A DNA stretch of 64,000 nt. It comes from Tautonia marina (lineage in GTDB: Bacteria; Planctomycetota; Planctomycetia; Isosphaerales; Isosphaeraceae). This document shows positions 1 through 64,000 of the stretch, piece after piece. Location of the stretch: assembly GCF_009177065.1 (NCBI RefSeq), contig NZ_WEZF01000010.1, positions 186,001 through 250,000 of the forward strand, written 5' to 3'. Made by a program: the position numbers and the translations under genes. Position 1 is the stretch's first letter. Each line of letters opens with the position of its first letter. The notes beneath the pieces were generated by a model, which saw nothing but the letters and a program-made list of their open reading frames with translations, had not been told where the DNA came from and searched no databases.

Positions 1-131
1 GGAACGCATTGCCTCGATCACGCGAAAAGAGAGGAGTTCCCGGCCCCCTGAGCATGGCACACTCCGACCGGGATCGGCGGAATGATCTGATCTTAACGGC
101 CCTTCTGACGAACTCCCACCCCCCCGCAACC

Positions 132-161
132 TTGCCCGGCATCGACCGGAACGTCTATCAT
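132..161 (+). promoter_or_regulatory. Putative sigma70-type promoter of the response regulator gene
   Basis: TTGCCC at 132-137 and TATCAT at 156-161 are separated by 18 bases, matching the -35 and -10 consensus in four and five positions. It lies about 70 bases upstream of the ATG at 234. The match was made by eye only. Confidence 0.35.
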
Positions 162-233
162 GGAACGATCGTTAACCGCGCCTCTGCTTCCCGGCGGTGG
201 AGCGTTTCTTCTCTCGACGGAGTCCGATCGACG

Positions 234-650
234 ATGCCCGCGACCGCCCACAAGACCATTCTCCTGGTGGACGACGACCCCGAGATCATCGACTCGATGC
301 GGACAGTCCTCGAGGGCAAAGGCTACCGGGTCCTCGTCGCCCGAGACGGCAATGCCGGACTAACGGTCGCCGAACGGGAGGAACCGGACCTGATCATCCT
401 CGACATGATGATGCCTCGGAAAAGCGGTTTCCTCGTCCTGGAAAAGCTCCGCACCCGACCCGAAGGTCTTATCCCAACGATCATGATCACGGGGAATGAG
501 GGGAGCCGGCACCGAGCGTACGCCGAATTTCTCGGCGTCAAGGATTACATCCGGAAGCCATTCGCCATGGAGAAACTGCTCCGCTCGGTCGATGCCATCC
601 TGCAGGGTTCAGACAGCACTGGAACGGCCAAAACGAAATCCAAAGGCTAA
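234..650 (+). CDS. Single-domain response regulator (CheY-like receiver)
   Basis: This 138-residue protein is a stand-alone phosphoacceptor receiver domain. It begins with the beta-1 strand KTILLVDDDPE, whose acidic residues bind Mg2+, carries the phosphoacceptor Asp in LIILDMMMPRKSG, the conserved Thr in IMITG, and the Lys-Pro pair in DYIRKPF. There is no output domain, only a short basic tail, so it probably acts by protein-protein contact or as a phosphorelay intermediate. The reading frame is open from a TTG at position 9, but homology begins only at the ATG at 234, and the upstream 75 codons look like untranslated leader containing a promoter. No kinase gene lies next to it in the window. 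Confidence 0.9.
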   Translation: MPATAHKTILLVDDDPEIIDSMRTVLEGKGYRVLVARDGNAGLTVAEREEPDLIILDMMMPRKSGFLVLEKLRTRPEGLIPTIMITGNEGSRHRAYAEFLGVKDYIRKPFAMEKLLRSVDAILQGSDSTGTAKTKSKG

Positions 651-2260
<1,610 letters not shown>

Positions 2261-2409
2261 TTCAAAACGATCTCGGGTGTCGGACACGTACTTGATCCGG
2301 CACCCGAACCCCGCTTTTGACCGCCAGGTGCGCATGCTGTTCCGGCGAAGCAAGTCGGCAGCTCTCAATCGACAGACCGACTCTCCACCGCCCCCATCTG
2401 TCTACGCCC

Positions 2410-3582
2410 ATGCGAATCGCGCTGTTCACCGAGACGTTTCTGCCCAAGATTGACGGAATCGTCACGCGACTGACGCAGACCATCACCCATCTGAAACGGG
2501 CGGGAGACGAGGTGCTCGTCATTGCCCCGGCGGGTGCCCCGAAGCGGTTCGAAGGAGCGCGGGTCATCGGTGTCCCGGCGGTCCCGTTTGCCCTCTATCC
2601 TGAGCTGAAGCTGGCGATCACGGGCAAGAAAATTGGCTCCAGGCTCGTGAAGTTCGAACCGGACATCGTGCATGTGGTCAATCCGGCCGTGCTCGGTGCC
2701 TGCGGGGTTGCGCATGCCCTCAAGCGGGACCGCCCCCTGGTCGCGTCGTATCACACTCATGTGCCGAAATATTTGAAGCACTACAAGCTCGGGGCACTGG
2801 AGGGGCTTTGCTGGAAAGTGATCCGGTCGATGCACAACAAGGCACGCCTGAATCTGTGCACATCGACCGCCATGATCGACGAACTGAACGTCCGGGGGTT
2901 TCACAATCTGGCGCTCTGGCCCAGGGCGGTTGATACCGACCTGTTTCGGCCGGAGTTGAAGTCGGACGCCATGCGGGCGGAACTTTCTGGAGGTCAATCA
3001 GACGGCCCGCTCTTGCTCTATGTGGGACGGCTCGCCGCCGAGAAAGAGATCGAACAGATCCGGCCCGTCTTGAAGGCCATGCCCGAGGCGACCCTGGCCC
3101 TGGTGGGTGACGGCCCGGCCCGAGAGAAGCTGAAACGCCATTTCCAGGGAACCCGGACGCGGTTTCTCGGCTATCTCCGGGGGGAGCGTCTGGCTTCGGC
3201 CTTCGCCTCGGCCGATGCCCTGCTCTTCCCGTCTCGGACCGAGACGCTCGGCCTGGTCTTGCTGGAAGCCATGGCCGCCGGTTGCCCGGTGGTCGCCGCA
3301 AGGGCCGGGGGGATTCCCGACATCGTGACCGATGGCCTCAACGGCTGTCTGTTCGATCCGGCCGATCCCGATGGCTTGACCCGAGCCACCCGTCGCCTGT
3401 TTGATTCCTCCTCATTTCGGGAATCGCTGCACCAGAATGCCAGGTTGGAAGCCGAGCGCTGGAGCTGGGCCGCCGCCACCGATTCCCTGCGATCGTTCTA
3501 TCAAACCGTCCTCACGGGTGAGCCGATCACAGCCGGTTCGCAACACGCCACGCCCGTTCCTCCGGCCCATTCCGGTTCCTGA
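2410..3582 (+). CDS. sqdX: GT4 glycosyltransferase, probable sulfoquinovosyltransferase (SqdX-like)
   Basis: This 390-residue protein has the two-Rossmann GT-B fold of family GT4. Visible signatures are the N-terminal MRIALFTETFLPKIDGIVTR, the acceptor-side VASYHTHVPKY, the donor-domain start LLYVGRLAAEKE, and the EX7E motif TETLGLVLLEAMAAGCPVV followed by AGGIPDIV. SqdX transfers sulfoquinovose from the UDP-sugar to diacylglycerol on the cytoplasmic membrane face. The specific assignment rests on resemblance to the SqdX/SQD2 group and on being directly downstream of sqdB; a mannosyltransferase of the same family is the alternative. The start at 2410 is chosen over an upstream TTG at 2317 because the fold begins there. 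Confidence 0.82.
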   Translation: MRIALFTETFLPKIDGIVTRLTQTITHLKRAGDEVLVIAPAGAPKRFEGARVIGVPAVPFALYPELKLAITGKKIGSRLVKFEPDIVHVVNPAVLGACGVAHALKRDRPLVASYHTHVPKYLKHYKLGALEGLCWKVIRSMHNKARLNLCTSTAMIDELNVRGFHNLALWPRAVDTDLFRPELKSDAMRAELSGGQSDGPLLLYVGRLAAEKEIEQIRPVLKAMPEATLALVGDGPAREKLKRHFQGTRTRFLGYLRGERLASAFASADALLFPSRTETLGLVLLEAMAAGCPVVAARAGGIPDIVTDGLNGCLFDPADPDGLTRATRRLFDSSSFRESLHQNARLEAERWSWAAATDSLRSFYQTVLTGEPITAGSQHATPVPPAHSGS

Positions 3583-3656
3583 TCGGCACTTAGCCACCGT
3601 TGCAGGTTCGCCAGGATTTTCAAGAGCGTCTTCCTTGACGTGAGAGGGTCCCCCTC

Positions 3657-4154
3657 ATGGATCGAGGCTTCGAAGTGGTTCGCTACTTCCCCGATCGAGG
3701 GAAGTTCATCACGCTCGCAATTGGCTGTGCCCTGCTCAGCCTGGCGTGTTTGATCAAGGTGGTGATCGTGGGAACCTCGGTGGCGGCAATGCTCGGAGCG
3801 GGGTTCTTCCTTCTCGGATCGGTGAACTGTTTGCAATCGCTCGATCGCAAGCGATGCCATATCGAGCTGAGTCCGGATGGATTCATCGAACGGTCCCCCC
3901 TGCGACAACGGCTGGTCCGATGGTCCGAGGTCGATCGGTTCGAGCTGATTCCCCTGCCCCGCAGCTATGTCTGGGTTGGCTATCGCCTGGCCGACTGCGA
4001 CGACCCTCGTCTTCCCCTCTGGGTCCGCCGAACCCGTCGACGTGAGGTCAGTCTGGCCGACACGTACGGCCTTGACGCAAGGGAACTCGTCGAGCAACTG
4101 AATTCCTGGCGCCAGCGGTTTCGTCAGGCACAGACGTCGATCTCGTTCGAATGA
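3657..4154 (+). CDS. Small membrane protein of unknown function with a possible PH-like domain
   Basis: The protein has 165 residues. Two hydrophobic helices lie at about residues 18-36 and 40-60, and a soluble part follows in which strands such as CHIELSPDGFIERSPL and RLVRWSEVDRFEL resemble the bacterial PH-like (YdbT/YcxB) pattern. The C-terminus is rich in Arg. A Shine-Dalgarno-like GAGAGGG precedes the ATG. It sits between the sulfolipid genes and an aldose epimerase without a clear functional link. I do not recognise a named family with certainty. Confidence 0.65.
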   Translation: MDRGFEVVRYFPDRGKFITLAIGCALLSLACLIKVVIVGTSVAAMLGAGFFLLGSVNCLQSLDRKRCHIELSPDGFIERSPLRQRLVRWSEVDRFELIPLPRSYVWVGYRLADCDDPRLPLWVRRTRRREVSLADTYGLDARELVEQLNSWRQRFRQAQTSISFE

Positions 4155-4248
4155 GCTGACCACGATCGTCTTGCCAACGCGAGCCTGGGCGGTTGGAATC
4201 AAGTGCGCCTCGGAACCGAGTTTCGCGACCGCACCGGAGGACCGCCCG

Positions 4249-5250
4249 ATGGCCTGCCACGTCCGCACTGAACAACGCGGCGACCGTACCGTTTGGATCT
4301 TGAACGACACGGAATCCGAAGCCTCCGCATCGATCTTGCCGTCGTATGGGTTCAACCTGTTCGACCTGAAGCTCCCGGCGGCCGGTGCGTTGCGATCCCT
4401 GGTCGTCACCGAGCCAGGCTGGGAACGGAACCCGACACATCCGGCCAAGCACGGCTTCCCCGTGCTGTTTCCGTTCCCGAACCGGATCAATCAGGGGCGT
4501 TTTGACTGGGAAGGGACCTCGTACCGGCTCCCGCTCACCAAACCGCCCCACGCCATCCACGGGTTCGCTCTCGATGCCGACTGGGAAGTAACCGACCACG
4601 GCGAGGGGCCGGACGGGGCTTATCTCAGCGGGCGGTATCGTCTGTCGAAGACCTTTCCCGGTAATGCTCCTCGATGGCCGAGTGATGGCTACCTCGACCT
4701 CCGATACGCCCTGCATGGGAGAACCCTGGTCCTCGATGCCACGGTTGCAAACGAGTCTGAAGGCGATCTTCCCTACGGCCTGGGCTTTCATCCGTACTTC
4801 CGACTGCCCTTCGGCAACGGCGGCGATCTGTCCCGTACGAAGGTCGTGATTCCGGCCTCGCAGACCTGGGTCCTCGATGAAACGATCCCGACCGGCGAGG
4901 TCCGTCCTGTTCCCGAAGCACTCGACTTCCGACAGGGCAAGTCAATGCAGGGGCTCCAGGTCGACGCCGTCCTGACCGGCCTGGAACACAATGCCGAAGG
5001 GTTTGTCGTCTGCCGACTGATCGACGAGGCCCTCGGCGCCGAGTTTCGCATCGGATTCGATGCCAATCCCTTCCGAGAGATCGTCGTCTTCACCCCGCCC
5101 TTCGGCGACGACATCATCGCCATCGAGCCGTACACGCAGACCACCGACGCGATCAACCTGCACCAACGAGGGATCGACGCCGGCCTCCGTATCCTGAAAC
5201 CTGGCCAGCAGGAAAGCATGCGCATCACGATGGAAACGGCCGATTGCTGA
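4249..5250 (+). CDS. Aldose 1-epimerase family protein
   Basis: This 333-residue protein has the galactose-mutarotase-like beta-sandwich fold. The conserved histidines are seen in PPHAIHGFALDADWEV and in LGFHPYFRLP, and the catalytic Glu region is probably VVFTPPFGDDIIAIEPYT. Enzymes of the family interconvert alpha and beta anomers of hexoses, or of hexose 6-phosphates in the YeaD branch. The open frame extends upstream to a TTG at 4171, but the sequence before the ATG at 4249 does not look like the family. It has no signal peptide and so is probably cytoplasmic. The substrate cannot be told from sequence. Confidence 0.85.
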   Translation: MACHVRTEQRGDRTVWILNDTESEASASILPSYGFNLFDLKLPAAGALRSLVVTEPGWERNPTHPAKHGFPVLFPFPNRINQGRFDWEGTSYRLPLTKPPHAIHGFALDADWEVTDHGEGPDGAYLSGRYRLSKTFPGNAPRWPSDGYLDLRYALHGRTLVLDATVANESEGDLPYGLGFHPYFRLPFGNGGDLSRTKVVIPASQTWVLDETIPTGEVRPVPEALDFRQGKSMQGLQVDAVLTGLEHNAEGFVVCRLIDEALGAEFRIGFDANPFREIVVFTPPFGDDIIAIEPYTQTTDAINLHQRGIDAGLRILKPGQQESMRITMETADC

Positions 5251-5305
5251 CCCAAACCTGACCAACCGCGCCCACTCCGCGAGACGATCCTTCCGAGACC
5301 CCCCA

Positions 5306-7540
5306 ATGACGCCGTTGCTCGCTCCGATCGCGTTCGCCGCCCTGGTTCTCACCGCCTCGCTCGCAATGGCGGACCCCCCGGCCAGGTCCAGGCGACCGGT
5401 CGACCTGGCGGCGGCGTCGAAACATCCGGCGCCCGGTACCACGGTTCCCTCAGCCCTCGCCTTTTCCGCCAACAGTGGGTTCGTTTCGTATCTCCTGCCC
5501 GAAGGAGACGGAACCGCTCGAGTCCTCTGGCGGGCTTCGGCAGACGAGAACGCAACTCCGCAGGTCATTGCCCGCCCGCCCGATGAAGGGAACACCGACG
5601 AAAACGTCTCTCAGGAAGAGGCACTCCGCCGGGAGCGTCTGCGGCTTCGAGACACCGGGATCAGCCAGATTGTCCGTGCTCCTCAGACCGACCGAAGCAT
5701 TCTCCCTCTGAAAGGCGATCTCTATCTCCTGGAAGGAACCGAACCGCTGCGCCGGTTGACCGAGACGGAGGTCCCCGAGATCGATCCGAAATTCTCGCCA
5801 GACGCCGAGCGGGTCGCGTTCGTTCGGGAGGGCGAACTGTTCGTGCTCGACCTCTCCACCGGAACCGAAACCCAACTGACGCAAGGAGCGACCGACGGTC
5901 GCTCGTTCGGCCTGGCCGAGTTCATCGCCCAGGAAGAACTCGGGCGATCGACCGGCTACTGGTGGTCTCCCGACGGCAAACGCATTGCCTATCAGGAAAC
6001 CGACGAACGAGCCATTCCCGAATACACGATTGTCCATCAAGGCGAATCGGAAATCGTCTCCGAATCGCATCGTTACCCGTTTGCGGGGGCGGCGAATGCG
6101 AAAGTACGCCTGGGCGTCGTCTCCTCGTCGGGAGGAGAAACGCAGTGGCTCGAACTCTCCGAGGAAAACGAGGACGCTTATCTGGCCCGCGTCGATTGGG
6201 AAGACGCTCAGCATCTCCTTGTCCAGCTCTTGCCAAGGGATCAACGATTGCTCCGGCTCGTTCGGATCGATCTGGAATCAGGCCAGCGTTCGACCCTGAT
6301 CGAAGAAACCGCCGAGAGCTGGATCAACCTGCACGATGATCTGACCACGGTGCCAGGCACCCGAGAGATTCTCTGGGCCAGTGAACGATCGGGATTCAAG
6401 CACTTGATGGTGCTTGATCGCTACGGCAAACCGATCCGAACACTGACCTCGGGCGACTGGCCGGTTGATTCCGTCGTCCACCTCGACGGCAAGCGCAGGG
6501 AGGTCTGGTTCCTGGCCGGCCGGGAGTCTCCCTTGACGCGAGACCTCTACCGAGTGTCGCTCGATGGAGGTCCAATCGAGCGGTTCACCGAGGGGAGAGG
6601 ATTCTGCAGCGATGCCGTTGTCTCTCCCGACGGAACCAAGCTCGTCCTGACCGTCTCACGCGCCGATCAACCTCCGGTGACAACCCTTCACGATCGCTCC
6701 GGCCGGGTCCTCACCACGCTTGCCGATGCCGCGAGCGACCCGCGATTGACCGAACTGACGCTGGTGACACCCCAACTCACCCAGTTCAAGAACCGCGACG
6801 GCATCACGCTTTATGGAGCCTATTACGCTCCGATGGGCATGACTGCGAAGGCCAAAACACCGCTTGTGGTCCTCGTGTACGGAGGACCTCACGTCCAGCG
6901 CGTTACGGATTCCTGGGGCCTGACGGCCGATCTGACCGCTCAATTTCTGGCGGCTCGTGGGTTCGCCGTCTGGAAATGCGATAACCGGGGAGCGTCGCGC
7001 CGAGGCTTGGCGTTCGAGGCCGCCTTGAATCGGAGGATGGGGACCGTCGAGGTCCGGGATCAGGTCGATGGGGTCCGCTTCGCCGCCGCGGCTTATCCCG
7101 AAGCGGATGCGCAACGGGTCGGCATCTCGGGCGGCAGTTACGGCGGCTACATGACGATCCGATGCCTCTTGCTCGCCCCCGAGACCTTCAAGGCCGGGGT
7201 GGCAATCGCTCCCGTTACCGACTGGGACGGCTACGACACCGGCTACACCGAGCGTTACATGGGAACCCCTGAGAACAACCGAGACGGTTACACCGAATCG
7301 TCCGTCCTCGACAAGGCCGACCGGTTGGAGGGGGCGTTGCTGCTCGTCCACGGCCTGCTCGATGAGAACGTTCACTTCCGCCACTCGGCCCGACTCGTCT
7401 CGCAGTTGATCCGAGCCGGCAAGCCCTTCGAAATCCTGCCGATTCCCGACGAACGGCATTCGACCCGCAAGGAGGAAAATCGCCGGGCCATCCTTGATCG
7501 AACGGCCAGGTGGTTCGAAGCACACCTCGGGAGCCAATAA
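5306..7540 (+). CDS. Exported dipeptidyl peptidase IV-like serine peptidase (S9B family)
   Basis: The 744-residue protein has a signal peptide (hydrophobic residues about 4-20 ending ASLAMA), an N-terminal beta-propeller and a C-terminal alpha/beta hydrolase domain. The S9B hallmark double glutamate occurs in FIAQEELGRSTGYWWSPDG. The catalytic triad is visible: Ser611 in GGSYGGYM, Asp686 in HGLLDENVHF and His718 in PDERHSTRK. Such enzymes cleave X-Pro or X-Ala dipeptides from the N-terminus of peptides, here in the periplasm or outside. It is probably a monocistronic gene; the next gene starts 152 bases downstream. Confidence 0.92.
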   Translation: MTPLLAPIAFAALVLTASLAMADPPARSRRPVDLAAASKHPAPGTTVPSALAFSANSGFVSYLLPEGDGTARVLWRASADENATPQVIARPPDEGNTDENVSQEEALRRERLRLRDTGISQIVRAPQTDRSILPLKGDLYLLEGTEPLRRLTETEVPEIDPKFSPDAERVAFVREGELFVLDLSTGTETQLTQGATDGRSFGLAEFIAQEELGRSTGYWWSPDGKRIAYQETDERAIPEYTIVHQGESEIVSESHRYPFAGAANAKVRLGVVSSSGGETQWLELSEENEDAYLARVDWEDAQHLLVQLLPRDQRLLRLVRIDLESGQRSTLIEETAESWINLHDDLTTVPGTREILWASERSGFKHLMVLDRYGKPIRTLTSGDWPVDSVVHLDGKRREVWFLAGRESPLTRDLYRVSLDGGPIERFTEGRGFCSDAVVSPDGTKLVLTVSRADQPPVTTLHDRSGRVLTTLADAASDPRLTELTLVTPQLTQFKNRDGITLYGAYYAPMGMTAKAKTPLVVLVYGGPHVQRVTDSWGLTADLTAQFLAARGFAVWKCDNRGASRRGLAFEAALNRRMGTVEVRDQVDGVRFAAAAYPEADAQRVGISGGSYGGYMTIRCLLLAPETFKAGVAIAPVTDWDGYDTGYTERYMGTPENNRDGYTESSVLDKADRLEGALLLVHGLLDENVHFRHSARLVSQLIRAGKPFEILPIPDERHSTRKEENRRAILDRTARWFEAHLGSQ

Positions 7541-7692
7541 CTCGTCGGATCATTTGTGATGCCGGGGGATTGCATCGTCGGCCAGGTTGTGAGAGAAGTG
7601 TGAAACCAATCGCCGGATACTCCCCTGTCCGGTCTCAAACGACCCTCCTACTGTAAGCCCCGGCCCCCATCCAGGACGAGGAACGCCCGCCG

Positions 7693-8067
7693 ATGGCCGA
7701 ACCGGACGACGACCCCGTTTATCGCGATTCGAAACGGGAAGCTCTCATCATTCTCCTGGCCTGGGCCGCCTGCATGGTCTGGTCCGTGTCTTACTGCTAC
7801 CTCAACGGATACACCCGACACGACCGCGTGCCGGGAGAGGTCTCGGCGCTGCTGCCGACGCTTGATCAGCGCGACCGGACGCTTGAATCCCTCACCACTC
7901 CGTTCGGCCTCGGGATTCCCGATTGGGCCCTGTGGGGGATTGTTGTCCCCTGGATCGTCTGCGTCTTCTTCAGTGCCTGGTTTTGCTTCGTTTACATGAC
8001 CGACGACCCCGAACCGCAAGACCGGGGCGAGGACGAACACCTGGTCAATCCGGCCGTCGAGGACTGA
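7693..8067 (+). CDS. Small two-helix membrane subunit paired with a Na+/solute symporter
   Basis: The protein has 124 residues with transmembrane segments at about 16-37 and 78-102 joined by a soluble loop of about 40 residues, and an acidic C-terminus. Its position seven bases upstream of an SSS-family symporter, and its helix-loop-helix layout, resemble the small YhdT/DUF997-type partners found next to PanF-like permeases. The two genes are almost certainly cotranscribed. The protein is probably an accessory subunit for assembly or regulation of the transporter. Sequence identity to a named family is not certain. Confidence 0.75.
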   Translation: MAEPDDDPVYRDSKREALIILLAWAACMVWSVSYCYLNGYTRHDRVPGEVSALLPTLDQRDRTLESLTTPFGLGIPDWALWGIVVPWIVCVFFSAWFCFVYMTDDPEPQDRGEDEHLVNPAVED

Positions 8068-8074
8068 GACGCAC

Positions 8075-10108
8075 ATGACCCACGAATTGGCGACCGGATT
8101 GGTCTTCCTCGTTTACATGGTCGGAGTCTTCGGACTGGCGATCATGTCCAACCGGCTCTTGCAGAAGAAATCGTTCCTGGCGGAATACTTCCTCGGGAGC
8201 CGAGGGCTGGGCGTCTGGGCCCTGGCCTTCACGTTCGCGGCCACGAGTGCCAGCGGAGGCAGTTTCACTGGCTATCCGTCGTTGGTTTACACCTACGGCT
8301 GGATCGTGGCGCTGTGGATCGGCAGCTACATGATCGTACCCGTGGTCACCATGGGCTTGATGGGCAAACGGCTCAATCAGGTCGCCCGGCGAGCGGGAGC
8401 ACTGACGATCCCCGACGTGATTCGAGAGCGTTTCGCATCGCCCGGCCTGGGCCTTTTCGCCTCGGCGGTGATCGTCTTCTTCACGCTGACGAACCTGATC
8501 GCGCAGTTCAAGGCCGGGGGGATCATCCTCGATGTTCTGCTCGAAGGAACGCCTGGCTATCGCGATCAAATCGTTCCCTGGGTTGAGCAAACCGGCATCC
8601 TCTCTCCCTTGCTTGCCATTGCAGGAGCGAACACCGGATATGTGATTGGCCTGCTGTTGTTCGCGTTCACCGTGATCGTTTACACGTCGTACGGTGGCTT
8701 CCGGGCCGTGGTCTGGACCGACGTGATGCAAGGGATCGTCATGGGGATCGGCGTCCTGATCCTGATTCCCTTCACGATGGCGGCGGTCGGCGGGTTGAAC
8801 AAGGCGACCAAGGATCTGGCCGAGCGTCCTCCCCGCCTGGTGGTCGGACTGGCCGCCCAGGACAACGCCATCGAGTATTACGGCAAGACGCCTTCTGATG
8901 TCATCATTCATCACACGGCATTGCCTCCCGCCGTCGCCCTCGACATCGAAGGCCCACCACTGACGGTTGAGGTTCTCGAAGACGAACAGGACCGCGTCCA
9001 GATCACGATCAACCTGGCCGCCGAACTGGGAACGATCCAGGCCACTGCCCGAGATGTGGTCGAGGCCGTCAACGCCTCTCCCGAGGCAAGCAGGTGGGTC
9101 TCGGCCTCCATCCCGAAGCTCGAACGATATCCCGACCTGAGCGGCAACGGGCTCGCACCCTTGATGGAGGCACCGAACCACCTGAGGCCCGGCAGAGATC
9201 TGGTCTTTGGTCCCGGATTAAAGCAGAAAGGCAACGGGGCCGGCGACCCGTTCCACCCGATCGGCATGGCGATCTCATTCTTCTTCATGTGGGCCATCTC
9301 CGGTGCAGGACAGCCTGGAACCATGGTCCGATTGATGGCCTTCCGCGATAGCAAAACCTTGCGCTACGCGATGTTTACCGTCACCATCTACTTCGGTTGC
9401 ATCTATCTGCCGATCATCTTCCTCTTTACCGCCGCCCAGCAAATCATTCACCCGGCCGAGTTGACGGCCGGCTCCGATCAGATTATGCCCCAGCTCGCCA
9501 GCCGGGTCGCCCCCTGGTGGCTCGCCGGGATCTTGATCGCCGCGCCGTTCGCGGCAGTGATGTCAACGGTGGACTCGTTCTTGCTCCTGATCAGCTCGGC
9601 CGTGGTGCGCGATATCTACCAGCGAAGCATCAACCCCGATCTCTCCGAGAAATCAGTCAAGATCATCAGCTACTCGACGACCGCCATCAGCGGCGTTCTC
9701 GTGACCTTGATGGCGCTGAACCCGCCCCGTTTCCTGCAAGACTTCATTGTGATGACTGGCGGCGGCTTTGCGGCGACCTTCCTTGCCCCCGTCTTCCTGG
9801 GCATATACTGGAAACGGATGACCCGCGTCGGTGCCTGGCTGTCGATGGCCGCAGGATTCGTCACGACCGTGGTCCTGTTCTCTCCGGTCCTGCTGGCCGC
9901 TCCTCTGGCGGCGTTGAACATCAGCTGGCGGAGCGAGGAGATCAACCTGTTTGGGCTTCATCCCTTGATCTGGGGGCTGATCGCCTCGTTCGGACTGGGA
10001 ATTCTCGGAAGTCTGGCCAGTCCGAAGCCTCCGCGATCGCTCATCAATCGCTACTTCGCGAAGCCAGATCTGGCAGGACTGGACGAACCACCGCCACACC
10101 AGGTTTGA
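8075..10108 (+). CDS. Sodium:solute symporter (SSS family) with a large extra loop
   Basis: This 677-residue protein has about 12-13 hydrophobic helices typical of SSS transporters, which move sugars, vitamins, amino acids or carboxylates with Na+. Typical segments are FAATSASGGSFTGYPSL early on and VIVYTSYGGFRAVVWTDVMQG before residue 230. Between about residues 240 and 392 there is a soluble region of about 150 residues that the family usually lacks; it contains the stretch TARDVVEAVNASPEASRWVS. After it the membrane core resumes with IGMAISFFFMWAISGAGQP. The small membrane protein just upstream is probably its partner. The substrate cannot be assigned. Confidence 0.88.
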   Translation: MTHELATGLVFLVYMVGVFGLAIMSNRLLQKKSFLAEYFLGSRGLGVWALAFTFAATSASGGSFTGYPSLVYTYGWIVALWIGSYMIVPVVTMGLMGKRLNQVARRAGALTIPDVIRERFASPGLGLFASAVIVFFTLTNLIAQFKAGGIILDVLLEGTPGYRDQIVPWVEQTGILSPLLAIAGANTGYVIGLLLFAFTVIVYTSYGGFRAVVWTDVMQGIVMGIGVLILIPFTMAAVGGLNKATKDLAERPPRLVVGLAAQDNAIEYYGKTPSDVIIHHTALPPAVALDIEGPPLTVEVLEDEQDRVQITINLAAELGTIQATARDVVEAVNASPEASRWVSASIPKLERYPDLSGNGLAPLMEAPNHLRPGRDLVFGPGLKQKGNGAGDPFHPIGMAISFFFMWAISGAGQPGTMVRLMAFRDSKTLRYAMFTVTIYFGCIYLPIIFLFTAAQQIIHPAELTAGSDQIMPQLASRVAPWWLAGILIAAPFAAVMSTVDSFLLLISSAVVRDIYQRSINPDLSEKSVKIISYSTTAISGVLVTLMALNPPRFLQDFIVMTGGGFAATFLAPVFLGIYWKRMTRVGAWLSMAAGFVTTVVLFSPVLLAAPLAALNISWRSEEINLFGLHPLIWGLIASFGLGILGSLASPKPPRSLINRYFAKPDLAGLDEPPPHQV

Positions 10109-10235
10109 CCGTGCCGAGCCCTTCGCGCTAAAATCAGCGATCCGACAAACTCCAAGGTCATGCCACCTGAGCGATGGCCCCGGTCTCACCGGGGTCCATC
10201 GCCGATCGCTCGCCAAAAGGGGAGGAGCCCCGACC

Positions 10236-11009
10236 ATGAGGCTGTCCTTCGACGAACAAGGCACAGGGCCGGTGGTCGTCTTGCTGCATGGATTCCCGCT
10301 CGATCGCACCATGTGGTCGTCACAGCTCGGCATGCTCTCGAATCATCATCGGGTCATCGCGCCTGACCTTCGGGGGCATGGCCAGTCTCCCACTCCTCCC
10401 GGCCCTTACCGCATGGAGGACATGGCGGCTGACGTGATCGAGACACTCGACGCCGCCAGGGTGGAGCCTCCTTACGTCGTCGGTGGCCTCTCGATGGGGG
10501 GCTATGTCGCCCTGGCAATGGCCGAACGATATCCCGATCGCCTCCGAGGACTGATCCTCCTGAACACACGAGCCGGGGCCGATAGCCCCGAGGCAGCCGC
10601 CAATCGTGAAGCCAAGGCCACCGCCCTGGAACAGGAGGGCTCGACCGAGTCTCTCGCGGCCATGGTCGAACTGCTCATTCCCGAGACGACGCGGAACTCT
10701 CGCCCGGAACTCGTCGATCAGGTCGTGGCGATGATCCGCCAGACCTCTCCCATCGGAGCGGCCGGTGCCCTTCGAGGCATGGCGATGCGCCCCGATCGCC
10801 TCGATGTCCTCCGACGCCTGGCCGTACCTCTCCGGGTCATCGCCGGTGCCGACGATGCCATCGTTCCCGAAGCCGAAGCTCAGGTTATGGCCGAAGCGAC
10901 CCCTCAAGGTGATCTGATCGTCATTCCTGGTGCCGGGCATCTGACTCCCCTGGAAACCCCCGGCGCGACCAACACCGCGATCCGGTCGTTTCTGGAACGA
11001 CTGACATGA
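10236..11009 (+). CDS. Alpha/beta hydrolase
   Basis: The 257-residue protein has the alpha/beta hydrolase fold. The oxyanion segment VVLLHGFPLD is at residues 13-22, the nucleophile elbow is GLSMGGYVALAMA, and the late Asp and His occur in IAGADDAIVPEAEA and IPGAGHLTPLE. It resembles 3-oxoadipate enol-lactonase and related esterases, but no protocatechuate or other pathway genes lie near, so the substrate is unknown. A good ribosome site (AAGGGGAGGAG) precedes the ATG. Its stop codon overlaps the start of the next gene in an ATGA arrangement, so the two proteins are translationally coupled. Confidence 0.88.
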   Translation: MRLSFDEQGTGPVVVLLHGFPLDRTMWSSQLGMLSNHHRVIAPDLRGHGQSPTPPGPYRMEDMAADVIETLDAARVEPPYVVGGLSMGGYVALAMAERYPDRLRGLILLNTRAGADSPEAAANREAKATALEQEGSTESLAAMVELLIPETTRNSRPELVDQVVAMIRQTSPIGAAGALRGMAMRPDRLDVLRRLAVPLRVIAGADDAIVPEAEAQVMAEATPQGDLIVIPGAGHLTPLETPGATNTAIRSFLERLT

Positions 11010-14000
11010 CATGCTCGCGGCCCGGCCAGGATGGCCGGCCTTCCTCTCCGGCGGCCCGGACGCCGCCCCTGGCTCTCGCGATGCTCCTGGCCCTTTTGCC
11101 GGGAGGATTCGCCTGCGCCCCGGGAGATGCCGCCTCGCGAGATCGCCCCGAGAACCTCGTCGCCACCAATCCCCGGGCGTTGGCCCCTCCGGCCGGCCGC
11201 TCCTCGGCCATCAAGGGTCTTGCTTGGGGAGGTTCGCCCGGTGATCGCCGGCTCGGGGCCCTCTTTGACGACGGTCGGTTTGCCATCTACCGACCGGCCA
11301 CGGGACCGGCACCCGAGTCGGTCGGGCTGGTCGTCCCGGATCGAGGTCCGCTGACCAGCCTGGCAATCTCGGCGACCGACCGCGCCATGACCGGGGATGC
11401 TTCGGGGCTCGTCCTCTGGGACACCTCCCAGGCGATGGCCCGGCCCATCGATTACGTCGATTGCGGCGCCGTTGGAACACTCGCTGTGGAGCCGATCGGC
11501 CCGCACGACCTGCTCGCCGGACTCGAAGACGGCCGCCTCCTCCGATTCCGTCCCGATCGCGACCGAATCGGAGAACCCCGGGCTGAAGCCCGCTCCTCGG
11601 GGCGAGCGTCGGGAGTTCGGGCCTTGACCTTCCTCGACAGTGGCCGATCGATCGTGGCGCTCCGGGAAGACGGGCAAGGCGAGCGCAGACCCAGGCAACT
11701 CAACGGGCCTCCTGAACCGATTGGCCCCGCCTTGGCCGTGACTGAGGTTCGGGATCGTATCATCCGCATCCTTGGCACTCTCGAGGACGGCCCGGCTCTC
11801 GACGCGATCGCACGTGATGGAACCCCCTTATGGCGGTTTCCGCTCCCGGCCGAGGGGGTCGACCTTGCCCCCGTCCTCGGTGGAGACGGGCTTATTGTCT
11901 GCTGTGAAGACCGGATCTTGCTGATGCGTCCCCCCCGAGATGGCCCTCCCATGCCGGCGGAGGTCCGGGGAATCCCCGCCGAAGGAATCACCCGGGTGGC
12001 CGTCGATCCTGCCGATCCCGCCGGCGGTCGCGTCGCGCTGGCCGATGCCGGGGGCCGACTCGTCGTTTACGATGCCGAGGATCTTGCCCGATCCGCCGCG
12101 CCGATCTCTCTGGACAACGCCGCCGATCTTGCCTTTCGCCCCCAACGTCGCGCCTACCACACCCGACCATTCTCTGATCGAATCGTCTCAGAGTCCTCGT
12201 CAATCTCGACCTCCCAACGACTCACCGATCGGATTGCCGAGGCCCGTCGTCTGCTCGACCGCCTCGATCTGGACACCTTGCGTCCTCTTGTGAGAGATCT
12301 GGAAGCCGACCCGGCCCTTGATCGTGACGCTTCTGCCGAGATCGCCACCCTGGCCGCCGCCGTTCGCCAGGAAACCGGCTGGCCCGATCAGGCCATTCGG
12401 CATCCCCTTAGCCTCGCCCGCGAAACCTTCACACTCCGAGACCGCCTCGACCGGGAAGCCGATCTGAGACTCTGGTCCGGCTCCTTGCTGGTTCCGACCT
12501 TCGACGGCCGAAGCGAGGCGGGGAATGCCGTTCGGATTGAGGAAGCCCTGGCCGAGTTCCGCCAAGCCGCCGCCCTGTTTCGCCAGGCCGACCCGAGCCT
12601 GGAACGACAGGCCCGGATCGCCGAGGCCATGACCGCCTGGGGACTTCTCGCCCTTGGACGCTCGCAAGCAGCCCAGACGGCCTTCCTTCCGGTCGACCAG
12701 TATGCCAGGCAAGATCCTGTTCTTCGCCAGGCTCCCGAGTTTGACCGAATTTCCGCGGCGCTCGCCGTGGCCCGACGCGACTGGGAAGCAGCCGATCTGG
12801 CCAGCCATCGACTCCTCAGACGACTCACCCCGATCCCGGACGACCGAACCGCCCTGGCTCGAGAAGCCGCCCTGGAACGAGTCGGAAACCTGGCAGCCCT
12901 GGGACGCTGGACCGAGGCCGCGCTTGTGCTGGATTCGGCTCGTCCGAACGACCCCGAGTGGATGCTCCGCCGCGCGACCATCCGTCGCCGTGCGGGCCTT
13001 GAAACCGCGGCGCTGGAGCCGTTATCACCCCACGACTCGGCCGATGGGCCGGAATCGGCAGCGATGACCCACACCCGAGGACGCTTCGCGGTCGCCTCGG
13101 AATCGACTCGGGCCGAAGGTGTCGGACTGCTCACTCAGGCGGCAGAGACCCATCGAAGGGCCGGTCGATCCGACCTGGCACTGGAGGCGGATCTGGAGCG
13201 TGCCGAGGCGCTGGAACGGCTCAATCGGCCCGGCGAAGCCATCGAGTTGTTCGCTCGGTCCGCCCGAACCCTCGTGACCGAATCTGGCCAGACGCGCACA
13301 AGAGGGGCAGCCCGACCGATCGGCCTCGCCACCGGCAGGGCGTATCGGGGCCTCGCCCGCTGCCAACTCGCCCTGGGCAAGCCGGAACACGCCCTCGGAG
13401 CCCTCGATCAGGCAGCGCTTGTTGCCTGGTTTGAGCGATCGGGAGAAGCGCGAGTCCGATCCGCTGTCATGGTTGCTCCTCCGGGAGGGGCAACGGCTCC
13501 TCGCCTTGAAGCCGCCCGCCGCACAACCCTCGACCCGAATCGGGAGTCGGCGGCTGATTCGGAGACCGAGGCCCTGGTCCGTCAGCTTGAGGTACGACGC
13601 GCCGCGGAACATCGGGAACTGGCCCTGACCGATCCGACGCGTCCCTTCGATCTCTCGTCGCTCCGTCTGGCCGACCGCGAAGCGATTCTGGTCGTCGCGG
13701 GAATCGGCCCAGAGTCCCTTGTCGGTTTCCTGATTCGACCTGCTCAGCCGGTTCTGGTCCAACCCCTTCCGATCCGACGGTCAGACCTACGACGAGCCGC
13801 CCGACTCTGGCGAGCCGCTCTGGGAGACTCGGGCCGCCCCGACGAGCTAGAACGGGCCGCCCTGCCGGATGGTCTGCTGGCCCTCGCCCCCGAGCCGGAC
13901 CTCTCCCTGCCTCCTGCTCCAAAAGGGCTTGCCCCATCGTCGGCTCCCTCCCCTGGATCGGAGTTGAGCAACGCCGTGGTCGGTCCGTTCCTCGAATTCC

Positions 14001-14779
14001 TTGGGGGCACTGACCGACTCGTGGTCGTGCCTGATGATGCGTTGGCCGCTCTGCCGCTCGAAGGGCTTTTGGTCGGGAGTTCCTCACGAGACTTCCCTAG
14101 CGTTTGCTATGCACCGAGCCTCTCCTTGCTTCGTCGATCACGGGTGGAACCCCGCGAAGACGACCCGGCCGGCGGATCGATCCTGGTTGCCTCTCCGGGC
14201 GATCCGGTCCTCGGGCTGGCTGTTCGATCGGCGTACGGGGTCGAGGCAACCCGAGTCGAGGTGACGACCGATTCGACAACGCTCTCTGGTCGGCTGGTCG
14301 ATGGGAAACGGAGTCCTCAGATTCTCCATCTCTCAACGATCGCCCTGCTCGATCCGGCGACCTCTCGTCTCGGAGAGGCGGAACTGGTGCTTCGCTCGGG
14401 CGACTCGGTCACAACCGAAACGGAAATGCCCCGGCTCTCGGGTTCCGAGATTCTTGGTCTGAATCTGAACGGATCGCTCATCCTGCTCTGGTTGGAGCAT
14501 CAGCCGAAACCCTCGGTTGCCGAACCAACCGCCTGGCGAGACCTTGCCGCCTGCTGGCTGGCCGCTGGGGCCGAGGCCGTCATCGTGAGTCTCTGGGATC
14601 CGCCGGCCGACTCCGCTCCGCTTTTCGCCGCCGAACTGCATGGCGGCCTTTCGAGGAACCTCGCTCCGGCCGAAGCCCTTGACCGGGCTCGCCGAACTCT
14701 GGCTGCTCGACCCGCAACGGCTGATCCGGTTCACTGGGCCGGGTACGTTCTTTACCAGGCAGGTCCTGCGGATCGGTAA
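11006..14779 (+). CDS. Large TPR protein with a degenerate C-terminal CHAT (caspase-like) domain
   Basis: The 1257-residue protein starts in an ATGA overlap with the hydrolase gene. A hydrophobic segment at about 22-36 followed by Cys37 (GGFAC) suggests a signal peptide, possibly of a lipoprotein. Residues about 60-370 look like WD/beta-propeller repeats, about 400-800 are Ala/Arg/Leu-rich TPR-like helices, and about 860-1257 align with CHAT domains: RLVVVPDDALAALPLEGL, then ILHLSTIALLDP and SLILLWLEHQPK, then a typical end with AVIVSLWDPP and PVHWAGYVLYQ. In active CHAT peptidases the last two core motifs read HxATHG and LSACETG. Here the catalytic His is replaced by Ile1112 and the Cys position by Glu1164, so protease activity is unlikely. 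The role may be a scaffold or binding platform. Confidence 0.8.
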   Translation: MTCSRPGQDGRPSSPAARTPPLALAMLLALLPGGFACAPGDAASRDRPENLVATNPRALAPPAGRSSAIKGLAWGGSPGDRRLGALFDDGRFAIYRPATGPAPESVGLVVPDRGPLTSLAISATDRAMTGDASGLVLWDTSQAMARPIDYVDCGAVGTLAVEPIGPHDLLAGLEDGRLLRFRPDRDRIGEPRAEARSSGRASGVRALTFLDSGRSIVALREDGQGERRPRQLNGPPEPIGPALAVTEVRDRIIRILGTLEDGPALDAIARDGTPLWRFPLPAEGVDLAPVLGGDGLIVCCEDRILLMRPPRDGPPMPAEVRGIPAEGITRVAVDPADPAGGRVALADAGGRLVVYDAEDLARSAAPISLDNAADLAFRPQRRAYHTRPFSDRIVSESSSISTSQRLTDRIAEARRLLDRLDLDTLRPLVRDLEADPALDRDASAEIATLAAAVRQETGWPDQAIRHPLSLARETFTLRDRLDREADLRLWSGSLLVPTFDGRSEAGNAVRIEEALAEFRQAAALFRQADPSLERQARIAEAMTAWGLLALGRSQAAQTAFLPVDQYARQDPVLRQAPEFDRISAALAVARRDWEAADLASHRLLRRLTPIPDDRTALAREAALERVGNLAALGRWTEAALVLDSARPNDPEWMLRRATIRRRAGLETAALEPLSPHDSADGPESAAMTHTRGRFAVASESTRAEGVGLLTQAAETHRRAGRSDLALEADLERAEALERLNRPGEAIELFARSARTLVTESGQTRTRGAARPIGLATGRAYRGLARCQLALGKPEHALGALDQAALVAWFERSGEARVRSAVMVAPPGGATAPRLEAARRTTLDPNRESAADSETEALVRQLEVRRAAEHRELALTDPTRPFDLSSLRLADREAILVVAGIGPESLVGFLIRPAQPVLVQPLPIRRSDLRRAARLWRAALGDSGRPDELERAALPDGLLALAPEPDLSLPPAPKGLAPSSAPSPGSELSNAVVGPFLEFLGGTDRLVVVPDDALAALPLEGLLVGSSSRDFPSVCYAPSLSLLRRSRVEPREDDPAGGSILVASPGDPVLGLAVRSAYGVEATRVEVTTDSTTLSGRLVDGKRSPQILHLSTIALLDPATSRLGEAELVLRSGDSVTTETEMPRLSGSEILGLNLNGSLILLWLEHQPKPSVAEPTAWRDLAACWLAAGAEAVIVSLWDPPADSAPLFAAELHGGLSRNLAPAEALDRARRTLAARPATADPVHWAGYVLYQAGPADR

Positions 14780-15003
14780 CCCGATCGAGCCCGCCCTCCG
14801 AACGCCCCCATCGCCGTGCGGGCCTTGCACGAGGGGCGCAGTCATGCGATAACGGGCCAACACCGGAACGAGATCGGCTCCTGAGTCTGACTGAGAAGTC
14901 GCTTGTCCGCTGCGCAATTGCTGGCATCGATGAAGCCCGTCACCATGCCCGGCAATTCCCGACACTTCAACCTCCTCCGAGCCGGACCGCTGACCAAAGA
15001 TCG
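14780..15003. other. Short intergenic region before RNase D
   Basis: The region holds no open frame with coding character. I see no convincing hairpin or promoter hexamers; RNase D may be transcribed from here or from further upstream. Confidence 0.3.
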
Positions 15004-16242
15004 ATGCCGGGACGTCACCTCGAACCCTTGATCTCCACCGACGCCGAACTGGCCGGACTCATCGCTCATCTCCGCGATCAGGGCCGATTCGCCTTCGATA
15101 CCGAATTCGTCTCGGAGGAAACCTTCGAGCCGGTGCTTTGCCTCGTGCAAATCGCCACGACCGAGCGATTGATCGCGGTCGATCCCCTGGCGCGCGGCCT
15201 CAATCTCGATCCGCTCTGGGAACTCGTCCTCGATCCCTCGGTCGAGGTGGTGATGCACGCCGCGGGCGAGGATCTTCGCATCTGCCGACTGCGCACCGGC
15301 CGCCTGCCTGATCGTGTCTTCGACACACAGGTCGCCGCCGGATTGGCCGGGTTTGGCTACCCCATGTCGTTGACGAACCTGGTCAATCAATCGCTCGGCA
15401 TCGTGCTCGCAGGCAGCGAGACACGCACCGACTGGCGACGCCGCCCCTTAAGCGAGGCCCAGGTCCAGTACGCCCTCGATGATGTCGCCCACCTGCTCGA
15501 TGTGGCCGACCATTTGCTCGATCGGCTCGAACGGCGCGACCGACTCTCCTGGGCCGAGGATGAGTTCAGCGCCTTCCTCGAATCGGTTCGCCGACGAGTG
15601 GAGGAGGATCGTTGGCGTCGGCTCCCCGGCGCGGGTGGCCTGAATCGCCGCTCCCTGGAGATCGCCCGCCGCCTCTACGACTGGCGCATCGAAGAAGCCC
15701 GCGCGAGCAATCGTCCCATTCGCCAGATCATGCGCGACGACCTGATCGTCGGCATCGCCCGCCGTCAGCCGAAGTCTCGCCGAGACCTCGAAGCCCTGCG
15801 CGACTTCAACCGCCCGGCCTTGATTTCCCGAGCCCGAGAGTTGCTCGACGTGATCGCCGAGGCCCTGGCCGTTCCCGAAGATCGCCTGCCCGAGCCGGGA
15901 GAACGCCCCGACGACCTGCCCGGTCTGTCGATGCTCACCTCCTTGCTCAACGCGACGATGTCCCATTGCGCCGCCCACCATCAGATCTCGACGGGCCTGG
16001 TCGGATCAACCAACGACCTGAAAGCCCTGATTCGCTGGCACCTTGACGGCCAGCCTGAGGGCCGCGAACCGGCTCTCTTGCAAGGCTGGCGCGCCGAGGT
16101 CTGCGGACGATCGCTCCTTGATGTCCTTTCCGGCCGCCTGGCCTTGCGCATCGATGATCTCGGCTCCGAAGTCCCGGTGGCTCTGGAGCCGGTCGTCTCC
16201 CACCCGTCCCTTGAATCGAACTCGCCCGACGGATCGCCATGA
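15004..16242 (+). CDS. rnd: Ribonuclease D (DEDD 3'-5' exonuclease with HRDC domain)
   Basis: The 412-residue protein trims the 3' ends of tRNA and other stable RNAs. The three exonuclease motifs are present: FAFDTEFVSEETF (Exo I), VMHAAGEDLRIC (Exo II) and VQYALDDVAHLLD (Exo III, with the Tyr and Asp of the DEDDy type). An HRDC domain follows at about residues 205-290, containing RRLYDWRIEEARASNRP. The last 110 residues form a poorly conserved tail. The stop overlaps the next ATG (ATGA), so RNase D and the downstream isomerase are translationally coupled. Confidence 0.92.
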   Translation: MPGRHLEPLISTDAELAGLIAHLRDQGRFAFDTEFVSEETFEPVLCLVQIATTERLIAVDPLARGLNLDPLWELVLDPSVEVVMHAAGEDLRICRLRTGRLPDRVFDTQVAAGLAGFGYPMSLTNLVNQSLGIVLAGSETRTDWRRRPLSEAQVQYALDDVAHLLDVADHLLDRLERRDRLSWAEDEFSAFLESVRRRVEEDRWRRLPGAGGLNRRSLEIARRLYDWRIEEARASNRPIRQIMRDDLIVGIARRQPKSRRDLEALRDFNRPALISRARELLDVIAEALAVPEDRLPEPGERPDDLPGLSMLTSLLNATMSHCAAHHQISTGLVGSTNDLKALIRWHLDGQPEGREPALLQGWRAEVCGRSLLDVLSGRLALRIDDLGSEVPVALEPVVSHPSLESNSPDGSP

Positions 16243-17081
16243 ATCGCATCATCAGTTGCTTCACCAATTGCTACGGCCCCTCCGGTGTCCGCACCGCGGC
16301 CGAGAAAATCCGGGATGCCGGCATCAATCACCTGGAACTCGCGCTGCGCGGTCACAACTTCGGCGGCCTGGTCATTCCTGAGGATGTCGTCGTGACCGAG
16401 AAGGCTGACGACGCCACCGCCTCGGAGTTTTGCGACCTCTTGAACCGGCTCGGCGTCAAAATCAGCGGCTGCAACGTCGGCGGAGGCGATATGCGCACCG
16501 ACGAAGGAACCGCCCTGACCGAGCGCCGGATCCGGTTCGCTCGCAAATGGTTCAACGTCGATATCGTCGTTTCCGGCGCCAGCCAGCCGACCACCCCCGA
16601 AGAACGCCGGGCCGTTGTCGAAAACCTCCGCAAGGTCGGCGACGTCGCCCAGGAACTCGGCATGGTCATCGCGCTCGAAACCCATAAAGGGCCGACCCAG
16701 AACGCCGACGAGATGCTCACCTTGATGTTCGAGGTCCATCACCCCGCCGTTCGCCTGAACTACGACACCGGCAACATCCTCTATTACAACCCCGGCGCCG
16801 ATGTTTACGAACAGCTTGACCGCGTCAAGGATTACGTCCGGAACGTGCATTTGAAGGACTCTCGAGGTCAGCCCGAAGACTGGTACTTCCCCGCCGTCGG
16901 CGATGGCGGCGCCATCGACTTCCGACGCATCCGGGAACAGCTCGACGCCATCGGCTACACCGGCCCCTACACGATCGAGATCGAGGGAATCGGTGGAGAA
17001 CCGGAGCCTGGCCTCGACGAGCGGCACAACCGGATCAAGCGGAGTGTCGATCACCTGAGAGCGTGCGGCTACTTCGATTGA
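16239..17081 (+). CDS. Sugar phosphate isomerase/epimerase-like TIM-barrel protein
   Basis: The 280-residue protein belongs to the xylose-isomerase-like TIM-barrel group (AP endonuclease 2 fold). Metal-binding residues are seen in IALETHKGP, VRLNYDTGNILYY, RNVHLKDS and TIEIEGIGG, which match the Glu/Asp/His/Glu set of the family. Members act on sugar or keto-acid substrates, or on inositol derivatives, and the substrate here is not determined. Its coupling to RNase D by a four-base overlap is probably only organisational. A gene of unknown function follows 33 bases downstream and may be in the same transcript. Confidence 0.85.
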   Translation: MNRIISCFTNCYGPSGVRTAAEKIRDAGINHLELALRGHNFGGLVIPEDVVVTEKADDATASEFCDLLNRLGVKISGCNVGGGDMRTDEGTALTERRIRFARKWFNVDIVVSGASQPTTPEERRAVVENLRKVGDVAQELGMVIALETHKGPTQNADEMLTLMFEVHHPAVRLNYDTGNILYYNPGADVYEQLDRVKDYVRNVHLKDSRGQPEDWYFPAVGDGGAIDFRRIREQLDAIGYTGPYTIEIEGIGGEPEPGLDERHNRIKRSVDHLRACGYFD

Positions 17082-17114
17082 TCCGCCACCACTACGGCCC
17101 AGGGGAGAGGCGTG

Positions 17115-17852
17115 ATGGATCCGGTCGATATCCTGACCATGTCGGTGCGAGTCGCCCAGAGGATCCGGTCGTCCTCCGACCCCGAGCTGACCATTCTGCA
17201 CGCCTACAACGCGCTGGGCCTCGACCCGCCGGCCGATCGCGATGAGCCGATGGCCGTGCGGGTCACTCGGCTCGTCGAACTCGCCGGTGAGGGCCGGAGA
17301 GACCTGGACGCGTTTCTTGACGAACGTTCCGGCCCGTTGCCCTGGAACCGGACAATCGAGCCCGATCCGTCGGAACTGCTCGACGCAGACCCGGAGGCCG
17401 CTCGCCTCGTCGAGTTCGTCGAGGACCCCTCGGCCGAGGCGTCTGCGTTCGACCTCTTCGCCGGCTCGTTCCCACCGTTCAGCCTGGCCGATCGAGCCGC
17501 GGTCAGCTACTTCGACCGCGAGGTGATGCTCGAGCAATTGACCGAGCAAGCGGCCGAGGCGGGCTCACCGGTCGACCCCTCGCTTAAGGAGCTTGTCGAT
17601 CGACCGCTGGCGGTTTCCGTCCGAGGTCTGATTGACTATCCGACCGAAATCCCGGTCCTGTTCACGATTGAAACCGGCGAAGAACCCTGGAACGTCTGGG
17701 AAATCTGCTGCGCCTTCGCCGAACAGTACCGCACGATTTACGAGGCGGCCGGCGCGTACGGTGTCTGGGGCCATGACCTCACCGACCTCTGGATCGAACG
17801 CCTTTTCTATTATCCGACGGAACGCCTCATCTACCCGTTGATCGGTTCCTGA
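17115..17852 (+). CDS. Hypothetical protein, acidic, soluble
   Basis: The 245-residue protein has no signal peptide or membrane helix and is rich in Asp, Glu, Ala and Leu. Its most striking part is the C-terminal third, full of aromatics, including EPWNVWEICCAFAEQYRTIY and WGHDLTDLWIERLFYYP, which suggests a folded domain of its own. A GTG at 17112 is immediately before the ATG at 17115; the GGGGAG at 17102-17107 is better spaced for the ATG. It probably shares a transcript with RNase D and the isomerase. I do not recognise the family. Confidence 0.7.
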   Translation: MDPVDILTMSVRVAQRIRSSSDPELTILHAYNALGLDPPADRDEPMAVRVTRLVELAGEGRRDLDAFLDERSGPLPWNRTIEPDPSELLDADPEAARLVEFVEDPSAEASAFDLFAGSFPPFSLADRAAVSYFDREVMLEQLTEQAAEAGSPVDPSLKELVDRPLAVSVRGLIDYPTEIPVLFTIETGEEPWNVWEICCAFAEQYRTIYEAAGAYGVWGHDLTDLWIERLFYYPTERLIYPLIGS

Positions 17853-18021
17853 CCGCTCGTACGCACGGTCATTCCTCTGGTCTCCCGCGGCTCAAGGCTT
17901 GCGAGCATCCAGTGTCTCGATCACGGTCTCCTTTTCTGATAAGATCAGCTGTTTTGGCGACCAACCTGGTCCGTCGATCGCCCCCTGACGTCGTTCGGAT
18001 GGCGACCAGCCCGAGTCCCGA

Positions 18022-18903
18022 ATGCCCCACGATCGCATGCCGACCTCGACCGCCTCTCCCCAGCTCTCGAAAATGAACTACGAGGTGGTCCGAACCCTCG
18101 GGACCGGCGCGGGCAGCACCATTCTGCTGATCCGAGACTCCGCCACCAGTCGTCGCTATGCGCTGAAGGTCGTCCGACGCCAGGGTCCGGACGACGATAT
18201 TTATGTCAATCAGGCGATGCAGGAGTTCCACGTCGCCCGGATGATCAACCATCCGAACATTTTGAAGGTGTACGACTGTCGGGTCCGAAAATCGTGGTTC
18301 CGCACCACGGGCGTCGAGCTTCTTATGGAGTATGTTGACGGCTTCGTGCTGGACGACGTCCCCTCCTTGCCGATCCCGAAACTGGTCGCCGTCTTTCGCC
18401 GAGTGGCCGACGCGATGGCCCACATGCACCGCCGGGGGGTCTACCACGGCGACCTGAAGCCGGGGAACCTGATGATCTCGAAATCCGGCGAGGTCAAGGT
18501 CATCGACTTCGGCACCGCCTGGATCCGAGGCGAAGACAAGGCCCGAGTCCAGGGCACTCCCTACTACATGGCGCCCGAACAAGCCTCGGATCGCATCGTC
18601 GACGAGAAGACCGATCTCTACAACTTCGGCGCGACGATGTATCGCATGTTCACCGGCGAGTATGCCAACCTCGGCATTCCGGGGCTCGACAACGGTCGAC
18701 TCAATCGCGCTCGAATGAAAACCCCCGCCGCGCTGGTGGCAGAGATTCCGAAATCGCTGAGCGATCTGATCATGCAGTGCATCGCACCGAAACCTGATCG
18801 CCGGCCTTCGGGAATGGCTGAAGTGCGCGACCGCCTCGATGAAATCGCCGCCGAACTGGGTTCCGAGGCCGATGACCTGACGGACTCGGATGTCCTCGAC
18901 TAA
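18022..18903 (+). CDS. Soluble Hanks-type Ser/Thr protein kinase
   Basis: The 293-residue protein is almost only a kinase domain. It has the glycine loop LGTGAGST (about 26-33), Lys49 in YALKVV, the catalytic loop HGDLKPGN with Asp144, DFG Asp162 and the activation-segment end GTPYYMAPEQ. HGD replaces HRD, so it is a non-RD kinase, usually not controlled by activation-loop phosphorylation. There is no transmembrane helix or sensor domain, unlike the typical PknB, so it must be recruited or regulated by partners. Translation may also start at ATG codon 6. No phosphatase gene is close by. Confidence 0.92.
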   Translation: MPHDRMPTSTASPQLSKMNYEVVRTLGTGAGSTILLIRDSATSRRYALKVVRRQGPDDDIYVNQAMQEFHVARMINHPNILKVYDCRVRKSWFRTTGVELLMEYVDGFVLDDVPSLPIPKLVAVFRRVADAMAHMHRRGVYHGDLKPGNLMISKSGEVKVIDFGTAWIRGEDKARVQGTPYYMAPEQASDRIVDEKTDLYNFGATMYRMFTGEYANLGIPGLDNGRLNRARMKTPAALVAEIPKSLSDLIMQCIAPKPDRRPSGMAEVRDRLDEIAAELGSEADDLTDSDVLD

Positions 18904-19026
18904 TACCAGGCGATTGTCCCACCGGCACCGGACGGACACGGGCATCACCCCGGGTGGCTCGACCCTTCAGCATGCTCCCAAGGGTCTCACGACCGATCAA
19001 ATGAATCGATCGGCGTCAGCTCTCGC

Positions 19027-19056
19027 TTGAGCCGAAACCCTGTGTCATGGTACAGT
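19027..19056 (+). promoter_or_regulatory. Putative promoter of the basic-peptide gene
   Basis: TTGAGC at 19027-19032 and TACAGT at 19051-19056 are 18 bases apart. A seven-base-pair hairpin (CCCCTTC at 19066-19072, GAAGGGG at 19078-19084) would lie in the leader, just after the start of transcription. The peptide starts at 19143. Confidence 0.4.
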
Positions 19057-19142
19057 GAATTTCTTCCCCTTCGGTAAGAAGGGGGCCTGGTCCTGTTCTG
19101 CACCGATTCACTTGACCTTTCACACAATCCAAGGGAGGGCTC

Positions 19143-19232
19143 ATGGCTAGCCGCCGTCGAGGCAAGGGCCGTCGCAAGGTCGGTCGCAAGAAGCGCCGCA
19201 TGCGCAGCAAGATCCGTCACCGCAAGAAGTAA
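19143..19232 (+). CDS. 29-residue very basic peptide, possibly bS22/COX24-like ribosomal protein
   Basis: The frame starts at an ATG preceded by a strong ribosome site AAGGGAGG at 19131-19138 and ends with TAA at 19230-19232. It has 29 residues, of which about 20 are Arg or Lys and none acidic; it starts MASRRRGKGRRK and ends KIRHRKK. The KKRRMRSKIRHRKK part resembles the short AURKAIP1/COX24 and bS22 ribosomal peptides of actinobacteria. It has its own promoter-like signals and is followed by a terminator. It is too short for most gene callers. The ribosomal role is an inference from composition and motif. Confidence 0.72.
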   Translation: MASRRRGKGRRKVGRKKRRMRSKIRHRKK

Positions 19233-19324
19233 TCCGACCGGGACGGCCCACCCCTCAGACCGGCCGCCCCGAGTCGTCACGGCACGGCCGATTTGCCCGC
19301 GTCGTAATGCTCGATCACGAGCGA

Positions 19325-19360
19325 GGCCCCGTCGATGGATGCCGGGGCCCTTTGTGTTTT
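19325..19360 (+). terminator. Rho-independent terminator after the basic-peptide gene
   Basis: GGCCCCG at 19325-19331 pairs with CGGGGCC at 19343-19349 around an 11-base loop and is followed by CTTTGTGTTTT. Confidence 0.75.
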
Positions 19361-19536
19361 CGATTCTCCCGGTTGTGCTGCCGGTTCGTCCTTCGGAAGC
19401 TACGAGGGACGATTCATCGAGATGCTATGAATAGGTTGGTCGTTTCGGCGAAGAACTTCCGCCGAGAGCCGTTCGTGTCCCCATTCCGAACCGTGTGGGA
19501 CGAGTCGGTTCCAACGTCCGACCTTGGAGCATATCG

Positions 19537-21207
19537 ATGGCAACAATTGATCGACGCGGTCCCCAGGGCCGTGGCGAAGGTGGGCCACCCTCTCGCTGGT
19601 CCGGTCTTGTGGTGGGCCTGATCGCCGCCCTGGTCGTGGGTGGGTGGTTTCTGTACGGTGCATGTCGTCTTGAAGTCGGCAAGGGGAAGCAAGCCGTCCT
19701 GATCCGCAAGGTGGGGCACAATCTGGAACCCGGCATGGAGATCGCCGCGGCCTGGACCAAGGAGCGCGGCTACACCAAGGGAGTCCAGCCCGACGTCCTG
19801 ACCGAAGGCCGCTTCTTCTACAATCCGCTCTTCTGGGATTGGGAAATTACCGATCAGTTCCAGGTTCCCGAAGGCAAATGCGCGGTGACGGTCTCCCTGG
19901 TCGGCGATGAGCTCCCGGAAGGTCGGGTGCTGGCCGACGAGACACAGAAAGGCATCCGTCCCGGTGTGATCGAAGCGGGAGCCCGGGTCGCCTACAACCC
20001 TTACACCACCGAATTCCTCATCTTCGATCCGGTCGATGTGCCGACCGGCTCCCGAGGCGTCGTGACCTTGCTCTCTGGCCAAACCCCGAAAGACCCGAAC
20101 GTCGTGCTGGTCGATGAGGGGGAACGCGGCGTTCAGCTCAAGACCCTGCCCCCCGGCAAGTACTTCATCAACCCCTTCGAGCAGCGGATCAGCGTCGTCG
20201 ATTGCCGGACCCGCATCTTCGGGCTCAACGAGGACGCGGACATCACCTTCCTCTCGGCCGACGGCTTCAACATCTCGCTCGATGGCGCGGTCACCTTCCG
20301 CGTCTCCGAGGAACGGGCCGCCGAGGTCTTCGTCCTCTACAACGAAGATTTCAACGGCGAAGCCATCGACGATGAAATCATCGCCAAGATCATCACCCCG
20401 TATGCCCGTTCCATCTGCCGGGTCAACGGCTCGAAGCTCGACGCCGTGCAGTTCATCTCCGGCGACGACCGAGAGCTTTTCCAGCAAGACCTGGAGAGCA
20501 CGCTCTCGGCCCGTTGCGAGGATCAAGGCATTGAAATTCTCCAGGTCGCCGTCACGTCGGCCTCGGCCCCCGAGGAGATCCGCGCCCCGGTCCGAGCCCG
20601 AGAAGTCGCCAAGCAACAGCTCGAACAGTTCCTCCAGGAGAAACTTCAGCAAGAGTCTCAGGCCGAGCTCCGGGTCAAGAACCTGCTTGCCGAGCAAAAG
20701 GCCCGCCTGATCGAGGCCGAGCAAGAGGTCGTCGAGAAGACCACCAAGGCGATGCAGGATCAGGAGGTCGCCGTGACCGAGGGCGAGCAGCGGCTCGCCG
20801 TCACCCAGACCCAGCTCGAAGCGGCCAGGAACCGGGCCGCCGCCCTGCGGTCCGAGGCCCAGGCGTCGGCCGATGTCATCCGATTCAAGAACGAGGCGGA
20901 ACTGGCCGGCCTCGCCCTCCGCGTGACAGCCTTTGGCGGTGACGGTGGATCGCTCGCCCGGAACGTTCTCATCGGGAAACTCGCTCCCGCGTTCCAGTCG
21001 ATCCTCTCGAACTCCGACGGCCCGTTCATGGAGCTGTTCGGCTCCTTTGTCTCGGACACTCCGACCCCTGGTCTGACCCCAATGCCAGCGCCATCCCCTC
21101 GATCACCCGACCCGTCCGCGGGCAGTGATCCCCTGGCGAATGGTGACACCGACACCTCCGAGTCGCTCCCCAACAATCCCTTCCGAACTGCGGAGACGAA
21201 CCGATGA
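19537..21207 (+). CDS. SPFH/Band 7 membrane protein, first of a coupled pair
   Basis: The 556-residue protein has one transmembrane helix near its N-terminus (about residues 22-42), an SPFH domain (about 45-330) and a long charged alpha-helical region (about 340-450) rich in Glu, Gln and Ala that probably forms a coiled coil and oligomerises, as in flotillins. A low-complexity Pro/Ser tail follows. Its SD sequence GGAG (19526-19529) is seven bases before the ATG; an upstream in-frame start at 19495 is less likely. SPFH proteins build ring-like or lattice-like scaffolds at the inner membrane and often control proteases. The gene overlaps the next SPFH gene by ATGA. Confidence 0.85.
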   Translation: MATIDRRGPQGRGEGGPPSRWSGLVVGLIAALVVGGWFLYGACRLEVGKGKQAVLIRKVGHNLEPGMEIAAAWTKERGYTKGVQPDVLTEGRFFYNPLFWDWEITDQFQVPEGKCAVTVSLVGDELPEGRVLADETQKGIRPGVIEAGARVAYNPYTTEFLIFDPVDVPTGSRGVVTLLSGQTPKDPNVVLVDEGERGVQLKTLPPGKYFINPFEQRISVVDCRTRIFGLNEDADITFLSADGFNISLDGAVTFRVSEERAAEVFVLYNEDFNGEAIDDEIIAKIITPYARSICRVNGSKLDAVQFISGDDRELFQQDLESTLSARCEDQGIEILQVAVTSASAPEEIRAPVRAREVAKQQLEQFLQEKLQQESQAELRVKNLLAEQKARLIEAEQEVVEKTTKAMQDQEVAVTEGEQRLAVTQTQLEAARNRAAALRSEAQASADVIRFKNEAELAGLALRVTAFGGDGGSLARNVLIGKLAPAFQSILSNSDGPFMELFGSFVSDTPTPGLTPMPAPSPRSPDPSAGSDPLANGDTDTSESLPNNPFRTAETNR

Positions 21208-22961
21208 ACCCCCGAACGCTTCAACGCCTGATCGGGGTGGCCGTGACCCTGACGGCCCTCTTCGTCGGCGGCTACCTGATCGCCTGGAAGTGGGTCGTTT
21301 GCCGCGTCGAGGTCCCTCCCGGCGAGAGCCTCTTGCTGACCTACCGAGGCCCCTTCCCGCCCCTCCGATCGGTGCCGACCGCTCCCCGAGGAACGCTCGT
21401 CGAACTGGACCAGCGCGGTCGTCCTCAGCAGGTCGGCATTCTCCAAAATATGCTCGGGCCAGGACGGCACTTCATCAACCCACTCGAATACAAGTACGAA
21501 CGGATCAAGGATACCCTCGTCAAGCCGGGGGAGATCGGCGTTCTCACCGCCAAGTTCGGTGAGCAATTGCCACAAGGCCAGTACCTCGCCGATCGTGAAG
21601 GCCAGCGCGGCATTCAGCGGAAAGTGCTGACTCCCGGTCGATACCGGATCAATTCCTACGCCTACGACACAGAAATTCTTCCCGTCAACGCCTGCGTGAA
21701 AACCAATGGCGGCGTCCAGCACCAGGCTGGAGACGCCCTTCTGATTCCCGCGGGCTACGTTGGAGTCGTCACGAACCGCTCGGAGGATCTCCGAACCTCC
21801 GCTCGGCGTGGAACCCTCGATGACGTGCTTCAACCAGGCATCTACTACCTGAACCCTTATGCCACTCAGATCGACATCCTCAGCATTGGCTACAACGAGA
21901 CAACCCTCTCGGTTGAGGCCGAGGTTGGACCCGATGGCAAGCCTCTCTACAAGGCGATCGAGCCCGTCGGCGTCGATTCGGCAGCCCCCCTGGGCCGCGA
22001 TCCGGTCTACCGAAAAGACAAGGGCATCTGGTTCCTCTCACGTGATGGCTTCGACATCTTCCTGGACTTCACGACCATCTGGGGCATCCTCCCCGATCAG
22101 GCCCCCGACGTCATCCGACGCTTCGGCAAGTCCAGTGAAGAGGAACAGAACGTCTTGAAGGTCGTCGAGGAACAGGTTGTCCTGCCGGATATCGGCTCGA
22201 TCTGCCGGATCAACGGCTCCCGGCATGGTGCCGTCGACCTTCTCATCGGTGACAGCCGAGAAGCCTTCCAGACCGATACCTCCGAGGAACTGGAAGCCTC
22301 GTTGAAGCAAAAGAACATGACACTCCTGTTCGGTTTGCCTCGCCAGATTTATGTCCCGGCCGAGGTCCGAGAGCCGATTCAGCGTTCCAAGATCGCGACC
22401 GAAGTGAAGTTGACCAACGAGCAGAAACAGCTCACCGCCGAGGCCGAAGGCGACCTGCTGGAGGCCAAGGCCAAGGTTACCCTTGAGGAACGTCGGGTCG
22501 CCGCCGAAACCGAAAAACTGTTTGCCTCTGCCCTGGCTGAGGGTGAAAAGCAAGCCCGGCAAATCGAGGCCGAAACCGAAAAACTCGTTGCCGAACTCGA
22601 CGCGCAGACCGCCGCCATTCAGGCGGACATTACCACCACCATCGGCGAGGCCGAGGCGGAGAAGGTCGAGTTGACCAACGCCGCGCAGGCCGAGCGTTAC
22701 CAACGCTACGTCGAGACGCTCGGAGGCCCCGAGGCCTACAACCGTTACCTCTTTGCCGAGAACCTACCCGACGATCTCCGCCTCGGCATCTTCCACGCAG
22801 GACCGGGCACCTTCTGGACGGATCTTCGCGGCTTCGAGCAAGCCTTGCTCGGCAAGCTCGCATCCGATTCGATCGCGCCGGGATCTTCGCCCGATGATCT
22901 CCCTGCTTCCAGCCCGAGCGTGCCTCGGCCTGCATCCGTCCGCAGCTCGGATCGACGCTGA
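21204..22961 (+). CDS. SPFH/Band 7 membrane protein, second of a coupled pair
   Basis: The 585-residue protein has an N-terminal transmembrane helix at about 8-30, SPFH-type sequence to about residue 390, then a charged helical region (about 390-500, with repeated TAEAEGDLLEAKAKV-like segments) and a low-complexity Ser/Pro C-terminus. It shares its architecture with the protein just upstream; similar segments include the INGSRHGAVD and VNGSKLDAVQ stretches. The start overlaps the previous stop (ATGA). The two are probably made in fixed ratio and co-assemble, as HflK and HflC do, but no protease gene is next to them. Confidence 0.85.
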   Translation: MNPRTLQRLIGVAVTLTALFVGGYLIAWKWVVCRVEVPPGESLLLTYRGPFPPLRSVPTAPRGTLVELDQRGRPQQVGILQNMLGPGRHFINPLEYKYERIKDTLVKPGEIGVLTAKFGEQLPQGQYLADREGQRGIQRKVLTPGRYRINSYAYDTEILPVNACVKTNGGVQHQAGDALLIPAGYVGVVTNRSEDLRTSARRGTLDDVLQPGIYYLNPYATQIDILSIGYNETTLSVEAEVGPDGKPLYKAIEPVGVDSAAPLGRDPVYRKDKGIWFLSRDGFDIFLDFTTIWGILPDQAPDVIRRFGKSSEEEQNVLKVVEEQVVLPDIGSICRINGSRHGAVDLLIGDSREAFQTDTSEELEASLKQKNMTLLFGLPRQIYVPAEVREPIQRSKIATEVKLTNEQKQLTAEAEGDLLEAKAKVTLEERRVAAETEKLFASALAEGEKQARQIEAETEKLVAELDAQTAAIQADITTTIGEAEAEKVELTNAAQAERYQRYVETLGGPEAYNRYLFAENLPDDLRLGIFHAGPGTFWTDLRGFEQALLGKLASDSIAPGSSPDDLPASSPSVPRPASVRSSDRR

Positions 22962-22999
22962 ACCATGCCAATCACTGTCGATTCATGAAATCACCTCGC

Positions 23000-23035
23000 C
23001 CTCGCCCTGAGCCGATACCTCAGGGCGAGGGTTTC
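23000..23035. terminator. Terminator hairpin between the SPFH and Ldh genes (convergent)
   Basis: CCTCGCCCTGAG at 23000-23011 pairs perfectly with CTCAGGGCGAGG at 23019-23030 around a seven-base loop. GTTTCTC follows on the plus strand. It can serve both converging transcripts. Confidence 0.8.
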
Positions 23036-23060
23036 TCACAGAACCGACCGCAATTCTGGC

Positions 23061-24176
23061 TCACCCGTCAATCTCCAGAGACGGAACCGTCACACCCAGC
23101 GCCTCGGCCAGTTCGACCAGTTTCGACCAGTGGCCGTCCGACAGCGCAATCCCCTCTCGGGTCCGAGTTTCCATGACCCTCCGTTCCGGATCGCCCGGCA
23201 AGGTGATCGAATCCACCCCCTCGGCCGTTGGCGTGTTCCGGACGAATCGGGAGACACAGGTCGATTCCCGGAGCATCGCATCCCGCCCCGCAAACCGCGC
23301 TGGGTCGAGCAGTATGAACAGCAGGTTGTTCCCTCGGGCCGGTAGAGCCCCTTCATGGCAAGCCCTTCCCCCGGAGAAACCAGCGGCCAGCATGTCGAGC
23401 ACCAGGGCCAGGCCGAAACCCTTGTAGGCCTGCGTTCCTCCCATCGGCAGGATCGAACCTGATGGCTCGGTATAGAGCACGCTCGGATCGGTCGTCGGCT
23501 TCCCTTCATGATCAAGCAGCCAGCCCTCGGGAACCGGCTGCTTGTTGATGTGATAAACCCTTACCTTTCCTTCCGCAGCGACGCTAGTGCCGAAATCAAG
23601 CACAACCGGCCCGTCCTCTGTCGGCACGGCGGCGCAAAGCGGGTTGGTCCCGAGCCTCGGCTCCAACCCTCCCGGCGGAGAAACTCGCTGACCGGCGCCA
23701 TTGTTATTGACCGTGGCAAGCAGGACTAGATCGAGAGCCGCGGCCCGTTCGGCATACTCACCCAACCGCCCGATATGGCCGCAGTCCTTCGCGGCTCCGG
23801 CCGCGATCCCCATTGCCTGGGCCTTGGGAATCAGGTGATCGAGCAATCGGTGCGCTTGCACCTGTCCGAATCCCCATTGTCCATCGGCGACGATCAGGGC
23901 TGGTCCCTCGCTCTCAATCTTCAGCGGAACGCCGGGCTTGTAGATTCCCTCCTGGACGAAGCCCACATATTGCGGCACGCGCATCACGCCGTGTGAGTCG
24001 TGTCCTCGCAGGTTCGCACCCACCAACCCCTCGGCAACCACCTTCGCTTCCTCGACAGGCACGCCGACGGCATCGAAGATCCGGACGGTGAACTCGTGAA
24101 GGGACTCGGGTCGGATCGTCGGCACGGTATCGGCTCCCTGATTGTGGTGCGAAGGTACGCTCAAGACCTCGATCAT
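23061..24176 (-). CDS. Malate/L-lactate dehydrogenase family oxidoreductase (Ldh/YlbC type)
   Basis: The 371-residue protein belongs to the malate/L-sulfolactate/L-lactate dehydrogenase family, which uses NAD(P)H in a fold unrelated to classic LDH. Family signatures visible are ANLRGHDSHGVMRVPQYVGF near the N-terminus and GFGLALVLDMLAAGFSGG in the C-terminal half. Substrates include 2-oxo acids, ureidoglycolate or delta-1-piperideine-2-carboxylate. It lies 19 bases downstream of the phzF-like gene on the same strand and is the last gene before a terminator. The start at 24176 is chosen since an upstream ATG in frame would overlap the preceding gene; a GTG at 24125 is an alternative. Confidence 0.85.
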   Translation of the reverse strand: MIEVLSVPSHHNQGADTVPTIRPESLHEFTVRIFDAVGVPVEEAKVVAEGLVGANLRGHDSHGVMRVPQYVGFVQEGIYKPGVPLKIESEGPALIVADGQWGFGQVQAHRLLDHLIPKAQAMGIAAGAAKDCGHIGRLGEYAERAAALDLVLLATVNNNGAGQRVSPPGGLEPRLGTNPLCAAVPTEDGPVVLDFGTSVAAEGKVRVYHINKQPVPEGWLLDHEGKPTTDPSVLYTEPSGSILPMGGTQAYKGFGLALVLDMLAAGFSGGRACHEGALPARGNNLLFILLDPARFAGRDAMLRESTCVSRFVRNTPTAEGVDSITLPGDPERRVMETRTREGIALSDGHWSKLVELAEALGVTVPSLEIDG

Positions 24177-24195
24177 ACTTGCCCATGCCGCGAAT

Positions 24196-25044
24196 TCAAC
24201 GGCCGCCAGGAATGGGCCAATCCACCGCCCCGACGGGCGATTCCACCAGCTCACCCCTCAAGACTGTCACCGCCTGCCCGGCCAGCTCCACTCGATCGCC
24301 GAGCACCTGAACATGAACCCGGCCACCTCGCGTCGAAACCTGCTCTCCCACCAGAACGTTCCGTCCCAGCCGGTCGCTCCAGAACGGCCCCAGGGCACAG
24401 TGTGCCGATCCGGTGACCGGATCTTCATCGACTCCCGCGGCCGGGGCGAAGAAGCGGGAGACAAAATCAACCCCTTCCCGCTGCGAGGCTGCCGTCACAA
24501 TCGATCCCCTGATGGGCAGCAGCCGAAGGCGTCCCAGATCCGGAGCCAGGGCTCGCACCTCAGCCTCGTCGTTCAGTTCGACAAGCATGTCCATCCGGTT
24601 TCCCCCCACGAATCGAGGGGTGGTGCCCAATGCTTCGCACAAGCCCGCTGGTGCCTCCCGCACTCGAATCGGCTCGGCCGGGAAGTCGAGGGCAATCAGC
24701 GATCCAGACCGTCGAGCCGAAAGGCGACCGGAGCGGGTCTGAAACACCGCCGTCGCTTCGAGAGGAAGATGCTGATCTTCCCAGAGCACATGCGCCGCGG
24801 CCAGGGTGGCGTGGCCGCACAAATCGACCTCGACCGTTGGCGTGAACCATCGCAAACGATACGCGCCGTACTCCTCTTCGGCCGACTCCGGAACCACAAA
24901 CGCGGTTTCCGAGAGATTCATCTCCCGCGCAACGTTCTGCATCCACGACTCGTCCGCGGGACCGTCGAGCACACAGACCGCCGCCGGATTTCCGGCAAAC
25001 GGGCGATCCGCGAAGGCATCCACGTGAACAATCCGCTGGCCCAT
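24196..25044 (-). CDS. PhzF-like isomerase
   Basis: The 282-residue protein has the PhzF/DAP-epimerase-like fold. Signatures are VDAFADRPFAGNPAAVCVL at the start, NLSETAFVV with the catalytic Glu, DLCGHATLAAAHVL, and DPVTGSAHCALG near the end. The named member PhzF isomerises dihydro-hydroxyanthranilate in phenazine synthesis, but no other phenazine genes are nearby and most relatives have other, unknown substrates. The start was moved to the ATG at 25044, since the longer frame begins before the domain. It lies between the peroxiredoxin-kinase gene and the dehydrogenase on the same strand, so the three probably share a transcript. Confidence 0.88.
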   Translation of the reverse strand: MGQRIVHVDAFADRPFAGNPAAVCVLDGPADESWMQNVAREMNLSETAFVVPESAEEEYGAYRLRWFTPTVEVDLCGHATLAAAHVLWEDQHLPLEATAVFQTRSGRLSARRSGSLIALDFPAEPIRVREAPAGLCEALGTTPRFVGGNRMDMLVELNDEAEVRALAPDLGRLRLLPIRGSIVTAASQREGVDFVSRFFAPAAGVDEDPVTGSAHCALGPFWSDRLGRNVLVGEQVSTRGGRVHVQVLGDRVELAGQAVTVLRGELVESPVGAVDWPIPGGR

Positions 25045-25111
25045 TGATTCCAGATTCCTGAAGACGGGTGATCTCGGAAGACGCTGCGTTCGTCCCCTTC
25101 TCGAAGAAACG

Positions 25112-26551
25112 TTACGTGTCGTCACCAAAAGGTTCGCGTTCCGGTGTCCGAACACCCTGGATTGCCTCGAATTGATCGAGCGCGAGGGGAAGTTGCTCGG
25201 CAATCTGTTGCATGGTCAAGGTCCGTCGGCTGGGGTCCGGCTCCAGTGCCCGCCGGACGATCGTCGCGAAGGAATCCGGGACCTCTGCGGCAAGCGTTTC
25301 GGGGTCGATCGTTCGGATGGCGTCGAGCGCCTGAAGAATCGTCCTCGCCTGAATCGTCGGCCGACCGGTCAAGAGTTCGAACAGGATCGATCCCATTGCA
25401 AACAGGTCCGAGGCCATCGAGGAGGGCTCGCCTCTCACCTGTTCCGGCGCCATGTAGCCAGGGGTGCCCGTCAGCCCGGCAGAGGTCCCCAGGTCGTCGC
25501 GATCCACCGTATCCATCGGGTCGGCGGGATGTTCGATCCGACGAGCGAGCCCGAAATCGACGATCTTCGCATGCCCCGAGGCATCGACCAGGATGTTCTG
25601 CGGCTTCAGATCTCCATGAACCACCCCCGCCTCATGAGCCGCGGCCATGCCCAGAGCAATCTGTCGGGCAATCTCGACCGCTTCGGCGATCGTCAATGTG
25701 CCCGAGGCAATCAAACGGTCAAGTCGCGTCCCATCGAGATATTCCATCGCGATGAGCGGAACACCGTCGTTGTCATCCACGGCATAAACGGTACAGATAT
25801 TCGGGTGATTCAACCCAGCCGCGACCCGCGCCTCATCGAGTAACGCTCGCGGCCGAGCACTGACTCCCGGTCTGAGCACCTTCAAGGCCACCGGCCGCCG
25901 GAGCGTCTCATCGATGGCAAGAAAGACTGCCGCGAAGCTCCCTTCCCCCAGCCGTCGCTCGATCCGATACTGCGCCACAACCCGTCCCGGAGCCAGGAGC
26001 CGGGTCGGATCGAGGACCGCGTCTCCCAGACCCCAACCCGAGGGACACATCCCTCCGCTTTGCAAGGCACCGAGAACGCGGAGCACTTCGTCAGCCCGTC
26101 GGCCAACCCCAAGCGCATGGACCGTTTGATATTGGATCTTCCCGTCCGGATCAATCAAAAACAATCCCCGCAACGCAACTCCTGGAGGGTCCTGGTACAC
26201 GCCGAATTCACGGCTGACACGACCTCCCTCGTCGCTGGCCAGGGGAAAGGCAATCGCACCGAGTCCCCCGCGTTCCGGTTCCGTCGCGAGCCATCGACGA
26301 TGCGAATCAATCGAGTCGCAATTGATGCCGAGAATCGCGCAATTCATTCGAGCAAACTGATCGACTCGGTCAGCCAGTGCTGTCAGTTCGGTCGGACAGA
26401 TCAGGGAGAAATCCCTCGGGTAGAAGATCAGGGCCAACCACCGCCCCTGATAGTCGATCAACCGGACCCGACCCATCCCCTTATCCGCCGAAACGGCCGG
26501 CAGGTCGAATTCCGGAGCAGCGCGGCCGATCATCGGCTCGACAACGGACAT
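25112..26551 (-). CDS. Peroxiredoxin-Ser/Thr protein kinase fusion
   Basis: The 479-residue protein joins two complete enzymes. Residues 1-180 are an AhpC/TSA peroxiredoxin with peroxidatic Cys52 in LICPTELTALA and a second Cys169 in GGMCPSGWG at the position of the resolving Cys of typical two-Cys enzymes. Residues about 196-455 are a Hanks kinase with glycine loop LGEGSFAAVF, Lys224, catalytic loop HGDLKPQN with Asp314, DFG Asp332 and GTPGYMAPEQ. It is a non-RD kinase like its neighbour at 18 kb. There is no frameshift, stop or linker repeat between domains, and no membrane segment. The fusion suggests direct control of kinase activity by peroxide or thiol state. The gene has the PhzF-like and Ldh-like genes downstream. 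Confidence 0.92.
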   Translation of the reverse strand: MSVVEPMIGRAAPEFDLPAVSADKGMGRVRLIDYQGRWLALIFYPRDFSLICPTELTALADRVDQFARMNCAILGINCDSIDSHRRWLATEPERGGLGAIAFPLASDEGGRVSREFGVYQDPPGVALRGLFLIDPDGKIQYQTVHALGVGRRADEVLRVLGALQSGGMCPSGWGLGDAVLDPTRLLAPGRVVAQYRIERRLGEGSFAAVFLAIDETLRRPVALKVLRPGVSARPRALLDEARVAAGLNHPNICTVYAVDDNDGVPLIAMEYLDGTRLDRLIASGTLTIAEAVEIARQIALGMAAAHEAGVVHGDLKPQNILVDASGHAKIVDFGLARRIEHPADPMDTVDRDDLGTSAGLTGTPGYMAPEQVRGEPSSMASDLFAMGSILFELLTGRPTIQARTILQALDAIRTIDPETLAAEVPDSFATIVRRALEPDPSRRTLTMQQIAEQLPLALDQFEAIQGVRTPEREPFGDDT

Positions 26552-26845
26552 CCAACTGTCTCCAACACAGACGTTCCAGGATCACCTCGAGCGACGGAAA
26601 CCGTACGATTGGCCCGACGGTTCTATCATAGAGCAACCTCGGAGCGTACGAACCATCGCCCGTGAATTCCCCTGCCGGTGCATTCCCTTCTCACGCCTCC
26701 TCCATGACGACCATCTTCCTTCTCCTTTGAAGTGTCACCGTGAGGATGACTCAGCCCACCCCCTTGTTGACACCGAAGGATTTTCCTGGTCAATAAGATC
26801 CTGCCCGGGACACTTCGATCCATTTGACCGAAGGAGACGCATGCA
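26552..26845. other. Intergenic region between divergent genes, with a -35-like element
   Basis: A perfect TTGACA is at 26767-26772; the best -10 at the right spacing is weak (TCAATA at 26790). It probably serves the lipoprotein gene that starts at 26846. No other gene is evident between the peroxiredoxin-kinase start and this lipoprotein. Confidence 0.4.
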
Positions 26846-27316
26846 ATGATCAAACATCAGGCAGTGATGGTTCTTCTCTCACTCGTTGTCTCAACACCAA
26901 TGCTCGGCTGCGGTGGTGGAGGCGGGCCGAAACCTCCCATGGGGAAAGTTTCGGGAACGGTGACCCACAACGGAAGCCCGCTGACCGAAGGCTCCGTCGT
27001 CTTCTCTCCCGCTCAGGATAAAGGCTCCGACACGGGGCATGTTGCTATCGGCAAAATCGACACCAATGGACGTTTTGTCCTGACAACGTTCAACACCGGC
27101 GATGGAGCGGTCCTTGGCCAGCACGTCGTGACCATCCAGGCCAAGACCGCACCGAAGACCACTCCGGAACCGAACCCGGACGGCACAATTACGTTTGAGT
27201 ATTCCCTTGGTGGCGGCGCGACGATTCCCGCCAAATATGAAAATCCCGAGCAATCACCGCTCCGCTATACGGTCGAACCCGGTTCAAATACTTTCGAAAT
27301 CGACCTCACTGACTGA
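26846..27316 (+). CDS. Small lipoprotein with a transthyretin-like (carboxypeptidase-regulatory) fold
   Basis: The 156-residue protein has a lipoprotein signal, MIKHQAVMVLLSLVVST then PMLGC with lipidated Cys at 22, and a glycine run GGGGG. The mature part has KVSGTVTHNGSPLTEGSVVF and IDTNGRFVL, the pattern of beta-sandwich modules that planctomycetes place in many secreted lipoproteins, often near DUF1559 genes as here. The ribosome site AAGGAG at 26831-26836 fixes the ATG. It is probably anchored in a membrane facing the periplasm; no partner or enzymatic role is known. Confidence 0.8.
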   Translation: MIKHQAVMVLLSLVVSTPMLGCGGGGGPKPPMGKVSGTVTHNGSPLTEGSVVFSPAQDKGSDTGHVAIGKIDTNGRFVLTTFNTGDGAVLGQHVVTIQAKTAPKTTPEPNPDGTITFEYSLGGGATIPAKYENPEQSPLRYTVEPGSNTFEIDLTD

Positions 27317-27362
27317 GGGAGAACCAGCCGCCCCTATTCCGAGAACGTCCGGGCAAAGGATT

Positions 27363-28565
27363 TCAACGCCATCGAAGGCTGAGCAGTCCTTGCCGAGCCG
27401 CCTCATGGTTCGGATCGCAAGCCAGGGCGGCCTGAAACCAGGCCGCCGCCATCTTCGAATCATTCAATTCGAGGCAGAGCGTTCCGAGCCGATAGCGGAC
27501 TTCGGCCGAATCGGGCGACTGGTCGGCCTCTCGAATCAGGTTCGAAATGGCGGTTTTCACCTCGGTTAACTCCTGAGAGCGGGCCAGATCCTGGTCGGCC
27601 TGCTCCGGATGCCCGAGTCGCCGGTGGGCCTGGCTCCGGAGATAGAATCCGTCGGGATTGATCGGCTCTGCGCCCAGTGCCTCATCCAACGCCTCGACTG
27701 CGGCCGAGAAGTTTCCTTCAGCCAGGTCGATGCGTGCCCGTTCGGCAAGCATGGCCGGATCATCAGGAACGGCGTTCAAGCCCTGCTCAAGGTGGTGTCG
27801 AGCGTCGGCTCGCTCACCCACTTCATACAGGCTGCGGGCCAGCAAAACCAACCGATCCGGCTCATTGACTCGTCCCCGACAGGCTTCGAGCAACCGGATC
27901 GCCTCGTCGTGGCGGCTCAGTTCCATCAAGACCTCCGCCAGTTCCATCCGTACGTCCGGCTGATCGGCATTGGCCTTCAAGGATGCCTGATACGCGTCTC
28001 GGGCCTCCTCGTATTCGGCATGTTCTTTCTGGATCAATCCCATCGTCCGCCACGCGGGAGCGTCGCCGGGCTGGAGCCGAGTCAAGGTCTCAAGCGAATC
28101 AATCGCAGTCGATAGATCTCCCAGTTCATACGAAGCGGCGGCCAGCCACCGAAGCGTCTCGATCTGGTCGGGTCGCCGGCGAAGCGCGTCCTGAAACCAA
28201 ACCGCCGCACGGAGCGTTTGCCCCGCCGCCATCAGCGTTCGACCTTTCCAGAACGCCGTTTCGGCCGCCAGGGGCCCCTCGGCATCAATCTGGTCGAGTG
28301 GCTCGACCGCCTCCGATGGTCGTCCTCGATCAATCGCTGCCCGAGCTCGAAGTAACAAGGCCCGAGGTCGCGTTTCCGGCTCTTTGGCGGGAACGTCAAG
28401 CCATTGCAATGCCTCAATGGGACTTCCATCTTCCAGGAGTCGCTCGGCCTCTTGAAGATGACGTTCGGGCCGCCCCTGCCACCAGTACACTGTCACCACG
28501 CCCAGTAGAAGCACCACAGCAACGACCATCAGTCCAAGCCATCGGGATCTCTCCATTGCAGACAT
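27363..28565 (-). CDS. Membrane-anchored TPR repeat protein
   Basis: The 400-residue protein has an N-terminal transmembrane helix (about residues 10-30, LMVVAVVLLLGVVTVYWW) and then about ten tetratricopeptide-like helix pairs to the end, as in WLAAASYELGDLSTAIDSLETL and YLRSQAHRRLGHPEQADQDLA. Such proteins are scaffolds that bind partners in the periplasm or at the membrane. The gene faces away from the DUF1559 gene; a shared divergent promoter region of about 130 bases separates them. An ATG three codons in (28556) is a possible alternative start. Confidence 0.82.
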   Translation of the reverse strand: MSAMERSRWLGLMVVAVVLLLGVVTVYWWQGRPERHLQEAERLLEDGSPIEALQWLDVPAKEPETRPRALLLRARAAIDRGRPSEAVEPLDQIDAEGPLAAETAFWKGRTLMAAGQTLRAAVWFQDALRRRPDQIETLRWLAAASYELGDLSTAIDSLETLTRLQPGDAPAWRTMGLIQKEHAEYEEARDAYQASLKANADQPDVRMELAEVLMELSRHDEAIRLLEACRGRVNEPDRLVLLARSLYEVGERADARHHLEQGLNAVPDDPAMLAERARIDLAEGNFSAAVEALDEALGAEPINPDGFYLRSQAHRRLGHPEQADQDLARSQELTEVKTAISNLIREADQSPDSAEVRYRLGTLCLELNDSKMAAAWFQAALACDPNHEAARQGLLSLRWR

Positions 28566-28700
28566 CCACCAACGAAAAAAAAGGAATGATCAAGCGGATT
28601 TTTTGTTGACTCACCCGTGGTTATGCACCAGCATGACATACGCCTTTCATTATGAGTCGTGCATGAAGGCTTGACAAGCGAATCAAGGAGACGCTTCGGC

Positions 28701-29753
28701 ATGGTCCTTTTCTCTCTCCCAAGACGGACCACGACGGGCTCCAGCCCTTCTCGATCCTCGGGGTTCACCCTGATCGAGCTCCTGGTGGTCATCGCTATTA
28801 TTGGTGTTCTCATCGCGCTCCTGCTGCCGGCCGTTCAGGCAGCTCGTGAAGCAGCTCGACGCGCGCAATGCACCAACAACATGAAGCAGATTGGCATCGC
28901 ACTGCACAATTACCACGACACTGTGGGGGCCTTCCCAACCTCATTCTGGCGTGCCACGCCTGTTTACAACGCGGCCACCCCTGGCGTCCACCCCGAGGCT
29001 CGCTGGGGGCATAGCTGGATCGCCATGACGTTGCCTTATCTGGAACAGCAGCCGATCTATAACGCGATCAATTTCAACGTTGGTGTCGCGGGCGGCCCGG
29101 GTGGATTGCATACACAAATGAACCACACCGGAATGATGACACCGATTAGTACCTTGATGTGCCCAAGCGACCCGTCTCCCACCTTTTCTCCTTACACTCG
29201 CGTTGATACGGGGGTCGGCTGGAACTTCACGACCAATACCGCGCTGAACTCGGGGCCAAAGCTCAGCTATGTCGGAAGCCTGGGGGACAATCACCCCGAT
29301 GACCCGAACTGGTGGCCGTACACCACCAGTCTTCCCGTGGCTCGAAACAACGGCTTCGGTGAAGGAAATACCCACACCGGTATCATGAATCGTTCGGGGG
29401 GTACGACCTCGATCCGAGATATTATCGACGGTACAAGCAATACCTTCGCCGTCGGTGAAACCCTCTTTGAATCGTGCGACTGGTTCACCTGGCCGAACCC
29501 CAACGGAACCACCGGCACCGTCAATGTTCCGATCAATTACGAGGTGACGGAACACAACGGCGACGCGAACGGCATTCGAGACAGCCGAAACTGGCGAGCG
29601 GGGTTCGGCTACCGCAGCCAGCATTCCGGCGTCGTCAACTTCCTGTTTGCCGATGGCAGCGTCCGTGCCATCAAGGAAACGATTAATCGTGATGTTTATC
29701 GATGGCTCAGCACCCGAGCCGGGAACGAACTGGTTTCCAGTGATCAGTACTGA
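28701..29753 (+). CDS. DUF1559 domain protein with type IV pilin-like N-terminus
   Basis: The 350-residue protein starts with a prepilin-type leader: a basic stretch, then GFTLIELLVVIAIIGVLIAL, and the DUF1559-typical LLPAVQAAREAARRAQC. Prepilin peptidase cuts after the Gly. The C-terminus carries the family end LFADGSVRAIKETI. These proteins are hugely expanded in Planctomycetes, and probably form pseudopili or cell-surface structures, although none is characterised in detail. The start at 28701 has an SD (AAGGAG at 28685-28690) and is preferred to an ATG at 28659. A TTGACT at 28606-28611 upstream could be its -35 box. Confidence 0.93.
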   Translation: MVLFSLPRRTTTGSSPSRSSGFTLIELLVVIAIIGVLIALLLPAVQAAREAARRAQCTNNMKQIGIALHNYHDTVGAFPTSFWRATPVYNAATPGVHPEARWGHSWIAMTLPYLEQQPIYNAINFNVGVAGGPGGLHTQMNHTGMMTPISTLMCPSDPSPTFSPYTRVDTGVGWNFTTNTALNSGPKLSYVGSLGDNHPDDPNWWPYTTSLPVARNNGFGEGNTHTGIMNRSGGTTSIRDIIDGTSNTFAVGETLFESCDWFTWPNPNGTTGTVNVPINYEVTEHNGDANGIRDSRNWRAGFGYRSQHSGVVNFLFADGSVRAIKETINRDVYRWLSTRAGNELVSSDQY

Positions 29754-29787
29754 TCGCGTCGACGGCGATCTGTGACGCTCACTTCCT

Positions 29788-29812
29788 CGCTGGGGTCGGC
29801 ACGACCCCAGCG
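29788..29812 (+). terminator. Terminator-like hairpin after the DUF1559 gene
   Basis: CGCTGGGGTCG at 29788-29798 pairs perfectly with CGACCCCAGCG at 29802-29812 around GCA. There is no T-run after it, so it may also be a stability element for the transcript. Confidence 0.6.
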
Positions 29813-29960
29813 TCTCCCATTCGCAGAGAGTTCAACGTGTGATCGTGCCTTGTTCTGTTCACACGATTGACCACAACGCACGCCCCATTCGGCCATTGTG
29901 GTCAATCATCCCCCTCCTGGTGCAATCCCTCTCTCGCATCCGACCGCAGGTGAACTTGCC

Positions 29961-30635
29961 GTGAGCCCTCTCCGAGTCCGAACCCCTGTCATCCTGACGT
30001 TGCCCTCGCTGCTGATCCTGCTCCTGGCCAACGGGTGTGGCACCCCCTCGACCCCCGAACCGGGCGCCGACAGTTCCGTGGTCATGGAATCCAATCCTGA
30101 ACTCTTCCGTGAGTTGCAGGGCAAGCTCAGCGACTTGATCAATGAAACGAGCATGACCTATCAGCAGCTCGACTACGACTACGCCGAGGATTTGCTCGAC
30201 CGGCTCGACCAGTACGAAGCGTATTTCGCTAACGGATCAGACGGTGATCCTCCTCGATTCATGCCCAAGCTCGAAGCCGAGGAAGAACTTGACCATATCC
30301 GTGAGGTCATTCGCCGCTGGGAAGACCAGACCGGGAAAAATCTCCGCGAAGAAGTCGATGCCCTGAAAGCCGATGTGGCGGCCCGCACCGGCGAAGAACA
30401 ATTTTACCCCGAGTTTCAGAAGAAGTTTTCGCTCGCCTTCGACGACTTCATCAAGGTCGAAGTGGCCGAAATTCTTGAGCGTCGCAATCGGATGATTCAT
30501 CAACAGGCCGAGACGCTCCTCGCGCCTCATCGCGAGGAACATCCTGAGATTGTCGAACATTTCGAAGCGATGCTCGCCACTCCCCAGTACGCCCTTCCCG
30601 ATCAGAACGCTCAATCCTCCTCGCCTTCAGCGTAG
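29961..30635 (+). CDS. Putative lipoprotein, helical
   Basis: The 224-residue protein starts at a GTG at 29961 (an earlier GTG at 29898 would leave an unusual N-terminus). The signal reads RTPVILTLPSLLILLLANGC with the lipobox Cys about residue 26. The mature part is strongly charged and mostly alpha-helical, with long Glu/Lys/Asp stretches such as EEELDHIREVIRRWEDQTGK. No family is recognised. It stands between the DUF1559 gene and a CPBP protease gene on the same strand, all with intergenic gaps of about 200 bases. Confidence 0.72.
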   Translation: MSPLRVRTPVILTLPSLLILLLANGCGTPSTPEPGADSSVVMESNPELFRELQGKLSDLINETSMTYQQLDYDYAEDLLDRLDQYEAYFANGSDGDPPRFMPKLEAEEELDHIREVIRRWEDQTGKNLREEVDALKADVAARTGEEQFYPEFQKKFSLAFDDFIKVEVAEILERRNRMIHQQAETLLAPHREEHPEIVEHFEAMLATPQYALPDQNAQSSSPSA

Positions 30636-30821
30636 TCCATCGGATCGCGCGCCACCTTCCCGATGCGTCAGATCCGTTGGATTCTGAGTCCCGTCCCCAC
30701 CGAAAGTCCTCCCTCGCACAATCGTTGCCAGATGGTGGCCAGGGTGTTGCACGATCGTCGATTGCGTCGCATGATCCCTCCGAGGTCGTTTGATCAAGGA
30801 TCGCTGCGGGGCCATTGACCG

Positions 30822-31529
30822 ATGTCCACCGAATCGAAGCATGAGGTCGCAAGCCTCTGGACCTTCGTTCCCTACGTTGCTCCGATGCTTGCCTACATCC
30901 TGTTGACTCAGGCCGAGGCGTTCATCCCGGAGGAACAACAAACCTCTTGGTACCCGGTCGCCTACACCGTCAAGGCCGTCCTGACCGCGATCATCATGGT
31001 CGTCTTTGGCCGATCTGCCTGGGCCGACCTGAAGAAAACACCAGCGATCGGGGGCTGGGTGCTGGCCGTGGTTCTTGGGGTCATGGTCACGGTCGTCTGG
31101 GTCGGGATCGACGGCCTCTATCCCCCACTCCCCTTTCTCGGTGGGGGAACTCGTGAAGGGTTCGACCCAGGCGTGCTCGGCCCGGCGAGCTTCTGGGGGT
31201 TTGTGGCAATCCGCATGATTGGCCTGGTGGTGCTCGTCCCGATCTTTGAAGAACTGTTCTGGCGGTCGTTTCTCATTCGAGTCGTGATCGACCCCGACGA
31301 TTTCCGACGTGTCCCGATTGGACGGGTCACGCCCCTGGCCGCGGTCGTCTCCTCCGCCGCGTTCATGATGGTCCATCCCGAATGGCTTCCGGCCCTCCTG
31401 ACCGGCCTGGCCTGGGCTGGGCTCTTGCACCTGACCCGAAGCGTTTCGGCCTGCGTTCTGAGCCACGCTGTGGCGAATCTTGTGCTGGGAATCTATGTCT
31501 TGACCACAGGGCAGTATCATTTCTGGTAG
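30822..31529 (+). CDS. CPBP-type (CAAX-like) intramembrane metalloprotease, exosortase-associated kind
   Basis: The 235-residue protein has about seven transmembrane helices. The protease signatures are present: FEELFWRSFLI with the two Glu, the His in AAFMMVHPEWLP, and SHAVANLVLGIYVL with a third His. They match the CPBP (Abi) family, and the overall sequence fits the CAAX-protease-related group that TIGRFAM links to exosortase/PEP-CTERM systems. No exosortase gene lies in this window. The natural substrate could be a C-terminal sorting signal or a small membrane peptide. The gene has no clear SD before the ATG. Confidence 0.85.
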   Translation: MSTESKHEVASLWTFVPYVAPMLAYILLTQAEAFIPEEQQTSWYPVAYTVKAVLTAIIMVVFGRSAWADLKKTPAIGGWVLAVVLGVMVTVVWVGIDGLYPPLPFLGGGTREGFDPGVLGPASFWGFVAIRMIGLVVLVPIFEELFWRSFLIRVVIDPDDFRRVPIGRVTPLAAVVSSAAFMMVHPEWLPALLTGLAWAGLLHLTRSVSACVLSHAVANLVLGIYVLTTGQYHFW

Positions 31530-31760
31530 TGGTCGCCCCTCACCAAGCCGTCGGACCGCTTGATCGACGGAAGGCGTTGAGATGACGCGACGACCGACAT
31601 TTCAACCCTTCTCCCGAGACACAAACAGCGGCATAATAGAGCACGTGGGCGAGCACGCAACCGTTTTGGGGCGATTCGTGTCACGGTAATGATTGGCCCG
31701 TTCCGTTCCAGATCGCTCACCCGACCCCGATCCCTTCATCGCGCAGGAGGACGAAGACCG

Positions 31761-32888
31761 ATGAGACGCATCGATGCCTGGCAGGCCGGCTTACCGGCAA
31801 TCGCCCTCTGCCTGTTCGTGACGGGTTGTGGAGGAGGATCGGGAGGCGACGACGAGGTTCCGGTCGTCGACATGAGAGATCCGAGTTTTGGCGGTGCCCC
31901 GGCTCCTCCTCCTGCCCCAGGCCCTCCGGCAGCCGCTCCTGCGGGACCGCAGGCCGCCCCTCTTGCCGGGGCTCCGGTCGGGTTCTCCCCAGATGCCGGC
32001 CCCTCCGAACCGGGCGCAGTCAGTCCACTCGCCGGCCAGCCCGGAGCGGGAGCCACCCCCGTCTCGCCCGTCACCGGTGGCCTGACCGCCGCTCCCGAGG
32101 GAAACCTGGCCAGTGATGCCGCCCTGAACGAGATGCTTGCCGCGGTGAACACCGCAAACGACCCGTCCGCCCCCCGAGGACGCAGCGGAGGTCCTCCGGC
32201 AGGAGCAACTGGGCAACCTGGGCCAAACGATCCCATGATGGCCATGATGGGTGGCCCGGCCGGAGGAATGCCCGGCGTTCCCCCCGTCGGCAGCGAAGGG
32301 ATGATGCCCGGCATGGCCGGTCCTCCCGGAGGGTTCGAGGCCGGCGGCTTTGGTGGGTTCGAGGCCGGCGGACCTCCCGGCTTCCCGGGCGGACCGGGCG
32401 GCTTCCCGGGCGGACCGGGCGGCTTCCCTGGAGGGGCCGGTTCCTCCGAACCCGCGAATTTCGACTCTCCCAGGGGAGCGGTCGACGCCTTCCTCAATGC
32501 CGTCAATGCCAAGGACATTCAGGGTCTCAACGAAGCCACCGCCCTGCGAGCCCCTCGCGAAGCCGAAACCTCGGCTCGACGACGAACCTTCCAGGCCATT
32601 CGTGAGATGAGCCTCACCGAAGAAGAACTGAATATCATCGCTGACGAATTCGAAGGCTTTGAGGTCGCTCAGATGAGTCGCCCCACCTCCGCCGGGATCG
32701 TGAGCTTCATCCTCCGCAAGCAAGGCGACTACGGCAGCACCCTGCAACGCCGGATCGATGTTCGCAAGGAACGAAGCGGTTGGAAAGTCAACGACGTCAC
32801 CGGCATTTCCGAGATCAAGCGCATGGGTGGTCGTGCCATGGAGCAGCTTAATCGAAATCGAAATCGAAACCAGGGCAACCGCCCTTGA
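31761..32888 (+). CDS. Low-complexity Pro/Gly/Ala-rich lipoprotein with C-terminal folded domain
   Basis: The 375-residue protein has a signal ending LFVTGC (Cys about 22), a long disordered region of Pro, Gly and Ala (about 30-230), and a folded C-terminal domain (about 235-355) that begins NFDSPRGAVDAFLNAVNAKD, resembling NTF2-like/DUF4878 domains. The last residues are Asn/Arg-rich. An SD (AGGAGG) at about 31744 supports the ATG at 31761 over the upstream start at 31689. The disordered region includes a GFPGGPG repeat with an exact 21-base DNA repeat (see the repeat entry). It is probably anchored at the outer or cytoplasmic membrane. The function is unknown. Confidence 0.78.
   Translation: MRRIDAWQAGLPAIALCLFVTGCGGGSGGDDEVPVVDMRDPSFGGAPAPPPAPGPPAAAPAGPQAAPLAGAPVGFSPDAGPSEPGAVSPLAGQPGAGATPVSPVTGGLTAAPEGNLASDAALNEMLAAVNTANDPSAPRGRSGGPPAGATGQPGPNDPMMAMMGGPAGGMPGVPPVGSEGMMPGMAGPPGGFEAGGFGGFEAGGPPGFPGGPGGFPGGPGGFPGGAGSSEPANFDSPRGAVDAFLNAVNAKDIQGLNEATALRAPREAETSARRRTFQAIREMSLTEEELNIIADEFEGFEVAQMSRPTSAGIVSFILRKQGDYGSTLQRRIDVRKERSGWKVNDVTGISEIKRMGGRAMEQLNRNRNRNQGNRP
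32379..32432 (+). repeat. 21-base in-frame tandem repeat encoding GFPGGPG
   Basis: Two exact copies (32379-32399 and 32400-32420) and a partial third lie in the lipoprotein gene. They encode part of its Gly/Pro-rich region. Confidence 0.85.
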
Positions 32889-32984
32889 GTCCACTCACCG
32901 GCAGACTGGGCAATCAAGGCTGCCTGCGTAGACTTTCCGAATGAAATCGATTGAAAGAATGACCCTGAGGGTTGTTCGGAATCG

Positions 32985-33030
32985 CCCCCCTCTCTCCGAC
33001 AAAAATCGGGAGAGGGGGTTCTTTTTTCTC
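32985..33030 (+). terminator. Rho-independent terminator after the lipoprotein gene
   Basis: CCCCCTCTC-T-CCGA at 32986-32999 pairs with TCGGGAGAGGGGG at 33006-33018 (one bulged T), and TTCTTTTTTCTC follows. Confidence 0.85.
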
Positions 33031-33206
33031 AAGAATTCCTCTTGAACTGACGGGGATTGCTTCGAAGTTTGCCCCTCAAAGCACTTTGGCACCGGGTCTG
33101 CTTACGAGGCGAGCATCACCTCTTGCCATTCCGACGCAGGATGCGATGGAATCGGATCACGGAGTCTGCTCCGGGTGACTTCCCTGTCACCGACCAACGT
33201 CTGCCC

Positions 33207-33214
33207 AAGGAGGG
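33207..33214 (+). promoter_or_regulatory. Shine-Dalgarno site that decides the start at 33222
   Basis: AAGGAGGG at 33207-33214 is one base before the ATG at 33216 and seven bases before the ATG at 33222, so the second ATG is the likely start. Confidence 0.7.
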
Positions 33215-33221
33215 AATGCGC

Positions 33222-33542
33222 ATGGACTTGATCCCGGTCCACCACGGTTTCGTCTTCGATTCGCTGGTCATTCTCTTTCAGGTTTTCGGCGTGCTCGCCC
33301 TGTGCTTGACTCGGTTGTTTGCAGGGCCTCGGTGGGTCGAGCGCGGTCAGTTCGCGTTTGTGGTGGCGGTTGTGGGGCTTGGCGTTGCCGGAGCCCTGTG
33401 TGGTCATCAGGATTCGGAGTTCGGACTGTTTGCCGGGCTGACCATGACCACCCTGCTGATTGGGATGACGGTCGGAGGGGGTCGAGACACATCCGACTCC
33501 CACACGGTCTGGATCGCCCCTGAAGGCACGGCGACCTCCTGA
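33222..33542 (+). CDS. Small three-helix membrane protein of unknown function
   Basis: The 106-residue protein has three hydrophobic segments at about 10-28, 40-60 and 66-82, and a soluble tail ending in VWIAPEGTATS. Its start is set by a strong Shine-Dalgarno sequence. The gene stands alone between two rho-independent terminators, so it is monocistronic. I do not recognise a family. Confidence 0.72.
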   Translation: MDLIPVHHGFVFDSLVILFQVFGVLALCLTRLFAGPRWVERGQFAFVVAVVGLGVAGALCGHQDSEFGLFAGLTMTTLLIGMTVGGGRDTSDSHTVWIAPEGTATS

Positions 33543-33599
33543 ATCGAAGTCGAGACCGGCCCCCTGACCGGCCAGGTCTACCTGATCGATCCCATCCTC

Positions 33600-33628
33600 A
33601 TCGGGGCCGCCTGGCCCCGATTTTTTTT
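33600..33628 (+). terminator. Strong rho-independent terminator
   Basis: TCGGGGCC at 33601-33608 pairs with GGCCCCGA at 33613-33620 around a four-base loop, and a run of eight T follows directly. It ends the small membrane-protein transcript. Confidence 0.9.
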
Positions 33629-33915
33629 CCGCCGAAAGGGTCCGCTCCATTCCGATCATTGCACCAGCGTTCGCTCGTCGGCTCGTCTGTTCGTCCCTTT
33701 CGCTCTCTGGTGCCGGTCCTTCGAGGGCCGTGACTGCAGGGGGATTTACGGAAGAGTCCGACCTTGAGCCTTACGACCTCGGCGCGGTGCCGTCGGACTC
33801 GGCCCGGGTCGAGTCCCGGACTTTCCGGGACTGCGTGCGACGGGAACCGGTCGTCTCCCCGCTCGACGACCGGGCCCGGAGAACGATCGGCCATCGGCGG
33901 GAAAGGATGGACCTA

Positions 33916-34650
33916 ATGATCGCGATGCTGAAACGGATTTCGATCGCATCGGGCGTGCTGGCCGCGGCCCTCGTCGCGGCGGCCCCGGCCATGGCCGGAG
34001 ACCGCGTTTCAAACCAGCAAACCGCCGATGACGTGGCCGCGGCCCTGCGGTCGCTTCCTGCTCTGTCGGGGCAGCAACTTTCGATCTCTGCCAAGGATGG
34101 AGTGGTGACCCTCTCGGGCACCGTTTCCAATGCCGCGCAGCGATCGGCGGCCATCGAACGTGTCCGTTACCTCTCGGGGGTGAACACGGTTCTTGATGGC
34201 ATTCTCGTCTCCAACGACGACAGCGTTCAGGCGACCCAGTATCAGGTCGCTCACGGTGGGATGAACTCTGGCACCACCTTCGGCGGTGGCCCGATCGGAG
34301 CGCCGATGATGGGAGCCGCTCCCGTCATGGGTGATGCCGGCATGGGCGGCCCGCTGCCCGAAGGCCCCGCCGGCTTCGGTGGTGGCACCCAGGCATCGAG
34401 CCCAGGCTACCCGAACTACGCCTGGCCGAGCTACGCTCCTTACCCCAATTTCTCTGCGGTCGGCTACCCGACGGCTTACCCCTGGCAGGCATGGCCGAAC
34501 ATCGGACCGATCCATCCGTATCCGGAAGTCCCCCTCGATTGGCGCGCGGTGACGCTGCGGTGGGATGACGGCATCTGGTTCCTCGACTTCAAGAAGCACT
34601 ACACCCGGCCGTTCTTCACGCCCTACCCGTTCGGCTTGTTTGCCTACTGA
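33916..34650 (+). CDS. Exported BON-domain protein with aromatic C-terminal tail
   Basis: The 244-residue protein has a signal peptide (MLKRISIASGVLAAALVAAA, cut near AMAG), a BON domain at about 35-92 (LSISAKDGVVTLSGTV, VRYLSGVNTVLDGI), a glycine- and methionine-rich linker and a conspicuous tail rich in Pro, Tyr and Trp ending HYTRPFFTPYPFGLFAY. BON domains usually bind phospholipids or the cell wall. ATG 33916 is preferred (SD-like AAAGG nine bases before) over the ATG at 33907. Function is unknown. The 3' hairpin at 34790 terminates the transcript. Confidence 0.85.
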   Translation: MIAMLKRISIASGVLAAALVAAAPAMAGDRVSNQQTADDVAAALRSLPALSGQQLSISAKDGVVTLSGTVSNAAQRSAAIERVRYLSGVNTVLDGILVSNDDSVQATQYQVAHGGMNSGTTFGGGPIGAPMMGAAPVMGDAGMGGPLPEGPAGFGGGTQASSPGYPNYAWPSYAPYPNFSAVGYPTAYPWQAWPNIGPIHPYPEVPLDWRAVTLRWDDGIWFLDFKKHYTRPFFTPYPFGLFAY

Positions 34651-34789
34651 GATCGGACCCCGAACCCGATCCGGCAAGCGAGTGCCTGGCGAAACGTTTC
34701 CCGACGAATCGTCAGGCCTCCTTGCCCTCGGCAACGGACCGATCTGCCGTGCGGGGCCCCGTGCAATGGCGGGGGGAGGCACTTCCGAA

Positions 34790-34840
34790 CCCGAGGGTCA
34801 GGCGTTGCTTCGGCAGCGTCCTGACCCTCGGGTCGTTTTC
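34790..34840 (+). terminator. UUCG-capped terminator hairpin of the BON gene
   Basis: CCCGAGGGTCAGG (34790-34802) pairs with CCTGACCCTCGGG (34820-34832). The inner part CGTTGC-TTCG-GCAGCG forms a second stem on a UUCG tetraloop with one bulged T. TCGTTTTC follows. Confidence 0.88.
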
Positions 34841-34898
34841 AGGGATCATCCGCTCAAAGGACGTTCGGCTCCAACGGGCATTGTGCGGCTTTCAACGA

Positions 34899-34935
34899 AA
34901 CGACCCGCCCGAGTCCTGGACTCGAGCGGGTCGTT
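34899..34935. terminator. Second, very long hairpin, probable terminator of the minus-strand lipoprotein gene
   Basis: AACGACCCGCCCGAGTC (34899-34915) and GACTCGAGCGGGTCGTT (34919-34935) pair over 17 bases with a single mismatch, around a three-base loop. There is no long T-run on either side. Confidence 0.7.
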
Positions 34936-35025
34936 GCATTCCTGGTTGTTCCCGACACCCACAGTCTAATCAATCCGGGAGAGAGCGATCGATCGAAGGT
35001 TTCGGAAGCGTATCAGGTCTTCAAA

Positions 35026-35274
35026 TCAAGGGGTTTCGGTTTCGGCAGGAGCTTCGGCTTCCGGAGCATCCAGCCCTTCGAGATCGCCGGCAGGACCTTC
35101 CATCGCACCGGCCTCGCCGGTGTCTTCGAGCATCAGGTCATCGCCGGGCATCGGCTCGGTCGCGGCCGCGTCGTCAGCGGGAGGAACCGCTTCATCGCCA
35201 CCGCCGCAACCAGGCAGGACGACCAGGGCAGCAAACAAGGCGGCGATCGAAAATGCGGAGGTAAGAGCCTTCAA
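35026..35274 (-). CDS. Small acidic lipoprotein started at TTG
   Basis: The frame gives an 82-residue lipoprotein if read from the TTG at 35274: KALTSAFSIAALFAAL then VVLPGC with lipidated Cys at about 23. A Shine-Dalgarno AGAAGGTG lies six bases upstream of this TTG, and upstream in-frame starts would remove the signal peptide. The mature part is strongly acidic and Ala/Pro/Glu-rich (AAATEPMPGDDLM, ETETP end). It is probably disordered. It is not related to any domain I can name. Confidence 0.7.
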   Translation of the reverse strand: MKALTSAFSIAALFAALVVLPGCGGGDEAVPPADDAAATEPMPGDDLMLEDTGEAGAMEGPAGDLEGLDAPEAEAPAETETP

Positions 35275-35434
35275 GGTGCACCTTCTTGATTCAAAGGATC
35301 GATCCGGGGAAGACGCCACTTTGCCAATTTCGGTGGTCTTCTCTCTCCCCAGGCCTAGTAGCTTGGCCACCTGAGACCCGTTTCGCAAGGCTCGACCCCG
35401 AACTTTTTCGTCCAATGGTGGCTCGGCACCCAAC

Positions 35435-36592
35435 TCAAAGCACACCGGCCGTCATCTCAGTGAGGGCCTTGAGCAACGTTTCGATGTCCTCCGCCGTATT
35501 AAACGGGCCCGGACTGACCCGTAATGTTCCGTCGGGATAGGTGCCGAGTGCCCGATGAATATAGGGGGCACAATGCAGACCGGCCCGGACGGCGATGCCG
35601 TGGCTCGCGTCCAGGCCAAGCGCCAGATCCTGCGACGGAAAGACGTCCTGATCCGGGGGGATGAGAGACAGGGCGCCGACGTGCGTGGCCGGGTCCCATC
35701 GTCCGGCGATCCGCCAGCCGTCTCCATTCCCCTCGACCCAGTCGACCACCCGTTGCAAGAGATCAACCTCGTGGCGGCGATTCGCCTCGATCGTCTGACC
35801 GGCGACCCACCGAACTCCCTCGGCCAGCCCGGCAATCCCCAGGACGTTCGGCGTGCCCCCTTCCAGGCGATAGGGGAGTTCCTCCGGCTGGACCGGATGC
35901 TTCGAGTCGCCACCCGTGCCCCCTTCTCGCCAGACCCGGACCGAGGCCCGAGGTCCCACGTAGAGCACGCCCGTCCCTGTTGGCCCATAGAGTGCCTTGT
36001 GTCCGGGAAAGGCCAGCAAATCGATCGGGGTCTTTCGCAGGTCGATCGGCACAACCCCGGCCGACTGCGCCGCGTCGACCAGAAAGAGCGCCCCGGCCTC
36101 CCGAACCATCGGCGCAATGGCCTCGATCGGCTGGACGGTCCCGAGCACGTTGGCCGCATGAGTTAGGGCCACCAGCTTCGTCTTCGGCGTGATCGCGGCC
36201 CGAAGTTCGTCGGGGTCGAGATAGCCCTCGTGTGAACTGAGCCGGGTCAGGGTAATCGTCCCGGCCCGTTCCATGGCCACCAGAGGGCGACTGACGGAAT
36301 TATGCTCCAGATCCGACGTGATCACATGATCGCCCGGATTAACCACCCCCTTGATCGCCATGTTCAGCGCATCGGTGCAGTTGAGGGTGAAAATCCAGCG
36401 CTCCGGCTCCTCTCCGTTGAAAAATTGATTGAGCGTGTGCCGTGCCTGATCCAGTGACCGCTCGGCCTCCGTCGCCATCCGGTGCCCCGACCGCCCTGGA
36501 TTTGCCAACTGAGTTCGGGCGAAGCGGTCAAGCGTCTGATAGACCGATTCGGGCTTGGGGAAACTGGTGGCGGCGTTGTCGAGATAGATCAT
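35435..36592 (-). CDS. Cysteine desulfurase family aminotransferase (class V)
   Basis: The 385-residue protein is a PLP-dependent fold type I enzyme. The PLP Lys lies in LLAFPGHKALYGPTGTG, the His/Asp region in LVALTHAANVLG and FLVDAAQSAGVVP, and the catalytic Cys in AVRAGLHCAPYIHRALG. The sequence resembles the EF2568-type desulfurases more than IscS or SufS. It takes sulfur from L-cysteine as a persulfide. It is the last of four genes on the minus strand with threonine synthase, a MoaD/ThiS-like carrier and a MoeB-like enzyme, which suggests it feeds sulfur to that carrier. Confidence 0.9.
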   Translation of the reverse strand: MIYLDNAATSFPKPESVYQTLDRFARTQLANPGRSGHRMATEAERSLDQARHTLNQFFNGEEPERWIFTLNCTDALNMAIKGVVNPGDHVITSDLEHNSVSRPLVAMERAGTITLTRLSSHEGYLDPDELRAAITPKTKLVALTHAANVLGTVQPIEAIAPMVREAGALFLVDAAQSAGVVPIDLRKTPIDLLAFPGHKALYGPTGTGVLYVGPRASVRVWREGGTGGDSKHPVQPEELPYRLEGGTPNVLGIAGLAEGVRWVAGQTIEANRRHEVDLLQRVVDWVEGNGDGWRIAGRWDPATHVGALSLIPPDQDVFPSQDLALGLDASHGIAVRAGLHCAPYIHRALGTYPDGTLRVSPGPFNTAEDIETLLKALTEMTAGVL

Positions 36593-36667
36593 CTGCGGAT
36601 TCCCACGAAGGATGGTCCGGGCGGAGGCGGCAATGCGGCGGTGAGGTCGTTCTCGTTCCAGCGATCG

Positions 36668-37720
36668 TCAACTACCGACAAACTGAGCGTACAGGGTCCG
36701 GGCCTTGGCAATGTCGTTCGTTCCCTTGATGATCGCCCGACCATCCGGAAACACCGTAAACTCGTAGCCTTCGGTCGCAAACCGAAGCATATACGCATTA
36801 TGCCGAACCTCTCCGAGCGGCGCGAGCCGACCGCCGAGTTCGGCAAAATCCAGGGGCGAATCCCGCCGGGCGGCCACCTGCACGGCATTCCGTCCGCACA
36901 GGGCCGTCGTGTGCGATCCCATCCTCCCTTCGAGCCACTCGAAGTTCTGTTGGCCGCAGCACGGGCAATTGACTTTCCCCTTGAGTGAGGCAATCTTCAG
37001 ACGGCGGAACGACCAGTCCCAGATGTCAAACATGATCAACTCTCGGTTGATCGACGCTTGCTTGCCCCCCAGAATCTTGATCGCCTCGACCGCCTCGAAC
37101 GACGCCACCACCGCCACCGCTGGACCGAGCACCCCAGCCGTCTCGCAGGTCGGGGTCATGCCTGGTGGCGGGCTCGTCTCGACAACGCATCGCAAACACG
37201 GCGTCTCGCCGGGCAAGATGGTCATCGTCTGCCCTTCGCTGCCGATCACCCCGCCGAAGACCCAGGGCTTGCCCAGCTTCACGGCGGCGTCGTTGATCAG
37301 ATAGCGCGTCTCGAAGTTGTCGGTGCCGTCGAGAATCAGATCGGCGTCGGAAACCAGATCGAGAATGTTCGTATGATCGATGTCCGTCACGACCGGCTCG
37401 ATCGTCACCTGGCTGTTGATCGCTCGCAATTTCCGAGCGGCCGCTTCAGCCTTGGGCAAGTTGTCGGCAACGTCGTTCTCGTCAAAGAGAATCTGCCGTT
37501 GCAGGTTGTGCGTTTCAATAAAGTCCCGATCGACCACCCGCACGAAGCCGACTCCGGCCCGCACCAAGTGATTCGCCAGCACGGTGCCCAGCGCTCCGCA
37601 GCCACAAATGGTCACTCGGCTGTTGATCAGTTTGCGCTGGCCGTCCTCACCCAGGTTCTGAAAGCGAATCTGACGGCTGTAGCGTTCAAGTTCGGCGGGA
37701 ACGTCGGCAAAGGGTTGCAT
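36668..37720 (-). CDS. MoeB/ThiF/HesA-like ubiquitin-like protein activating enzyme
   Basis: The 350-residue protein has the E1-like adenylation fold: GCGALGTVLANHLVRAGVG near the start, NLQRQILFDENDV, DLILDGTDNFETR and the zinc Cys pairs TPCLRCV and CPCCGQ. A MoeB-type C-terminal extension of about 100 residues (from about 250) includes a domain with no rhodanese motif. Enzymes of this kind activate the C-terminal Gly of MoaD/ThiS-like proteins with ATP to allow sulfur transfer. The gene lies 75 bases upstream of the cysteine desulfurase and 132 bases downstream of the carrier gene. Confidence 0.9.
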   Translation of the reverse strand: MQPFADVPAELERYSRQIRFQNLGEDGQRKLINSRVTICGCGALGTVLANHLVRAGVGFVRVVDRDFIETHNLQRQILFDENDVADNLPKAEAAARKLRAINSQVTIEPVVTDIDHTNILDLVSDADLILDGTDNFETRYLINDAAVKLGKPWVFGGVIGSEGQTMTILPGETPCLRCVVETSPPPGMTPTCETAGVLGPAVAVVASFEAVEAIKILGGKQASINRELIMFDIWDWSFRRLKIASLKGKVNCPCCGQQNFEWLEGRMGSHTTALCGRNAVQVAARRDSPLDFAELGGRLAPLGEVRHNAYMLRFATEGYEFTVFPDGRAIIKGTNDIAKARTLYAQFVGS

Positions 37721-37851
37721 GGTCGGTGTCGATTCAATTCGGTTCGGGAAAGGGAGTGTTCAGGAGCAGCCGATCGCTCAAATCCAGGCCCAGCTTCCCG
37801 CCGGGGAAGAGTCAGCCCTTCCCCGGCGTGATTCGTTCGAGCCCGAGCGGG

Positions 37852-38124
37852 TCAGCCTCCGGCAATCGCCGGAATGATGCCGATCTCGTCGCTCTCCTTC
37901 ACGGGCGTGTCCAGTTCGTCCATGAAGCGGATGTCCTCGTCGTTCACGAAAACATTCACATACTGATGCAGCTGGCCTTCACCTGCGAACAGCCGTTTGT
38001 GCAGGTCGGGATACTGACGACCGACATCGGCGAGAACCTCGCCAACGGTGGTTCCAGCGCCTTCGAGCGACGCCTGGCCATCGGCTGACGGACGGAGCGG
38101 AGTAGGAATGCTGACCTTGGCCAT
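37852..38124 (-). CDS. MoaD/ThiS family ubiquitin-like sulfur carrier
   Basis: The 90-residue protein has a beta-grasp fold and ends in the diglycine of sulfur carriers (GIIPAIAGG). Residues match the CysO-like MoaD group, with VGEVLADVGRQYPDLHKRL in the middle and VNVFVNDEDIRFMDEL. Since the Gly-Gly is terminal there is no need for processing by a JAMM protease. The start at 38124 (MAKVSIPTPL) is preferred over an ATG at 38175. It sits between threonine synthase and the activating enzyme. Confidence 0.9.
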   Translation of the reverse strand: MAKVSIPTPLRPSADGQASLEGAGTTVGEVLADVGRQYPDLHKRLFAGEGQLHQYVNVFVNDEDIRFMDELDTPVKESDEIGIIPAIAGG

Positions 38125-38196
38125 CGGGGGCGCTGCCTCACTTTCAATTGCACTGCGACCGATCAATGAAATCACTTGTCAACGCATCTGCGAGGA

Positions 38197-38244
38197 CAAG
38201 TCCCCTCCAGAGTCCATGCCTTGGTTCGATCCGGAGGGGACTTG
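38197..38244. other. Inverted repeat between threonine synthase and the sulfur-carrier gene
   Basis: CAAGTCCCCTCC (38197-38208) and GGAGGGGACTTG (38233-38244) can pair over 12 bases around a 24-base loop, just after the threonine synthase stop. On the minus strand a perfect TTGACA lies at 38182-38177, which could give the downstream genes their own promoter; its -10 is poor. Confidence 0.6.
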
Positions 38245-38254
38245 CCGACGGAGC

Positions 38255-39529
38255 TCAGGCACCCACTGGAGTCAGTTCCGACTCAGCCGGGGCAGACGCA
38301 CCGACCAACGCTTCGAACTCTGCAAGGTTGGGAGCGATCACCGGGGGAAGGGGGATGCGATCGATAATCGCTTCCTGAGTCTTCAGGCCATTGCCCGTGA
38401 TGCAAATGACCGTCGAGCCGTCGCGGTCGATCTTTCCTTGTTCGATCAGCTTCCGGGTCACGGCCAGGGTCACGCCGCCGGCCGTCTCGGCCCAGACGCC
38501 CTCGGTCTCGGCCAGCAGCTTCATGGCATCGACGATCGCGTCATCGTCCACATCTTCACCCCAGCCGCCGGTTTCGCGCATCAGTTTCGAGGCAAAGAAG
38601 CCGTCGGCCGGGTCGCCGATTGCCAGGCTCTTGGCGATCGTCTGCGGGTCCCGGATCGGCTTGACCCGCTTGGCATCGGTCTTCACCGTGTTGGTGATCG
38701 GATTGCAGCCCGCCGCCTGGGCGCCGAACATCCGGGTCTTGACCGGGTCCACGAAGCCCAAGCCTTCCAGCTCCTTGAACGCCTTGTAGATCTTCCCGAT
38801 CAGGCTGCCGCCGGCCATTGGGGCGACAACGTGATCCGGCGTTCGCCAGCCCAGATCCTCGGCGATCTCGAAGCCCATCGACTTCGAGCCTTCGGCGTAG
38901 AACGGCCGGAGGTTCACATTGACGAACCCCCAGCCGAACCGGAAGGCAATCTGCGAGCAAAGCCGGTTGACGTGGTCGTAATTCCCCTTGATCGCCACGA
39001 CCTTTGCACCGTAGATCGTCGCGCCCAGGACCTTTCCTTGTTCCAGGTTGTCCGGGATCAGGACGTAGGCCTTCAGCCCCGCGGCCGAGGCGTTCGCCGC
39101 CACCGATCCGGCCAGGTTCCCCGTTGAGGCGCACCCGACCGTATCAAAGCCCAGCTCGACGGCCTTCGACAGGGCAACAGCCACCACGCGGTCCTTGAAC
39201 GAGAGGGTCGGATGATTGACCGCGTCGTTCTTGATGTACAGTTCTCGGATGCCGAGCGCCTCGGCCAGGCGTTTGGCCTTGATGAGCGGCGTGCAGCCGA
39301 CCTGCAAGCCCACGGTCGGCTCGCCGTCAATCGGCAGCAGTTCCTTGTAGCGCCACATGGTCCGGGGGCGGCGTTCGATCGCCTCGCGGCTCAAGGCTCG
39401 GCCGATCGCCTCGTAATCGTATTCGACCTCCAGTGGGCCGAAGTCTTCCGTGCAAAAGTTCAGGGCTTCTTTGGGGTACTGCTTCCCACAAAGGCGACAG
39501 GTCAGGCCGCGGACGAATTCGGAACTCAC
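38255..39529 (-). CDS. thrC: Threonine synthase
   Basis: The 424-residue protein is a PLP-dependent fold type II enzyme of the threonine synthase kind, which converts O-phosphohomoserine to threonine. PLP Lys is in HPTLSFKDRVVAVALS, the phosphate loop in CASTGNLAGSVAANASAAG, and an N-terminal zinc-ribbon-like CRLCG...NFC is present. The start at the GTG (39529) has an SD GGGAG nine bases upstream; an ATG at 39574 would add 15 poorly conserved residues. It heads a run of four genes with MoaD-like, MoeB-like and cysteine desulfurase proteins. This is often seen with sulfur-carrier-dependent amino-acid enzymes, so a side role in sulfur amino acid synthesis is possible. Confidence 0.88.
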   Translation of the reverse strand: MSSEFVRGLTCRLCGKQYPKEALNFCTEDFGPLEVEYDYEAIGRALSREAIERRPRTMWRYKELLPIDGEPTVGLQVGCTPLIKAKRLAEALGIRELYIKNDAVNHPTLSFKDRVVAVALSKAVELGFDTVGCASTGNLAGSVAANASAAGLKAYVLIPDNLEQGKVLGATIYGAKVVAIKGNYDHVNRLCSQIAFRFGWGFVNVNLRPFYAEGSKSMGFEIAEDLGWRTPDHVVAPMAGGSLIGKIYKAFKELEGLGFVDPVKTRMFGAQAAGCNPITNTVKTDAKRVKPIRDPQTIAKSLAIGDPADGFFASKLMRETGGWGEDVDDDAIVDAMKLLAETEGVWAETAGGVTLAVTRKLIEQGKIDRDGSTVICITGNGLKTQEAIIDRIPLPPVIAPNLAEFEALVGASAPAESELTPVGA

Positions 39530-39574
39530 CGGTGGTTCTCCCGAGGTCGGCTCGGCGGCTCCCGAAGGCTTCAT

Positions 39575-40011
39575 GCATCACCAGGATGCCTTGGGGGCAT
39601 CGAGGCCGCACGAGGGGATCGCCGGCACGGGTCCGGGCGTCGGCCATCGCGTCACGGAACGTTTCCGTAACGGGACCGAACGCCATGATCCGTTCCGATC
39701 CGGCAGCGCCGTCTCAATCCAGAGCTGATGGTGGGCAGGGCGGCGAGGCGATGGGGCAGGGCTGATCCGGAAGACTCGTTGGTCTGTGCCGACGGGTCAT
39801 GGAGGCCATCTCATCTCTCCCCAAGAAAACATCCGATGCGGAACCTCCGGAAGGTCGACCACACTCGGTGGGCGGGAATTAGCACCAGCATCCGCCCAGG
39901 TTGGCGGATCGGTTGCTGTGGCGTCGCAGGGCCCGTCCCTCAGCCACTCTGGATAAGATGCGTGCCGGATTGAGAAAGTTGCACAAGAGTACCGCGACGG
40001 AGGGCGGCGAG
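39575..40011. other. Intergenic region upstream of thrC
   Basis: No gene is evident. I saw no convincing riboswitch, T-box or terminator by eye. Short open frames on both strands look like frame noise. Confidence 0.4.
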
Positions 40012-41139
40012 TCAAGGGCTCGGCACGCTCGCGACCCTCGGCCGGTGCCCCCCGATCGGCCCCCGAGCCTCGGCCGAGGCCCTCTGCTCCTCCCGAGGTC
40101 CTTCAGGAGCCGGCCAGGTAAACAGGTAGCGGAACCCGATCGCCTTGCAGACCGCCACCAGGACCAGCGGCGCGATCAATCCGGCTGCGGTGCCCAGCGC
40201 AATGTGCATCGGCAAGCCCGTGAACCCGAGCCCCCGAGAGAGCAGGATTCGGGTCGCCACCGACGCATGCCCACTCGCCACATAGAGTTGCAGCGAGTGC
40301 CTCCCGCAATGCCTTAGCAGTTCCACTCCCGGCAAGCGATCGAGCACCATCGCCACGCCGAACATCCCAAGTGTCCCGAACAGGGCCGGCACCAGGTCAA
40401 ACCAGGCATGCTCGTCCCATCCCAGCGCCACGGCCCCCTTCATCAAACCGAAGGCCAGCGGCACAAACCAGACGAGCCGCCTCGGCTTCAGCCAGTCGCC
40501 CAGCATCCGGACATGATCGGCCAGAAACAGGCCCAGCCCGAAGTACACGGCGAACAGGCCGACCTGCACCAGCAGCGACGGGGCACCGTCCCAGAGCGGC
40601 ACCAGTAGGTGGAGCGCCACCCCGATTGCCAGGAAGCCCGAGCGACTGCCTCCCCTGGCCGTCCAGAGGCCGAATCCCATCATGACCGCGAACAGGACGT
40701 ACAGGAACCAGACCCCCTGCATCGGGTCAAACAGCATCTTCAGCGGGGTCAGCGGGTCGGCCTTCGTGTTGGTCATCCCCGAGACGACCGTATGGCATCC
40801 CCAGGCGATCAACGACCAGAGCAGGTAGGGATAGGCCAGGGTCCGGGCCTTGGTTCCCACGAATGTCGGCAACCCTTTGCGCACCGATCGCGCAGCGAAG
40901 AGCCCCGACGCCAGAAACAGGGCCGGCATCCGAAACGTGTAGAGCAGATCATACGCCGCCCAGAGCCGATCCTTGCCCACTTCCGGCACGAACGCGGCAA
41001 AGGCCAGGCCCCCGAGCACGTGGCCGAGCACGACCAGGACGATCGAGAGCCCCCGAAACGTGTCGATCCACGTCACTCTCGGGTTCGCAGGGGTCGACAT
41101 TGCCGGCGGAGCCATCTCGGCAGCCGTTGCGGTGCTCAT
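40012..41139 (-). CDS. Acyltransferase 3 family membrane protein
   Basis: The 375-residue protein has about ten transmembrane helices. The N-terminal signature is RVTWIDTFRGLSIVLVVLGH, with the catalytic His at the end as in OafA-type O-acyltransferases, and RMPALFLASGLFAARS follows. Such enzymes acetylate or succinylate cell-surface sugars. The start at 41139 has an SD GGAGG ten bases upstream. No polysaccharide genes are nearby. Confidence 0.87.
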   Translation of the reverse strand: MSTATAAEMAPPAMSTPANPRVTWIDTFRGLSIVLVVLGHVLGGLAFAAFVPEVGKDRLWAAYDLLYTFRMPALFLASGLFAARSVRKGLPTFVGTKARTLAYPYLLWSLIAWGCHTVVSGMTNTKADPLTPLKMLFDPMQGVWFLYVLFAVMMGFGLWTARGGSRSGFLAIGVALHLLVPLWDGAPSLLVQVGLFAVYFGLGLFLADHVRMLGDWLKPRRLVWFVPLAFGLMKGAVALGWDEHAWFDLVPALFGTLGMFGVAMVLDRLPGVELLRHCGRHSLQLYVASGHASVATRILLSRGLGFTGLPMHIALGTAAGLIAPLVLVAVCKAIGFRYLFTWPAPEGPREEQRASAEARGPIGGHRPRVASVPSP

Positions 41140-41358
41140 CGATGAGGGACCTCCGTGTCGCGCATTCAACTCGTGGAGGAGAGGACTCCGTCCCCTCAAG
41201 CCCGACGGAATTCGGTGGGCCAACGCCCCCTCCTTCCGCCGATTCGGTCCAGGCAAAGCGGGAAGGGGATCAATCGCTCGACGTCGTGACAGACGCCGCC
41301 GCGTCGGGTTATCGCGGCGACGCCCTCAACCGTCAAGACCAGTCACACTCCAGGCCGC

Positions 41359-41706
41359 TCATTCTTCCGGACCGCCCCGCTTCTTCTTCGGCGTCAGGGT
41401 GATCTTCGACGCCACCCCGTCTTCATGTTCGATTCGGACCCTGGCCTTGCCCTCGCGCTTCTTGAAGTTTTCGAGATCGAACTTCTTGGCTTGCTTGCCT
41501 TTGGGGTTAATAAAGACGGTCTTTTCCGTAATCGTGACCGTCACCTCGTCTCCGCTCTTCTTTTCGACCACGACGAGGGTTTTCTCGTCCGGGTTCACCG
41601 TTTTCACCGTGCCGAACAGCTCGGCCGCCAGGGCCGGAACCACGGCCACCAGCAGGGCCACTCCCACCATTGCGGCCGTCATCAGCCAGGATCGTCGGGT
41701 ACGCAT
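41359..41706 (-). CDS. Small exported basic protein of unknown function
   Basis: The 115-residue protein has a signal peptide (TRRSWLMTAAMVGVALLVAV, cut near PALAAE). The mature part reads ELFGTVKTVNPDEKTLVVVE and ends in a Lys/Arg-rich TPKKKRGGPEE; the beta-strand pattern suggests an OB-like or DUF5666-type fold. The start is uncertain: ATG 41706 and ATG 41727 are both in frame. It is next to the acyltransferase on the same strand. Confidence 0.72.
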   Translation of the reverse strand: MRTRRSWLMTAAMVGVALLVAVVPALAAELFGTVKTVNPDEKTLVVVEKKSGDEVTVTITEKTVFINPKGKQAKKFDLENFKKREGKARVRIEHEDGVASKITLTPKKKRGGPEE

Positions 41707-41987
41707 TGGGATCTTCGGGACCTCCATACGGTCGACATCCCCTCCCTGGTCGGCCAGACTCCCCCCGAACCGGGGAGAAGAGACTCCGGCTCGCATCGCA
41801 GGGTAAAGGGACCTTCACCATAAACCCCGCCATCAGAACCGCGGTAACGTAATTTCCCCCCGGTCTGGCACGATTTTCTCCCCCTCCTTCTCGACACCCG
41901 ACGCACGCGGAGCCGATCCGAAACCCTCCCCGGATCGTAGAATCCTTATACGCCTGCCCTGCGAAGTCTCTGGAAGGGGTGATTGAG

Positions 41988-44900
41988 ATGGCCACCGTAC
42001 GGAAGACACCACCGGTCCCCGGATCGCGCGCTGTCGAGGAACGCACCCGAGAAATCGGCCGCGCCTTGTTCCGGCAGATCGGCCGAGGCCCCTCCCCCCT
42101 CGATCGCTCCTGGTGGGACGACCAACTGATGGGCCTGACGATGGAGGACCCGGAGGTCAAGGTCCAGCTCTTTCGGTTCATCGACGCCCTGCCGACCCTG
42201 GTCGAACCGGCCTCAGTCCGCCGACATTTGAACGAATATCTGGCCGAGGCCGGCGACCGGGTTCCTGGCCTCGTCTCAATGCCGCTCTCCCTCGCCCCTT
42301 CCGGCCCGGTCGGCGACAAGATGCTCGCCCGCATGGCCCGAGCCGCCGCAACCCGCATGGCCCGACGGTTCATCACCGGCAGCACTCCCGAGGAAGCCTT
42401 CCGAACCGTCCTCAATCTTCGCCGCAAAGGGGTGGCCTTCACCGCCGACCTGCTCGGCGAGGCTGTCATCACCGACCGCGAGGCCGAGGTCTATCAGCGC
42501 ACCTGTCTTGAGCTCATCCGAGGACTCGCCGGGCCGCTCGCCCCCGAGCCCGAAATCCCGAGGATCGACCGCGACCACCTCGGCCCGATCCCCCGCGTCA
42601 ACCTCTCGTTGAAGCTCACGAGCCTCACTCCGCGATTCGATCCGACCGCCGCCGAGGCCACGACCGATCGCGTCCTCGATCGTCTCCGCCCGATCCTCCG
42701 GGAAGCGATCGCCCGCCACGCCTTCGTCAATGTTGACATGGAGCAGTACGCCTACAAGGATCTCACCTACGCCATCTTCCGCCGCGCACTCAACGAGCCC
42801 GAGTTCCGCGAATACCCCCACTTCGGCATCGTCTGCCAGGCCTATCTGCTCGACGCCGAGGCCGACCTGCGGGGCCTCCGCGACTGGGCCGAGGCCCGAG
42901 GCACGCCGGTCACGATCCGACTGGTCAAGGGGGCCTACTGGGATTACGAGGTCCTGCTCGCCCGGCAGGTTGGCTGGCCTCTGCCCGTCCACTCCCGCAA
43001 GTGGGAAACCGACGCCTGCTTCGAGCGCTGCTCGGAGTTCCTGCTCGACCATCATCAATGGCTTCGCCCCGCCTTCGGCAGCCACAACGTCCGCAGCCTC
43101 GCCCACGCGATGGCCTCGGCCGAGGTCCGAGAGATCCCGATCGACGCCTTCGAGGTCCAGATCCTTCACGGCATGGGTGACCCGATCCGACGGGCTCTGA
43201 TCGACCGGGGCCACCGGGTCCGTGTCTACTCCCCTTACGGCGCCATGCTGCCCGGCATGGCCTATCTCGTCCGTCGCTTGCTCGAAAACACCTCGAACGA
43301 GTCGTTCCTTCGGGCCAGTGCCCACGGAGAGATACCGGTCGAGGAACTCTTGAAGAACCCCCAGGAGGTCGGAACCATGCGAGCCGTTGTCACCCGGCCT
43401 CGGACCGAGGCCCAACCGGAAGGCCAGCTTCCAGCCTTCACCAATCAACCTCCCATCGACTTCTCCCGAACCGAGAACCGCGACCGCATGCGGGCCGCCC
43501 TCGATCAGGTCCGCGCCCAGTTCGGCCGCGAGTACCCGCTCCGGATCGGCCGAGACGAGGTCTGGACCAACGATTGGCTCACCTCCGAGAGTCCCAACGA
43601 CACCTCCCTCATCGTCGGTCGCACCGCGAAGGCCACCCGCGACCACGCCGACCGCGCGTTAACGATCGCCGAAGCGGCCTATCCTTCCTGGTCCTCGACC
43701 CCAGCCAAAACCCGCGCCGAGGTGCTCGTGAAGGCCGCCGCTATCATGCGAGCCCGCCTCTTTGAGCTGGCCGCCTGGGAGGTCTTCGAGTGTGCCAAGC
43801 CCTGGGCCGAGGCCACGGCCGACATCGACGAGGCGATTGACTTCTGCGAATTCTACGCCCGACGGATGCTCGACCTGGCCGATCCCCGCCGCCGAGACGT
43901 TCCCGGCGAGACGAACCGCCTCGAATACTTCGGCCGAGGGGTCGCCGTGGTCATCCCCCCCTGGAATTTTCCTCTGGCCATCCCTTGCGGGATGACCGTC
44001 GCCGCCCTCGTCGCCGGATGCCCGGTCGTCCTGAAGCCGGCCGAACAATCGCCGGTCATCGCCTGGCACCTCGTCCAGATTCTCCGAGAGGCCGGCGCAC
44101 CTCCCGAGGTCATCCAGTATCTGCCCGGTGTCGGAGAGGAGGTCGGGGCCGCCCTGGTCGATGACCCGAGAGCCGCCGTCGTCGCCTTCACCGGCTCGAA
44201 GGCCGTCGGCCTGACGATCAACCGGGTTGCCGCCGACACCAAACCCGGCCAGCATCACGTCAAGCGCGTCATCGCCGAGATGGGGGGGAAGAACGCCATC
44301 ATCATCGACGACGACGCCGACCTCGACGAAGCCGTTGTTGGCGTCCTCAGAAGCGCCTTCGGTTACGCCGGCCAGAAATGCTCGGCCGCCTCCCGAGCCA
44401 TCGTCCTTGACGGCATCTACGACGCCTTCGTGCAACGGCTGGCCGAGGCCCTCCCCTCGTGGACCGTCGGCCCGGCCGACGACCCCGACCCGGCGATTCC
44501 CCCGGTCATCAACGCCGAGGCTCGCGATCGGATCAACGATTACAAACGAATTGCCCGCACCGAAGGCCGCGTTGTCGCCGAACTGGATGTCGGCCCGCTC
44601 GCCGATCGCGGACACTACGTCGGCCCGATGATCGTCGCCGATGTGGACCCGAAAGCCCGGATCGCCCAGGAAGAAGTCTTTGGGCCGATCCTGACCGTGA
44701 TCCGCGCTAGGGATCTTGACGACGCGCTGCGCATCACCGCCGATGTGGAATACGCCCTGACCGCCGGTCTCTACTCGCGAAGCCCCGCCCACATCGACCG
44801 TGTCTCACGATCGCTCCGCGTCGGCAACCTCTACATCAACCGCCCCTGCACCGGAGCGCTCGTCGATCGCCAGCCATTCGGCGGCTTCAAGATGTCGGGC

Positions 44901-45044
44901 ATCGGCACCAAGGCCGGAGGCCCCGATTATCTGCTCGAATTCCTGCTGGCCCGCTCAATCACCGAAAACACCATGAGGCGAGGGTTCGCTCCCGACCTCG
45001 ACGAGTTGGCCGATCTCGAACCTTCGACTGCATCTCACCCCTGA
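41988..45044 (+). CDS. putA: Bifunctional proline dehydrogenase/L-glutamate-gamma-semialdehyde dehydrogenase PutA
   Basis: The 1018-residue protein oxidises proline to glutamate in two steps. The PRODH TIM-barrel is at about residues 30-480, with NLSLKLTSLTPRFDP, VNVDMEQYAYKDLTY, RLVKGAYWDYE and VYSPYGAMLPGMAYLVRRLLE-like FAD/proline-binding segments. The aldehyde dehydrogenase domain at about 510-1005 shows VIPPWNFPLAIP, the Glu region VIAEMGGKNAIIID and catalytic Cys798 in AGQKCSAASRA. There is no N-terminal DNA-binding domain. The start is set by GGAAGGGG (41972-41979), eight bases before the ATG at 41988. It is of the shorter bacterial PutA type and likely monofunctional as an enzyme. Confidence 0.95.
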   Translation: MATVRKTPPVPGSRAVEERTREIGRALFRQIGRGPSPLDRSWWDDQLMGLTMEDPEVKVQLFRFIDALPTLVEPASVRRHLNEYLAEAGDRVPGLVSMPLSLAPSGPVGDKMLARMARAAATRMARRFITGSTPEEAFRTVLNLRRKGVAFTADLLGEAVITDREAEVYQRTCLELIRGLAGPLAPEPEIPRIDRDHLGPIPRVNLSLKLTSLTPRFDPTAAEATTDRVLDRLRPILREAIARHAFVNVDMEQYAYKDLTYAIFRRALNEPEFREYPHFGIVCQAYLLDAEADLRGLRDWAEARGTPVTIRLVKGAYWDYEVLLARQVGWPLPVHSRKWETDACFERCSEFLLDHHQWLRPAFGSHNVRSLAHAMASAEVREIPIDAFEVQILHGMGDPIRRALIDRGHRVRVYSPYGAMLPGMAYLVRRLLENTSNESFLRASAHGEIPVEELLKNPQEVGTMRAVVTRPRTEAQPEGQLPAFTNQPPIDFSRTENRDRMRAALDQVRAQFGREYPLRIGRDEVWTNDWLTSESPNDTSLIVGRTAKATRDHADRALTIAEAAYPSWSSTPAKTRAEVLVKAAAIMRARLFELAAWEVFECAKPWAEATADIDEAIDFCEFYARRMLDLADPRRRDVPGETNRLEYFGRGVAVVIPPWNFPLAIPCGMTVAALVAGCPVVLKPAEQSPVIAWHLVQILREAGAPPEVIQYLPGVGEEVGAALVDDPRAAVVAFTGSKAVGLTINRVAADTKPGQHHVKRVIAEMGGKNAIIIDDDADLDEAVVGVLRSAFGYAGQKCSAASRAIVLDGIYDAFVQRLAEALPSWTVGPADDPDPAIPPVINAEARDRINDYKRIARTEGRVVAELDVGPLADRGHYVGPMIVADVDPKARIAQEEVFGPILTVIRARDLDDALRITADVEYALTAGLYSRSPAHIDRVSRSLRVGNLYINRPCTGALVDRQPFGGFKMSGIGTKAGGPDYLLEFLLARSITENTMRRGFAPDLDELADLEPSTASHP

Positions 45045-45078
45045 GCCGATCACCTCCACCTTGCTCAACGACACCCAT

Positions 45079-45108
45079 CCCCCGAGCCTTTCCCAATTGG
45101 CTCGGGGG
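45079..45108. terminator. Bidirectional terminator hairpin between putA and the deacylase gene
   Basis: CCCCCGAGCC (45079-45088) pairs perfectly with GGCTCGGGGG (45099-45108). It lies between the converging genes. Confidence 0.7.
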
Positions 45109-45168
45109 CATCCATCGAGACCACAAACACCTCGTCGCCAACACGCATTGCGTGGTGATCCCCCTCGA

Positions 45169-45669
45169 TCAACCGGCCTGACGCCCCGTCGAGCGTGGCC
45201 GCTTCGCAACGATCGGCCTGGCGAAGCGCGCCCGGAGCGGTTCCTCGACCGCTTCGTAATCCCGGTAGCGCAACCGCAGATCCTCATGCCGGAGATTGGC
45301 TTCGACCACAATCTCGGCCCAGGCCGCCAGGCTCGTGTCCACTACGGTCATCACGCCGTAGAGTCGACCGAAGGGGGGCACGGCCCCTCGCTCGCAATCG
45401 ACAAAGACTTGGCTCACCTCATCCTCAGTCGCCAGGCGAACACGGTTGGCCTCCAGCACCAGGGCCAATCGCTCCAGATCGACCCGATGCGTGCTCGGTA
45501 ACACCGCCAGCACGAACCGATCGTCCGCTCGGATCAAGACCCCCTTGGCCACCTGATCTCCCGGCACATGGACACTATGGGCTCGACGCGATGCCGTCGA
45601 TTCAGGGCGGTGCAGCATCGCCTCAAATCGCACCCGATGCTGTTGCAGGTATCCCTGGATGCACATCAT
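45169..45669 (-). CDS. YbaK/EbsC-type aminoacyl-tRNA deacylase
   Basis: The 166-residue protein has the YbaK/ProX editing domain, which hydrolyses mischarged prolyl-tRNA or Cys-tRNA(Pro). Visible family segments are QVAKGVLIRADDRFVLAVLP with the conserved Lys, and RGAVPPFGRLYGVMTVVDTSL with the Gly/Pro loop. The start at 45669 has SD GGGAGG at the right distance. A good promoter lies just upstream. Its neighbour on the other strand is the proline catabolism gene putA, which may be chance or may reflect proline handling. Confidence 0.88.
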   Translation of the reverse strand: MMCIQGYLQQHRVRFEAMLHRPESTASRRAHSVHVPGDQVAKGVLIRADDRFVLAVLPSTHRVDLERLALVLEANRVRLATEDEVSQVFVDCERGAVPPFGRLYGVMTVVDTSLAAWAEIVVEANLRHEDLRLRYRDYEAVEEPLRARFARPIVAKRPRSTGRQAG

Positions 45670-45703
45670 ACGACCCTCCCAATCGGTGCGGTTACCCCTT
45701 GTC

Positions 45704-45732
45704 ATTATAGTCGATCTAGGGAGTCTGGGTAA
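45704..45732 (-). promoter_or_regulatory. Sigma70-type promoter of the deacylase gene
   Basis: On the minus strand TTACCC (45732-45727) and a perfect TATAAT (45709-45704) are separated by 17 bases. The expected start is near 45697, about 28 bases before the ATG at 45669. Confidence 0.7.
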
Positions 45733-45842
45733 CATTTTTGTGTCCTGTGACTCAAAATTGACCCAAGGTTGCGTCGTTGGGAACCGAATTCGGGGTCCAT
45801 CCTCGCGTGGAATTGCTCCGGACCCGAACGGCTGCTAAAATT

Positions 45843-45848
45843 ATTATA
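45843..45848 (+). promoter_or_regulatory. -10 box of the RNase P RNA gene
   Basis: TATTAT at 45843-45848 lies seven bases before the start of the RNA. No good -35 box is found at the usual distance. Confidence 0.5.
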
Positions 45849-45855
45849 CGGTTCG

Positions 45856-46305
45856 AGACGGGCTGATGACCGCCTCGGGGCCTGGCATTCGTTTGCAAAA
45901 ACAAACGAGCCGGGAGCATCCCGGGGAGGAAAGTCCGGACTCCTGAGGGCACGATGGTGGGTAACGCCCACCGCTCGGTCTGGTGACGGATCGAGTAGGG
46001 ACAGTGCAACAGAAAGCAAACCGCCTCCCCGGCCTCTTGGGTCGGGGCGGTAAGGGTGAAACGGTGAGGTAAGAGCTCACCAGCAGGCCGGGCGACCGGT
46101 CTGGCTCGGTAAACCCCATCGGGAGCAAGACCAAATAAGGGAGCAGTGGAGGGTTCGAGCAATCGGACTCTCTCGCGGGTTTGCCCGACCCGTTCGCGAC
46201 TCCCGGGTAGGTCGCTTGAGGCGTCGGGTAACCGACGTCCCAGAGAAATGGTCATCCGGTCGCCTTCGCGGGCGTCCGACAGAATCCGGCTTACCGCCCG
46301 TCTGG
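45856..46305 (+). ncRNA. rnpB: RNase P RNA (bacterial class A)
   Basis: This is the catalytic RNA that trims the 5' leader of tRNAs. The universal core is present: GAGGAAAGTCCGGAC near 45927, ACAGAAA near 46011, AGAGAAATGGTCATC near 46242 and the 3' conserved ACAGAATCCGGCTTACC near 46280. Helix P1 is formed by AGACGGGC (45857-45864) and GCCCGTCT (46296-46303), which fixes both ends. The length, about 450 bases, is on the long side of class A. The ends are known to a few bases. Confidence 0.95.
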
Positions 46306-46428
46306 AACCGATCCCTGCTCGCAAACTTTCCTGTCCTCACGCCAGGAACTTCTCCGCCGAATCCTCTGAGAAATCCCGTCACATTCCACCCGATTGCGGA
46401 GCCCTGATCCGTTCCGCTCTCTTTCCGC

Positions 46429-46457
46429 TTGTCGAGCCGACGACCGCGCACTATGAT
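46429..46457 (+). promoter_or_regulatory. Putative promoter of the hypothetical gene at 46537
   Basis: TTGTCG (46429-46434) and TATGAT (46452-46457) are 17 bases apart, matching four and five consensus bases. The transcript would start near 46464. Confidence 0.5.
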
Positions 46458-46536
46458 GGATGCATCAGGGACCGAGAATCCCGATTCCGCTGTAGAATCT
46501 CCCGAGTGCCGGTCCGATCAGCAAGGAGCTCGTCGC

Positions 46537-46878
46537 ATGAGTGCACTCGCACCCAGCGCTGTTGATCGCATGGTTCGACCCGTTCCCACCACATCCTCTT
46601 CCTTGAGTGTGGAATTGCTGGTCACTGGCGCGATTGTCGACTCCTGGGTCGAACCGGCCGGCCATTGCGACTGGAACTCGAAACTCGTGCTCCAAATCGC
46701 CCCCCGAGGCCGAAGCCGAGAACTGGTCATCGCCGAGGCCGAGGCCGTTCTCGTGCCCGATCTGGGATGGCTGGCCGACCTGGCCGAAAACCTTTGTCAC
46801 GGGAGCCCGGTTTCCATCCGGCTCCGCCGCGGGAGGGACGGCGCGTTGAAGGTCACGCATCTGGACCTCACCCGATAA
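46537..46878 (+). CDS. Hypothetical protein, small, beta-rich
   Basis: The 113-residue protein has no signal or membrane helix. Its core LSVELLVTGAIVDSWVEPAG and SKLVLQIAPRGRSRELVIAE looks like a small beta-barrel, perhaps OB-like. The start at 46537 has AAGGAG eight bases upstream. It lies right after the RNase P RNA and has its own promoter-like signals. No family is recognised. Confidence 0.7.
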   Translation: MSALAPSAVDRMVRPVPTTSSSLSVELLVTGAIVDSWVEPAGHCDWNSKLVLQIAPRGRSRELVIAEAEAVLVPDLGWLADLAENLCHGSPVSIRLRRGRDGALKVTHLDLTR

Positions 46879-47408
46879 GCAGGCTTTTCCCAATCACGCC
46901 CCTCGTCGGCGATGGCAGGCAGCACCTCTCGACGGCTGCAGCACCTTTGGCTCCGTCCGTTTGGCAAGGCACAGGCACCGAAGTGTCTTCAAACCGCGAC
47001 GGCTCCTCCTGGGCCACCCGACCTTTTGGTTGAAATTGCTTGACTCCCCTGCTCTGTCCCCTAAAACAAACAGAAGATTTGGGCGCCCATCCGCCGAGAC
47101 TCCTTGTCTCGTCGGTTCGTCGTCCGCCGCGATCTCCTTCCCCGTTCCGCCCCTCCCCGTGATGACCTCGCGACGTTCCGCCGAGCGATGGTATTTCGGT
47201 CGCCGACGCATTACGATACGCAAAGCAACCTCTCGCCGTCCCGGTTGATCGACCGTTCCGCCATCGTCTCTACGGGAGATCGGAGCCGATCCGTCCGTCG
47301 AGGCCGACGACGGCCTCGCGTCCGCTCCTCCCGGACGTCCGGCTCAATCAATCCCAGGTTCGGGAGGCTGCTCGGAATCGGGGATGTTTTCCTCAGTAGG
47401 GTGCTGGC
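46879..47408. other. 530-base gap upstream of the sdh operon
   Basis: TTGACT at 47040-47045 and TAAAAC at 47062-47067, with 16 bases between, may be the promoter of sdhCAB. That would leave a leader of about 335 bases before sdhC, room for regulation, but no known riboswitch motif was seen. Open frames here do not look coding. Confidence 0.45.
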
Positions 47409-48266
47409 ATGATCCGCTCATCGATTGCGAAGAAGGCCGTGGTGGCGATCACCGGCCTCTTGCTGTTTGGCTTCGTCATTGGCCACATGGTGGGGAACCT
47501 CCAGATCTTCCTCGGCCGCGAGACGATCAACAACTACGCCGAGTTCCTCCACTCCATGCCCGAATTGCTCTGGGTCGCCCGCATCGGACTGCTCGTTGCC
47601 GTGGCATTGCACATCACCTTCACCATCTGGGTCTCGAAGGAGAATCGCGAATCCCGTCCCCAGCGGTACGTGATGGAACGCACAACCCGAGCCTCGTCGG
47701 CGTCTCGAACCATGCTGCTCTCCGGGCTCCTCGTGCTGGCCTTCATCGTCTACCACTTGCTCCACTTCACTGTCCAGGTGACCAATCCCGACTACCAGCA
47801 GTACTACGAACATCACGGCCAGCCCGTCACCCTCGTCAGCTTCGAGCCGACTCAAATCGGCCCCGGCCAGGAACAGGCCGACCTTGACGCCGCCGTCGAG
47901 GCCTCGACACCAGGAAACGACGTCGCCACCGAGGCGGCCCGAGCGATCCAGGAAATCCCAGCCGACTCGGTCGCCGAATCAGAGCGCCGCGAGTACCGCC
48001 GCGACGTCTACCGAATGGTCATCCTCGGATTTCGAGACCCCTTGATCGCCCTGACCTACATCGTCGCTCAGATTTTGCTCGGCCTGCACCTCAGCCACGG
48101 GGCCAGTGCCATGTTCCAAACCCTTGGCCTGACGATCCCCAAGTACCGCCGTGGGTTGTTCCTGGTCGGTCCGGTCGCCGCAACGATCATCGTCCTGGGC
48201 AACGTCTCCATCCCGGCTTTCATCCTGCTCGATTACTGGACCAAATTCGGCTACTTCACCATCTGA
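47409..48266 (+). CDS. sdhC: Succinate dehydrogenase cytochrome b558 subunit (type B)
   Basis: The 285-residue protein is the five-helix diheme membrane anchor of type B succinate:quinone oxidoreductase. Helix-borne His residues likely to bind haem are at 26 (FVIGHMVGN), 48 (FLHSM), 68 (ALHITF) and in IVYHLLHF and GLHLSHGASAM. A soluble loop of about 70 residues between helices III and IV (around residues 125-200) is longer than usual. The single anchor and the sdhCAB order match the B. subtilis type. The next gene, sdhA, follows after 114 bases. Confidence 0.9.
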   Translation: MIRSSIAKKAVVAITGLLLFGFVIGHMVGNLQIFLGRETINNYAEFLHSMPELLWVARIGLLVAVALHITFTIWVSKENRESRPQRYVMERTTRASSASRTMLLSGLLVLAFIVYHLLHFTVQVTNPDYQQYYEHHGQPVTLVSFEPTQIGPGQEQADLDAAVEASTPGNDVATEAARAIQEIPADSVAESERREYRRDVYRMVILGFRDPLIALTYIVAQILLGLHLSHGASAMFQTLGLTIPKYRRGLFLVGPVAATIIVLGNVSIPAFILLDYWTKFGYFTI

Positions 48267-48380
48267 GCCCGAGGCCGTGGCCGAGCCCCCGCCCGATCCC
48301 GCCCAACATGACCTCGCCTCGCCGGGCCGCTCAGCTCCGCTCCGCTTCGCTCAACTCGACCGATCAGGAAAGGCACGCGT

Positions 48381-50309
48381 ATGAAGGTCCTTGAAGAGAC
48401 GCTCGACGCCCGGATCCCCGACGGTCCGATCGACCAGAAATGGACCCGGCACCAGGGCGAGCTGAAGTTGGTTGCGCCCAATAACAAGCGCAAGTACTCG
48501 GTCATCGTTGTCGGCACCGGCCTGGCTGGCGGTTCCGCCGCCGCCACTCTGGCCGAGCTCGGCTACAACGTCCGCTCGTTCTGCTACCAGGACAGTCCCC
48601 GACGTGCCCACTCGATCGCCGCTCAGGGTGGCATCAACGCTTGCAAGAATTATCAGAACGACGGAGACTCGGTCCAGCGCTTCTTTTACGATACCATCAA
48701 GGGGGGCGACTTCCGCAGCCGAGAGGCCAACGTCTACCGCCTGACCGAACTCTCGACCAACATCATCGACCAGTGCGTCGCCCAGGGGGTTCCCTTCGCC
48801 CGAGAGTACGGCGGCACGCTCGATAACCGCAGCTTCGGCGGCGCCCAGGTCTCCCGAACCTTCTACGCCCGGGGCCAGACCGGCCAACAGCTCCTGCTCG
48901 GTTGCTATCAGGCGATGATGCGTCAGGTCAACGCCGGCAAGATCAAAATGTACCCGCGCACCGAGATGCTCGAACTGGTCATCGCCAATGGGCGAGCCAT
49001 CGGCATCATCACCCGCGACATGGTCACCGGCAAGATCGAGAAGCACTGCGCCGATGCCGTCGTCCTGGCCACCGGCGGCTACGGCAACGTCTTCTACCTC
49101 TCCACCAACGCCAAAGGGTGCAACGTCACCGCCGCCTTCCGGGCCTACCAACAGGGGGCCTACTTCGCCAACCCCTGCTACACCCAGATCCACCCGACCT
49201 GCATCCCGCCGCACGGCGAGCACCAATCGAAATTGACGTTGATGAGCGAATCGCTCCGCAACGACGGCCGCGTCTGGGTTCCCATCAAGCCCGGCGACAA
49301 GCGCCACCCCGACCAGATCCCCGAGAACGAACGCGACTACTACCTCGAACGCCTTTACCCCTCCTACGGCAACCTCGCGCCACGCGATATCTCCAGCCGA
49401 GCCGCCAAGAAGGTCTGCGACGAAGGCCGAGGCGTCGGCCCGTCCGGCGTTGGTGTCTACCTCGACTTCCGAGATGCCATCAACCGCCTCGGCCAGAAGA
49501 CCATCGCCGCGAAGTACGGCAATCTGTTCGACATGTACCAGCGCATCACCGACGAGGACCCTTACAAGGTCCCCATGCGCATCTACCCGGCCAGCCACTA
49601 CACGATGGGCGGGCTCTGGGTCGATTACAACTTGATGAGCAACATCCCCGGTCTGTTCGTCATCGGCGAGGCCAACTTCTCCGACCACGGTGCCAACCGT
49701 CTCGGTGCCAGTGCCCTGCTTCAGGGCTTGGTTGACGGTTACTTCGTCCTGCCCTACACCATCGGAGACTACTTCGCCCGCTTCAAGAAGCTCGACGCCG
49801 GCATCGATCACCCCGAGTTCGACCAGGCCGAAGCCCGCGCCAAGGATCGGGTCCGCACCTTGCTCTCCATCAACGGCAAACGCACGCCCGACTCCTTCCA
49901 CCGCGAGCTCGGCAAGATCGTCTGGGACAAGTGCGGCATGGCCCGCAACGCCGACGGTCTTCGCGAGGCCATCGCCAAGATTCCCGAGATTCGCCAGGAA
50001 TTCTGGGAGAACGTCAAGGTCACCGGCTCCGGAGAGGAGCTGAACATCGCCCTCGAACAGGCCGGCCGCGTGGCCGACTTCATCGAGCTCGGCGAACTCA
50101 TGTGCCGCGACGCCCTCGCCCGAAACGAAAGCTGCGGCGGTCACTTCCGCGAGGAGTACCAGACCGAGGAGGGCGAGGCCTTGCGAGACGACGAGAACTT
50201 CTGCCACGTCTCGAACTGGAAGTCCAACGGCCCCGATGCCGAACCCGACCTGGTGATCGAACCGCTCGTTTTCGAACACGTTGAACTTGCGACCCGGAGC
50301 TACAAGTAA
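48381..50309 (+). CDS. sdhA: Succinate dehydrogenase flavoprotein subunit
   Basis: The 642-residue FAD subunit oxidises succinate to fumarate. The dinucleotide loop [20 protein letters not shown] is at the start, the FAD His is in [14 protein letters not shown], and the substrate-site His/Arg occur in [32 protein letters not shown] and [10 protein letters not shown]. The sequence has the SdhA type B length and extra N-terminal 30 residues. It makes a complex with SdhB and SdhC on the cytoplasmic side. Confidence 0.96.
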
Positions 50310-50313
50310 TCCC

Positions 50314-51057
<744 letters not shown>

Positions 51058-51114
51058 GCCCTCGCCTCCCGACTTGGGGCCTACCCCCCTTGCGGTTCTT
51101 TCGATTCGATCATT

Positions 51115-51152
51115 CGGGGTCGGTGCTCCTGCAAAGGAATGCCGACCCCGAT
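51115..51152 (+). terminator. Terminator-like hairpin after sdhB
   Basis: CGGGGTCGG (51115-51123) pairs with CCGACCCCG (51142-51150), and TCCT/AGGA in the loop can also pair. There is no T-run, so the call is moderate. Confidence 0.55.
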
Positions 51153-51207
51153 TGCGTGCGCGGTGAGACGATGGGTCATCTGTCCGCCCCGGCCCCAACC
51201 GCTCGGG

Positions 51208-52326
51208 TCAGACGGCCGGCCTCGGCCGCTCGAACGCAACAAGCTGCTGCCTCAAGATTCGCAAGAGCGAGACAAACACCGCCGCAACGATCGGCCCGAC
51301 GAAGATCCCCACCACTCCCAGGAGTTGCACTCCGCCCAAAATCGAGATCAAGGCCATCAAGGGGTGCATCTCGGTGGTTCCCTTCAATACCATCATGCGC
51401 ACCAGATAATCGAGGTTCCCAATGACCACTGCTCCCAGAAGGCTCAGGATAATCGCCGCGGCATACTTCCCCTCATAGAACAGGTAACCGGCCAGCGGAA
51501 TCCAGATCACCGGCGGACCGACGAAGGGGATCATCGCCGCAATCGCCGTCAGCAGCATGAGCAAAAAGATCCAGGGACCGATCCCGATCCCGAAAATCAG
51601 ATCGAGGATTGCGATGATCAGCCCCAGGCCGATGGATTGCACCATCGCCGCCAGCAAGATCGCCAGCACCACCCCTCGGCAGACTTCGGCAAAGCGCCAC
51701 CGAATCTGACGGTCTTGCTCCGGATCCAGAGGGGTGAGTTCCTCCCAGGCTTTCAGAATCGACTCCCCATCCTTCAGGAAGAAAAACCCCGAGATCAAGA
51801 ACAGCAGCGACCCAATCACAAACGCCGTCGCGCTGCCCAGCGCTTTCATGGCTCGCTGAAACAAGAGCGCCTCGCCATCGCGTAAAAGACGCACCACCTG
51901 TTCTTCCAGGGTTTCGGTCTCAATCGGCAGCCGATCCCCGACAAGTTCCAGAAGCCGCTCACGAGCCACCGGATCGAGCGCTGCCTGCTCCAACTGGTCG
52001 ATGGCTCGCTGCGCCTGGTCCTTGATCAAAAAGAACCCCGCCGTGGTCGGAATCACCACCACCAGCACCACCACCACCGTGATGATGAGCGAGGCCAGCC
52101 AATCGGGCAATCGCCCCCGTCGCATCAAGTCGCGCTGAAGCGGCATTGCCAGCAGGGCGAACACCGCCCCCAAAAAGAGCGGCAAAAACAGCGGCCGGAT
52201 CACCTGATAGAACAGGACCGCGACGGTCAAGCTCACCCCGATCAGCATGACGAGCGAGACGACCTGGCGCGACCGGCTGGGACGTTCGGCAAACTTCGGT
52301 GAGCTCGAATCGCTTGGCTGTGACAT
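51208..52326 (-). CDS. AI-2E family transporter (PerM-like permease)
   Basis: The 372-residue protein has about eight transmembrane helices in the pattern of AI-2 exporter/PerM permeases. It shows FFFLKDGESILKAWEEL in the large soluble loop and FVGPPVIWIPLAGYLFYEGKYAAA, then ILGGVQLLGVVGIFVGPIVA towards the end. The start at 52326 (MSQPSDSSS) follows removal of 24 unlikely residues. Its substrate in this lineage is unknown; some relatives are Na+/H+ antiporters. Confidence 0.88.
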   Translation of the reverse strand: MSQPSDSSSPKFAERPSRSRQVVSLVMLIGVSLTVAVLFYQVIRPLFLPLFLGAVFALLAMPLQRDLMRRGRLPDWLASLIITVVVVLVVVIPTTAGFFLIKDQAQRAIDQLEQAALDPVARERLLELVGDRLPIETETLEEQVVRLLRDGEALLFQRAMKALGSATAFVIGSLLFLISGFFFLKDGESILKAWEELTPLDPEQDRQIRWRFAEVCRGVVLAILLAAMVQSIGLGLIIAILDLIFGIGIGPWIFLLMLLTAIAAMIPFVGPPVIWIPLAGYLFYEGKYAAAIILSLLGAVVIGNLDYLVRMMVLKGTTEMHPLMALISILGGVQLLGVVGIFVGPIVAAVFVSLLRILRQQLVAFERPRPAV

Positions 52327-52420
52327 GGTCAACCTGACTCTCCGAAATCGGGAGCATGCCCCTCGGCAACCAGCCCCACACGAAATCAACGTCAACACAA
52401 CGCCTGGTGAGCAGCCAAAC

Positions 52421-53548
52421 TTAGCCCTGCAACGGCCCGCGAGGCTGATCCCTCGTCAGGCAGTGTAACGTCCCCAGCCCCCAGACCAGCTCGACGGCAT
52501 GAATCCCCACCACCGTCCGATCCGGAAACAGGTCTGCAAGAATCCCAAGCGCCAGCCGGTCCTTCGGGTCATTGAACGTCGGAACAAGGACCACGGAATT
52601 GGCAATGTAAAAATTCGCATAACTCGCCGGAACCTGCTGGCCGTCGAACACCACCGGCTCCGGCATCGGCAGCTCGACAATCCGCAAGGGGCGGTTGTCC
52701 TGATCGGTCGCGTCTCTCAACCGTTCCAGGTTTTCCTGAAGTCTGGCGTGGTTTGGGTCGTTCGGGTTGTCTTCAACGCAGGTCACCACGGTCGACTTAT
52801 CAACAAATCGGGTAATGTCGTCCACATGCCCGTGTGTGTCGTCTCCCTCGATCCCCTGCCCCAGCCAAATGACCTTCGTCACGCCAAGGTACTGCCCCAG
52901 GAACCGCTCATAATCCACGCGATCGAGCCCCGGATTGCGTTCCTGTTGCTTCGACAGCAAGCATTCCTCGGTCGTGATCAAGGTTCCCCGGCCATTGACG
53001 TCGATCGCCCCACCTTCCAGAACGATCCGCCTCGGTTTTCCGTCGATCGCGGCCCTCGGCTGCCATCGCGTCAAGCCAAGCTCCTCGGCCACGACCCGAG
53101 GCACCCGGTTGTCTCGCTTGTACTGGTTGTACTTTGCCCAGGCATTGAATTTCCAGTCGATCAACGAGACGGGCGGAAGCTTGCCGTTCTCGCCGTGCGA
53201 TCGGTCCCGAACCACGAACATCGGCCCCGAGTCGCGCAGCCATCCCCGATCGGTCTTCTTCCTCACCCACTCGATCCGATTCAAATCCACTCCCGACTTC
53301 GCCAGCGCATCGTTGGCCTTCCGCTCGACCTTCTTCGAGCCGACAATAATCCGAACCGGTTCCGATCGGCTCAGATGCCGAACGATCTCGGCATAGACCC
53401 ACCCGATCGGCTCAAATTTCCCCGGCCAGTCCTCCCGATTCTGCGGCCAGGCAATCCAGGTCGCCTCGTGCGTCTCCCACTCCGCCGGCAATCGGTAGCC
53501 GAGCGCCGCCGGAGTCTCGGTCGTGGTCGATTCGTCGCTCAATGACAT
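52421..53548 (-). CDS. aguA: Agmatine deiminase
   Basis: The 375-residue protein is of the peptidylarginine-deiminase-like fold and hydrolyses agmatine to N-carbamoylputrescine and ammonia. The active-site residues are visible: Asp106 in RDSGP, Glu178/Asp in VLEGGAIDVNGRG, His239 in GDDTHGHVDD and Cys363 in GLGTLHCLTRDQP. The next step would be done by the amidohydrolase encoded at 55.7 kb on the same strand. An acyl-CoA dehydrogenase and a membrane protein on the plus strand separate the two. Confidence 0.92.
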   Translation of the reverse strand: MSLSDESTTTETPAALGYRLPAEWETHEATWIAWPQNREDWPGKFEPIGWVYAEIVRHLSRSEPVRIIVGSKKVERKANDALAKSGVDLNRIEWVRKKTDRGWLRDSGPMFVVRDRSHGENGKLPPVSLIDWKFNAWAKYNQYKRDNRVPRVVAEELGLTRWQPRAAIDGKPRRIVLEGGAIDVNGRGTLITTEECLLSKQQERNPGLDRVDYERFLGQYLGVTKVIWLGQGIEGDDTHGHVDDITRFVDKSTVVTCVEDNPNDPNHARLQENLERLRDATDQDNRPLRIVELPMPEPVVFDGQQVPASYANFYIANSVVLVPTFNDPKDRLALGILADLFPDRTVVGIHAVELVWGLGTLHCLTRDQPRGPLQG

Positions 53549-53692
53549 GATTCAGCCCATTCTGAGAAGGTCGTGCGAAGGGTCTTGCCTGCCCGACCTT
53601 CGCGATCGGACCATCCTAACCGATGCCCCGGTTGCGGTCATGGGCGCGATGGCTCCCCTCTCGGTTTGCCACCGATCCTCCCCGAGTTCGCC

Positions 53693-53720
53693 TTGCCAGG
53701 ATCTGCCATCGGACTAGACT
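53693..53720 (+). promoter_or_regulatory. Putative promoter of the acyl-CoA dehydrogenase gene
   Basis: TTGCCA (53693-53698) and TAGACT (53715-53720) are 16 bases apart, 63 bases before the ATG at 53783. Confidence 0.45.
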
Positions 53721-53782
53721 GAGACCGACGCGGATCGTATCGCCTGTCTCGATTTCTCGACGAGGAGCACGGAGGCTTCCCG

Positions 53783-54928
53783 ATGGACGACCTGCTTACC
53801 CCCGCCCAGCGCTCCTGGTTCGACGCCGCCGTTACCTTCGCCCGATCTGAACTGTGCGACGACGTGGCCGACCGCGACCGCCTCGGCACCTTCCACCGCG
53901 ACGGCTACCGAAAATGCGGCACGCTCGGCCTGCTCGGCCTTCCCGTGCCGAAGGAATACGGCGGCGGGTCGGATGACCTCGTCTCCGCCGTCGCCGCTGT
54001 CGAGGGGCTCGGCTACGGCTGCCACGATACAGGCCTCGTCTTCGCCCTCGGCGCGTCGCTCTGGACGGTCACCATGCCGATCCTCGCCTTTGGCACCGAG
54101 GAGCAGAAACGCCGATGGCTCCCCGGCCTCTGCGACGGCTCCCTGTTTGGTGCCAACGCCGCCAGCGAGCCCGAGGCCGGTTCCGACATCTTCAGCATGT
54201 CCACAAAGGCCGAGAAGAAGGCCGACCGCTGGGTCCTCAACGGCCGCAAGGTCTGGATCACCGGCGGCGCGATCGCCGACGTCCTCGTCGTCTTCGCCAC
54301 AGTCGATCCCGGCAAGGGGGCACTTGGCCTCACCTCCTTCATCGTGCCGAAAGACACCCCCGGCCTCCGCGTCGTCCGCGAGATCCCGAAGCTCGGCATG
54401 CGCACCGCCCCCATGGCCGAGCTCGCCTTCGAAGACTGCGAGCTGCCGCTCGACGCCATCCTCGAACGCGAAGGCCGCGGCGCCCGCGTCTTCAACGCCG
54501 CGCTCGAATGGGAACGCGGCGCGATCCTCGCCGGCACCCTCGGCACCATGCGCCGCCAGCTCGAACGGTGTGTCGATCACGCCCGCAAGCGTAAGCAGTT
54601 CGGCCAGTCGATCGGCAAGTTCCAGGCCGTCTCCCATCGACTCGTCGACATGAAGCTCCGCTACGAAACCTCTCGTCCCCTCGTCTACGGCTTCGCCCGC
54701 AAGAAAGCCCGCGGCGAGGACGCCACGCTCGAAGCCGCCATGGCCAAGCTCCACGTCTCCGAGTGCTTCGTCGCCAACTCCCTCGATGCCGTCCGCCACT
54801 TCGGCGCCCAGGGCTATGTGACCGAGAACGGCATCGAACGCGACCTCCGCGACAGTGTCGGCGGCGTCATCTTCTCTGGCACCAACGACATCCAGCGCAA
54901 TATCATCGCCGCCCGGATGAAGATCTGA
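53783..54928 (+). CDS. Acyl-CoA dehydrogenase with displaced catalytic base
   Basis: The 381-residue FAD enzyme introduces a double bond into acyl-CoA. FAD-binding segments ANAASEPEAGSD and WVLNGRKVWITGG are present. The usual catalytic Glu in the sequence YEGTxxIQ is replaced by Ser365 (VIFSGTNDIQRN). In isovaleryl-CoA and long-chain enzymes the base sits on another helix, and Glu244 in LEWERGAILAG fits that position. The enzyme is therefore probably active on branched or long substrates. SD-like GGAGG precedes the ATG. No electron-transfer flavoprotein gene is close by. Confidence 0.9.
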   Translation: MDDLLTPAQRSWFDAAVTFARSELCDDVADRDRLGTFHRDGYRKCGTLGLLGLPVPKEYGGGSDDLVSAVAAVEGLGYGCHDTGLVFALGASLWTVTMPILAFGTEEQKRRWLPGLCDGSLFGANAASEPEAGSDIFSMSTKAEKKADRWVLNGRKVWITGGAIADVLVVFATVDPGKGALGLTSFIVPKDTPGLRVVREIPKLGMRTAPMAELAFEDCELPLDAILEREGRGARVFNAALEWERGAILAGTLGTMRRQLERCVDHARKRKQFGQSIGKFQAVSHRLVDMKLRYETSRPLVYGFARKKARGEDATLEAAMAKLHVSECFVANSLDAVRHFGAQGYVTENGIERDLRDSVGGVIFSGTNDIQRNIIAARMKI

Positions 54929-55017
54929 TTCGGCAGGGTCCGGAGGCTCGACGGCCACGGGCTCGTCGATCGTCTCCCCGGGATCGCGTGTTTCAAGACG
55001 CAGAGGTGACGTTTCCG

Positions 55018-55686
55018 ATGCGATTCACGACCGCGCATCTCGGGGCCCTCGTCGGAATCACGGCCATCATCCTCGCCGCAGTCTTCGGATCGTCGCCAGG
55101 GATATTCTGGCTGCTGACCGCGGCCTTCTTCGTCTCGCTCGCCACGCCACTTGGACGAAGGACGCGACGCTGGACGCCGATCGTCCTCGCGCTCGCGTTC
55201 GTCGCGATCAACATCCCGCCACCGGTCCTCGGGCACGATTATCTCCTGGGGATAATCGTGCTCGGCCTGTGCGCCCTCGCTGGCCTGAGCATGCCCCGTG
55301 TCACCGAAGGGCGTTACGATCGTCGATTCCTCGTGCTCTGGGCGGCGGCGATGTTTTGCATCGCATCAGTCCCCGTGACTCGCTGGCCATTGCGCCTCGC
55401 CTTCGCCCTCTCCCGGCCGAACCTGGAAGGGCTTGCCCGCCGCATGGAAGCGGGGGCGCGACCGGCCGGCCCGATGCGGGTCGGAGCGTTCTCGATCGAG
55501 GAGGCCGAGATGAGGGACGGCCGGCCTTGCTTCTGGACGAGTACAAACCCCTCGGGATATTCGGGGCTCGTGAGGAATCCAAGGGCCGGCGTCAACCCGG
55601 CAGCCGGCCGCCAATCGAATCTCGCGTTTAATCTCTGGTCTTCTGTTGAGATGGATGCCGATTGGGCCTATGTCCAAGAGGATTGA
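55018..55686 (+). CDS. Membrane protein of unknown function
   Basis: The 222-residue protein has about five hydrophobic helices in its first 120 residues, and a soluble C-terminal part with WTSTNPSGYSGLVRNP and VEMDADWAYVQED. A good SD GAGGTGA lies about ten bases before the ATG. It follows the acyl-CoA dehydrogenase by 90 bases but shows no functional link. The family is not recognised. Confidence 0.68.
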   Translation: MRFTTAHLGALVGITAIILAAVFGSSPGIFWLLTAAFFVSLATPLGRRTRRWTPIVLALAFVAINIPPPVLGHDYLLGIIVLGLCALAGLSMPRVTEGRYDRRFLVLWAAAMFCIASVPVTRWPLRLAFALSRPNLEGLARRMEAGARPAGPMRVGAFSIEEAEMRDGRPCFWTSTNPSGYSGLVRNPRAGVNPAAGRQSNLAFNLWSSVEMDADWAYVQED

Positions 55687-55712
55687 CCCGCCCCGATTCG
55701 CTCCCCATCATC

Positions 55713-56600
55713 TCACGACAGGAACCGCTCCACGATCGGCGCATAAGCATCGATCCGTCGATCCCTCAAGAATGGCCAGTGCCGCCGGGTCGTCTCCATC
55801 AGCTTCGGGTCGCACTCCACGACCAGAACCTCCTCCGTGTCGTTCCCGGCCTTTGCCAGGATGCGGCCAAACGGGTCGGCCAGGAAGGTGCCGCCCCAGA
55901 ACTCGATGCCGCCGGCCGGGTCCCCCTCGTGGCCGATCCGGTTCACGCCGGCGACGAACACGCCGTTGGCGATCGCATGGGCTCGCTGCATGGTCATCCA
56001 GGCGTCGGCCTGGGCCTCGCCGTACTCAGCCTTCTCGCTCGGATGCCAGCCGATCGCCGTGGGATAGAACAAAATATCCGCACCCCTGAGCGCCGTCAGG
56101 CGAGCCGCCTCGGGATACCATTGGTCCCAGCACACCAACGTGCCGACGTTCGCCCGGCTCGTCCGAAATGACTGGAAGCCGAGGTCGCCGGGCGTGAAAT
56201 AAAACTTCTCATAATAAAGAGGATCATCGGGGATGTGCATCTTCCGATACCTCCCCCGAATCGACCCATCGGCATCAATCACCACCGCCGTGTTGTGATA
56301 CAACCCCGCCGCCCTCCGCTCGAAGAGGGAGGCGACGATCACCATGCCTGTCTCCTTCGCCACCTCGGCAATCGCCTCGGTCGAGGGGCCGGGAATCGGC
56401 TCGGCCAGGTCGAAATTGGCGTGGTCCTCGGTCTGGCAAAAGTACTGCGACCGGAACAGCTCGGGCAGGCAAGTCACCTGAGCCCCCTTGCGCGCCGCCT
56501 CTCGTAGAAAATCGCAGGCGCGGCGGAGGTTCTCGTCCGGATCGGTCGAGCAACGCATCTGCACAAGTCCGACCGTGAACGGCTGGGGAGATCGGCTCAT
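55713..56600 (-). CDS. aguB: N-carbamoylputrescine amidohydrolase
   Basis: The 295-residue protein belongs to the nitrilase superfamily. The Glu-Lys-Cys triad is Glu47 (CLPELFRSQYFC), Lys120 (YRKMHIPDD) and Cys157 (TLVCWDQWYPEAARL). The sequence is close to plant/bacterial NLP1/AguB. It gives putrescine, CO2 and ammonia from N-carbamoylputrescine. Together with the AguA gene upstream it forms the agmatine route to polyamines. Confidence 0.93.
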   Translation of the reverse strand: MSRSPQPFTVGLVQMRCSTDPDENLRRACDFLREAARKGAQVTCLPELFRSQYFCQTEDHANFDLAEPIPGPSTEAIAEVAKETGMVIVASLFERRAAGLYHNTAVVIDADGSIRGRYRKMHIPDDPLYYEKFYFTPGDLGFQSFRTSRANVGTLVCWDQWYPEAARLTALRGADILFYPTAIGWHPSEKAEYGEAQADAWMTMQRAHAIANGVFVAGVNRIGHEGDPAGGIEFWGGTFLADPFGRILAKAGNDTEEVLVVECDPKLMETTRRHWPFLRDRRIDAYAPIVERFLS

Positions 56601-56747
56601 CGGTGATGGCTTTCATCGCAAGGGATCACGAAATCAAAACGCCCATCTTACCATGATCAACCCTCCCTCGCGCAGGGCAGCACGCAACAGCCGCATTGCA
56701 AACACGCATCGGGCGGAACAGCACGAGCGTTGAGGCACCTCCTGGCC

Positions 56748-57461
56748 TCAGCCCCCGAACGATTCGGCCAGCGACACCAGATCGGGAAACACACCCGGCC
56801 CATCACCTTGCCTGCCCGACCGATCCACCAGCACCGCCCGCAGGCCCGCCCGGCCGGCACCGGCAACGTCGTTTTCGGGGTCGTCACCGACGGAAAGGAC
56901 CCGGTGAGGAGGCATCGCCAGGCCTTCGCAAACCGCCTGGTAGAAGGACGGATGCGGCTTCCGGTAGCCGACCTCCGACGAAATCAAGACGGCGTCGGCC
57001 AGTTCCGCCACCTCGGGAATCCCCCGAAGCACCCCCCGCAAGCGACCATCGAAGTTCGAGCCGACGCGGAGCGAAAGCCCAACCGCGTTCAAGCAGCGCA
57101 GCGCCGGGGCCACATCCGCAAAGCATCGCCAGGCCTCGGCACGGCCAAAGTGCTCCCAGAGTTCCAGAAAGGCCCGCTCCGGGTCGGGTAGATCGGGCAA
57201 GACTCCGCCGACGATCCGCCGCCATCGGCGGTACTCGATCGCTTCATCGGTCACCATCGGCCCGCGCAGGTCATCCAGTTCGTCGCGGCGAAAATGCTCT
57301 TTGAACCGGACCCGCACCACCTCGGGATCGGCCTCGATCCCCTGCCGATGAGCCGCCGCGGCATACACCTCCGCCACCGAGGGGCTCGGTTCGATCAAGG
57401 TGCCGACCGCGTCGAGCACCACCCCGTCGATCCCGTCGAACCTCCTCCCGTCACCGGCCAT
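56748..57461 (-). CDS. HAD superfamily hydrolase
   Basis: The 237-residue protein has the HAD fold. Motif I reads LDAVGTL, in which the second Asp of DxDxT is Val19, as in the HDHD3-like subgroup; motif II is probably RVGSNFDG, motif III Lys in GYRKPHP and motif IV GDDPENDV. The missing general acid makes the phosphatase activity uncertain. The SD GGAGCAGGT precedes the ATG. It lies between the aguB and tsaD genes on the minus strand. Confidence 0.85.
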   Translation of the reverse strand: MAGDGRRFDGIDGVVLDAVGTLIEPSPSVAEVYAAAAHRQGIEADPEVVRVRFKEHFRRDELDDLRGPMVTDEAIEYRRWRRIVGGVLPDLPDPERAFLELWEHFGRAEAWRCFADVAPALRCLNAVGLSLRVGSNFDGRLRGVLRGIPEVAELADAVLISSEVGYRKPHPSFYQAVCEGLAMPPHRVLSVGDDPENDVAGAGRAGLRAVLVDRSGRQGDGPGVFPDLVSLAESFGG

Positions 57462-57627
57462 ACCTGCTCCTTCGCGTCTTGGCGAGTGCGCGCTGTGCGA
57501 TTGCCCGCAATCGCAGCCTCAATTTCCTATTGTGAACGCAATCGAAGAATCGGAAAGGGGGCCGCGAGCCCGACATCGAGCCCAAAGGGGCAGTCCCCCC
57601 CCACCCGGGACCTCCTCGTCCCTGGGT

Positions 57628-58701
57628 TCAGCGACGGGTCGGACGCACCAGACCCGCGGTCACGTCAATGTCCAGGTCGGCCACCTGCCCTGCCGCGAGC
57701 TTCGGGAATGCCACCCCCAGCATCGCCGCATTATCGGTGCAGAACGCCATCGGCGGAATGAACAGCTCGATTCCTTCCTCGCTCGTCATCGCGGCGACCC
57801 GGTCACGGAACCGCCCGTTCGCGGCAACCCCGCCACCAATTCCCAGCTTCCTCAGGCCCGTGATCTGCAACGCCTGGCGACACTTCGCCACCAGCACTTC
57901 CACCACCGCCTCCTGGAAACTGGCCGCCAGATCGGCCACGACCTCCGGTGCCGGCGTCCCCGGATCGGCCCCGGTTCGCCCTCTCGAATCCTGCCCGCGA
58001 AGCGCATACAGCACGGCCGTCTTCAACCCCGAGAAGCTAAAGTCGAGCCGATCTTCGCGCAAAAATGTCCTCGGAAATGCATATGCCTTCGGGTTTCCGG
58101 CTCGTGCGGCCCGCTCGACCCCCGGCCCTCCCGGATAGCCGAGACCCAGCAGGCTGGCGACCTTGTCAAACGCTTCTCCCGCCGCGTCGTCGATCGTGCC
58201 GCCCAGCAGTGCCGCCTCAATCGGCCCATCACATCGAAACAGACTCGTATGCCCTCCCGACACGACCAGACCAACACTCGGATAAACCTCTCGCTCCGGC
58301 TCCGCCAACTGGCAGGCGTAAAGGTGGGCCTCCAGATGATCAACCGCCACCAAGGGCACATCCAGCGTCATCGCCAGCACTTTCGCCGCCGTCAGGCCGA
58401 CAACCAGCGACCCGACAAGCCCCGGTCGCGTTGCCACCGCCACCGCTCCAATCTGATCGAGCCTCACCCCCGCCCGCCGCATCGCCTCATCGACAATCGG
58501 CAAAAGCTGCCTCACATGTTCTCGTGACGCAATCTCGGGGACCACCCCGCCGAACCGATCATGCAACTCGACCTGAGACGCCACCACGCTCGACCGCACC
58601 CTCGGCACCCCTTGTTCCGGGGGCCTCGGGCCTTCGAGCACGGCGGCGCCGGTTTCATCGCAAGTGGTTTCGATGGCCAGGATTAAAAGAGAATCGGTCA
58701 C
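57628..58701 (-). CDS. tsaD: tRNA N6-threonylcarbamoyltransferase TsaD
   Basis: The 357-residue protein transfers the threonylcarbamoyl group to A37 of ANN-reading tRNAs. ASKHA fold motifs seen are ILAIETTCDETGAAV, the metal site HLEAHLYAC, LVVSGGHTSL and GIGGGVAANGRF. It is essential in nearly all bacteria. The start at a GTG (58701) fits the family N-terminus; a TTG at 58737 would overlap the upstream stop (TTGA) and is possible. Confidence 0.95.
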   Translation of the reverse strand: MTDSLLILAIETTCDETGAAVLEGPRPPEQGVPRVRSSVVASQVELHDRFGGVVPEIASREHVRQLLPIVDEAMRRAGVRLDQIGAVAVATRPGLVGSLVVGLTAAKVLAMTLDVPLVAVDHLEAHLYACQLAEPEREVYPSVGLVVSGGHTSLFRCDGPIEAALLGGTIDDAAGEAFDKVASLLGLGYPGGPGVERAARAGNPKAYAFPRTFLREDRLDFSFSGLKTAVLYALRGQDSRGRTGADPGTPAPEVVADLAASFQEAVVEVLVAKCRQALQITGLRKLGIGGGVAANGRFRDRVAAMTSEEGIELFIPPMAFCTDNAAMLGVAFPKLAAGQVADLDIDVTAGLVRPTRR

Positions 58702-58733
58702 GGTCGCAATCGGCTCGCAGGTTCCTACATGAA

Positions 58734-59123
58734 TCAATCCACAATTCCCGACTGAACATCCGGCTCGAGCAACAACCCGTCAGAGCACCGGATCAGGAAT
58801 CGGGCTCCTCGACGAAGGGAGTCAAGCTGGCGGTCCGCTTCCTCGCCTCGCCAGCTTGTCACGAGAAAATCCGCCTGGAGCTCGTAATCTACGACCTCCT
58901 GCGAGCCATCCGGCTGCTGGATCACCGGCACGGCTCCCTCCGTCATCGCCCGGGCCTGGGCCTCGTCGAGCGGGATGACCAGTCGACGGAACGCGAATGC
59001 CCCGGGAGGAACGATCCGTCGGGCTCCCGACCACTCCGGATCGTGATCCACGCGGTCCTGGAACCGTCGAGCGACCACCAGCTGGTCCTGCAGGAATCGC
59101 CAGATGTCGAAATCTTCACCCAC
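58734..59123 (-). CDS. Hypothetical protein upstream of tsaD
   Basis: The 129-residue protein starts at a GTG. It is soluble and moderately acidic, with ARRIVPPGAFAFRRLVIPLD and a central QEVVDYELQADFLVTSW. It overlaps the TTG of the tsaD frame by four bases, and so may be translationally coupled to it. It lies about 100 bases downstream of the S41 protease gene. No family is recognised. Confidence 0.6.
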   Translation of the reverse strand: MGEDFDIWRFLQDQLVVARRFQDRVDHDPEWSGARRIVPPGAFAFRRLVIPLDEAQARAMTEGAVPVIQQPDGSQEVVDYELQADFLVTSWRGEEADRQLDSLRRGARFLIRCSDGLLLEPDVQSGIVD

Positions 59124-59222
59124 GGCTCGTCTTGCTCCCCGATCGGTTCAGGAAGGCTGGCCGGGAGAACCACCCTGGGAAGCCTCGGGGCACGTGAGCC
59201 CGTGCCCCGCTCACGTTTCGGC

Positions 59223-60614
59223 TCAAAGTGTCGGTGTCTCGGATTCCTCCTCCGGTGCCGTGTCATCCGGCTCCTCGGGCTCGTCGTCCGCCTCCTCCTC
59301 GCTCAAATCGGCGCGGAGGACTTCAAGAGCCTTGTCGAGCTGACGGTCGGGCGGAATCTCACCTTCGGCCTGGTCTTCCTCAACCGCGCGTCGGGCGATC
59401 CGAGAGGTGACATCCTTGCGCCTTCGGGCCAGTTCCCAGCGAACGTATTCCTCCGGCGGAAGCTCGACCGCCAGGCCTTCGCTGGGCGAGACGCCCCACT
59501 CGTCCTCGTCGGTCATGTCGGGGAACTTGTGGATATTTCCACCCGACGGACGGTAGTAGCTCTCAACCGTCAGCTTCAGGAAGCTGGCCCCTCCTTCGAG
59601 AGGGATGATGTTCTGCACCGACCCCTTGCCGAACGACCGTTCGCCCACCACCTTCGCCCGGCCGGCATCTTGCAGGCAGGCCGAGACGATCTCGGCGGCC
59701 GAGGCCGAGTGGCTGTTCACCAGCACGACCATTGGGAACCCGTCGTAGGTGCCGCTGCTGTTGGCCATGAACCGTCGCTCTCGGGTGTTCCGCCCTTTCG
59801 TACTGACGATCAACCCACCATCGACGAACAGGTCCGACACTTCCACGGCCGACGACAGCAGGCCGCCGGGGTTGGTCCGCAGGTCGAGGATCAAGCCGCG
59901 CATCCCCTCGCTCTTGAGCTGCTCCAGGGCACGTCGGATGTCGGCCGCGGTCGTCTGGTAGAAGCTGCTCACGCGGATGTAGCCGATCTTCGCTTCGGGA
60001 TCGATGAAATATTCCCACGAGTCGTCGGCTCGGCGGTCGACCCCCAGCACGCTTTCCGAGGCGATCACCTCGCGGGTCACCTCCAGCGTTTCCGATTTCT
60101 CGCTCCCTGGATGCAGCACCGTGAGCTTGACCGAGGTGCCCGGACGCCCCTGGAGCATCTCCACGGCCTTGTCCTGGGTAATCCCTTCGGTCGATTCGCC
60201 ATCGACATCCAGAATCAGGTCGCCGGCCAGAATGCCCGCCTCATAGGCCGGCGTACCGATGAGCGGGGCGAGAACCTTTAACCGCTTGCTCTTGGCGTCC
60301 ACCTCGACCTGAATGCCAATCCCGCTGAAACTGCCTTCAAACGTCCGCTGAAACTTCTTCCACTCCGTCTCGCTGTAGTAGGTCGAGTGCGGGTCGAGGT
60401 TCTGGAGCATCCCCTGAAGCGCCGATTCCAGGAGCTCGCGGCGCGAGACGTCCCGAACGTAGTTCGATTCGACCTGTTCGACGGCATCAATAAAGACGCC
60501 GTAAAGCTCCATCAGCTCGTCTTTCGAATCCTTCGAATCACCCCGGCTCGTCTGCCAGCAGGCGATCGAGGCAAGGCCGACGGCCGCGATGGCCAGCAGG
60601 TTGCGTTGCGGCAT
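59223..60614 (-). CDS. S41 family C-terminal processing protease (CtpA-like)
   Basis: The 463-residue protein has an N-terminal signal-like segment (NLLAIAAVGLASIAC), a cap helix, a PDZ domain at about 95-185 (FSGIGIQVEV to the LTVLHPGSE strand) and the peptidase core. The catalytic Ser303 is in VNSHSASAAEIV and Lys330 in ERSFGKGSVQN. A very acidic tail follows (EEEADDEPEEPDDTAPEEES). Such enzymes trim or degrade periplasmic proteins. The Cys at 19 (SIAC) may allow lipidation. Confidence 0.93.
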   Translation of the reverse strand: MPQRNLLAIAAVGLASIACWQTSRGDSKDSKDELMELYGVFIDAVEQVESNYVRDVSRRELLESALQGMLQNLDPHSTYYSETEWKKFQRTFEGSFSGIGIQVEVDAKSKRLKVLAPLIGTPAYEAGILAGDLILDVDGESTEGITQDKAVEMLQGRPGTSVKLTVLHPGSEKSETLEVTREVIASESVLGVDRRADDSWEYFIDPEAKIGYIRVSSFYQTTAADIRRALEQLKSEGMRGLILDLRTNPGGLLSSAVEVSDLFVDGGLIVSTKGRNTRERRFMANSSGTYDGFPMVVLVNSHSASAAEIVSACLQDAGRAKVVGERSFGKGSVQNIIPLEGGASFLKLTVESYYRPSGGNIHKFPDMTDEDEWGVSPSEGLAVELPPEEYVRWELARRRKDVTSRIARRAVEEDQAEGEIPPDRQLDKALEVLRADLSEEEADDEPEEPDDTAPEEESETPTL

Positions 60615-60784
60615 GGGCCGGTATCCTCCTCAGCGAGGGGCCGATCAGGTCGTTTGCGGTCGCCGAGATTCCCCCCATCGTCCGCTCAAGGCATCAGGGT
60701 GGTACGAATCTCGACGGTCGAACGCTATAATCCTAGTCTTCAACGGGCAGGACGGGCAAGCGCTCGAGCGAAGGACCTGGAAGG

Positions 60785-62311
60785 ATGCCGGAACGAACCA
60801 GGAGAATCATGCCCGAGCTTCCTCCCCTGGCCGAGGCCGACGTCACCCGACTCCGACGCGCCATCAACGGCTCGACCGAGGGCCTCTGGGAGTGGGACGT
60901 GCCCACCGGAATGGTCTGGTTCTCTCCCCGAACCACCTTGCTCCTCGAAGGATCGGTCAACACCCCCATCCCTCCCAACTGGGACGCCCTCCGCCGTCGG
61001 ATGCACCCCGACGATGCCCCCGCCTTCGATGCGGCGCTGGCCGAGGCCACCTCCCGAGGCGAGCTTGATGCAACATTCCGCCTGCAAACCGCGTCCGGCT
61101 CCCGATGGTTCCGGGCCCGAGGTGCCTCGCCATCCGACGATCACCCGATCCAAACCGTCGCCGGCTCCATCCAGGATACCGACGACCTCCGCCGAGCCCT
61201 CGACCACAACGCCTATCTTGCCGCCATCGTCGATGCCGATGACGACGCCGTGATCGGTGTCAATCGCGATGCGGTCGTCATCGCCTGGAACGGCGGGGCC
61301 GAGCGTCTCTTCGGTCAATCCACCGATTCCATCCTTGGTCAGCCGCTTGCCGCGCTCGCCCCCTGGGTTCGGCTCGACCTCTTACCCGATCTCCTCCCCC
61401 GAGCCCTCCGCGGTGAAATCATCTCGGGCCAGGTCATCGCCCACCGTCGAGAGAACGGCGACCGTCAGGAGCTTTCGCTCCGGATGGGACCGATTCGAGA
61501 CGCCCGCGAGGAAATCGTCGGGGCCTCCATCATCGCGCAGGACGTCACCAGCCGCCGCGCCATGGAGCGTCGGCTCGTCTCCGCCGGACGCGACCTCCGA
61601 CGCCGGAGCGACGAGCTGGAACAGTTCGTTTACACCGTCTCGCACGACCTGAAAAGCCCCCTGGTCACCTGTACCGGCTACGTCGGTCTGTTGGAAGAAG
61701 ACCTCGAAGCCGGCGACACCGAGTCGGCCCTCGACGCGGCCCGACGGGTTCGCAACGCCGTCACCCGGATGAACCAGTTGATCGACGACCTGCTCGAATT
61801 GAGCCGCATCGGACGCTCCGACGCTCCTCCCAAATCGCTCGACCTCACCCGCCTGGTCGCCGAGGTGGTCGAATTCATGCGCCCTCGATTCGAGGAACGA
61901 GGGGCCCGGCTCGACGTGGCTCCCGACCTTCCTGATCGTGTCTTCGCCGTTGACCGCGACCTCTCCCGAGCCCTCGAAAACCTCCTCGAAAACGCCCTCA
62001 AATATGCCTGCGACCAGCCCGAGCCGGTCGTCACCCTGGGAGGCCGTCACGAGGAGGGTCAGGTCCTCTTATTTGTCCGAGACACCGGCCCTGGCATCGC
62101 TCCCGAGTATCATCAAAAAATCTTCGGCCTGTTCCAGCGTCTCGACACCGCCAAGCCCGGCACCGGCGTCGGCCTGGCCTCGGTGGCCAAGGTCGCCTCG
62201 GTGCTTCGAGGCCGGGCCTGGGTCGACTCCGAGCCGGGCATCGGAGCCACCTTCTGGATCGCCTTGCCCGATCAATCCGACCCCGACAGCTTGGAATTCG
62301 CATCCTCTTGA
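60785..62311 (+). CDS. PAS domain sensor histidine kinase
   Basis: The 508-residue protein has two PAS domains (about 25-145 and 150-265), a HisKA domain with H-box VSHDLKSPLVT, and a GHKL ATPase domain with N-box ENLLENALKYA, DTGPGI and GTGVGLA. There is no transmembrane helix, so the signal is probably cytoplasmic. The start could be the ATG at 60785 or one at 60809, which has AGGAG just upstream. The two following genes encode a receiver and a REC-kinase, so phosphotransfer among them is likely. Confidence 0.93.
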   Translation: MPERTRRIMPELPPLAEADVTRLRRAINGSTEGLWEWDVPTGMVWFSPRTTLLLEGSVNTPIPPNWDALRRRMHPDDAPAFDAALAEATSRGELDATFRLQTASGSRWFRARGASPSDDHPIQTVAGSIQDTDDLRRALDHNAYLAAIVDADDDAVIGVNRDAVVIAWNGGAERLFGQSTDSILGQPLAALAPWVRLDLLPDLLPRALRGEIISGQVIAHRRENGDRQELSLRMGPIRDAREEIVGASIIAQDVTSRRAMERRLVSAGRDLRRRSDELEQFVYTVSHDLKSPLVTCTGYVGLLEEDLEAGDTESALDAARRVRNAVTRMNQLIDDLLELSRIGRSDAPPKSLDLTRLVAEVVEFMRPRFEERGARLDVAPDLPDRVFAVDRDLSRALENLLENALKYACDQPEPVVTLGGRHEEGQVLLFVRDTGPGIAPEYHQKIFGLFQRLDTAKPGTGVGLASVAKVASVLRGRAWVDSEPGIGATFWIALPDQSDPDSLEFASS

Positions 62312-62417
62312 ACCGAACCCAGGCGTTTTGGGCCATCGTGCGGGTCCCATCGTTGCGAATTCTCTTCCCGTTATGTGTTGTCGGGATCACGTTCTCCCTG
62401 GAAGGATCTCCCCACCG

Positions 62418-62858
62418 ATGAGCCGCATGGTGAAGTTCCTGCTCGTGGAAGACGACGAGGACCACGCCGAACTCGTCAAGCGAAACCTTCGGCGAGCCCG
62501 GGTGGCCAACTCCGTCACCCACGTGCCCGATGGGGTCGAGGCCCTTGCCTTCCTCCGCCGCGAGGGGAACTACCCCGACGCCGAGCGTCCCGATGTTGTC
62601 TTGCTTGACCTGAAGCTCCCGAAGCTCGACGGCCTCGAAGTCCTCACCGCCATCCGGGCCGACGACGAGCTGCGCGACCTGCCCGTCGTCATCCTCACCA
62701 CCTCCGATGCCGAGGCCGACCGCGAGCGCGCTTATGAACATCACGTCAATAGCTACCTGGTCAAGCCGGTCGACTTCGAGAAGTTCCGCCAGATGGTCAA
62801 CGATCTGAGCCTTTACTGGGGTGTCTGGAACGTCCTCCCGCCCCGGACCGACGAGTGA
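62418..62858 (+). CDS. Rcp1-like response regulator
   Basis: The 146-residue protein is a single receiver domain of the kind that pairs with phytochrome-like kinases. It has KFLLVEDDEDHAELVKRNL, the phosphoacceptor Asp in VVLLDLKLPKLDGLEVL, TTSD and the Lys-Pro in YLVKPVDF. It starts 106 bases after the kinase gene and ends eight bases before the next one, supporting one operon. Confidence 0.93.
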   Translation: MSRMVKFLLVEDDEDHAELVKRNLRRARVANSVTHVPDGVEALAFLRREGNYPDAERPDVVLLDLKLPKLDGLEVLTAIRADDELRDLPVVILTTSDAEADRERAYEHHVNSYLVKPVDFEKFRQMVNDLSLYWGVWNVLPPRTDE

Positions 62859-62866
62859 GCCTCCTC

Positions 62867-64000
62867 ATGGACTCGCACCCCTTACGCGTACTCCTTGTCG
62901 AGGACGACCCGGATCACGCCGAGTTGATCCGACGCCACCTCGTCCGATCCCGGCCCAAGGGCCGCCCCGTGGTCCTCGAACACGTGCCATGCCTCGCCGA
63001 CGCCCGCCATCGCCTGGCCAGGGCCGACGAGTTGCATGCGCTGCTGCTCGATCTCGTTTTGCCCGACAGCCGCCTCGGCCACACGCTCGAAGCCGTTCTG
63101 GAGGCTCGCCCCGAGTTGCCGGTCGTCGTCCTGACCTCGCTCGACGATCTCGACTTCGCCGCCGACGCCCTTCAGCGAGGCGCGCAAGACTTCCTCGTCA
63201 AGTCCGAGATCACCGGCGAGATCCTCCTGCGATCGATCCGCTACGCCATCGAACGCAAGGCCGCCCAGCGCCAGCTTCAGGACTACGCCGCCCAGCTCGA
63301 ACGCCGCAACGAGGAGCTGCGACGCTTCGCCCACCTCATGGCTCACGAGGTCCGCAATCCGCTGAACGTCGTCTCCCTGAACCTCATGCTCGCCCGCCGC
63401 GCCTCAGCCGATCCGAAGCGCCTTGCCGACGCCCTCTGCCAGGCCGAAGGCTCGATTAAGAGCCTCGGCGAGCTGGTCGCCGAGCTGCTTCGTTTCGCCG
63501 ATGCCGAGAACGACGAACGCCGAGGAGACGAGATCGTTCCCATGGAGCGCGTCCTTTCCGACGCCCTGAACGTCCTCCGGGAAACCCTCCGAGAAGGCCG
63601 AGCCTCCGTTTCGAACGCCCCGTTGCCTGCGGTCCGTGGCCAGCGGATGCAGCTCGACCACCTGATGCAGAACCTCATCGGCAATGCCGTCAAGTACCGC
63701 GGCGATGCCCCCCCCTCCATCCGAGTCGAGGCCGAGCCCTCCACCTCCTCCCCGGGGTTCACCCGCTTTCGCGTCATCGACAACGGCCTCGGCATCAAAC
63801 CCGAAGACCGCGAACGTGTCTTCGACATGTTCTGCCGCCTCCATCAGCCGACTCGCATCTCTGGAACCGGCATCGGCCTGGCCTTCTGCAAACGCGTCGT
63901 CGAGGCCCACGGCGGCCGAATCTGGGTCGAGCCCTCTCCCTTCGGCACCGGCAGCGCCTTCTGTTTCACCCTCCCCACGGCCAACGTCGCCGAGGAGGTC
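62867..64000 (+). CDS. Receiver-histidine kinase hybrid protein (cut by window end)
   Basis: The 378 visible codons start with a receiver domain (about 7-125: VLLVEDDPDHAELIRRHL, the phosphoacceptor Asp in LLLDLVLPDS, FLVKSEI) and go on to a HisKA domain with the H-box FAHLMAHEVRNPLNVV and a GHKL ATPase with NLIGNAVKYR, DNGLGI and GTGIGLAF. It lacks PAS domains. The frame remains open at the last base of the window. Such REC-kinases accept phosphate from the upstream regulator or kinase and work in reversed-order relays. Confidence 0.92.
   Translation, partial: MDSHPLRVLLVEDDPDHAELIRRHLVRSRPKGRPVVLEHVPCLADARHRLARADELHALLLDLVLPDSRLGHTLEAVLEARPELPVVVLTSLDDLDFAADALQRGAQDFLVKSEITGEILLRSIRYAIERKAAQRQLQDYAAQLERRNEELRRFAHLMAHEVRNPLNVVSLNLMLARRASADPKRLADALCQAEGSIKSLGELVAELLRFADAENDERRGDEIVPMERVLSDALNVLRETLREGRASVSNAPLPAVRGQRMQLDHLMQNLIGNAVKYRGDAPPSIRVEAEPSTSSPGFTRFRVIDNGLGIKPEDRERVFDMFCRLHQPTRISGTGIGLAFCKRVVEAHGGRIWVEPSPFGTGSAFCFTLPTANVAEEV

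Follow-up and report, generated by a model that had tools for sequence, protein, structure and literature searches.

A peroxiredoxin–Hanks-type kinase fusion in Tautonia marina as a probable peroxide-sensing Ser/Thr kinase

Can a bacterial Ser/Thr kinase that carries a peroxiredoxin (Prx) on the same polypeptide sense peroxide by itself? A gene of Tautonia marina raises this question; it lies within the 64,000-nucleotide stretch of DNA analysed here (the window; positions are counted within it). An initial annotation, made from the sequence, had placed a Prx and a kinase in one frame at 25112–26551, and the frame is indeed there: translation of the minus strand from 26551 to 25112 gives an intact open reading frame of 479 residues in which both Pfam domains are found, Prx before Hanks-type kinase (Table 1).

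One frame, two domains and their distribution

The Pfam matches are AhpC-TSA at residues 8–141 (protein E 9e-34) and Pkinase at residues 195–451 (E 9e-49). Among solved structures, the nearest sequences are the 2-Cys Prx 5zte (E 1.8e-44) and the kinases StkP (9ruk, E 2.2e-36) and PknB. An AlphaFold2 monomer model built from 12 sequences (mean pLDDT 81.6, pTM 0.61) contains both sets of secondary-structure elements in order, and Foldseek matches the halves to separate PDB sets, namely M. tuberculosis kinase 6b2q (target TM 0.81) and human Prx1 4xcs (0.88). Model confidence is low around Cys52, around and after Cys169 and in the activation loop; the pLDDT block means of 62 (residues 161–170) and 51 (171–180) argue against fixing the domain arrangement from the monomer. 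The protein is probably cytosolic, since its maximum 19-residue hydropathy is only 1.15 and it holds no strongly hydrophobic segment. It is unlike the 70–80% of predicted planctomycete kinases that have membrane segments according to the available text of PMC11032199.

Table 1. Positions in the window of the fusion gene, its domains and key residues, and two downstream genes
Feature	Position	Strand	Remarks
Fusion gene	25112..26551	-	ATG at 26551, stop 25112-25114, 479 aa
Peroxiredoxin domain, residues 1-168 (Pfam AhpC-TSA 8-141)	26048..26551	-	Pfam; PDB relatives are 2-Cys Prx, best E 1.8e-44
Ser49, catalytic-triad Ser (Ser-type Prx)	26405..26407	-	34/35 aligned members, 35/36 in wider row set
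Cys52, peroxidatic cysteine (FSLICPTE)	26396..26398	-	Invariant in alignment
Cys169, resolving cysteine (GGMCPSGW)	26045..26047	-	Invariant in alignment
Tail/spacer, residues 170-194	25970..26044	-	Alignment; weak likeness to AhpC C-terminal tail
Protein kinase domain, residues 195-451	25199..25969	-	Pfam, PDB sequence search, structure model, Foldseek
Lys224 (VALK lysine)	25880..25882	-	Invariant in alignment
His312-Gly313-Asp314, HGD replacing HRD	25610..25618	-	Alignment
Activation loop, Asp332 (DFG) to Gly362 (GTP)	25466..25558	-	30 residues here, 22-69 in relatives
PhzF	24196-25047		Downstream of fusion
Ldh_2	23061-24254		Downstream of fusion

The possibility of an assembly error, against which the initial annotation had cautioned, is ruled out by the same fused frame in 17 of the 45 genomes searched in the family and in 12 of the 392 sampled from the phylum, T. 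marina being counted in both. Some of the genomes are assembled in one to three contigs, and this recurrence, together with low dN/dS, disposes equally of a chance frame. In the family (Isosphaeraceae), searched with residues 1–195, the 17 genomes match at E 6e-64 or better in frames of 466–562 aa and the other 28 are without the fusion; below E 6e-64 a gap extends to about 1e-33, where stand-alone enzymes start. Three of three sampled sister genomes in the genus Tautonia carry it. A second planctomycete family, that of genome G282, has a fusion-type Prx match in 16 of 170 genomes, 14 of them in frames of at least 479 aa; among the 16, one copy is cut by a contig end (G652) and one has an in-frame stop in the kinase N-lobe (G596). 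In the latter (L206), the stop falls soon after the VALK-type lysine and removes the kinase half, through either recent gene decay or sequence error. A named collection contributed at least 12 fusion loci among its best 80 matches, one of them cut short by a contig end (L090). Outside the phylum, the fusion occurs in 2 of 132 genomes of the phylum of a record titled 'Zixiibacteriota' (L083:5971-7356 and L165).

Lower-scoring matches do not extend this range. Eight from the phylum sample, including the six longest frames (331–738 aa), are all stand-alone Prx with no adjoining or downstream kinase, and the long-frame lower matches of the family are also kinase-free, ending 10–13 residues past the last cysteine. 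No fusion was recognised in 282, 297 and 301 genomes from the phyla of records titled Myxococcota, Acidobacteria and Anaerolineaceae, respectively; frames longer than 350 aa in the Myxococcota and Acidobacteria searches are without a kinase at L207, L209 and L210, with G1380 (355 aa) falling outside those three. The 232 genomes of the phylum of a record titled Verrucomicrobia, mostly small among the rows shown, gave no match whatever, an empty result that proves nothing.

Conservation of the two active sites and of the spacer

Residue counts refer to a 35-row alignment made of the 28 family and phylum fusions and 7 of the 12 from the named collection; L080, L084, L086 and L089 (same genomes as L024, L051, L052 and L033) and L090 (contig end) were left out. 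Six further copies (L199, L200, L202, L203, L204 and L205) stand outside all counts, the sequence of L200 being that of L082. The search patterns for the named collection contain Ser49 or HGD, and its fusion and non-fusion rows over-represent both; the 28 fusions found by similarity in the family and phylum searches have Ser and HGD in 28 of 28.

The initial annotation had numbered the key residues as Cys52, Cys169, Lys224, Asp314 and Asp332; this numbering is right, and all five are invariant, originally in 28 of 28 and then in 35 of 35 aligned members. The search that it proposed for the same architecture, with both cysteines, in other planctomycetes thus returned both in every aligned member. 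Pro45 and Arg128 are equally unchanged, so that the Pxxx(T/S)xxC motif and distal Arg of typical 2-Cys Prx (Prx1/AhpC) are present as P45, S49 (Thr in 1 of 35), C52 and R128. The C-terminal resolving cysteine of that class corresponds to C169, which lies 117 residues from Cys52 in all 35; the GG of the GGLG motif is universal and its final Gly is found in 27. The NCBIfam whole-protein cut-offs were not reached for TIGR03137 (AhpC equivalog, 113.3 of 272 bits) or NF040737 (PrxU, 149.6 of 270 bits).

The catalytic triad is of the Ser type in 35 of 36 fusions, L085 being the only one with Thr, whereas among 33 stand-alone rows from planctomycetes Ser occurs once and Thr 31 times, one row being unreadable. 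Ser is also found outside the fusions: 28 of all 70 stand-alone rows carry it, many of them collected by a Ser-containing pattern, and it may predate the fusion because the stand-alone rows nearest in the tree have Ser. According to the accessible part of PMC8300647, Ser-Prx account for 7.4% of bacterial sequences and bacterial Ser-type AhpC is mostly decameric in either redox state; AhpC of S. epidermidis is mostly decameric as the Thr mutant too, so that Ser is not the sole decamer determinant. Oxidised yeast Tsa1 T44S and Tsa2 likewise remain decameric, with decamers in both redox states (PMC5024103, partial text). By analogy with these several studied enzymes, the Ser-type triad would favour a decamer that survives oxidation. 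The disulfide-linked dimers of the initial annotation accordingly need refining to a predicted decamer stable on oxidation, in which the redox change may act via the C-terminal tail inside the ring and not through free dimers.

The kinase half exceeds the PF00069 gathering score (166.7 versus 31.7 bits). None of the Hanks-type residues Lys224, Glu240 (assigned to alpha-C by position), Asp314, Asn319, Asp332 and the PE Glu varies among the 35 members, nor do His312 and Gly313. The claim of a kinase with all catalytic motifs is therefore nearly right, the one correction being at HRD, the Arg of which is replaced by Gly in every aligned member. HGD in place of the HRD arginine of the RD subtype is found in 36 of 36 fusion kinase domains, versus HRD in 18 of 18 readable domains among the genome's 19 best-scoring paralogs (the nineteenth was unmatched by the motif search); it is not unique to fusions, since 33 of the 56 kinase rows without a Prx part also have it, many of which a pattern containing HGD had retrieved. 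In eukaryotic kinases, absence of the HRD arginine is generally associated with control independent of activation-loop phosphorylation. For an HGD (non-RD) kinase such control is thus less likely than in the usual PknB picture, and the freely varying length of the activation loop, 22–69 residues across the 35 members, fits control that does not depend on it. Nor is this a PASTA kinase of the PknB/Stk1 type, with 210.5 of 450 bits for NF033483, no PASTA Pfam match at E 0.001 and no strongly hydrophobic stretch.

A universal third cysteine was not found among the aligned members, Cys71 and Cys253 each occurring in 30 of 35. Cys71 is absent from L030, L033, L081, L083 (Ala) and L061 (Val), and L030 and L033 are also without Cys253; in the Prx tree, L030, L033, L081 and L083 group together with weak support. 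Cys253 lies in the kinase N-lobe, and the five members that lack it have Ser, Gly or Ala there. A motif search for Cys at this position was negative in all 18 domains that were readable out of the 19 near paralogs, and positive in 3 of the remaining 37 non-fusion rows. Two side observations concern kinases. One locus (L192:5969-8467, genome G071) encodes a Prx, then an HGD kinase, then a second kinase with an HRD motif. Within the window itself, a further kinase-like match (E 2.9e-29, 36% identity) lies about 6 kb from the fusion on the plus strand at 18040-18840 (G000:C10:204040-204840).

Between the two sites the spacing is nearly fixed. The distance from Cys169 to Gly202 of the kinase glycine loop is 33 residues in 32 of 35 members and 34 in the other three, in contrast to the variable activation loop, and the Pfam kinase match starts 26 residues past Cys169. 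Among stand-alone Prx, 17 of 70 end 21 residues after the resolving cysteine (the AhpC pattern) and the others 10 to 38 after it. Compared with the AhpC tail, the spacers of 26 of 35 rows, which are related to each other, score above 95% of shuffles, a weak likeness that is suggestive only. The C-terminal tail of AhpC is described in the available text of PMC5124861 as a switch between folded and unfolded forms. Because the kinase begins 26 residues past Cys169 and the tail is partly AhpC-like, the kinase N-lobe appears to continue the redox-switch tail. A short fixed spacer can, however, be inherited without function.

Origin, selection and gene neighbourhood

In a Prx tree of 106 of 114 rows (seven duplicates and L090 out), a single branch with support 99/93, recovered in 98% of 200 bootstrap trees, separates the 36 fusions from all other rows, the bootstrap being not quite settled. 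The fusions also form one clade (SH-aLRT 100) in a quick kinase-domain tree of 92 of 102 rows (the same eight and two short rows out). Both trees include L165, which is absent from the 35-row alignment. Since each half forms one clade, a single fusion event is likely, and its placement in the planctomycetes is the most likely. In the Prx tree the 'Zixiibacteriota' copies nest, with weak local support, among the fusions from planctomycetes, and in the kinase tree they branch at a fork of the fusion clade that is not resolved; the fusion may on this topology have been transferred between phyla. Prx and kinase distances agree (Mantel r 0.92, with 0 of 2000 permutations as high). For eight close pairs, dN/dS is 0.05–0.16 in the Prx and 0.07–0.17 in the kinase, which indicates purifying selection on both, and 0 to 0.46 in the 25-codon linker, whose shortness makes its values uncertain. 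Both active sites are intact throughout the aligned members, the G596 copy with its kinase stop being an exception that is absent from the alignment.

A comparison of loci from both families revealed no gene that accompanies the fusion in each, the neighbours differing between them. The same comparison found no reductase or oxidative-stress gene recurring beside the fusion, which counts against a redox model. PhzF and Ldh_2 genes follow the fusion in the four Tautonia loci read, and a co-directional HAD-type gene is the next one downstream in 12 of 13 other family loci (e.g. L182:7114-7920); the HAD-type gene cluster is possibly linked to it in function. A conserved operon partner was rejected, as neither the PhzF/Ldh_2 nor the HAD-type cluster occurs in eight second-family loci. 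Among the neighbours, the Pfam scan covered a single HAD protein together with PhzF and Ldh_2 from the window. The window also encodes two tandem SPFH/Band 7 proteins at 19495-22961.

A probable peroxide-sensing kinase and its alternatives

The fusion joins in one chain a Ser-type typical 2-Cys Prx and an HGD Hanks-type kinase, each complete as judged from its residues, with a near-fixed spacer leading from the resolving cysteine. We consider its best explanation, and probably the correct one, to be a cytosolic Ser/Thr kinase with a built-in peroxide sensor. H2O2 would convert Cys52 to a sulfenic acid, whereupon Cys169 of the partner subunit would leave its folded place and form the predicted inter-subunit disulfide. 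Because the Cys169 tail passes directly into the kinase N-lobe, the position or pairing of the kinase domains, and hence kinase activity, could follow the redox state of the Prx, perhaps inside a decamer stabilised in part by the Ser triad; a thioredoxin-like reductant would reset the sensor. We lean towards activation upon oxidation. The strict joint conservation of both peroxidase cysteines and the kinase residues, along with the near-fixed spacer, supports such peroxide control. In a more specific version, which we advance tentatively and regard as rather doubtful in its entirety, ten kinase domains would be mounted on a decamer of Ser-type 2-Cys Prx that remains intact upon oxidation, their N-lobes continuing the redox-switch tail to give a peroxide-gated kinase ring. 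To our knowledge, such a ring mechanism is known for no kinase.

Other readings share part of this evidence. The two enzymes might be joined for co-localisation or ring assembly only, the Prx serving as an oligomeric scaffold that removes H2O2 locally and the kinase being insensitive to redox state. The stable decamers favoured by a Ser-type triad would suit this arrangement, but it would predict loss of cysteines or slack in the spacer, and with no cysteine lost and a spacer varying by at most one residue in 35 diverse rows we think it unlikely. The roles might also be reversed, with the peroxidase as output and the kinase as a regulator that phosphorylates its own Prx domain or ring neighbours to tune peroxide removal. 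All 35 members pair a full kinase motif set with an intact peroxidase site, and phosphorylation of Prx has been reported in general; a fixed spacer at the redox switch nevertheless suits an input better than an output, and we give this reading little weight.

A redox relay would instead have the Prx oxidise a cysteine located either in the kinase or in a bound substrate, the resulting disulfide or sulfenate altering the output. In its favour are the enrichment of Cys253 in fusions (30 of 35, versus none in 18 readable near paralogs and 3 of 37 other non-fusion rows) and the stimulation by Tsa1 of sulfenylation of the PKA catalytic subunit (PMC7392609, available portion). A Cys253 relay cannot be the general mechanism, however, since Cys253 is replaced by Ser, Gly or Ala in five of 35; a relay via any third conserved cysteine was rejected, Cys71 and Cys253 each reaching only 30, and the relay is on balance improbable. 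Finally, the protein might be essentially a peroxidase, with an HGD domain that is a pseudokinase or a kinase of non-protein substrates. This is highly improbable: although the HRD Arg is Gly in 36 of 36, the Lys, alpha-C Glu, catalytic Asp, Asn, DFG Asp and PE Glu are invariant in 35 of 35, and HGD also marks those 33 of 56 non-fusion kinase rows, many from the HGD pattern.

The favoured peroxide-sensing kinase resembles known systems in its parts. With typical 2-Cys Prx of the Prx1/AhpC type (PDB 5zte, 4xcs, 5ijt) it has in common the fold, the PxxxSxxC and Arg site and both cysteines, but where they end in a free tail or YF helix it continues into a kinase, and Ser replaces Thr in the triad. 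It shares the kinase fold and motifs of PknA/PknB/StkP-type kinases (PDB 6b2q, 1mru, 9ruk), yet differs from them in having no strongly hydrophobic segment and no PASTA match, HGD where they have HRD, and a peroxidase domain at its N-terminus. Like the fusion, an M. tuberculosis Ser/Thr kinase that carries a DsbA/thioredoxin-like domain (PMC1262709, accessible text) joins a kinase to a redox-type domain, although that domain differs and is not a peroxidase. The same holds for PknG, a Ser/Thr kinase with a rubredoxin. The closest functional parallel acts in trans: yeast Tsa1 controls PKA, a 2-Cys Prx thereby setting kinase activity by H2O2 (available text of PMC7392609), but there two proteins are involved and a kinase cysteine has a role, whereas the fusion is one chain with no fully conserved kinase cysteine.

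The initial annotation knew of no characterised example of this architecture, and none emerged here: no published Prx–kinase fusion was found by title and abstract start in the open-licence literature, so novelty in print is provisional. The accessible text of PMC11032199 reports 105 accessory domain groups in planctomycete kinases; its main text contains no AhpC, redoxin or peroxi, and its supplementary table may list the domain. The fusion was not found in the available parts of PMC3281104, PMC2837644 and PMC8567305. We describe the protein as a Ser/Thr kinase whose likely input is a covalently attached 2-Cys Prx that is catalytically complete by sequence.

Signalling from Prx to kinase has been argued mainly from separate eukaryotic proteins, and a natural one-chain version lets one purified protein test it. 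If the ring reading is true, H2O2 would be turned into phosphorylation without a relay partner by an arrangement kept since one fusion event. The fusion has been kept in two planctomycete families and beyond; if the peroxide-sensing reading is true, bacterial Ser/Thr kinases would gain a peroxide input, and the fusion would provide a natural template for single-protein peroxide-to-phosphorylation sensors.
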